This document shows positions 1 to 33,087 of a DNA stretch of 33,087 bases, in pieces. This DNA is from Candidatus Aminicenantota bacterium. Lineage in GTDB: Bacteria > Acidobacteriota > Aminicenantia > Aminicenantales > UBA4085. Position numbers and translations under genes: made by a program. Where the stretch lies: NCBI GenBank assembly GCA_016931595.1, contig JAFGEN010000045.1, positions 1 to 33,087 of the forward strand, read 5' to 3'. The notes below the pieces were generated by a model that saw only the letters and a list, made by a program, of their open reading frames with translations, searched no databases and had not been told where the DNA came from. Each line of letters opens with the position of its first letter. The first letter of the stretch is position 1.

Positions 1-942
1 AAACGCTCTTCCCGGCTCATCGTCCAAGAGGACGACCAGGCCCGGCTTGGTGCAGAATTGCCCCGCTCCGAGACTGCATGAAGAAAAAAGGTCGGCTGCA
101 AGGGCCTCGCCCCGTTCTTTGACGGCTTCCGGTAGAAGAAAAATCGGATTGAGGCCGGACATTTCAAGATAGATCGGCCGGCCCGCTTCGTCGGCCGCAC
201 TTTTCAGTGAGAGCCCCGACGCCCGGCTCCCGGTGAAGGCCGAGGCCCCGACGGATGGGTGGGCGACAAGATGCAAGCCATCCTCCGGTGCGAGATGATA
301 CAGCAGCTGGAAAGAGGCGGGAGGAAGCCCGGCTCGGTTCAGGCATAAAAAAAGGATTTCGGCAACCAACCGGGTCGTTCCGGGATGGGAGGGATGGCCT
401 TTGGCGATGACCGGGTTTCCTGCGGCCAGGGACGCGGCGAAATCACCGCCTGAAGCGGCATTGAAAGCGAAAGGGAAATTGCTCGGGCCGAAGATGATGA
501 CCGGTCCGCCGAGGGGCTCCCGGATCGAGCGGATGTTCAGCCGGGTGTCGATTGCGGCCTGGCGCCAGGATCCGTCCCGGACGGCTTCCGCCGCCTGGCG
601 GAGCTGTCCGGTGGTCCGAGGAAGTTCGATTGTCTTGAGACGGGGCTCCCTCGGCAGGGCGGTTTCGCGATGGGCGGTTTCGACGAGGTCGTCGGCGGAG
701 GCATCGAGAGACTCGGCGAAGAGGTCGAAGAACCGGCTTAGGGTGGAGGGGGAAACGGACTCGAGATCGCGGGCCGCTGAACGGCCGGCCTTGAGGGCGT
801 CCTCGGCGTCGGTGAATGCGGAGACGGGGTAGAGGCCGGTCAGGGGATTCCCCGTCGCCGGATCGATGGCCGTAAACACCGCCGTCGTTCGAGCCGGTCG
901 CCAGACCCCGTTGATCAAGACAGGGGCGGCGGATTCGTTCAT
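1..942 (-). CDS. Aldehyde dehydrogenase, alpha-ketoglutarate semialdehyde (2,5-dioxovalerate) dehydrogenase-like, C-terminus off the left edge
   Basis: Reverse-strand frame from ATG at 942 stays open to the edge (not in the ORF track because no stop is inside the window). Translates MNESAAPVLINGVWRPARTTAVFTAIDPATGNPL...GPVIIFGPSNFPFAFNAASGGDFAASLAAGNPVIAKGHPSHPGTTRL...IYLEMSGLNPIFLLP...SLGAGQFCTKPGLV, with ALDH nucleotide-binding and catalytic Glu/Cys regions. Confidence 0.9.
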   Translation of the reverse strand, partial: MNESAAPVLINGVWRPARTTAVFTAIDPATGNPLTGLYPVSAFTDAEDALKAGRSAARDLESVSPSTLSRFFDLFAESLDASADDLVETAHRETALPREPRLKTIELPRTTGQLRQAAEAVRDGSWRQAAIDTRLNIRSIREPLGGPVIIFGPSNFPFAFNAASGGDFAASLAAGNPVIAKGHPSHPGTTRLVAEILFLCLNRAGLPPASFQLLYHLAPEDGLHLVAHPSVGASAFTGSRASGLSLKSAADEAGRPIYLEMSGLNPIFLLPEAVKERGEALAADLFSSCSLGAGQFCTKPGLVVLLDDEPGRAF

Positions 943-969
943 CCTGGGGCTGCGTATCGGTCCGGCTGA

Positions 970-1197
970 TCAGCCTCCGGAATAGATCGGGGAGACGGCG
1001 ATCTTGTCGCCCTCCTCGATCTCGTCTTCCGGTAAAACGGCTTTTCCGTTCCGGGTGGTGATCCGGGGGCGATCGGCCGGAATTCCGATTATTGTCACCA
1101 GCTCAGCGACTGTTGTCCTCGGGGGAAGGTCGAGGTCCTTTTCGCTGAATCCGGTCTTGTAAATCAGGGGACCGATGACCTTGACCAGGACCTTCAT
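970..1197 (-). CDS. MoaD/ThiS-family sulfur carrier-like protein
   Basis: 75 aa, ubiquitin-like, ends in ...SPIYSGG with the C-terminal Gly-Gly; sits directly downstream of an AOR gene. Confidence 0.88.
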   Translation of the reverse strand: MKVLVKVIGPLIYKTGFSEKDLDLPPRTTVAELVTIIGIPADRPRITTRNGKAVLPEDEIEEGDKIAVSPIYSGG

Positions 1198-1203
1198 GGC
1201 CGT

Positions 1204-3045
1204 TCAGTCGGAAAGCGTTGCGTATGGTTCGACGGCGGCCGCCTCGGCCTGGAGGCCAAGGGAGAGGAGGGTGGCTTTCGTCGGGATGCCCCGGCGATCA
1301 TAGCCGCGCTGGTCGTAGTAATGCTGAAGGAGGCCGTCATACTTGTCGAGTTCAAGGACCTTGCCGGCGATCGGACCTTCGGTGTCGGCATTGGCGGGGT
1401 CGAACCAGACTCGCGGCGGATAGTCGTCTTCGCGGGATGCCTTGGGGAATTCCCTGAGGAAATGCAGCTTGATCATGGAGTAGATCCGGTCGGCGACCGT
1501 CCACATGTCTTCCAAGCCCCAGTTCAAGCCGGTGGCCAGGTTAAAGTATTTGGGATAGTTCTCGAGGGGCCAGCCGTTCTCGATCCAGGGGAAGCGGCAG
1601 GAAACGATGAATTCGAAGAGGCCGCCCCGGATGCGCTGCAGCTCGATGACTTTAGCCGCTTTTTCCGGGCCGTAGGATTCCCGGGTGGTGTTCCGGATTT
1701 CGAAGGTGATGATCCAGGCTTCCCGGTGATGGGCTCCGATGGCCGCGACTCCAAAGGCCAGGGCCTGGCCGGGGATGAACTTGCAGTTGTAGGCGGCCAC
1801 CTCGAGGCCCTTGACCTGCATGGCATAGGCCTCGGAGCCGTGCCCGAATTCCCGGGCCATCCGCAGCGAGCCTTCGGCCAGGAGATTGCCGATTTTGCCC
1901 TCGCGGTGGGCGGCCATCCGGAGGAGTTCCTTGGCCCGCTCCGCGTCGCCGAATTTGAAGTCTCCGGCGACGGCCCCGTGGTCGATAGCGTCGGCATAGA
2001 AGCTCAGAATGCATCCGGTCGACATCGTATCCAGGCCGTAATCGTCGCAGAGATAGTTCAGCGAGGCCATCTGGGGGATGTCGAAAATCTCCAGGTTCGG
2101 GCCGAGGAGGGCGACGTTTTCATAATCGAGTTCGGATTCGTGTCCTTCCGCGTCACGGACGGTCACGCCGCAGCGCATCGTACAGGTCGGACAGCCGTAC
2201 GTCGCGATCCGGGCGTTGTTGCAGCGCTCGCCGTCGACCTGCCAGGCCAGGGGATGATGGGTCTTGCGGAAATTGCGGACGGGCAGGCCTCCCACTTCAT
2301 TGCAGAAGGGAAGAACGCCGGTCGTACTCTGGATCGACCAGCCGGTCTCCTTGTCGATCTGTCCGACCTTCCTCAAATCCCCGAAGCCGGCCGCCTTCAT
2401 TCCGGCCGGGTCGGCCTGGGGGATGGGCCGAGTGCCCTTGACCACGATGGCCTTGAGCTTTTTTGATCCCATGACCGCGCCGATGCCGGGGCGTCCGCCG
2501 GCCCGGCCTTCAAGGCTGCGGATCACGGCGACCCGATTGAGGTTTTCACCGCCCTGGCCGATGTTCAGGACGCCGACTCCCTTTCCGTACTTGGCGTAAA
2601 TCCACTCGTTGCAGGCGAACGTCCCTTTTCCCCAGACTTCATCGGCCGGAATGAACTCGACCTTGTCATCCTCGATGTAGAGCATCGTCGGCCGGTCGGC
2701 GGCGCCCTCGACAATCAACATATCGTAACCCGCCTTGCGGAGGTGTTCTGCGGCCCGGGTTCCCAGGTTGCCGTCGCCGTAAAAACCGGTCAGCGGCGAC
2801 TTGGCCGCGACGACCGCCTTGCCGGTGTTGGGGGCTGGAATCCCTGAGATCGGCCCGAGGGCGACGATGAGTTTATTCTCCGGCCCGAGCGGGTCGATGC
2901 CTGGCTTGAGCTCGTCATAGAGGGTTTTCACGGCGAACCCGCGTCCGCCGACCCACTTTTGGGCGAATTCCTCGGTGAATGTTTCTTTTTTAAAAGATTT
3001 GGCGCTGAGATTGACCCTCAGGATGTTTCCGGTCCAGCCGTTCAT
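1204..3045 (-). CDS. Aldehyde ferredoxin oxidoreductase (tungsten-dependent AOR family)
   Basis: MNGWTGNILRVNLSAKSF..., VGGRGFAVKTLYDEL, GPISGIPAPNTGKAVVAAKSPLTGFYGDGNLG, CPTCTMRC (CxxCxxxC) and a later Cys (VSCRFPW). Track start at 3060 is a TTG inside the GGAGGAG Shine-Dalgarno; ATG at 3045 fits better. Confidence 0.93.
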   Translation of the reverse strand: MNGWTGNILRVNLSAKSFKKETFTEEFAQKWVGGRGFAVKTLYDELKPGIDPLGPENKLIVALGPISGIPAPNTGKAVVAAKSPLTGFYGDGNLGTRAAEHLRKAGYDMLIVEGAADRPTMLYIEDDKVEFIPADEVWGKGTFACNEWIYAKYGKGVGVLNIGQGGENLNRVAVIRSLEGRAGGRPGIGAVMGSKKLKAIVVKGTRPIPQADPAGMKAAGFGDLRKVGQIDKETGWSIQSTTGVLPFCNEVGGLPVRNFRKTHHPLAWQVDGERCNNARIATYGCPTCTMRCGVTVRDAEGHESELDYENVALLGPNLEIFDIPQMASLNYLCDDYGLDTMSTGCILSFYADAIDHGAVAGDFKFGDAERAKELLRMAAHREGKIGNLLAEGSLRMAREFGHGSEAYAMQVKGLEVAAYNCKFIPGQALAFGVAAIGAHHREAWIITFEIRNTTRESYGPEKAAKVIELQRIRGGLFEFIVSCRFPWIENGWPLENYPKYFNLATGLNWGLEDMWTVADRIYSMIKLHFLREFPKASREDDYPPRVWFDPANADTEGPIAGKVLELDKYDGLLQHYYDQRGYDRRGIPTKATLLSLGLQAEAAAVEPYATLSD

Positions 3046-3295
3046 GGGCTTCTCCTCCAAAATAGAATAATCGATGCGGCGAATGGAAGGTATCTCTTAT
3101 ACCATGCCGGCCGAGCGCTTTCAAGGCGGATTGGCGTCCTGACCGGGCCCGTCATCGGTCTTTGTTTTTTTTATCGGTTCCTCGCTTCACTCTTCCGTCG
3201 GAGGGGGCCGCAGCCATCTTGACTCGTGAATCATGCAGGCTAGGCCTGCTTTCATTGACTTCCCGTGAATTCTCCTTTATAAAAGGGATGGAATA

Positions 3296-3976
3296 TTGTG
3301 TCCGATGATCGAACAGCCCCCGTATCCGTTTAAGCATATCGCCATGGAGGGCGTTTTTTTCTCCGGTAAAACCGTGTGGGCCGGCCTTCTGGCTCAGCGG
3401 CTCGGCGGCAAGGTCGTCCAGGATCAGACCGATAATCCATACCTCAAGGATTTTTATGACGAGAAAGACGGGGCCGCATTCCTGTCGCAGCTCGTCTTCC
3501 TGGTCAACCGCTACCATCAGCAATCCCGATTGATCCAGCGCGACTTGTTTGACGAACGGATCGTCTGCGACTACATCTTTGAAAAGGACAAAATCTACGC
3601 CTACCAGACGCTTTCCGACGACGAGCTGGTCGTTTATGACAAGATCTACGGAGTGTTTGCCGAGCGGATTCCCCGGCCCGATCTGGTCATTTATCTCCAG
3701 ATCGGACTCCCAACCCTGCTCCGGCGCATTTCCCGGCAGGGAACCCCGCTGGACCGGAACATTTCGGAGAAATACCTCCAGGACCTGATCGAAGCTTACG
3801 ATTATTTTTTCTTCAACTACCAGGCCTCGCCCCTGCTCGTCGTCAAGTCCGACGAGCTGGACGCTTCCCGGGACGATCATCTCGACGATCTCGTCTCCCA
3901 GATCACCGGGATGAAAAAGACCTCTCTCTACTATGTGCCCTCGAGTTTTGCGGGCGCCGGAGAGAAGAAACGCTGA
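3296..3976 (+). CDS. Deoxynucleoside kinase family protein
   Basis: P-loop EGVFFSGKT, NPYLKDFYDE, QLVFLVNRYHQ, VCDYIFEKDKIYA, PRPDLVIYLQ, LIEAYDYFFFNY. Start could also be ATG at 3305. Confidence 0.85.
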   Translation: MCPMIEQPPYPFKHIAMEGVFFSGKTVWAGLLAQRLGGKVVQDQTDNPYLKDFYDEKDGAAFLSQLVFLVNRYHQQSRLIQRDLFDERIVCDYIFEKDKIYAYQTLSDDELVVYDKIYGVFAERIPRPDLVIYLQIGLPTLLRRISRQGTPLDRNISEKYLQDLIEAYDYFFFNYQASPLLVVKSDELDASRDDHLDDLVSQITGMKKTSLYYVPSSFAGAGEKKR

Positions 3977-4032
3977 CGAACGACTTTACCTCAACCCCGC
4001 GGAGAGGCGGGGTGGGGAGAAAGGATTTGACG

Positions 4033-4944
4033 ATGAACGCATCAGAACCGGGCCGGATGACGGTCCCTCTCATCCGGGCCAGAAAAAAAACCGGGGAAAA
4101 GATCACGGCCCTGACAGCTTATGACTTCGCCCTGGCCTCGATCATGGACTCCGCCGGTGTTGATCTCCTCCTGGTCGGAGATTCCCTCGGAATGGTCGTC
4201 CTCGGCTATGAAAACACGCTTCCGGTGACGATGGAGGAGATGATCCACCACACCAAGCCGGTCGCACGAGCGGCCCGGCGGGCCCTGGTCGTTGGGGACA
4301 TGCCGTTCATGTCCTACCATCTCTCCCCGGAACAGGCTCTCGCCAATGCCGGACGCTTCGTCAAGGAGGGAGGGGCCGAGGCGGTCAAAATCGAAGGGGC
4401 CTCGCCCCGCCGCCTCCATCTCATCGAAACTCTGGTCGAGGCCGATATCCCGGTTTTAGGACACATCGGCCTCACGCCGCAATCGGTTATTCGCCTGGGA
4501 GGCTTCAAGGTCCAGGGAACCACCCTCCCGGCCGCCCGGCGCCTGGTTTCCGAAGCCGCCGCGGTGGAGAAAGCGGGGGCGTTTGCCATTGTCGTCGAAT
4601 GCGTTCCGGCCGAGGTGGCTCGTGAAATCACCGCCTCAGTCGGCATCCCGACGATCGGAATCGGCGCGGGTCCGGCTTGCGACGGCCAGATCATCGTTTT
4701 TCATGACCTGGTAGGTTGCCACGGCGGGTATCTTCCCAAGTTTGTCAAGATGTACGCCGACCTTCACAAGGTCATCACCGGGGCCGTCACCCATTACCGG
4801 GACGACGTCCGGTCGGGCGTTTTCCCGGACCGGGACCATGCCTATCACTTGAAACCGGAGGCCGCACGAATCCTCAAGCGGGGACGGGGAAGGGCCGGGG
4901 GGGGGGTGAACACCCGGGCCAATTCAAAGGAAGATGCGAAATGA
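4033..4944 (+). CDS. panB: 3-methyl-2-oxobutanoate hydroxymethyltransferase
   Basis: ALTAYDFALASIMDSAGVDLLLVGDSLGMVVLGYENTLPVTMEEMIHHTKPV...GDMPFMSY...KIEG...GHIGLTPQS...IGIGAGPACDGQIIVFHDLVG. ATG at 4033 after GGAGAAAGGA. Confidence 0.97.
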   Translation: MNASEPGRMTVPLIRARKKTGEKITALTAYDFALASIMDSAGVDLLLVGDSLGMVVLGYENTLPVTMEEMIHHTKPVARAARRALVVGDMPFMSYHLSPEQALANAGRFVKEGGAEAVKIEGASPRRLHLIETLVEADIPVLGHIGLTPQSVIRLGGFKVQGTTLPAARRLVSEAAAVEKAGAFAIVVECVPAEVAREITASVGIPTIGIGAGPACDGQIIVFHDLVGCHGGYLPKFVKMYADLHKVITGAVTHYRDDVRSGVFPDRDHAYHLKPEAARILKRGRGRAGGGVNTRANSKEDAK

Positions 4945-5780
4945 TCATCATCCGTCAAATCGACGAGATGCGCCGGGCGGTCCGACGGGAAAAAGGACAG
5001 GGCCGGACGGTCGGCCTCGTGCCGACCATGGGATATCTTCACGAAGGCCACCTGAGCCTCGTCCGCCTCGCCCGTCGTGAAGCCGATGTCGCCGTGGTCA
5101 GCCTGTTCGTCAACCCGATCCAGTTCGGGCCGAAGGAGGACCTGAAGTCCTATCCCAGGGATTTCGAGCGGGATGCGGCGCGGCTGCGGATCGAACAGGT
5201 TGATTACCTCTTTGCCCCGGCCGACAAGGAGATGTATCCCGGGGAACATCGAACCTTTGTCGAAGTCCGGGGGCTTCAGGACCGCCTCTGCGGCCGGACC
5301 CGGCCCGGTCATTTCCAGGGTGTATGCACAGTGGTCATGAAACTGTTCCAGGCGATCGAGCCGGATTGCGCCGTTTTCGGCCGGAAGGATGCCCAGCAGG
5401 CCCTCATCCTTCAGCGCATGGTCGCCGATTTGAATATCCCCGTGAGGATGATCGTCGCCCCCATCATCCGGGAGCCGGACGGTCTGGCCATGAGCTCGCG
5501 GAACACCTACCTGGACCCGGCCGAGCGAAAGGCCGCCCTGGTCCTTTCCCGGAGTCTGGCCGAGGCCCGGGCCGCCGTCGACGCCGGAAACCGGGACGCG
5601 GCCGAAATCGTCGCGGCGATGCGGGCCGCGATTGAATCCGAGCCCCTGGCCCGGGTCGACTATATCGAAGCCGTCGACCCGGCCGACCTCGCCCCTGTAG
5701 CGGAGCTTCGGGAAGGGACGATTGTCGCCCTGGCCGTGTTCATCGGCCGCACCCGCTTGATCGACAACATGTTGATATGA
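4941..5780 (+). CDS. panC: Pantothenate synthetase
   Basis: MIIIRQIDEMRR...VGLVPTMGYLHEGHLSLVR...SLFVNPIQFGPKEDLKSYPRD...FGRKDAQQ...MSSRNTYL. Start ATG at 4941 overlaps the panB stop (ATGA). Confidence 0.97.
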   Translation: MIIIRQIDEMRRAVRREKGQGRTVGLVPTMGYLHEGHLSLVRLARREADVAVVSLFVNPIQFGPKEDLKSYPRDFERDAARLRIEQVDYLFAPADKEMYPGEHRTFVEVRGLQDRLCGRTRPGHFQGVCTVVMKLFQAIEPDCAVFGRKDAQQALILQRMVADLNIPVRMIVAPIIREPDGLAMSSRNTYLDPAERKAALVLSRSLAEARAAVDAGNRDAAEIVAAMRAAIESEPLARVDYIEAVDPADLAPVAELREGTIVALAVFIGRTRLIDNMLI

Positions 5781-5793
5781 ATGGAGACCGACG

Positions 5794-6144
5794 ATGAGAC
5801 GCACCCTTTTAAAATCGAAAATCCACCGGGCCGTGGTTACGGCCTCGGACCTTCATTACGAGGGAAGCCTCGGTTTGGACGAGGCCTTGATCGAAGCGGC
5901 CGACCTTGTCCCGTACGAGAAAGTCCACGTCTATAACGTTTCCAACGGGGCCCGGTTTTCAACTTACATCCTGAAGGAGCCGCGGGGATCGGGCAAGGTG
6001 GCCATTTATGGAGCAGCGGCCCACAGGGCCCGCCCGGACGACCTTCTGATCATCGCCGCCTACGCCCAATGCGAAGAGGACGAAACCCGGGGATGGAAGC
6101 CCAAGGTGGTTCTCGTAGACGGACAAAACCGGGTCAAGGCCTGA
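5794..6144 (+). CDS. panD: Aspartate 1-decarboxylase
   Basis: MRRTLLKSKIHRAVVTASDLHYEGSLGLDEAL (Gly-Ser self-processing site), VHVYNVSNGARFSTYIL, GAAAHRARPDDLLIIAAYA. Confidence 0.97.
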   Translation: MRRTLLKSKIHRAVVTASDLHYEGSLGLDEALIEAADLVPYEKVHVYNVSNGARFSTYILKEPRGSGKVAIYGAAAHRARPDDLLIIAAYAQCEEDETRGWKPKVVLVDGQNRVKA

Positions 6145-6174
6145 GTCCGCCGCCGGACCGGCTCCGCCCGGCGC

Positions 6175-7641
6175 TCATTCGTGACGGTAGTTGGGAGCTT
6201 CCTTGGTGATAATGACGTCGTGGGCGTGGCTTTCCTTGAGTCCGGCGGGGGAGATGCGAACGAATCGTCCGCGCTCCTGCAGTTCCTGAATCGTCCGGCA
6301 GCCGGCGTATCCCATCCCCGATTTGAGGCCGCCGACGAGCATGTGGATGATCGAGGCGACCGCTCCTTTGTAGGGAACCATGCCCTCGATCCCCTCGGGG
6401 ACCAGCTTCGTTTCCGGAAGGCCGGCGTCCTGGAAATAGCGATCCCGGCTCCGGCCCTCGCGCATGACCTCCATTGAGCCCATTCCCCGGTACATCTTGT
6501 ACGACCGGCCCTGGTAAAGGACCACTTCGCCCGGGGATTCGTCCGTCCCGGCCAGCATGTTGCCCAGCATGACCGAGCTGGCCCCGGCGGTGATCGCCTT
6601 GGTCACGTCGCCGGAAAACTTGATGCCGCCGTCGGCGATGACCGGGATGCCTAGCGGGCGGGCGATCCGGGCCACATCGGCGACGGCCGTGACCTGGGGG
6701 ATGCCGCAGCCGCTGACGACACGGGTCGTGCAAATGGACCCCGGGCCGACGCCGACCTTGACAGCGTCCACTCCCAGGTCGATAAGCTCGGCGGCCGCCT
6801 CGGCCGTGCCGATGTTGCCGGCGACCAGCTCCTGGTCGGGATATTCCTTCCGGATGATCTTGACCATGTCCAAGACCCGCTGGCTGTGGCCGTGGGCCGT
6901 GTCGACGACCAGGACATCGGCCTTGGCTGCGATGAGGGCCCGGACCCGGTCCAGGGCGTCCTTCCCCACGCCGACCGCCGCCCCCACCCGTAGCCGGCCC
7001 AGGGAATCCTTGGCCGCGTGGGGGTACTGGATCCGCTTGAGGATATCCTTGTAGGTGATCATTCCTTTCAAGTGGTGGGCTTCGTCGACGATCAGAATCT
7101 TCTCGATCTTGTGTTTATGGAAGAGTGTTTCGGCTTCCTCGATCGAGGTTCCGACGGGCACGGTGATCAGGGCCCGGGTCATGACGTTTTCGATCGAGAT
7201 GTCCGAACGAGTTTCGAAGCGGATGTCGCGGTTCGTCAGGATCCCCAGCAGCCGGTTGGCCCCGTCGGTGATCGGCAACCCGGAGATATGGAACCGGTGC
7301 ATCGTCTCCCGGGCCTGGCCGATGGTGTCGGTCGGACGCATGCAAATCGGTTCGTGGATCATCCCGCCTTCGAAGCGCTTGACCTTGTCGACTTCCTCGG
7401 ATTGGGCCTCGATCGACATGTTCCGGTGGATGATTCCCAGGCCGCCCTGCTGGGCCAGGGCGATGGCCATGGTCGACCGGGTTACGGTATCCATCGCCGC
7501 CGCGACGAGGGGGACCTGGAGGTCGATCCGGCGGCTGAACTTGGTCGCGACCTGGGCGTCGGCCGGCTCGACGGCCGATTTAGCCGGGACGACGAGGACG
7601 TCGTCGAATGTGAGACCTTCCCGGATGCTCTCGTCCAACAT
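6175..7641 (-). CDS. guaB: Inosine-5'-monophosphate dehydrogenase with CBS domains
   Basis: [18 protein letters not shown] pair, [42 protein letters not shown]. Confidence 0.98.
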
Positions 7642-7655
7642 GAGGCCTCCTTGCC

Positions 7656-10250
7656 TTACCGTTTCCGCTTTTTCGGAATCATCGCCCGGGCGGCCGTCTT
7701 CGGTCCGCCGCCCGTCTGGGCCGGCGGGCCCTGGCGGTATACCTGGCGCTCCGGTTTCCGGGCCAGTTCCTGCTCGACCGCAGGCTGGAGAAGATAGAGA
7801 TAGCGGACCGTTTCATCCTCGATCCGGTCAAGCATGGCCTGGAACATGTCGAAGCTTTCTTTTTTATATTCGACCAGGGGATCGCGCTGGCCATACCCCC
7901 TCAGCCCGATGCCTTCCTTCAGGTAATCCATCCCCAGGAGGTGGTCCTTCCATTGGTTGTCGATGATTTGGAGAAGGATGAACCGCTCAAACTGGCGCAT
8001 CATCCCCGGGCCCATGAGGCCCTCCTTGTCGGCGTAGACCTTGCGGAGATGGGCCAGCGTCTTCTCCTTCAATTCCTCGGAGGAAACGGAGGTCCAGTCG
8101 ACTCCGATGCCGTTCGCCTCGACGCCATATTGGGCGGCAAGCGCGGCGCGGAAGCCCTCGAGGTCCCATTCATCGGGCGGCTTTTCGGCCGAGACGTAGG
8201 TGTCGATCTGCCAGTCCAGGATCTGATCGACCAGGGACTCGACGTATTCCTTCATGTCCTTGCCTTGGAGGATCTCTTTCCTCTGGGCGTAGACCGTCGT
8301 CCGCTGCTTGTTCATGACGTCGTCGTATTCGAGGAGGTGTTTGCGGATGGTAAAATTATGGCCTTCCACCTGTTTCTGGGACCGCTGGATAGCCTTGGAG
8401 ACCATGGCATGCTCGATCGGGACACCCTCGCTCATGCCGATCCGGGCCATCATGCCTTTGATCCGATCGCTTCCGAAAATCCTCATCAGGTCGTCCTCAA
8501 GGCTCAGGTAGAACCGCGAGGAGCCGGGATCGCCCTGGCGGCCGGCCCGGCCCCGGAGCTGGTTGTCGATTCTGCGGGCTTCATGCCGCTCCGTCCCGAG
8601 GATGTGGAGACCGCCCAGGCCGATGATCCGATCATGCTCCTCGCCGATCGATTTGCGGGATTCAGCCAGGGCTTTGTCCATCATCTCCGGGGCGGCCTTG
8701 TCCGGGTCGACGCCCTGTCGGCGGAGGGATTCCTTGGCAATCGACTCGGGGTTTCCGCCCAGAAGGATGTCCACGCCTCGGCCGGCCATGTTGGTGGCGA
8801 TGGTCACCGATCCGGCCCGTCCGGCTTGGGCGATGATGGCCGCCTCCTGCTCGTGGTATTTGGCGTTGAGGACGATGTGCTTGACGCCCTTGCGCCGGAG
8901 CTTTCCGCTCAGGAGTTCGGACTTCTCGATCGAGGTGGTCCCGACCAGAACCGGCCGGCCGACCTGGTTGAGCTCGACGATTTCGTTCTGGACGGCCTCC
9001 CACTTTTCCTCGGCCGTCCGGTAAATGACGTCGGGATTCTCGACCCGGATCAGGGGCTTGTTGGTCGGAATTTCGACGACATCCAGGCCGTAGATGTGTC
9101 CAAACTCTTCGGCCTCGGTCATGGCCGTGCCCGTCATCCCGGACAGCTTTTTATACATGCGGAAATAATTCTGGAACGTAATCGAGGCCAGGGTCTGGTT
9201 TTCCTGTTCGATCTTGACCTTCTCCTTGGCTTCCAGGGCCTGGTGAAGGCCGTCGCTGTACCGGCGGCCGGGCATGAGCCGTCCGGTGAACTCGTCGACG
9301 ATGATGACCTGTCCCTCCTTGACCATGTAGTCGACGTCGCGTTTGAAGATGAAATGGGCTTTCAAGGCCTGGTTGATCCCGTGAACGAGGTCCATCTGGG
9401 CCAGGTCGAAGAGGTTGGGAACATGGAGAGCCTTTTCGGCCGCGGCCACGCCTTCCTCCAGAAGGGAGACGGCCCGGGATTTCTCGTCGATCTTGAAATG
9501 TTTCTCCGGCTCGAAGCGCCGCACGACGGCGTCGGCTTTGAGGTACAGGTCGGTCGAGCCCTCGCTCGGTCCGGAGATGATGAGCGGTGTGCGGGCCTCA
9601 TCGATCAGGATCGAATCGACCTCGTCGACGATGGCGTAGTGGAAGGGCCGCTGGACCAGGTCCTGAAGCCGGAACTTCATATTGTCCCGAAGGTAATCGA
9701 AGCCGAACTCGTTGTTGGTCCCGTAGGTGATGTCGGCCCGGTAGGCGGCATAGCGGTCGGCGTCGGGCATATCGTGCTGGATCGTCCCGATCGTGAGGCC
9801 GAGGAAACGGTGGATGGGCCCCATCCATTCCGTGTCGCGCTTGGCCAGGTAATCGTTGACCGTGACGATATGAACCCCGAGGCCGGTCAGGGCGTTGAGA
9901 TAGGTCGGAAGGGTGGCAACGAGTGTTTTCCCCTCGCCCGTCTTCATTTCGGCGATTTTGCCCTGGTGAAGGACGATGCCCCCGATCAACTGAACGTCGA
10001 AATGCCTCATCCCGGTCGTCCTTCGGGATGCTTCCCTGACAACGGCAAAGGCTTCGGGCAGAAGGTCGTCCAGCGGGGCGCCTTGAGCCAGCCGTTCCTT
10101 GAATTCGGCGGTTTTGGCCCGGAGCGCATCATCGCTCAGGGCTTTGATCCGCGGTTCGAAATCGTTGATGACGGTGACGAAGGGGGAGATCTTTTTCAGG
10201 TCCCGTTCGCTCTTCGTCCCGAAGAGCTTCTCAGAAATCCACTTTAACAT
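7656..10250 (-). CDS. secA: Preprotein translocase subunit SecA
   Basis: [106 protein letters not shown] at 10250 preferred over track start 10286. Confidence 0.98.
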
Positions 10251-10339
10251 TGTATAGTAATACCAGAGGAAGGCCGGGATTGTCAATTTTCATCCGGGTT
10301 TGCTTTTGGCTCCGCTTTTCGATATAGTCCGCCGGCAGA

Positions 10340-11476
10340 ATGTCGGGAAAAAAAGTCCTCCTTCTCGTTTCGCTCGCGGTCTTGGCCGCGGCGGTCTATC
10401 TTTTCGGCCTTCGAAGGGACATGAGCGACTTCAGGGTCTGTTTCCAGGCCGGAGGGCGGGTCCTGAAGGGAGAAACTCTCTATCGCTCTTCCGACGGCCA
10501 TTTGCAGTTCAAGTATGCCCCGGCCGCGGCCCTGGTTTATGCTCCGCTTTCCACCCTTCCGTGGGAGGCGGCCAAAGCGGTCTGGTTTGTGGTTATGATC
10601 CTTGGCCTGGCCGGCCTTTTGAAGACCCTTTCCCTCTGGGCTTCAGACCGCGGCCGTTCCGCCGTCCAGCCTCTTGTCTGGACCGTGGTCGTGATGGCCA
10701 AGTGCCTCGGACGGGAATTCCAGCTGGGCCAGGTCAATGTCATGATCCTGTTCCTCCTGACTGTCGCCGCCAGGGATGCCTTTTCGGGAAGAGACATCCG
10801 GTCGGGGCTTCTCTGGGGCCTTTCGATCCTGTTCAAACCCTACGGACTGGTGTTCCTGCCATACCTGGTCCTGAAGAGAAAGGGCCGAACCCTCGCGTTC
10901 GGAGCCGGCGCCTTTCTGGCGGGATTGTTGATTCCGGCGGGAATCTACGGTTTTGGAGGGAACTTGACCGTCCTTGAAGAGTGGGTCCGAACGCTTTCCG
11001 CATCCACTCCCGGGCTTCTCAGTGTCGGTGACAACGCTTCGATCTTCGCTTTCCTGGCGAAAGTTTTCCATCTCTCGAGTGGAGCGGCAATGGCCGCCGG
11101 AGGAATCGTGGCGGCCGGTCTCGGCGTCTTCCTGCTCCTTCTGATCATCCGCGGAACCCGGGATAAAATCTCAGGGGCGTGGTTTGCCGAGACCGCCGTC
11201 CTGATGATGTTCATCCCGCTTCTTTCCCCCCTCGGCTGGAATTACAACTATCTCTACGGATTGCCGGCCGTTTTCGCTCTGTTGACCGTTCGGCCGGACT
11301 TCCGGAAGGGTGAGCGGGCGGTCTCAGCCGCGAATTTCGTCCTGATCGGCGGAACGCTCCGCGAAACGATGGGCAAGGCCTTCTTCCGTTATTACACTCG
11401 GACGGCCCTGATCGTCCCCAGCTTTCTCCTGGTCTTTGCCCAGCTTCTCTCCGCCCGCCGCCGGCGCCTCCTCTGA
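10340..11476 (+). CDS. Polytopic membrane glycosyltransferase, GT87/DUF2029-like
   Basis: Multiple hydrophobic segments; DFRVCFQAGGRVLKGETLYRSSDGHLQFKYAPAAALVYAPLSTLPWEAAKAVW matches the GT87 N-terminal pattern. Confidence 0.8.
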   Translation: MSGKKVLLLVSLAVLAAAVYLFGLRRDMSDFRVCFQAGGRVLKGETLYRSSDGHLQFKYAPAAALVYAPLSTLPWEAAKAVWFVVMILGLAGLLKTLSLWASDRGRSAVQPLVWTVVVMAKCLGREFQLGQVNVMILFLLTVAARDAFSGRDIRSGLLWGLSILFKPYGLVFLPYLVLKRKGRTLAFGAGAFLAGLLIPAGIYGFGGNLTVLEEWVRTLSASTPGLLSVGDNASIFAFLAKVFHLSSGAAMAAGGIVAAGLGVFLLLLIIRGTRDKISGAWFAETAVLMMFIPLLSPLGWNYNYLYGLPAVFALLTVRPDFRKGERAVSAANFVLIGGTLRETMGKAFFRYYTRTALIVPSFLLVFAQLLSARRRRLL

Positions 11477-11486
11477 CCGGGAGGGT

Positions 11487-13562
11487 TTATTTTTTTCCGA
11501 GAATTTCGTCAACCAGGGGCTTGGCCTCATAGATATTGGTCAAGGCTTCGATGATTCCTTTGGCGTGGACCATGACCGAACGATTCTGGACGTCGGTATA
11601 AACGAAGCGCGAGGGCAGGCTCTGAATGTTTCCGTCGAACAGGACGCCTGAGAATTCACCCTTGCGGTTGACCACCGGGGATCCGGAGTTGCCGCCGATC
11701 GAGTCGCAGGCGGCAACGAAGTTAACCGGAGTATCGAGCTTGATCCGGGACTTGGCCGAAAGAACCCTTTCCGGAAGCTCATAGGGATCTTTGTAGCCGT
11801 TGCGGGCGGCCAGGTCGAACATCCCCTTGAATGTGGTGAAAAAGGGAATCTTCTTTCCGTTTTCCTCGTATCCCTTGACCGGGCCGAAGCTGAGGCGGAG
11901 CGAACCCGTTGCGTCGGGCGGGATGGCGGCCCCCCTGAGCTTGAACATGGCCTGGGCGATCAAGGCTCCGTTCTTGGTTTCGACCGATTGGACTTCTTCC
12001 TCGTACCTCTTGCGGACTCCCCGGGAAACAGGATCGATCAACCAGGCCAATTTGATCATCGGGTCATTCGACAGGGCCACGGACTGAAATCCTCCGTCCA
12101 AATAGGCCTTCCGGACGTTTGGATCGCCCAGCTCGGTCCCGTTGACGAGATCCTTGGCCACATCCTCGGCCAGGCGGCCGGCAAACAGCCACTTGACCTC
12201 GGCCATGTCCCCGAACTCCTTCTGAAGCTGGATGAGGGAGTCGGTCAGGTTGAAGATTTCGAGGTCCTGGTAAACAGGCGTCACGGTCATCATTCGGCGG
12301 GTGAGAGCTGGGAGGGCGACGTCTCGGAATTCCCGAAGCCGGTCGCTTTCCGGCTTTATCTTTTCGACGGCCAGGCGGACAAGGCTTCGGGCGGTCGAGA
12401 AATACGTCGTCGAAAAACCGGCCCCGCCTTCGAAAAACCGGTAAAGCTTATAAATTTCGGCGTAGGTTTGCTGGGCCCGGGCGACCTCGTCCCAAGCCTT
12501 GCCGTAAAGCGCCTCCATCTCCGGATCGCGGCGGACGGCCTCCCGCAGGTCGTTTTCCTCTTTGAGCTTTTTCTCCATCAAGGCCGCGTCGAGAAGGCCG
12601 GAGTGGTAACCGGTCGTCGCTTTGAGGCTGTTTTCGATCCCGAACAGGGTGCCCAAGGCGAACCGGGCCGCCTCCGGGCCCCGCCTGGAGAAATCCTTGA
12701 GTCCGGCCCGGCGGCGGGCATAGTGAGCCAGGGTCCAGGGATAGCTGACATCCCGGAGAAACTCGAGCTGGGAGTAAGTCAGGAGACGGCCGGTTGAGCC
12801 GGGATGGCCGGAGACAAAGACCAAATCGCCTTCCTTCAGGTTCCCGGTGTTCCATTTCAGATAATGAGGCGTGACATAGGGCGCGTCATTTTCATAGAGA
12901 CGGAACAAGGTGACGTCGAGGTCGTAGCGCGGATAGGTGAAGTTGTCCTGGTCTCCGCCGAAAAAAGCGACCAGGTTCTCCGGGGCGAAGACGAGCCGGA
13001 CGTCGCTGAAGACTTTGTACCTGTAGAGGTGGTACAGCCCCCCGGAAAAGAGGTTGATAACCGAACAGCGCAGGCCGGTTATTTGGGATTCTTCCTTTTC
13101 GATCGCAGCAACGGCCAGGTTCCTGGCCTCAGCCGCCTGGATGGCGTTCATCTCCGGCGTGACGGTCCCGAGGACCCGGGCGGTCACATCCTCCAGGCTC
13201 TGGAGCACCGTCACCTCCATGCCCGGCACCTTGAGCTCCTCGGCCCGGCTCCGGGCATAGAAGCCCAGTTTCATCAGGTCGCGGTCGGCGGTGCTGAGCC
13301 GTTGAATCGCGCTTCGGCCGACATGGTGGTTGGTCAGGACCAGGCCCTCGGGGGCGACGAATGAACCCGAGGCTCCGCCGAACCTGACGGACGACAGGCG
13401 AAGGTGGTCGAGCCACTCGGGGGTGATATCGAATTTGTATTTTGTCCTCAGCATTACGTCCGGGGGCATGTTGAACAGCCACAAACCCTCGTCGCCCAAG
13501 GCGGTCCCGGCCGCAATCAGGGCCAGGGCTCCAAACATCACGCATTTGAACCACGTCTTCAT
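11487..13562 (-). CDS. Secreted S46-family peptidase (dipeptidyl-peptidase 7/11-like)
   Basis: Signal peptide; GLVLTNHHVGRSAIQ, GGDQDNFTYPRYDLDVTLFR, GNSGSPVVNRKGEFSGVLFDGN. Confidence 0.92.
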   Translation of the reverse strand: MKTWFKCVMFGALALIAAGTALGDEGLWLFNMPPDVMLRTKYKFDITPEWLDHLRLSSVRFGGASGSFVAPEGLVLTNHHVGRSAIQRLSTADRDLMKLGFYARSRAEELKVPGMEVTVLQSLEDVTARVLGTVTPEMNAIQAAEARNLAVAAIEKEESQITGLRCSVINLFSGGLYHLYRYKVFSDVRLVFAPENLVAFFGGDQDNFTYPRYDLDVTLFRLYENDAPYVTPHYLKWNTGNLKEGDLVFVSGHPGSTGRLLTYSQLEFLRDVSYPWTLAHYARRRAGLKDFSRRGPEAARFALGTLFGIENSLKATTGYHSGLLDAALMEKKLKEENDLREAVRRDPEMEALYGKAWDEVARAQQTYAEIYKLYRFFEGGAGFSTTYFSTARSLVRLAVEKIKPESDRLREFRDVALPALTRRMMTVTPVYQDLEIFNLTDSLIQLQKEFGDMAEVKWLFAGRLAEDVAKDLVNGTELGDPNVRKAYLDGGFQSVALSNDPMIKLAWLIDPVSRGVRKRYEEEVQSVETKNGALIAQAMFKLRGAAIPPDATGSLRLSFGPVKGYEENGKKIPFFTTFKGMFDLAARNGYKDPYELPERVLSAKSRIKLDTPVNFVAACDSIGGNSGSPVVNRKGEFSGVLFDGNIQSLPSRFVYTDVQNRSVMVHAKGIIEALTNIYEAKPLVDEILGKK

Positions 13563-13610
13563 CAGTGAGCTCCTCTCCGAGAACGTCTTTCCATCATAAT
13601 CGATCGCCGG

Positions 13611-13958
13611 TCATTTTTCCAGAATCACAACGGCCACGGCGTAGGTCGCGAGGTGGGTCAGGGAAACGTGGGTTTGGGTGAATCCGAACGTTTCCGCGTC
13701 GCGAACGGCCAAAGTCGGCTTTCCCGATGGAAGGTTGACGACCTCGACCGAGGCCCAGGGAACTCCCCGCCCGAGGGCCTTGATGAACGCCTCCTTGGCC
13801 GCAAACCTTGCCGCCAGGTGCTGGAACTTGTTCTTCTTCCCCTCGCTGTAGGCCACCTCGCCCGGAGTGAAGACCTTGTCGACGAACCGGGCGTTCCGCT
13901 CGACCGCTTTTTGAACCCGCTCGATTTCGATCATGTCGATTCCGATGCCGAAAATCAT
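13611..13958 (-). CDS. acpS: Holo-[acyl-carrier-protein] synthase
   Basis: MIFGIGIDMIEIERVQKAVE...FTPGEVAYSEG...LAARFAAKEAFIKALG...VSLTHLATYAVAVVILEK; ATG at 13958 preceded by GGAGTGGAGC. Confidence 0.95.
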   Translation of the reverse strand: MIFGIGIDMIEIERVQKAVERNARFVDKVFTPGEVAYSEGKKNKFQHLAARFAAKEAFIKALGRGVPWASVEVVNLPSGKPTLAVRDAETFGFTQTHVSLTHLATYAVAVVILEK

Positions 13959-13968
13959 GCTCCACTCC

Positions 13969-15588
13969 TTAATGGTAACTGCGCTTGGTCCGGCGGGACC
14001 GGTGAAAAGCGACCGCAAAGCGGTGGGCTTCGTCCCGGACATGCTGGATGAGCTTGAGGGCAGGGGAGGTCCGTTCGAGACGAAGACCGCCCGGGCGGCC
14101 TGCGGTATAAAGGGTTTCCTCGCGCTTGGCCAGGGCGGCGACGGGTAGGTTGGACAGTCCGAGCTCGGCCAGAGCCGCCATGGCGGCGGATAATTGGGGT
14201 AGGCCGCCGTCCACAAAGACAAGGTCGGGTTTTGGACGATCTTCCCGCAGAACTCGGGTCAACCGCCTGGTGACGGCCTCCCGGAGCGAGGCGGTGTCGT
14301 CCGGCCCGCGCGTCCCCTTGATGATGTATTTCCGGTAGCCGTCCTTCCATGGGCGACCGTTCAGAAACGTGACCAGGGATGCGACCGTCTCGAGCCCCCG
14401 GGTATGGGAGACATCGAATCCGTCGATCCTGACGGGCAGAATGGATAGACCGAGCACGGCTCGAAGGTCTTCGAGGGCGGACTGGCCGCCTGGGGCCCGC
14501 CGAAGCAGGATTTCGGCGTTTTTCGAGGCCCAGTCCAGAAGCGTCCGGTTCCGCCCTTTTTTGGGGACGGTCAGCGAGACGGCCTGTCCGGCGCATGTTT
14601 TCCAGGCTGCTTGAAGGCCGCCCGCACCGGAAGGAACGACGGGGACGATGATTTTTCCGGGGATGGGCCGGCCGGAATAAAAGCGAGTCAGGAATTCCCC
14701 GACGGTTTTGGCGGGAGGCCGCCCGGGATCCTCGTCCAGGATGGTTTGCATGGATTCCCGGACTTTTCCTCCCCGCATCTGGAAGACCTGGACGGCCCGC
14801 CGCCCACCGGAAACGGCCAGGCCGACGATGTCGAGGTCCTCATTCCGGACCGATATCGCCTTCGGCCGCGTCCGAATCTGTTCGATCGTGCGGAGCAGGT
14901 CCCGAAACCGGCCCGCGTCCTCGTACCGCTCGGCGGCCGATGCGGCGGTCATCCTCTCGCGGAGCACGGCCGCCAGCTCGCCCGTCCGGCCTTCGAGGAA
15001 AAGAACGGCATCTCGGACCGAGGCCCGGTAGGGCTCCCCGTCGATCCGCCCGACGCAGGGAGCGGAACAGTTCCCCATCTCGAACTCGAGGCAGGGACGT
15101 TTCCGTCCACGGAAGACCGTGTCTTCACAGGTTCGCAAGCGGAATCCCTTGGCCAGGATCTGGATCGTTTTTCTGGCCTCCCGGGCGGGGGAAAACGGCC
15201 CGAAATAACGGGCCCCGTCGTCGGCGGCCTTCCGGACCAGGAATACGGCCGGAAAGGGGTTCTGGACGGTCACCCGAAGATAGGGAAAGCTCTTGTCATC
15301 CTTGAGGCGGAGGTTGAATTTCGGCTGGACATGCTGGACGAAATTGTTTTCGAGAAAGACCGCTTCCCGCTCGGATCCCGTGAGGAGAAAATCGATCCGA
15401 TCCGTCTCGGCCAGGATGTTATGGATCTTGGGGTCGTCCGTCGGCTGGAAGTAGGACTTCACCCTGTCCCTGAGGGAGCGGGCCTTGCCGATGTAGACGG
15501 TTTCGCCCGCGGCGTTTTTGAAAAAATAGATTCCCGGCCGGTCGGGGAGGGTGACGGCCGTTTCTTTCAGCAGGTGGGGCGTCCCCAT
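13969..15588 (-). CDS. uvrC: UvrABC system protein C, lacking the C-terminal HhH domain
   Basis: GIYFFKNAAGETVYIGKARSLRDRVKSYF (GIY-YIG), Cys cluster CEDTVFRGRKRPCLEFEMGNCSAPCVG, UVR region, FDVSHTRG, VFVDGGLPQL, RDEAHRFAVAFHRSRRTKRSYH*. Confidence 0.96.
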   Translation of the reverse strand: MGTPHLLKETAVTLPDRPGIYFFKNAAGETVYIGKARSLRDRVKSYFQPTDDPKIHNILAETDRIDFLLTGSEREAVFLENNFVQHVQPKFNLRLKDDKSFPYLRVTVQNPFPAVFLVRKAADDGARYFGPFSPAREARKTIQILAKGFRLRTCEDTVFRGRKRPCLEFEMGNCSAPCVGRIDGEPYRASVRDAVLFLEGRTGELAAVLRERMTAASAAERYEDAGRFRDLLRTIEQIRTRPKAISVRNEDLDIVGLAVSGGRRAVQVFQMRGGKVRESMQTILDEDPGRPPAKTVGEFLTRFYSGRPIPGKIIVPVVPSGAGGLQAAWKTCAGQAVSLTVPKKGRNRTLLDWASKNAEILLRRAPGGQSALEDLRAVLGLSILPVRIDGFDVSHTRGLETVASLVTFLNGRPWKDGYRKYIIKGTRGPDDTASLREAVTRRLTRVLREDRPKPDLVFVDGGLPQLSAAMAALAELGLSNLPVAALAKREETLYTAGRPGGLRLERTSPALKLIQHVRDEAHRFAVAFHRSRRTKRSYH

Positions 15589-15591
15589 CCT

Positions 15592-17580
15592 CTACATCTC
15601 CAGCTCGACCTTTTTCAGCCGGGCGATCTCGTCGCGAAGTCTGGCCGCTTTCTCGAAGTCGAGGTCACGCGCCGCCGTTTTCATCGCCCTCTCGAGCTCG
15701 TCGAGTTTCTTTTTTCGCTTTTGCGGAGAAAGGTATACGGCCCGATCCTCGGCGATCCGGGTGTAATCGAAGTAATCGCTGTCGGCTTCCGTCACGAGTC
15801 CCTCGTCGATCCGTTTCCGGATCGACCGCGGGGTGATCCCGTTTTCAGCGTTGTAACGGGACTGGATGTCCCGCCGCCGTCCCGTTTCGGCCAGGGCCGC
15901 CTTGATGGAATCGGTGACGACGTCGGCGTAGAGGATGGCCCGCCCTTCCAGGTGTCGGGCGGCCCGGCCGAACGTCTGGATGAGCGCCGTCGCCGAGCGG
16001 AGGAACCCCTCCTTGTCGGCATCGAGGATCGCCACCAGGGAGACCTCCGGCAGGTCAAGGCCTTCCCGAAGGAGATTGATGCCGATCAGGGCGTCGAACG
16101 CGCCTTTCCGAAGGTCCCGCAGAAGAACAACCCGTTCGAGCGTCTCGATTTCGGAATGCAAGTACCGAACCCGGAGGCCAAGGTCGTGGTAGTGGCGGGT
16201 CAGGTCCTCGGCCATCTTCTTGGTCAGGGGCGTGATAAGGACTCGTTCGCCGAGAGCGGCCCGCTTCTCGATCTCCTTGCGAAGGTCCTCGACCTGGCCG
16301 GAGACGGGCCGGATTTCGACTTCGGGATCGATCAATCCCGTCGGCCGGATGACTTGTTCGACCGCCTTGCCCCCGGCGGCCTTGATCTCGTAGGCCGCCG
16401 GGGTGGCCGAAATGCAGAGGACCTGTCCGACCCGGTTCTCGAATTCGGCGAACTGGAGCGGGCGGTTGTCCAGGGCCGAAGGCAGCCGGAAGCCGTGCTC
16501 GATCAGGGTCAGCTTTCGGGAGCGGTCGCCGTGATACATTCCCCCGATCTGGGGAATGGTGACATGGGATTCGTCGATGATCGTCAGAAAGTCCCGTGGG
16601 TAATAGTCAAGGAGGGTGTAGGGGGGCTGCCCGGGCTTCCTGCGGCTGAGGTAGAGGGAGTAATTTTCGATGCCCGGACAATGCCCGAATTCCCTGAGCA
16701 TGTCCAGGTCGAACAGGGTTCGTTCCTCAAGACGTTCAGCTTCGACGAACAGGCCCTTTCCCCGCAGCTCGTCGATGTGCCGCTTCAACTCCTCCTCGAT
16801 GGCCGAGACGGAGGCGTCGAGGATGGTTTTGGGCGTGGAAAAAAATGTCCGGGGATGGATGACGATCCGGTCGAATTCCCGAAAGATCCGGCCGAGGAGA
16901 GGGTCGATCGAGGTCAGGCGGACGACCCGGTCGCCGTCGAGCTCGACACGGTAGGCGAAATCGGCGTAAGCGGGGAAGACTTCGACGAGATCTCCCCGGA
17001 CACGGAAGCCGCCCCGTTTGAATTCCGCTTCCTGCCGCTCGTACTGGATCTCGACCAGGGCCCGGATGAGATCCCGCCGGGGAAGCGTCTCCCCGACGGA
17101 CAGAGCCCGGCTCATGGCGTAGTAGGTTTCCGGAGCGCCGATGCCGTAAATGCAGGAGACCGAGGCGACGATGATTACGTCCCGGCGCTCGAACAATCGG
17201 TTGGTTGCGTTCAGCCGCATCCGGTCGATTTCATCGTTGATCGTGACTTCCTTGGCGATGTAGGTGTTGGAGGAGGGGATATAGGCCTCGGGCTGGTAAT
17301 AATCGTAATAGGAGACGAAGTATTCGACGGCGTTATTTGGAAAGAACCGCCGGAACTCCTGGTACAGCTGGGCGGCCAGGGTTTTGTTGTGTGAGATGAC
17401 CAGGACGGGGCGGTCGGCCCGGGCGATAACATTGGCCATCGTGAACGTCTTTCCAGAGCCCGTCACCCCCATTAGGACTTGGGTCCGGCGACCTTCGGCC
17501 AGGCCCCGAGTCAATTCCTCAATGGCCCGAACCTGATCGCCCCTTGGGTTGAAATCCGATTCGAGGCGGAACGATTCCAT
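15592..17580 (-). CDS. uvrB: UvrABC system protein B
   Basis: GVTGSGKTFTMANVI, FVSYYDYYQPEAYIPSSNTYIAKE, DESHVTIPQIGGMYHGDRSRK, INLLREGLDLPEVSLVAILDADKEGFLRS, C-terminal UVR motif. Confidence 0.98.
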   Translation of the reverse strand: MESFRLESDFNPRGDQVRAIEELTRGLAEGRRTQVLMGVTGSGKTFTMANVIARADRPVLVISHNKTLAAQLYQEFRRFFPNNAVEYFVSYYDYYQPEAYIPSSNTYIAKEVTINDEIDRMRLNATNRLFERRDVIIVASVSCIYGIGAPETYYAMSRALSVGETLPRRDLIRALVEIQYERQEAEFKRGGFRVRGDLVEVFPAYADFAYRVELDGDRVVRLTSIDPLLGRIFREFDRIVIHPRTFFSTPKTILDASVSAIEEELKRHIDELRGKGLFVEAERLEERTLFDLDMLREFGHCPGIENYSLYLSRRKPGQPPYTLLDYYPRDFLTIIDESHVTIPQIGGMYHGDRSRKLTLIEHGFRLPSALDNRPLQFAEFENRVGQVLCISATPAAYEIKAAGGKAVEQVIRPTGLIDPEVEIRPVSGQVEDLRKEIEKRAALGERVLITPLTKKMAEDLTRHYHDLGLRVRYLHSEIETLERVVLLRDLRKGAFDALIGINLLREGLDLPEVSLVAILDADKEGFLRSATALIQTFGRAARHLEGRAILYADVVTDSIKAALAETGRRRDIQSRYNAENGITPRSIRKRIDEGLVTEADSDYFDYTRIAEDRAVYLSPQKRKKKLDELERAMKTAARDLDFEKAARLRDEIARLKKVELEM

Positions 17581-17633
17581 TCTAATAACGAATTATAGCA
17601 GAGAAAACGGGAAGATCCGGTTCCGAACCGGTT

Positions 17634-18017
17634 TTACCCCGATTTGGACTGGCCGGTGAGCACGCCGCCCCGGAAACGGGCCCCGTTTTCGACCGACAGG
17701 CGGGCTGCGGAGATATCGCCCTTGACGTCGGATTCGGCGGCCAGGAAGACGCGGCCGGAAGCCTGGATCGGCCCGACCAGGGTTCCGTAAATATAAACAT
17801 CCCTGGCCGTAACGGCGGCTTCGACTCGGGCGTTCCGGTCGACGTAGAGATTGGCCTCGGGAATGCGGAGGGTGCCTTTGAACCGGCCCTGGACGCAGAA
17901 ATCCTCGGCCGCGGAAAAATCCCCCTCGAAGACTCCGGTCGTTCCTACCCGGGGAAGGTTGGCGGGAATCGCCGGCCGCGGATCACCGTTTTTTTCGGGA
18001 AGATCATTCCGGCTCAT
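17634..18017 (-). CDS. Bactofilin family (polymer-forming) protein
   Basis: GTTGVFEGDFSAAEDFCVQGRFKGTLRIPEANLYVDRNARVEAAVTARDVYIYGTLVGPIQASGRVFLAAESDVKGDISAARLSVENGARFRGGV: repetitive bactofilin beta-helix pattern. AAGGAGG upstream of ATG. Confidence 0.92.
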   Translation of the reverse strand: MSRNDLPEKNGDPRPAIPANLPRVGTTGVFEGDFSAAEDFCVQGRFKGTLRIPEANLYVDRNARVEAAVTARDVYIYGTLVGPIQASGRVFLAAESDVKGDISAARLSVENGARFRGGVLTGQSKSG

Positions 18018-18049
18018 GGCGGCCTCCTTGTCCGAAGAATTCGCGGCCG

Positions 18050-18078
18050 ATTATCTGGCGAACGGGGAAAAAAGTCAA
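18050..18078 (-). promoter_or_regulatory. Predicted sigma70-type promoter for the bactofilin gene
   Basis: Reverse strand TTGACT (18078-18073), N17, GATAAT (18055-18050). Confidence 0.6.
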
Positions 18079-18092
18079 TCGAAAATTGACTT
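18072..18092. repeat. Perfect inverted repeat AAGTCAAT-CGAAA-ATTGACTT spanning both divergent -35 boxes
   Basis: Read directly: arms 18072-18079 and 18085-18092. Confidence 0.85.
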
Positions 18093-18113
18093 CCCGGCGT
18101 TCCATGATATCAT
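18086..18113 (+). promoter_or_regulatory. Predicted sigma70-type promoter for the VPS10/M14 operon
   Basis: TTGACT (18086-18091), N16, TATCAT (18108-18113); the -10 lies in palindrome ATGATATCAT (18104-18113). Confidence 0.55.
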
Positions 18114-18241
18114 ATTTTTCAAGAAATGGATTTGCGCCTTGAGATGGAAGAAGCGACGTTCTTCGACGTCTAAATCATGATGTGCCAAACCGTCTATTCG
18201 CTAGACGATTTTCATTTATCCCCATTTCCCCAGGAGGTCCC

Positions 18242-21200
18242 ATGAACAAGTCCCGTTTTCTCGGGGGCGCAGGCGCCCTGCTGGCCATGCTGCTATGCCT
18301 GGCCGCGATCGCCCCCGCCCAAGTCCCGACCGTAAACGACTTCGATCAGCTCAGCTGGCATTGGGTCGGTCCGGTCACGTTCTCCGGACGGATCACCGAA
18401 TTCGCCGTCCCGCGCGGCCAGACGACGACCTGGTATGCCCTGGCCGGATCCGGAGGAATATGGAAAACGGTCGATGCCGGCATCAGCTTTGAGCCCATCT
18501 TCGACACGTACGGCAACATGAGCATGGGCTACCTGGCCATCGCCCCATCCAATCCCGATATCCTGTACCTCGGAACGGGCGAGCCGATGCATGCCCGGTC
18601 GAGCTCCCACGGCAACGGCGTCTGGAAGTCGACCGACGCAGGCAAGACCTGGACCAACGTCGGGTTGACCAAGAGCTACTTCATCAACAAGGTCGCCGTC
18701 CATCCGAAAAATCCCGATCTCGTTTATGTCGCCGCAGAGGGCAAGCTGTACGATAATGAAATGGACTGTGAGCGCGGCCTTTACAAGACGACCGACGGCG
18801 GGAAGACCTGGACTCGGATGGGGATCCTGCCGGACCGGGGAATCTCCGATTTTGTGGTCGACCCGAACAACTTCGACATCATCATCGCCGGGGCGTACAA
18901 ATTGTACCGCCGGACCTGGACCTATATCGACCGCCAGCCCGGAAACGACCTGTATAAGTCGACAGACGGCGGCAAGACCTGGACCAAGCTGACGAAAGGC
19001 CTACCTGTCGGCAAGGAGCTGGGCAAAACCGGCCTGGCGATCTACGAGAAGAACCCCAATATCGTCTATGCCCGCCTCGACGAGGAGATGAACCTCGGCT
19101 TGAATCTCCGGGAAAACGCGGCCAACTTCAATATGCGGTCCGGTTTTTACCGGGAAGGCGGGTCGCTCGCCAAGTGGAAATCCTATAAGCTTAAGCCCGA
19201 AATGGCCAAGGATCTCAAGTGGACCCATCCCGAGGCGGAAAACGACCAGGCCCTTTTGGCCAAACTGAATGAACTCATCAGGGACAAGGAATTCCTGACC
19301 AAGTCCGGAATCGACCTGGCCAAGCTCACGGCCTCCGCTCGAAAGGCCTACGCCAAGGACAAAGACCTGTTGAGCGCCATCGACGATTTCGAAGCGTCCG
19401 AGAAGGTCCCCGAATCGGATGAAACCAAGGGTCGTTACCAGGCCCGCAACCGCTTCGCCCTGGCGATGCTCTACGGCGACCTCTTGGCTCCCCAAGCCCC
19501 GGCCAAACGGGCCGGATACATCTACCGGTCCGACGACCAGGGAGAGACCTGGAAAAGAATGACCGAAAACAGGGGCGCCCAAGTCAACCAGACCGAGGGC
19601 GGCTATTACGGGAGAATCTATGTCGACCAGACCAACGACAAGATCATCTACTGCTGTGATACAAACGTGACGTTCTCGACGGATGCCGGGAAGACCTTCG
19701 CCGTGGCCCAGTGGGACAGGGGAGAACACTCCCTCCACGTCGACCACCGCGGCCTCTGGGTCGACCCGGAAAACGGCAAGCACATCCTCAGCGCCAACGA
19801 CGGCGGGGCGGGCGAAACCTGGGACGGCGGCAAGCATTGGCACCAGAAATCGACCATCAGCGCCCAGCAGTTCTATGATATCGCGGCCGACAACGAGATG
19901 CCCTACAATGTCATGGGGGGGACCCAGGACAACGGCGCCTGGATCGGACCTTCCCAGAACCGGAACCGCAAGGGCGTCTACGCCGCCGATTGGACCTATC
20001 TCCCCACGGGCGACGGATTTTATGTCGTCCGCGACTGGTGGAATCCCGAATACATCTATTACGAGAGCCAGTTCGGATCTTCCAGCCGGCAGAATCTGAA
20101 GACCGGCGAGCGGATCAGCCTGGCCAAGCGGACCACCCCGGAGGAAGCGGCCGCCGGCGTTCCGGCCCAACGCTACCAGTGGAACGCTCCGATCGTTCTG
20201 TCCCCGCATAACCCCGGGATCGTCTATATCACGTCCCAGTTCGTCCACCGGTCGCTTTCCCGGGGCGAGCCGGGCAGTTGGCAGACCATCAGCCCAGACC
20301 TGTCCCGCAACGACCCGGTCCGCCAGGCCGAGTCCAAGAAAACCAACCTCCAATACGGCACGATCTATTCCTTCGCCGAATCGGTGGTCAAGCCCGGTTT
20401 GTACTGGGCCGGAACCGACGACGGCAATGTCTGGGTCACCACCGACGGGGGCGTCAATTGGAACAATATCACCGCCCAGTTCTACGACATGAAGACGGGC
20501 AAGGCCAAGCCGAACGTCAAGGGCGCCCTGATCCCGTTCGACCGGTGGGTCAAGCGGGTCGTCCCGTCGAGGTTCGACGAGAAAACCTGCTACGCGGCCT
20601 TCAGCGGCTACCGAACCCACAACGAGGATAAAACCTGGATCTTCGTGACCCGCGACCTGGGGAAGACCTGGGAGGACATTTCGGCCGGGATGGAGAACCC
20701 CGTCTGGGATCTCGAGGAAGACCCGGATAATCCGGACGTCCTCTATATCGGCACCGATTACGGCGTTTTCGTCACGATCGACCGGGGAAAATCCTGGGTG
20801 CCCTTCTCCACTTCCGCGCCCGACGTGATTATCCGCGACCTGGCCGTCCAGCAGCGCGACCGCGACCTGGTCATCGGGACCTACGGGCGGGGAATCTATA
20901 TCGCCGATATCGCCCCGCTCAAAGAGTTCAAGACGGCCCTTTTCGGCAAGGATTCCCACCTCTTCGACGTCGAAGACACGGTTCGTTGGAACCGGTTGGA
21001 ACAACGGGGTGAGGACTACGGCGTGTTCGCCAAGGTCACGAATCCGAATATCGGAGCGAACCTCTATTACTACTTGAAGGCCGATGTCAAGAACGTCAAG
21101 CTGACGATTAAGGACCTGGAGGGGAACGTCGTCCAGGAACTCAGCGGCGATGCTAAAAAAGGCTTCCACAAGGCGTTCTGGAACCTGAGCCTGAGGGCGG

Positions 21201-21349
21201 CTTCCGGCCAGGCCAGGCCGGCCATGGGCGGACGGATGGGCTTCGGGCGGCAGGCCGACAACGGGACTTACAAGGTCACGCTGTCCATCGACGGCAAGGA
21301 TGTCGAGACGAAGAAACTCAACATCCTTCCGGACCCGCTTTTTAAATAG
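18242..21349 (+). CDS. Secreted VPS10/sortilin-like beta-propeller protein with BNR/Asp-box repeats
   Basis: Signal peptide MNKSRFLGGAGALLAMLLCLAAIAPAQ; many Asp-box repeats (VWKSTDAGKTWTNVG, LYKTTDGGKTWTRMG, LYKSTDGGKTWTKLT, IYRSDDQGETWKRM, VWVTTDGGVNWNNIT, VFVTIDRGKSWVPF). ATG at 18242 after AGGAGG. Confidence 0.9.
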   Translation: MNKSRFLGGAGALLAMLLCLAAIAPAQVPTVNDFDQLSWHWVGPVTFSGRITEFAVPRGQTTTWYALAGSGGIWKTVDAGISFEPIFDTYGNMSMGYLAIAPSNPDILYLGTGEPMHARSSSHGNGVWKSTDAGKTWTNVGLTKSYFINKVAVHPKNPDLVYVAAEGKLYDNEMDCERGLYKTTDGGKTWTRMGILPDRGISDFVVDPNNFDIIIAGAYKLYRRTWTYIDRQPGNDLYKSTDGGKTWTKLTKGLPVGKELGKTGLAIYEKNPNIVYARLDEEMNLGLNLRENAANFNMRSGFYREGGSLAKWKSYKLKPEMAKDLKWTHPEAENDQALLAKLNELIRDKEFLTKSGIDLAKLTASARKAYAKDKDLLSAIDDFEASEKVPESDETKGRYQARNRFALAMLYGDLLAPQAPAKRAGYIYRSDDQGETWKRMTENRGAQVNQTEGGYYGRIYVDQTNDKIIYCCDTNVTFSTDAGKTFAVAQWDRGEHSLHVDHRGLWVDPENGKHILSANDGGAGETWDGGKHWHQKSTISAQQFYDIAADNEMPYNVMGGTQDNGAWIGPSQNRNRKGVYAADWTYLPTGDGFYVVRDWWNPEYIYYESQFGSSSRQNLKTGERISLAKRTTPEEAAAGVPAQRYQWNAPIVLSPHNPGIVYITSQFVHRSLSRGEPGSWQTISPDLSRNDPVRQAESKKTNLQYGTIYSFAESVVKPGLYWAGTDDGNVWVTTDGGVNWNNITAQFYDMKTGKAKPNVKGALIPFDRWVKRVVPSRFDEKTCYAAFSGYRTHNEDKTWIFVTRDLGKTWEDISAGMENPVWDLEEDPDNPDVLYIGTDYGVFVTIDRGKSWVPFSTSAPDVIIRDLAVQQRDRDLVIGTYGRGIYIADIAPLKEFKTALFGKDSHLFDVEDTVRWNRLEQRGEDYGVFAKVTNPNIGANLYYYLKADVKNVKLTIKDLEGNVVQELSGDAKKGFHKAFWNLSLRAASGQARPAMGGRMGFGRQADNGTYKVTLSIDGKDVETKKLNILPDPLFK

Positions 21350-21365
21350 AGCGGTCTCCCGGAAA

Positions 21366-23387
21366 ATGATGATGAAAGGCCCGATAAGGGTCCTCGTCCC
21401 CGTTCTGCTCGTGATGCTGGCGGCGGGGACGGTTGCGGCCCAGGATTTCACGAAGTATCATAACTACGAGGAAACAACGGCGATCGTCCAGGGGCTGGCC
21501 AAGTCAGCCCCTGGACTGGTCAAACTCTCTTCTCTCGGAAAAACGCAGGGGAACAGGGATCTCTGGGTTTTAGAGATCGCCCAACCCGGCGGACTTCCGC
21601 TGAATGAGCGGCCGGGTCTTCTGATCGCGGCTAATTTTGCAGGCGACGCGGTTTTCGGAAGCGAAATGGCCCTGGCCGTAGCCGACTACATTGTAAAAAA
21701 TGCGTCCAAGCCCGAGGTGAAAGCCTGTCTGGACAATGCGGTTGTCTTTATCATTCCCCGGATGAATCCCGACGGAGCGGAGGCGATGTGGGCTTCCCTG
21801 AAATGGGACCGCCGAACGAATCTCAGCCCGTACGACGACGACAACGATGGACGGACGGACGAGGACGGACCGGAGGACCTCAACGGCGACGGCTTCATCA
21901 CGGTCATGCGTGTCGCCGAACCCGGGGGAACCTATCTGGTCGACCCCAAAGATGCCCGACTGCTTAAAAAAGCCGACCCGAAACTGGGGGAAAAGGGCGT
22001 TTTCGCTCTTTACCTCGAGGGCCGGGATAACGACGGGGACGGGTTCATCAATGAGGACCCGCCGGGTGGGGTCAACCTGAATCGCAACTTCATGCATGAA
22101 TATCCCTATTTCAAGCCGGAGGCGGGCCGGTTCATGGCCAGCGAGAGTGAAACCCGGGCTCTCCTTGCCTGGATAGTCCAACACCGGAACATCGCCGCCT
22201 CCCTGACCTTCGGGGAGAACGACAACCTGATTTCCGGTGGGCGGGAATCCGCCGGGCGGCGCCTTGATCTTTTGGCCGCGGCCGAGGCGAGCATCGAGGG
22301 AGCCTCGAAGACGGGAATATTCCCCGCCCTCGGGTCGATGCGGGGAATGCGGGTCCGCGGCGGCGGAATGGAAATGTCGATCACTCCCGAGATGTTGGCT
22401 ATGCTGATGGGTTCGGGAGGCGGAATGTTCATGATGGGCGGCGGTCCCCAAGGCCGGGACCAGGCTGTCGCCCAGACCTCGGGACGGAGAAATATGCCGG
22501 CCCGAACGGCTCCGACTTCACCCTTAGCCGCCGACCTTGAATACTTCCGCCTTGTCGCGGCCAAGTATGCCGAGATGACCGGTATCCGCCAGGCTCCTCT
22601 CACGGTGAAACCCGAAGGAGCGTTTTCCCAGTACGGGTACTACCAGTTCGGCGTTCCTTCCTTTTCGACCCCGGGCTGGGGTCTTCCGGAGGCGCCCCGT
22701 GCGTCCGGTCAAGGGATGATGACAGCCGGAGGCCCGGGCGGCGGCGGGCAGACGATGATGACCGGCCGGACGGCCTCGTTCCAAGCGGGGCGGGCCGGTT
22801 TTCCCGGAGCCGCCGGAAGCGGAGCGTCGGGTGGCGACTTGCCGCAGGCCGTCGATAAAGCCATTCTCCAGTGGATGGACAAGGAAAAAATCGACGGATT
22901 CGTCCCTTGGACCAAGGTCAAGCACCCCGATTTGGGCGAAGTCGAGATCGGCGGATTCAAGCCTTATGCGGCAACGAATCCTCCGGCCGCGACAATTGCC
23001 GCGGCCGGCAGGTCGCACGCCGAATTCGCCCTTTACCTGGCGTCCCTTTTTCCAAAAGTCCGCATCGAGTCCCTGGAAGCGATCGGCCACGGCGGAGGGA
23101 TTTATCGAATCAAAGCAGCGGTCGTCAACACCGGATTCTGGCCGACGGCCAGCGCCCAGGGCCTTCAAGCCCAATCGGTCAAGCCGACGATGGTCCAGCT
23201 TCAAGTGGATCCGGAGACGGTTCTTTCCGGAAACCCCAAGACCGTCTCCATTCGCCAAGCGTTGAACGGCTCGGGCGGCCGGGCCGAGTTCGAGTGGCTC
23301 ATCAGGGCCAAGGCCGGAGAGAAAATCGCCCTCAAGGTCATGTCCCAAAAGGGCGGGGGCGAAACTCGGACCGTGGTCCTGAAGTGA
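21366..23387 (+). CDS. Secreted M14-carboxypeptidase-like protein, predicted catalytically dead
   Basis: Signal peptide MMMKGPIRVLVPVLLVMLAAGTVAAQ; colinear with the next gene (IPRMNPDGAEAMW, DDDNDGRTDEDGPEDLNGDGFI, NLNRNF) but with Zn-ligand and catalytic positions substituted. Start could be 21366, 21369 or 21372. Confidence 0.82.
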   Translation: MMMKGPIRVLVPVLLVMLAAGTVAAQDFTKYHNYEETTAIVQGLAKSAPGLVKLSSLGKTQGNRDLWVLEIAQPGGLPLNERPGLLIAANFAGDAVFGSEMALAVADYIVKNASKPEVKACLDNAVVFIIPRMNPDGAEAMWASLKWDRRTNLSPYDDDNDGRTDEDGPEDLNGDGFITVMRVAEPGGTYLVDPKDARLLKKADPKLGEKGVFALYLEGRDNDGDGFINEDPPGGVNLNRNFMHEYPYFKPEAGRFMASESETRALLAWIVQHRNIAASLTFGENDNLISGGRESAGRRLDLLAAAEASIEGASKTGIFPALGSMRGMRVRGGGMEMSITPEMLAMLMGSGGGMFMMGGGPQGRDQAVAQTSGRRNMPARTAPTSPLAADLEYFRLVAAKYAEMTGIRQAPLTVKPEGAFSQYGYYQFGVPSFSTPGWGLPEAPRASGQGMMTAGGPGGGGQTMMTGRTASFQAGRAGFPGAAGSGASGGDLPQAVDKAILQWMDKEKIDGFVPWTKVKHPDLGEVEIGGFKPYAATNPPAATIAAAGRSHAEFALYLASLFPKVRIESLEAIGHGGGIYRIKAAVVNTGFWPTASAQGLQAQSVKPTMVQLQVDPETVLSGNPKTVSIRQALNGSGGRAEFEWLIRAKAGEKIALKVMSQKGGGETRTVVLK

Positions 23388-23394
23388 GGCAGCC

Positions 23395-25176
23395 GTGAAA
23401 ACAAAAATCATGATCCTATTTTTGGTCCTTGCGGCCGGTTTGATGCTCTCCGCGCCGCAGGCCCTTCCCCAGAAATCCTCGGACCCGCAATTCAAGGTCA
23501 AGCTCGACTTCAACCGCTGGCACGATACCGAGGAGCTCTACGCCGATTTCCGGCGCCTGGCCTCCGCCTTCCCCAAGTTCGTCAAGGTGTCCTCGATCGG
23601 CAAAAGCCATGACGGGCGGGACATCATGCTGGTGACGGTCAATAATCCCGACACCGGCCCCGAGCTGAGCAAGGCGGCGATGGCCATCGAGGCCAACGTC
23701 CACGGCAATGAGATCCAGGGCGGAGAGGTCTGCTTGTACACGGTCTGGTACCTGATGGAGAATTACGGTCGTCTCGAGCCGATCACCCGGCTTGTGGACG
23801 AGCGCGTCTTCTATCTCATCCCGACGATCAATCCCGACGGCCGGCAGTATTTTATGGATGTGGCCGGCGGACGAGCCCGTTCCGGGCACGTTCCGGTCGA
23901 CGATGACAATGATGGGCTGTTTGACGAAGACCAGCCGAACGACCTCAACGGAAACGGGGTCATCGAACAGATCCGGAAATATGTCCCCGGCAAAGGCAAT
24001 TACCGCCTCAGCCTCTCCGACCCCCGAGTCATGGAACCCGTTCCCTTCGGAGAAAAGGGGGACTACCTCCTTCTCGGGCAGGAGGGAGTCGACGACGACG
24101 GCGACGGCCAGGTCAACGAGGACGACCTGGGCGTATACGACCCGAATCGGAACTACCCCAGCGACTGGCAACCTCATTACATCCAGAGCGGGGCGATGGA
24201 CTACCCGATGCAGCTGCCCGAAACCCGGGCCGAAGTGGAATTTTTAGCGGCCCATCCCAACATCGCCGGCTTCCAGTCCTATCACAACAACGGGGGCATG
24301 ATCCTTCGCGGGCCGGGGTCCGAGGCGACGGGCGAGTACCCGATGACCGATGTGGCCGCCTATGACGAACTCGGAAAGAATGGCGAGCGGATCCTGCCGT
24401 TCTACGAATACATGGTCATCTGGAGCGGGCTTTACACGGTCCATGGCGGAGGCATCGACTTCACCAACGACGGACTCGGGATCCTTTCGTTTTCCAACGA
24501 GCTGTGGAACGGGGAGCAATATTTCACCAGTCCCGAGCTGAAAGAACAGCAAAAAAACCCGAACAGCCCGATCGCCCCAACCCGCTCCCGCTATTTCTTC
24601 GACGATAAGCTCGAATTCGGAGACCAGTTCATGGAATGGACGCCCTTCAGGCACCCGACCTACGGCGATGTTGAGCTCGGCGGATCTTGGAAAAAGACAA
24701 CCAGCCGAGTCCCGCCCCGGTTCATGCTCGAGGAACTGTGCCACCGGAACATGGCCTTCACCCTGTACCAGGCCGACGAGCTCCCGAAGATGAAGATGGA
24801 AGCGGTCGAAACGCAACCACTCGGCGGCGGAATCCACCGGGTCTTCGCCGAGATGTCCAATCCCAAGGCCACGCCGACGATCCTGGAAAAAGCCGGCCGG
24901 AACAACGTCGTCAGGCCGGACCTCCTGACCTTGGAGGGAAAGAGCGTTGAGGTGATCGCAGCCGGCTGGATTGCCGACCGGGAATCCTTCAAGATCAACC
25001 CGACGGTGACGACTCTGATCGACCAGAAGGACCTGAAGAGGATCCTCCTGCGGAACGGCACGCCCGGGAAATCCTCCCGGACGATCATGTACCTGGTCAA
25101 GGGCTCCGGCCCGGTGACCGTGACATACGATTCGGTCAAGGGAGGCGTCATTTCCAAGACATTCGAACTGCGTTGA
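23395..25176 (+). CDS. Secreted M14-family zinc carboxypeptidase
   Basis: GTG start; signal peptide; EANVHGNEIQGGE (HxxE), IPTINPDGRQYFMD, DPNRNYPSDW, GFQSYHNNGG (third Zn ligand), SFSNELWNG (candidate catalytic Glu). Confidence 0.92.
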   Translation: MKTKIMILFLVLAAGLMLSAPQALPQKSSDPQFKVKLDFNRWHDTEELYADFRRLASAFPKFVKVSSIGKSHDGRDIMLVTVNNPDTGPELSKAAMAIEANVHGNEIQGGEVCLYTVWYLMENYGRLEPITRLVDERVFYLIPTINPDGRQYFMDVAGGRARSGHVPVDDDNDGLFDEDQPNDLNGNGVIEQIRKYVPGKGNYRLSLSDPRVMEPVPFGEKGDYLLLGQEGVDDDGDGQVNEDDLGVYDPNRNYPSDWQPHYIQSGAMDYPMQLPETRAEVEFLAAHPNIAGFQSYHNNGGMILRGPGSEATGEYPMTDVAAYDELGKNGERILPFYEYMVIWSGLYTVHGGGIDFTNDGLGILSFSNELWNGEQYFTSPELKEQQKNPNSPIAPTRSRYFFDDKLEFGDQFMEWTPFRHPTYGDVELGGSWKKTTSRVPPRFMLEELCHRNMAFTLYQADELPKMKMEAVETQPLGGGIHRVFAEMSNPKATPTILEKAGRNNVVRPDLLTLEGKSVEVIAAGWIADRESFKINPTVTTLIDQKDLKRILLRNGTPGKSSRTIMYLVKGSGPVTVTYDSVKGGVISKTFELR

Positions 25177-25263
25177 CCGGAAGCGTCGGATGATTTGACA
25201 AACAGCCTGCTTCCGGGCTAAATATGTGTCTCGTTTGAGCCGGTCCCGGCCGGCCGAGAGAGC

Positions 25264-25335
25264 GCGGGCATAGCTCAATGGTAGAGTACCGGCTTCCCAA
25301 GCCGGGTGTTGTGGGTTCGAGTCCCATTGCCCGCT
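25264..25335 (+). tRNA. tRNA-Gly (anticodon CCC), CCA not encoded
   Basis: Complete cloverleaf: acceptor GCGGGCA/TGCCCGC, anticodon arm CCGGC-TTCCCAA-GCCGG, T arm GTGGG-TTCGAGT-CCCAT, discriminator T. Confidence 0.95.
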
Positions 25336-25360
25336 CTCTCTTTTTTTTTAGCGGTGAACC

Positions 25361-26161
25361 ATGATTGCGAGCTGGAACCTGTTGATCGATCCGTCCCCGG
25401 AGCCGGGGGATTGGAACATGGCCGTCGACGAGCATCTGTTCCGGTCCCTGACGGACGCGCCCGAGACATATGTCCGTTTTTATCGCTGGGCCCGGCCCAC
25501 GGCCTCGATCGGCTTCGGCCAAACCTCGAGCCGGGTCGTCGACCTGGAGTTCTGCCGGACTCACGGGGTGGATGTCGTCCGCCGACCGACCGGGGGGAAA
25601 CTTGTTCTTCACCACCGTGAAATCACCTACGCCGTCGTCTCCTCGGATGTCGAAGCCTTTACCTCCACGCTTGGAGGGTCCTACCGGCTGATCTCCAGGG
25701 GCCTGGTGCGTGGATTGAAGGGGTTGGGCCTTCAGGCCTCTCTGGCCGCCGAGACCCCCCGGGATTACGTGAAAGGCATCGTCCCTTGCTTTTCTCAGCC
25801 GGCCGCCGACGAAATTGAAATCGAGGGCCGGAAACTCATCGGCAGCGCCCAGAAGCGAATCGGAAGCCGGTTTCTACAACACGGCTCGATCCCCCTGGAG
25901 GGGGATGACGGGCTGCTCGGACCGGTCGCCCGCTGGCGGGAGACGGCTCCTCAACGGGGGATGACTTGCCTATCGGAAGCCCTGGGCCGGACGGTCGCGT
26001 TCGAGGAAGCGGCCGAAGCCCTGGCCGCCGGGCTGGCCGGACAGTGGTCCGTCTCCTTCCGTCCGCATGCCCTCGGGCCCGAGGCCCGGGCGGAGGTCGA
26101 AGCGCTCCGGAGGCGAAAATACGCCACGGATGCCTGGACTCTCGAGGGACGGGAGGGATGA
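25361..26161 (+). CDS. Lipoate-protein ligase A / LipM-type octanoyltransferase family protein
   Basis: DWNMAVDEHLF, RFYRWARPTASIGFGQ, VRRPTGGKLVLHHREITYAVV, PCFSQPAADEIEIEGRKLIGSAQKR (Cys as in LipM-like proteins). Confidence 0.85.
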   Translation: MIASWNLLIDPSPEPGDWNMAVDEHLFRSLTDAPETYVRFYRWARPTASIGFGQTSSRVVDLEFCRTHGVDVVRRPTGGKLVLHHREITYAVVSSDVEAFTSTLGGSYRLISRGLVRGLKGLGLQASLAAETPRDYVKGIVPCFSQPAADEIEIEGRKLIGSAQKRIGSRFLQHGSIPLEGDDGLLGPVARWRETAPQRGMTCLSEALGRTVAFEEAAEALAAGLAGQWSVSFRPHALGPEARAEVEALRRRKYATDAWTLEGREG

Positions 26162-26224
26162 GGGGCAGGGGACATTCGTTGCATTTTCCCCAACCCGGTG
26201 TTAGACTCGAGACGATATGGGAGC

Positions 26225-27124
26225 ATGGCCATGAACGAAGTCGAAGAACTCCTCAAGCTTGAGCCCAAGGACCTGCCTCCGCTGAGTCCGATCGTCCTGG
26301 ACGACCTTCACCAGAATGTCCTGAAAAATCTCTACCTCGAGCTTGGCTCGGGTCCTGTTCTCCACCTGCTTTCTCCGTCCTATTCCCAGCTCCACCCGAA
26401 TCCGAACCCGGCCCTGACCGAACTCGTCACAAAGAGGGAACCCCTTCTCGACCACGTGAAAGAGGTCCTCGTCCAGAATCTGGCCGTCTATTCAGTCCTC
26501 CTCCAGGTCAACAGCTATTTCATCGAACAGAACAACTTCCTCGTCCTGGCCCGGCTCAATGAGCGCGACTCGGGGGGTCGGAGGTACGAGGTCCAGTATT
26601 ACACCCATTCCCCGGTCGAGCTGCTGTCCCACTACGAGGACAAGATCTACATCGGAAGGGATTTCGTCGACCTCTTCAACTTCAAGCGGAAATACTTCGG
26701 CGTCCGCGAGATCATCGCCTCGCTCAAGGTCCAGAGCGAAAAGCTCATCGACCGGGCCGAGGACAGGCTCAAGAAGCCTCTCGAGTACAAGTCCTTTTTC
26801 CAGGAGATCCGGGAATCGGTGGGGGAGATCAACACCGAAAGCCTGTCCGTCCTTGAATCCCTCCCGCCCTACCTGGACGCGGCCAAGGTGGGGGAAATCG
26901 ACCTGATCGAGATCAATGCCCAGTACCGGGCGGTCGCCCATTACCTGATTGAACTCAACGACGAAGTGGCCGAGTTCGAGAACCTGCTCCGGTTCAAGAT
27001 GGAGATCGGATTCGTCCGTTATGTCACGAAATTCAAGAAGGACCTGACCAACCTCATCAACCTGTTCAACATCAAAATCAACGGCGCCTTGACGGCCCGG
27101 ATCAACGGGTTGCGGCAGAAATAG
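26225..27124 (+). CDS. Uncharacterised soluble protein, mainly helical, no recognised domain
   Basis: Open frame with GGGAG upstream of ATG 26225 (or 26231); translates MAMNEVEELLKLEPKDLPPLSPIVLDDLHQNVLKNLYLELG...; no signal peptide or TM segment evident. Confidence 0.8.
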   Translation: MAMNEVEELLKLEPKDLPPLSPIVLDDLHQNVLKNLYLELGSGPVLHLLSPSYSQLHPNPNPALTELVTKREPLLDHVKEVLVQNLAVYSVLLQVNSYFIEQNNFLVLARLNERDSGGRRYEVQYYTHSPVELLSHYEDKIYIGRDFVDLFNFKRKYFGVREIIASLKVQSEKLIDRAEDRLKKPLEYKSFFQEIRESVGEINTESLSVLESLPPYLDAAKVGEIDLIEINAQYRAVAHYLIELNDEVAEFENLLRFKMEIGFVRYVTKFKKDLTNLINLFNIKINGALTARINGLRQK

Positions 27125-27135
27125 GGACGGGAGCC

Positions 27136-28452
27136 TCAGCGGCCGGCCGCATCCACCCGGATATCTCCGTGGGAGGTCGCAATCGCGACCTTCGGCTTTC
27201 CCGTTTCGGCGGAGAAGGCCAGCACTTCGGTCGTTCCGTTGGATGTCTCCGAATCGGGTTTTTCCTCCAAACTCCAGATGATCCGGCCGTTCCGCGTCCG
27301 GGCTTCGAAGGGGGCCCGGAATCCGGCCGGCCAGACGAGGCGGACGTCGGCGTACTCTCCCTGCACGCCGATGCCCCCGGACAGGACCGGAGCCGGGGCC
27401 AGGGTCAGTCCGGCATGGGAGAAGATGACTTCGGCCGGTCCGGAAAATCCGGCCAGGGACACGTTCTTGTAGGTCGTCCGGACGAAGATTGTTCCCGCCC
27501 GAAGGTCGAGTCCGTCGACTTCGACGTTGTTCCCGTCCACCCGCAGGTCGCCGGTCAGGCCGTCGATCCGGACGCGACCGTACGAGTTCGTCACGTCGAA
27601 GCCGCCGTCGACGGCTTTTGCCGCAATGTCGCAATGCCCGGCCCGGACCTTGATCGACTTGGCCGAGGAAATGATGATCCGTTCGTAAGTGGAGGCGATC
27701 TCGGCCTCGTCTGCAAGGTTGGAGGCCGTGACCTGGGAATGGCTGCCCCGGACGATGGTCCGGCGGGCGATTCGGTCCAGCCCGACTCGGCCGTAGGAAT
27801 GGTCGAGGTCGACGGATCCCTCGACGTTGCGGATGTCGACGTCGCCGTGCGGAGCGGACATGCGGACGTCGTCTCTGACACCGTCGACATCGACGCCCCC
27901 GTAACTGGCGAAGAGCTCCAGCGGCCCGACGATTCCCCGGACAAGGACTTCACCATGGGGATTGCGGATTTCAGACCGTCCCGTGCCTTCGATCCGCACG
28001 GGACCGTAGGAATTTTTCAGGACGACAGCGGTCTGGGGAGGGACGAGAATCTTGAATTCGGTGGAGAAGCGTTTCCGCCGGAATTCCTCCCGATTGGTGG
28101 ACAGGACCAGGCGGTCGGGAGATGAGACCACGTTCAGCCGGAGGGATTCGGCGATCGCATCGGCGTCGGCCCGGGACCGGGCGTAGACGCGCTTTTTGAA
28201 GTGAACAACCGCCTTGTCGGGCCCCCCGGCGGCGGAAACCTCGATTGCCCCGCGGGCGTTGAGAACCTGGATTTCGGCCGGGACAGGGCCGTCGATCTCC
28301 CGGCTTTCCTCGTAAGTATACTCGTCGAATACGCCGAGCCAGGGACCGTCCAAGTCGAAAAACAGGTCGTCCAGGCGGCCCGACTTCGCGTACGTCAGGA
28401 AGACCCCCAGCCCGATGACCAGGAGGGCGAGAACGATATCCCGGGCTCGCAT
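27136..28452 (-). CDS. DUF4097-like ('toastrack') beta-helix protein with N-terminal membrane anchor
   Basis: N-terminal hydrophobic segment DIVLALLVIGLGVFLTYA followed by repeated beta-strand coils (NSYGPVRIEG, NPHGEVLVRG, ASYGGVDVDG, APHGDVDIRN, HSYGRVGLDR...). Confidence 0.85.
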   Translation of the reverse strand: MRARDIVLALLVIGLGVFLTYAKSGRLDDLFFDLDGPWLGVFDEYTYEESREIDGPVPAEIQVLNARGAIEVSAAGGPDKAVVHFKKRVYARSRADADAIAESLRLNVVSSPDRLVLSTNREEFRRKRFSTEFKILVPPQTAVVLKNSYGPVRIEGTGRSEIRNPHGEVLVRGIVGPLELFASYGGVDVDGVRDDVRMSAPHGDVDIRNVEGSVDLDHSYGRVGLDRIARRTIVRGSHSQVTASNLADEAEIASTYERIIISSAKSIKVRAGHCDIAAKAVDGGFDVTNSYGRVRIDGLTGDLRVDGNNVEVDGLDLRAGTIFVRTTYKNVSLAGFSGPAEVIFSHAGLTLAPAPVLSGGIGVQGEYADVRLVWPAGFRAPFEARTRNGRIIWSLEEKPDSETSNGTTEVLAFSAETGKPKVAIATSHGDIRVDAAGR

Positions 28453-28453
28453 C

Positions 28454-28669
28454 TCAATTCCGGTCGGAGGGCGGCTGCGGCGTGTCGGAGTTTTCGGAAC
28501 GGTTTTTGAGGCCTTCGATCAGCTTGGACGCGCCCCAAACGATCAGGATGACGGGCCAGAACCGCCAGACGTAATCCCAGGCGTCCAAGCCCATGTTTTC
28601 GAGGATGAAGACGAGGCCGAGGACGATGAGGACGAGTCCCCAGACAAGAGGATCTTTGCGCTTGGCCAT
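28454..28669 (-). CDS. Small LiaI/LiaF-TM-like (DUF5668-like) membrane protein
   Basis: MAKRKDPLVWGLVLIVLGLVFILENMGLDAWDYVWRFWPVILIVWGASKLIEGL: two TM helices with the LiaF-TM pattern. Confidence 0.8.
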   Translation of the reverse strand: MAKRKDPLVWGLVLIVLGLVFILENMGLDAWDYVWRFWPVILIVWGASKLIEGLKNRSENSDTPQPPSDRN

Positions 28670-28685
28670 GTTGACGCTCCTTTGC

Positions 28686-29177
28686 TCAGGTGTTTTTCTT
28701 CGAGAAGTAATCGGCGATCATCTTGATCCCGATGACGATGACGATGACCGGCCAGAAATCCCATAAACGGTCATAGTCGATGACGTTGAAATTCCCCAGG
28801 AGAAAGACCAGCCCCAGGATCATCAGGACCGCGCCCCAGAAGATCGAGCCGGCGGGAGTGGGGATATCGATGGACGGCGCGGGAATGGGGGCTCCTTCAG
28901 GCGTCAGCTCGCCGGCGGCCGCCTTGTTGATGGCCTTGGCGTTATTGACGCTGTCGATGATCTGGAAGAAATAGAAACCGGCCAGGAGCAGGCCGAAAAA
29001 CGGCTGGCCGCCGCGGTCCTGCATGGTCACCAGTCCGGCGAAGATGAGGATGAAAAGGATCCCCTTTGTGTACAGGCCGTTGTACAGGGATCCGATCCCC
29101 GGGAGAAAGGCGGAGAGGATGCCGGCGACGGCGGGGGATTTCGGCGGACGTTTCTGGATGATGACGGGTTCGGTCAT
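28686..29177 (-). CDS. TM2-like plus LiaF-TM-like membrane protein
   Basis: KSPAVAGILSAFLPGIGSLYNGLYTKGILFILIF (TM2-like), then GSIFWGAVLMILGLVFLLGNFNVIDYDRLWDFWPVIVIVIGIKMI. ATG at 29177 after AAGGAG. Confidence 0.8.
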   Translation of the reverse strand: MTEPVIIQKRPPKSPAVAGILSAFLPGIGSLYNGLYTKGILFILIFAGLVTMQDRGGQPFFGLLLAGFYFFQIIDSVNNAKAINKAAAGELTPEGAPIPAPSIDIPTPAGSIFWGAVLMILGLVFLLGNFNVIDYDRLWDFWPVIVIVIGIKMIADYFSKKNT

Positions 29178-29199
29178 GGGAGGTCTCCTTGAATGATAT

Positions 29200-29694
29200 T
29201 CAATCCTTGTCCCGCTCCAGCGGATTGGACGAACGGAGCGAGGCATAGAGATTTTCGGCGAAGGACCCGATCGAGCCGGTGATCCCGCCGGCTTGGGCGT
29301 AGAGCTTCTCGACCCGGCCGACGCCGCGGTGGAACGTCCGAACGACGTTTTTTTCGAAGTCGCGGCGGCCGGGGTTCAAAAGGTAAAGCGAGGCGACGAC
29401 GCCCAGGACGCTGGCCGCCGTCAAAACGGGCTGAAGGCTCGGTTTCCGGAGCAGGGTAAAGAGGGAAAATTTCTGCCTTGGAGCGGCGATGGAGACCAGT
29501 CGACCTCGAAGCTCCGTCCCCGGATCGACCTCGGGGAAGACGGCCAGGGCTTCGTCGGCGGCTCTGAGGCAGGCCAGGAGCGAGGTGCAGGCCGGGCAGG
29601 AGGCCAGGTGGACCTCGACCTCGGCCCGTTCCCGGGGGTCGAGAGCGGAATCGGCGTAGGCGGGGAGCAGGTCTTCGATGCGGTCACATCTCAT
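29200..29694 (-). CDS. Putative zinc-finger (ZAS) anti-sigma factor, single TM
   Basis: MRCDRIEDLLPAYADSALDPRERAEVEVHLASCPACTSLLACL (HxxxCxxC) and TM segment VLTAASVLGVVASLYLL; overlaps the upstream sigma gene. Confidence 0.9.
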   Translation of the reverse strand: MRCDRIEDLLPAYADSALDPRERAEVEVHLASCPACTSLLACLRAADEALAVFPEVDPGTELRGRLVSIAAPRQKFSLFTLLRKPSLQPVLTAASVLGVVASLYLLNPGRRDFEKNVVRTFHRGVGRVEKLYAQAGGITGSIGSFAENLYASLRSSNPLERDKD

Positions 29695-30247
29695 CGGAAT
29701 GCTCCTTTTTTTTCTGAAGGATCCGGGCCAGTTGGAGACGTCCTCGGTTGACCCTGGACTTTACCGTCCCTTCGGGCACCCCGATAATCGACGCCGTCTC
29801 TTCATAGCTTTTTCCCTGGATTTCCTTGAGAATGACGGCCATCCGGATGTCGGCCGGCAGCTGGTTGAGGCCGCCCCAGAGAATGCGCTGGCGCTCGTTT
29901 TGGAGGAGCCGCTCCTCGGGGCTCGACGTCCCGGCGGAGGCTGTCAGGATCCGGTCGTCGAATTCGTCCCGGTTTTTCTTTTCCCACTTGGTCCGGCGGT
30001 ATTCGTCGATCAGGTGATTCTTGGCCAGAGTGGTGAGCCAGGCCGAAAAGTTTCTTCCCGCTTCATACTTCGTGAGGGAGTGAAAGAGCTTGACGAAGAT
30101 ATCCTGGGTCAGGTCTTGGGCTTCATGGTAGGAACCGGTAAACTGATAGGCCAGGTTGAAGACTTTTTTCGAGAACTGGTCAACCAGCATGTTCCAGGAA
30201 CCTTCCCTGCCCTCCAGGCAACCTTGAATGATCGCGTCCAAATTCAC
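29684..30247 (-). CDS. ECF sigma factor (sigma-70 regions 2 and 4), module 1
   Basis: AYQFTGSYHEAQDLTQDIFVKLFHSL...FSAWLTTLAKNHLIDEYRR...LPADIRMAVILKEIQGKSYEETASIIGVPEGTVKSRVNRGRLQL. GTG start. Confidence 0.95.
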   Translation of the reverse strand: MNLDAIIQGCLEGREGSWNMLVDQFSKKVFNLAYQFTGSYHEAQDLTQDIFVKLFHSLTKYEAGRNFSAWLTTLAKNHLIDEYRRTKWEKKNRDEFDDRILTASAGTSSPEERLLQNERQRILWGGLNQLPADIRMAVILKEIQGKSYEETASIIGVPEGTVKSRVNRGRLQLARILQKKKEHSDEM

Positions 30248-30261
30248 TCACTTCACCCTGA

Positions 30262-30289
30262 TAGACGAGACCGCTCGAGGAAAAGTTCC
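30262..30289 (-). promoter_or_regulatory. Candidate ECF-type promoter upstream of sigma module 1
   Basis: Reverse strand GGAAC (30289-30285), N17, CGTCTA (30267-30262), resembling sigmaE-like GGAAC...GTCT promoters. Predicted TSS would fall only about 8 nt before the GTG start. Confidence 0.4.
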
Positions 30290-30448
30290 GTAACCAACGG
30301 CGTTATATCGAGACGACATGCCTGAAAACTATTCTACTCGATTTTCTGCCGACCGCACAGCCTCGGCCGCCCTCTTGAAAAAACGGCAGGAACGTTCTAT
30401 TTTTTAGTGAGAGACGCAACGGCCGGACCCGGAGAAGGGTTTAGAGAT

Positions 30449-31036
30449 ATGAAGATGGACGACCAAAAGCTTATCGCTCTCGTGAGCGACGGCGACCAAT
30501 CCGCGTTTGCGGAAATTGTTCATATTTATAAAGAAAAAATTGTGAATTTCCTCTACCAGATGACGGGCGATTATCAGAGGGCGGTGGACCTTTCCCAGGA
30601 GACATTCCTCCGGGTTTATTTCAAGGCCGACCGATACAAGCCCATCGCCCCGCTCTCGTCCTGGATCTATGCCATAGCCGCCAACCTAGCCCGGACCGAC
30701 CTCAAGCGGCGTCGCCGGATGAATGCCGTTTCCCTGGATGACGTTCCTCCGACCCTGGACCTGAGCACGCCGAGCGGGGAGGAATCCGATACGGGGCTCG
30801 CCCGGAACCTTAAGGCCGCCCTGGACGCTCTTCATCCCCGATATCGCTTGCCCGTCGTCCTCAAGGACGTCGAGGGATACAGTCAGGAAGAGATCGCCGT
30901 GATTCTCAAGAGGCCCGTCGGAACGGTCAAGGCCCGCATCAGCCGCGGCCGGGCGATTCTCCGCAAGCGTCTCGACCGGGCGGCCGGACATGGCCTCGAT
31001 TACGCGACCCGGGAGGTCTGCGATGAGCGAAATTGA
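30449..31036 (+). CDS. ECF sigma factor (sigma-70 regions 2 and 4), module 2
   Basis: LYQMTGDYQRAVDLSQETFLRVYFKADRY...LSSWIYAIAANLARTDLKRRRR...LPVVLKDVEGYSQEEIAVILKRPVGTVKARISRGRAILRKRL. ATG at 30449 after GGAGAAGGG. Confidence 0.94.
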   Translation: MKMDDQKLIALVSDGDQSAFAEIVHIYKEKIVNFLYQMTGDYQRAVDLSQETFLRVYFKADRYKPIAPLSSWIYAIAANLARTDLKRRRRMNAVSLDDVPPTLDLSTPSGEESDTGLARNLKAALDALHPRYRLPVVLKDVEGYSQEEIAVILKRPVGTVKARISRGRAILRKRLDRAAGHGLDYATREVCDERN

Positions 31037-31382
31037 CGTCTGGAAAGGGTTGGACAGGGTATTCGCGCCGCCGGATTTCGAAGACCGCACACTGCGGGCG
31101 CTTCGGGCCCGTCTCCGGCCTGATTCCGGTCTGCAGAGGGCCCGTTTGTTCCGGTGGGCACTCTCCGGTTCGACCGCCGCCCTTCTTCTGGTCTTCGCCG
31201 GCCTGAACCTGTTCGTCTTCAAAGGAGGAATGCCGGACGGCGGAGGGCTGATGTCGTCCGACCCTGTCCACGTGACCGAGCCGCTGAATTACGGGCGCGA
31301 AGTCCGTTCCTTGGCGGGGGAGAGGACCGTCTTCCTTCTGGAACAGGTTTCCGATACGCCCTCTTCGATCATCCGCTATTAA
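31023..31382 (+). CDS. Single-TM putative anti-sigma-like membrane protein without a zinc motif
   Basis: MSEIDVWKGLDRVFAPPDFEDRTLRALRARL...RWALSGSTAALLLVFAGLNLFVF; overlaps the sigma stop by 14 nt; no HxxxCxxC. Confidence 0.7.
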   Translation: MSEIDVWKGLDRVFAPPDFEDRTLRALRARLRPDSGLQRARLFRWALSGSTAALLLVFAGLNLFVFKGGMPDGGGLMSSDPVHVTEPLNYGREVRSLAGERTVFLLEQVSDTPSSIIRY

Positions 31383-31393
31383 TGGAGGATATC

Positions 31394-32791
31394 ATGTTGA
31401 TACGACGCGTTTTCGCGATTGGAGCCGCCTTGGGCCTGTTCGCTGCCGGCTGGTGCCAGGCTGCGGCGGGAGACGCTCCGGTTGAAGAACAAAGAATCGA
31501 ACACATCCTGAAAACCGTCGCGCCTTCGGTCGTCAAGGTCGAGGCCCGCAACGGCATCCGCAAGGTGGCAACCGGAGTGGTAATCGACAAGGACGGAACG
31601 ATTGTCACGACCGCCCTGATATCGCCCCGGGACGAGAAAATCACGATTTTGACCTTCGAGGGCAGGGAATATACGGCTGATTTCAAGGGGTTTGATTTGG
31701 AATCCGGCCTAGCCGTGATCCAAGTCAAGAACAAGGGGCTGCCGGCGATTTCCCTCGGTCAAACGGGCGACGCCCGCCCCGGGGCCTGGACCGGAGCGGT
31801 CGGCTTTTCTCCCGAAAACACTCCGGCCATCACCCAGGGGATCGTCAGCTCGGTCACGGATGAGCGCCTTCGGCTGAATCTCTGGGTCATGCCCGGCGCC
31901 TCGGGAAGCCCGGTCGTCAACTCCGAAGGACGGATGACCGGCGTTCTGCGGGGAACGTATGTCGATGAGCAGCCGTTTGTCTTTACGTTTCAAGACAGGC
32001 AATATACCGGCCGCGGCACCGTCATCAGCCGCGCCCAGGCGCCGTCCTCGGGAATGTCCGTGGCCGTTCCGGTTGACATCGTCCTTTCCGTCGCCGGCGA
32101 TATCAAGAAAAACGGCAAGGTCTTGCGGGGCTGGATCGGGATCGACGTCCTGGAGAGCGAGGGACGCCTGGAAATCGTCGAAGTCAAGCCGAAGAGCCCG
32201 GCCGAACTGGCCAAGCTCAAGGAAGGGGACCTCATCGTCCGCATCGACGGGAGCGGGGTCGATTCGGGAGCCGACTTCTCCCGGGAAATCCGCAAGCGCA
32301 AACCCGGCCAGGACGCCCTTCTCGGGATTCATCGCAACGGTGAAGAGGTCAAGGTGATGGTCAAAGTCGGAGAATATACCGAAGAAGAAGGCCGAAGAGA
32401 ACTCGAAAGCCGTTTTACGAGATTATTTCCCCCTCCGCTGGAGGATCAGGTCAGTGTCTTCAAGACATTGGGAGGACGGAACAGGCTCTTCTTCGGCCCG
32501 ACGAAGAACATCGGCATGTCGCTGCAGGAATTGACCCGAGAGCTGGCCGTCCACTTCGGGTCCAAAGAGGGGCTTGGGTTGCTCGTCACCCATTTTCCAG
32601 CCGACAGCCCGGCTGAAAAAGCCGGCCTGAAGGTCGGAGATGTTCTGGTCAAAGCCGACGGCCGGGATCTCGAAACGATCGACACGTTGTTTTTCATCAT
32701 GGACCGGAAGAAAGCCGGTGAAAAAATCACGTTTGAAATTCTTCGGGAACGAAAAACGATAACGATCGAGGTCCCGGTCGTCGGTGATTGA
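31394..32791 (+). CDS. Secreted HtrA/DegP-like trypsin-fold protein with two PDZ domains, predicted pseudoprotease
   Basis: Signal peptide; ATGVVIDKDGTIVTTALIS...FDLESGLAVIQVKN...GASGSPVVNSEG; PDZ-like regions RGWIGIDVLESEGRLEIVEVKPKSPAELAKLKEGDLIVRIDG and GLGLLVTHFPADSPAEKAGLKVGDVLVKADG. ATG 31394 after GGAGG. Confidence 0.88.
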   Translation: MLIRRVFAIGAALGLFAAGWCQAAAGDAPVEEQRIEHILKTVAPSVVKVEARNGIRKVATGVVIDKDGTIVTTALISPRDEKITILTFEGREYTADFKGFDLESGLAVIQVKNKGLPAISLGQTGDARPGAWTGAVGFSPENTPAITQGIVSSVTDERLRLNLWVMPGASGSPVVNSEGRMTGVLRGTYVDEQPFVFTFQDRQYTGRGTVISRAQAPSSGMSVAVPVDIVLSVAGDIKKNGKVLRGWIGIDVLESEGRLEIVEVKPKSPAELAKLKEGDLIVRIDGSGVDSGADFSREIRKRKPGQDALLGIHRNGEEVKVMVKVGEYTEEEGRRELESRFTRLFPPPLEDQVSVFKTLGGRNRLFFGPTKNIGMSLQELTRELAVHFGSKEGLGLLVTHFPADSPAEKAGLKVGDVLVKADGRDLETIDTLFFIMDRKKAGEKITFEILRERKTITIEVPVVGD

Positions 32792-32808
32792 GCCGGTTCG
32801 AACGGCGA

Positions 32809-33087
32809 TTAGAGGTCGAGCCAACGGTCGAGCATTTCCTCGAATTCCCCGGGGGAAAGGCGGGGCCGGTCGAAAAAGCCCCTCCCCATCCTCTGGCGGA
32901 TGGCTTCGTACAGGACAATTCCGACCGACACCGAGAGGTTCAAACTCTGAACCATCCCGAACATCGGGATCTTGACCCGGAAGTCGGCGGCTCTCCTGGC
33001 GGTCTCGGAAACCCCCTCCCGCTCGTTGCCGAAGACCAGGGCCGTTGGCCCGGAATAATCGAGAGACGTGTAGGGAACGGCCCCTGT
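32809..33087 (-). CDS. TrmH/SpoU-family RNA 2'-O-methyltransferase, N-terminus off the right edge
   Basis: Reverse-strand frame open to the edge: TGAVPYTSLDYSGPTALVFGNEREGVSETARRAADFRVKIPMFGMVQSLNLSVSVGIVLYEAIRQRMG...RWLDL*. FGNExxGVS and IPMxGxxxSLNxSV are SPOUT motifs. Confidence 0.93.
   Translation of the reverse strand, partial: TGAVPYTSLDYSGPTALVFGNEREGVSETARRAADFRVKIPMFGMVQSLNLSVSVGIVLYEAIRQRMGRGFFDRPRLSPGEFEEMLDRWLDL

Follow-up and report, generated by a model that had tools for sequence, protein, structure and literature searches.

The window analysed here, a 33,087-nucleotide stretch of a Candidatus Aminicenantota genome, carries two adjacent genes for M14-type proteins (Table 1), both of which match Peptidase_M14 in Pfam (PF00246) above the gathering score and neither of which matched an NCBIfam family. 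The upstream frame runs from ATG 21366 to a stop at 23387 (the longest possible start, at 21300, would overlap the preceding gene), and the downstream frame opens with GTG 23395, 7 nt past that stop. An earlier sequence-only reading had described a tandem of a dead and an intact M14 protein 7 nt apart, with an open frame of about 670 aa in the dead copy; the frames, their spacing and every codon that it named proved to be correct. Signal-peptide-like N-termini suggest that both proteins are secreted, and in the intact protein the M14 domain begins near residue 40, with no obvious N-terminal propeptide domain. About 16 nt before the upstream ATG lies the end of a gene for a BNR/Sortilin-like protein, which is probably the first gene of a local operon with the M14 pair. 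The window also encodes an S46-type dipeptidyl peptidase (11487-13562; PF10459, E 4e-193), which precedes the pair by about 9 kb, and a UvrC-like protein of 539 aa (13969-15588) adjoining a uvrB gene; because the last Pfam match of the UvrC-like protein ends at residue 526, no C-terminal helix-hairpin-helix domain was matched in it.

Table 1 Features of the M14 locus, in window positions.
Feature	Positions	Strand	Evidence
BNR/Sortilin-Vps10-like secreted protein, ~1,050 aa	18182..21349	+	PF15902, E 3.5e-33
Upstream pseudo-M14 protein (673 aa), with a signal peptide, an M14 fold that lacks the zinc site, and a beta domain at the C-terminus	21366..23387	+	Open frame; PF00246, E 6e-27
Former HxxE motif: A-G-D-A in the window, E-G-D-H or E-G-D-Q in orthologues	21639..21650	+	
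NRN, N144/R145-like carboxylate-binding motif (residues 239-241), kept in the dead protein	22080..22088	+	
Position of the third zinc ligand (His196), now Gly; followed by D286-N287, conserved in the dead clade	22212..22214	+	
Position of the general base (Glu270), now Pro	22671..22673	+	
Downstream intact M14 carboxypeptidase, 593 aa, predicted to be secreted	23395..25176	+	PF00246, E 3.5e-37; NRN intact

The four residues that define an M14 zinc carboxypeptidase (H69, E72, H196 and E270) are present in the downstream protein as H103 (codon 23701, CAC), E106 (23710, GAG), H297 (24283, CAC) and E369 (24499, GAG), which represent the zinc ligands and general base and are invariant across the active clade; we infer that this protein is catalytically active. 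The upstream protein, in contrast, has A92 (codon 21639, GCA), A95 (21648, GCG), G283 (22212, GGG) and P436 (22671, CCG) in their place, confirming the proposed loss of all three zinc ligands and the catalytic Glu. It has kept the DxDxDG loops and the NRN motif, as was also claimed. N144 and R145 of carboxypeptidase A grip the terminal carboxylate of the substrate, and their counterparts in the dead copy are N239 and R240. The alignment of the two copies, described earlier as gapless, is so inside the motifs but not between them, where the dead protein has additional Gly-rich stretches (approximately residues 320-375 and 445-495).

As an independent check of the site assignment, profiles built from relatives were aligned to carboxypeptidase T, whose structure is solved. 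The active profile matched its H69/E72, H196 and E270, together with the Tyr-bearing loop, whereas the dead profile placed E/H (E-G-D-H), G and P in the same columns, ruling out a misplaced active-site alignment. The sequence-only reading had allowed that other His or Glu residues might occupy the metal site; in the window copy, this alignment revealed no residues of that kind. AlphaFold2 models were obtained for the dead protein (pLDDT 85.5, pTM 0.84) and the intact protein (pLDDT 87.3, pTM 0.87), and the top Foldseek matches for both were M14 carboxypeptidases (E 1e-18 for the intact model; E 3e-14 for the dead model against carboxypeptidase T), with carboxypeptidases T and A (PDB 1obr, 2ctb) as the nearest solved folds. 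Taken together, the carboxypeptidase T alignments and these confident models indicate that the dead protein has lost its catalytic site and is predicted to retain the M14 fold.

A search of related genomes for the same dead/active pair, as had been proposed, revealed that it is conserved across phyla. The window's own genome holds two more tandem pairs (contigs C115 and C94), all three with the dead copy upstream and the intact copy downstream, and the dead protein was matched in all 39 genomes of the relatives search, which covered 38 relatives in addition to this genome. We sampled 60 stretches from these genomes and 80 loci from a genome collection (Aminicenantes, Vicinamibacteria, other Acidobacteriota, Bacteroidota, Gemmatimonadota, Rhodothermota, KSB1, and a few MAGs labelled Opitutaceae), and read the four catalytic positions of each copy. 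The simple dead-then-active arrangement was found at 100 of the 129 distinct loci, and two more had the same order with a split gene; including one locus truncated by a contig end, where a C-terminal fragment of the dead gene is present (L176), the dead gene was upstream and the intact gene downstream at 103 loci, without exception. Four loci were dead-only, each at a contig end. The spacing within the pair was mostly -4 to +50 nt, with frequent 4-nt overlaps. No ORF with two M14 units, and hence no fusion of the dead and active proteins, was found among the collected loci; the long ORFs in L046, L063, L110 and L113, candidates for such Rosetta-stone fusions, were overlapping-frame artefacts of GC-rich DNA.

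A sample of 99 genomes from the phylum yielded 21 active-clade genes, spread over 18 genomes and each with a dead gene beside it; 20 dead genes lay in the matching adjacent places, and the 21st was cut by a contig end. An apparently lone active gene in G054 was rejected, being at a contig end with the C-terminus of a dead gene present. The spread within the phylum is patchy, with the pair absent from 81 of the 99 genomes at the thresholds used. Overall, the dead/active pair spans at least five bacterial phyla, and its recurrence across them, always in the same order, suggests that the two proteins act together.

Other M14 genes were observed in the same material. A separate singleton clade keeps H69, E72 and E270 and has Asp at the His196 position in 10 of 10 copies, residues with which an H-E-D zinc site would be possible; its members are L003:6533-8551 (the window's own genome, C261) and nine relatives (e.g. 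L059, L082-L083, L085-L087, L089, L092-L093). Another, unrelated tandem of M14 genes, encoding proteins of about 715 and 630 aa, has both members intact, with its halves far apart in the tree (L073:3858-7864, L074, L076-L081, L094, L095; in the window's own genome, L004:235-2391).

Trees of the M14 copies were built with the ligand columns removed, and one branch separated all dead copies (SH-aLRT 100 in the 43-row tree; support 1.0 in the 105-row tree, 105 dead copies). The dead clade has a single origin by duplication and falls into four subtypes, matching four groups of downstream partners; at the four catalytic sites, subtype I (the window's type) reads EHGP or EQGP, subtype II EHSD, subtype III EHSN and subtype IV EVGD. 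Comparison of the dead and active trees (89 + 89 proteins) gave 59 of 86 splits in common, 37 of them strongly supported; strong conflict was limited to 4 dead splits, and the dead and active distances were correlated at r = 0.95 (vs 0.11 or less in 500 permutations). The two trees thus mirror each other, as expected of a pair that was copied and inherited as a unit; it was duplicated as a unit into the four subtypes, and the correlation denotes shared history, not contact. Relaxed selection, which the sequence-only reading had named as evidence that would count against it, was not found: dN/dS was 0.06-0.23 in the dead genes and 0.02-0.16 in the active genes (simple Nei-Gojobori estimates, with high dS in some pairs), indicating purifying selection. 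The dead/active branch ratio of the window copy (1.6) lies inside the range of its relatives (0.8-2.6), ruling out relaxed selection on this copy specifically.

Among the flanking genes, homologues of the BNR/Sortilin-like gene adjoin the M14 pair in 42 loci; they share its strand in the window's type and are divergent from it in subtype II. They are frequent but not universal, and their orientation changes; no constant third gene was found beside the pair in the collected loci. Since the other flanking genes vary, the two M14 genes are the constant unit.

We consider it probable that the window holds one case of an ancient two-gene module, in which two M14-fold proteins, both predicted to be secreted, serve as obligate partners, one pseudopeptidase and one active enzyme, most plausibly as a heteromeric exopeptidase. 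The downstream chain would be a zinc carboxypeptidase that trims C-terminal residues, and the upstream chain a pseudopeptidase that arose in one duplication and was retained and selected as its obligate partner. The two chains would associate physically as a heteromeric exopeptidase outside the cytoplasm, where the dead chain would have a non-catalytic job, either binding or presenting peptide C-termini or acting as a stabilising or gating partner. The first of these jobs is suggested by N144/R145, which subtypes I-III have retained; because subtype IV has lost them, a peptide-end-binding role common to all subtypes is unlikely. The earlier proposal that the dead protein serves the active enzyme as a partner is supported by the purifying selection, the cross-phylum pairing and the lack of substitute ligands in the carboxypeptidase T alignment.

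Linkage and co-inheritance are also compatible with two proteins of the same pathway that make no contact. The dead protein could be a secreted peptide- or other ligand-binding protein, encoded in the same peptide-scavenging operon and forming no complex with the enzyme; tight co-transcription and co-inheritance require no contact, and the former pocket is conserved in the dead clade (positions E92, H/Q95, D286, N287, N239 and R240). However, pairing with one partner only, in the absence of a third constant gene, and duplication of the whole pair into four subtypes both suggest a closer dependency than a shared pathway, and no dead copy occurs without an active one wherever the neighbourhood is readable. 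We thus regard such independent action as unlikely, and favour a heteromeric secreted exopeptidase from its likeness to M16B pairs and carboxypeptidase D.

Ligand loss, although total in the window copy, is not the norm in the family, where ExxH (or ExxQ) has been swapped in for HxxE and AxxA occurs only in the window copy. In most relatives Glu occupies the His69 site and His (or Gln) the Glu72 site, while the His196 site is conserved as Gly/Ser, with D-N or N-T just past it; over the relatives, the four sites read E, H/Q/V, G/S and P/D/N; both acidic DxDxDG loops are near-invariant in the dead and active partners. Because the orthologues conserve the swapped ExxH/ExxQ, the family may still bind something at the old zinc site, perhaps a metal. 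The dead protein could in most lineages be a changed enzyme instead of a pseudoenzyme, with the swapped ExxH, together with D286 or residue 436 as conserved neighbours, binding a metal and catalysing another hydrolysis, consistent with residues that were exchanged, not lost (about 86-100% of the copies in each subtype keep Glu at site 69, and subtypes I-III have H or Q at site 72). This seems improbable to us, as no third ligand is constant over the subtypes (283 is G/S; 436 is P/D/N/Q), site 72 is V/T in subtype IV and Q in many type I copies, and the window copy, with AxxA, still keeps its partner and has not evolved unusually fast. Retention of the pair in the window although even ExxH is gone argues that the ExxH site is not essential to the role of the dead protein, at least in this copy. 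In subtypes II and IV, the E270 site of the dead copies is followed by a conserved insert of ~60 aa that looks helical (GEEKIxAFLKxxGAP...; columns about 620-710 of alignment A2, e.g. L001:5668-7704 and L002:3564-5678), at which position subtype I has Gly-rich disordered sequence.

The dead protein might instead be dedicated to the carboxypeptidase as its chaperone, its inhibitor or a regulator resembling a propeptide, and be released after maturation, given that its gene is translated first and tightly coupled to that of an enzyme with no evident propeptide; but its own signal peptide, complete M14 fold with C-terminal domain, and conserved pocket are beyond the needs of an inhibitor, and we hold this to be highly improbable. 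Decay as a pseudogene, to which the missing catalytic residues and the internal TAG codons in the upstream gene of G022 (and G058) might point, is refuted for the family by the one origin common to 105 copies in several phyla, the purifying selection, the strict linkage, and frames that are open in nearly all copies (mostly 580-750 aa). The TAG codons are in the dead genes L045:5782-7905 (G022) and G058:C28:132459-135547; the active gene of G058 is short too (374 aa), and joint decay of both partners or an assembly error is possible.

The proposed obligate-partner module bears on the debated role of eukaryotic M14 pseudopeptidases: such a compact pair of bacterial genes, inherited as a unit across phyla, would make it testable, with two proteins in E. 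coli, what a dead carboxypeptidase contributes to its live sister. Furthermore, the pairing implies that in many uncultured environmental bacteria the label 'peptidase M14' covers both an active enzyme and an inactive partner, and such mixed labels bear on estimates of their protein-degrading capacity. To our knowledge, dead and active sister proteins that work together occur in only a few other protease families, and no bacterial M14 pseudo/active pair was found in the limited set of literature searched, so that a prior description elsewhere is possible.

The closest solved folds, carboxypeptidase T of Thermoactinomyces vulgaris and carboxypeptidase A, are single active enzymes, whereas the window proteins have Ca-binding-like loops, a dead partner and an additional beta domain at the C-terminus. 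M14 pseudopeptidases that share the fold and the loss of catalytic residues are known in eukaryotes (CPD domain III, AEBP1/ACLP, CPXM1, CPXM2 and Ecm14), and CPD domain III is thought to present substrate to the neighbouring active domains and improves Drosophila viability (PMC11266112). All of those listed retain His69 (Table 2 of PMC11266112), unlike the bacterial dead clade with mostly Glu at that site and His/Gln at site 72; CPD, moreover, is a single chain of three units, whereas the bacterial pair consists of two separate genes. In the prokaryotic two-gene M16B proteases (TTHA1264/TTHA1265, SPH2681/SPH2682 and AlbF/AlbE) and in mitochondrial MPP, a zinc-less subunit completes the enzyme (PMC12731061, PMC11266112). 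The M14 pair is alike in having adjacent genes for homologues with and without the zinc motif, but differs in its exopeptidase fold with HxxE...H in place of the M16 clam-shell endopeptidase with HXXEH, and in that the complex is proven for M16B but putative for M14; the pair can only work like an M16B-type protease and is not a member of that group. Tentatively, the pair may be an obligate heteromeric M14 carboxypeptidase of at least five phyla, in which the reshaped pocket of the pseudo-subunit (swapped ExxH/ExxQ, with D-N nearby) captures peptide C-termini or a metal; the active/inactive two-gene principle of M16B would then have arisen a second time, independently and in an unrelated fold.
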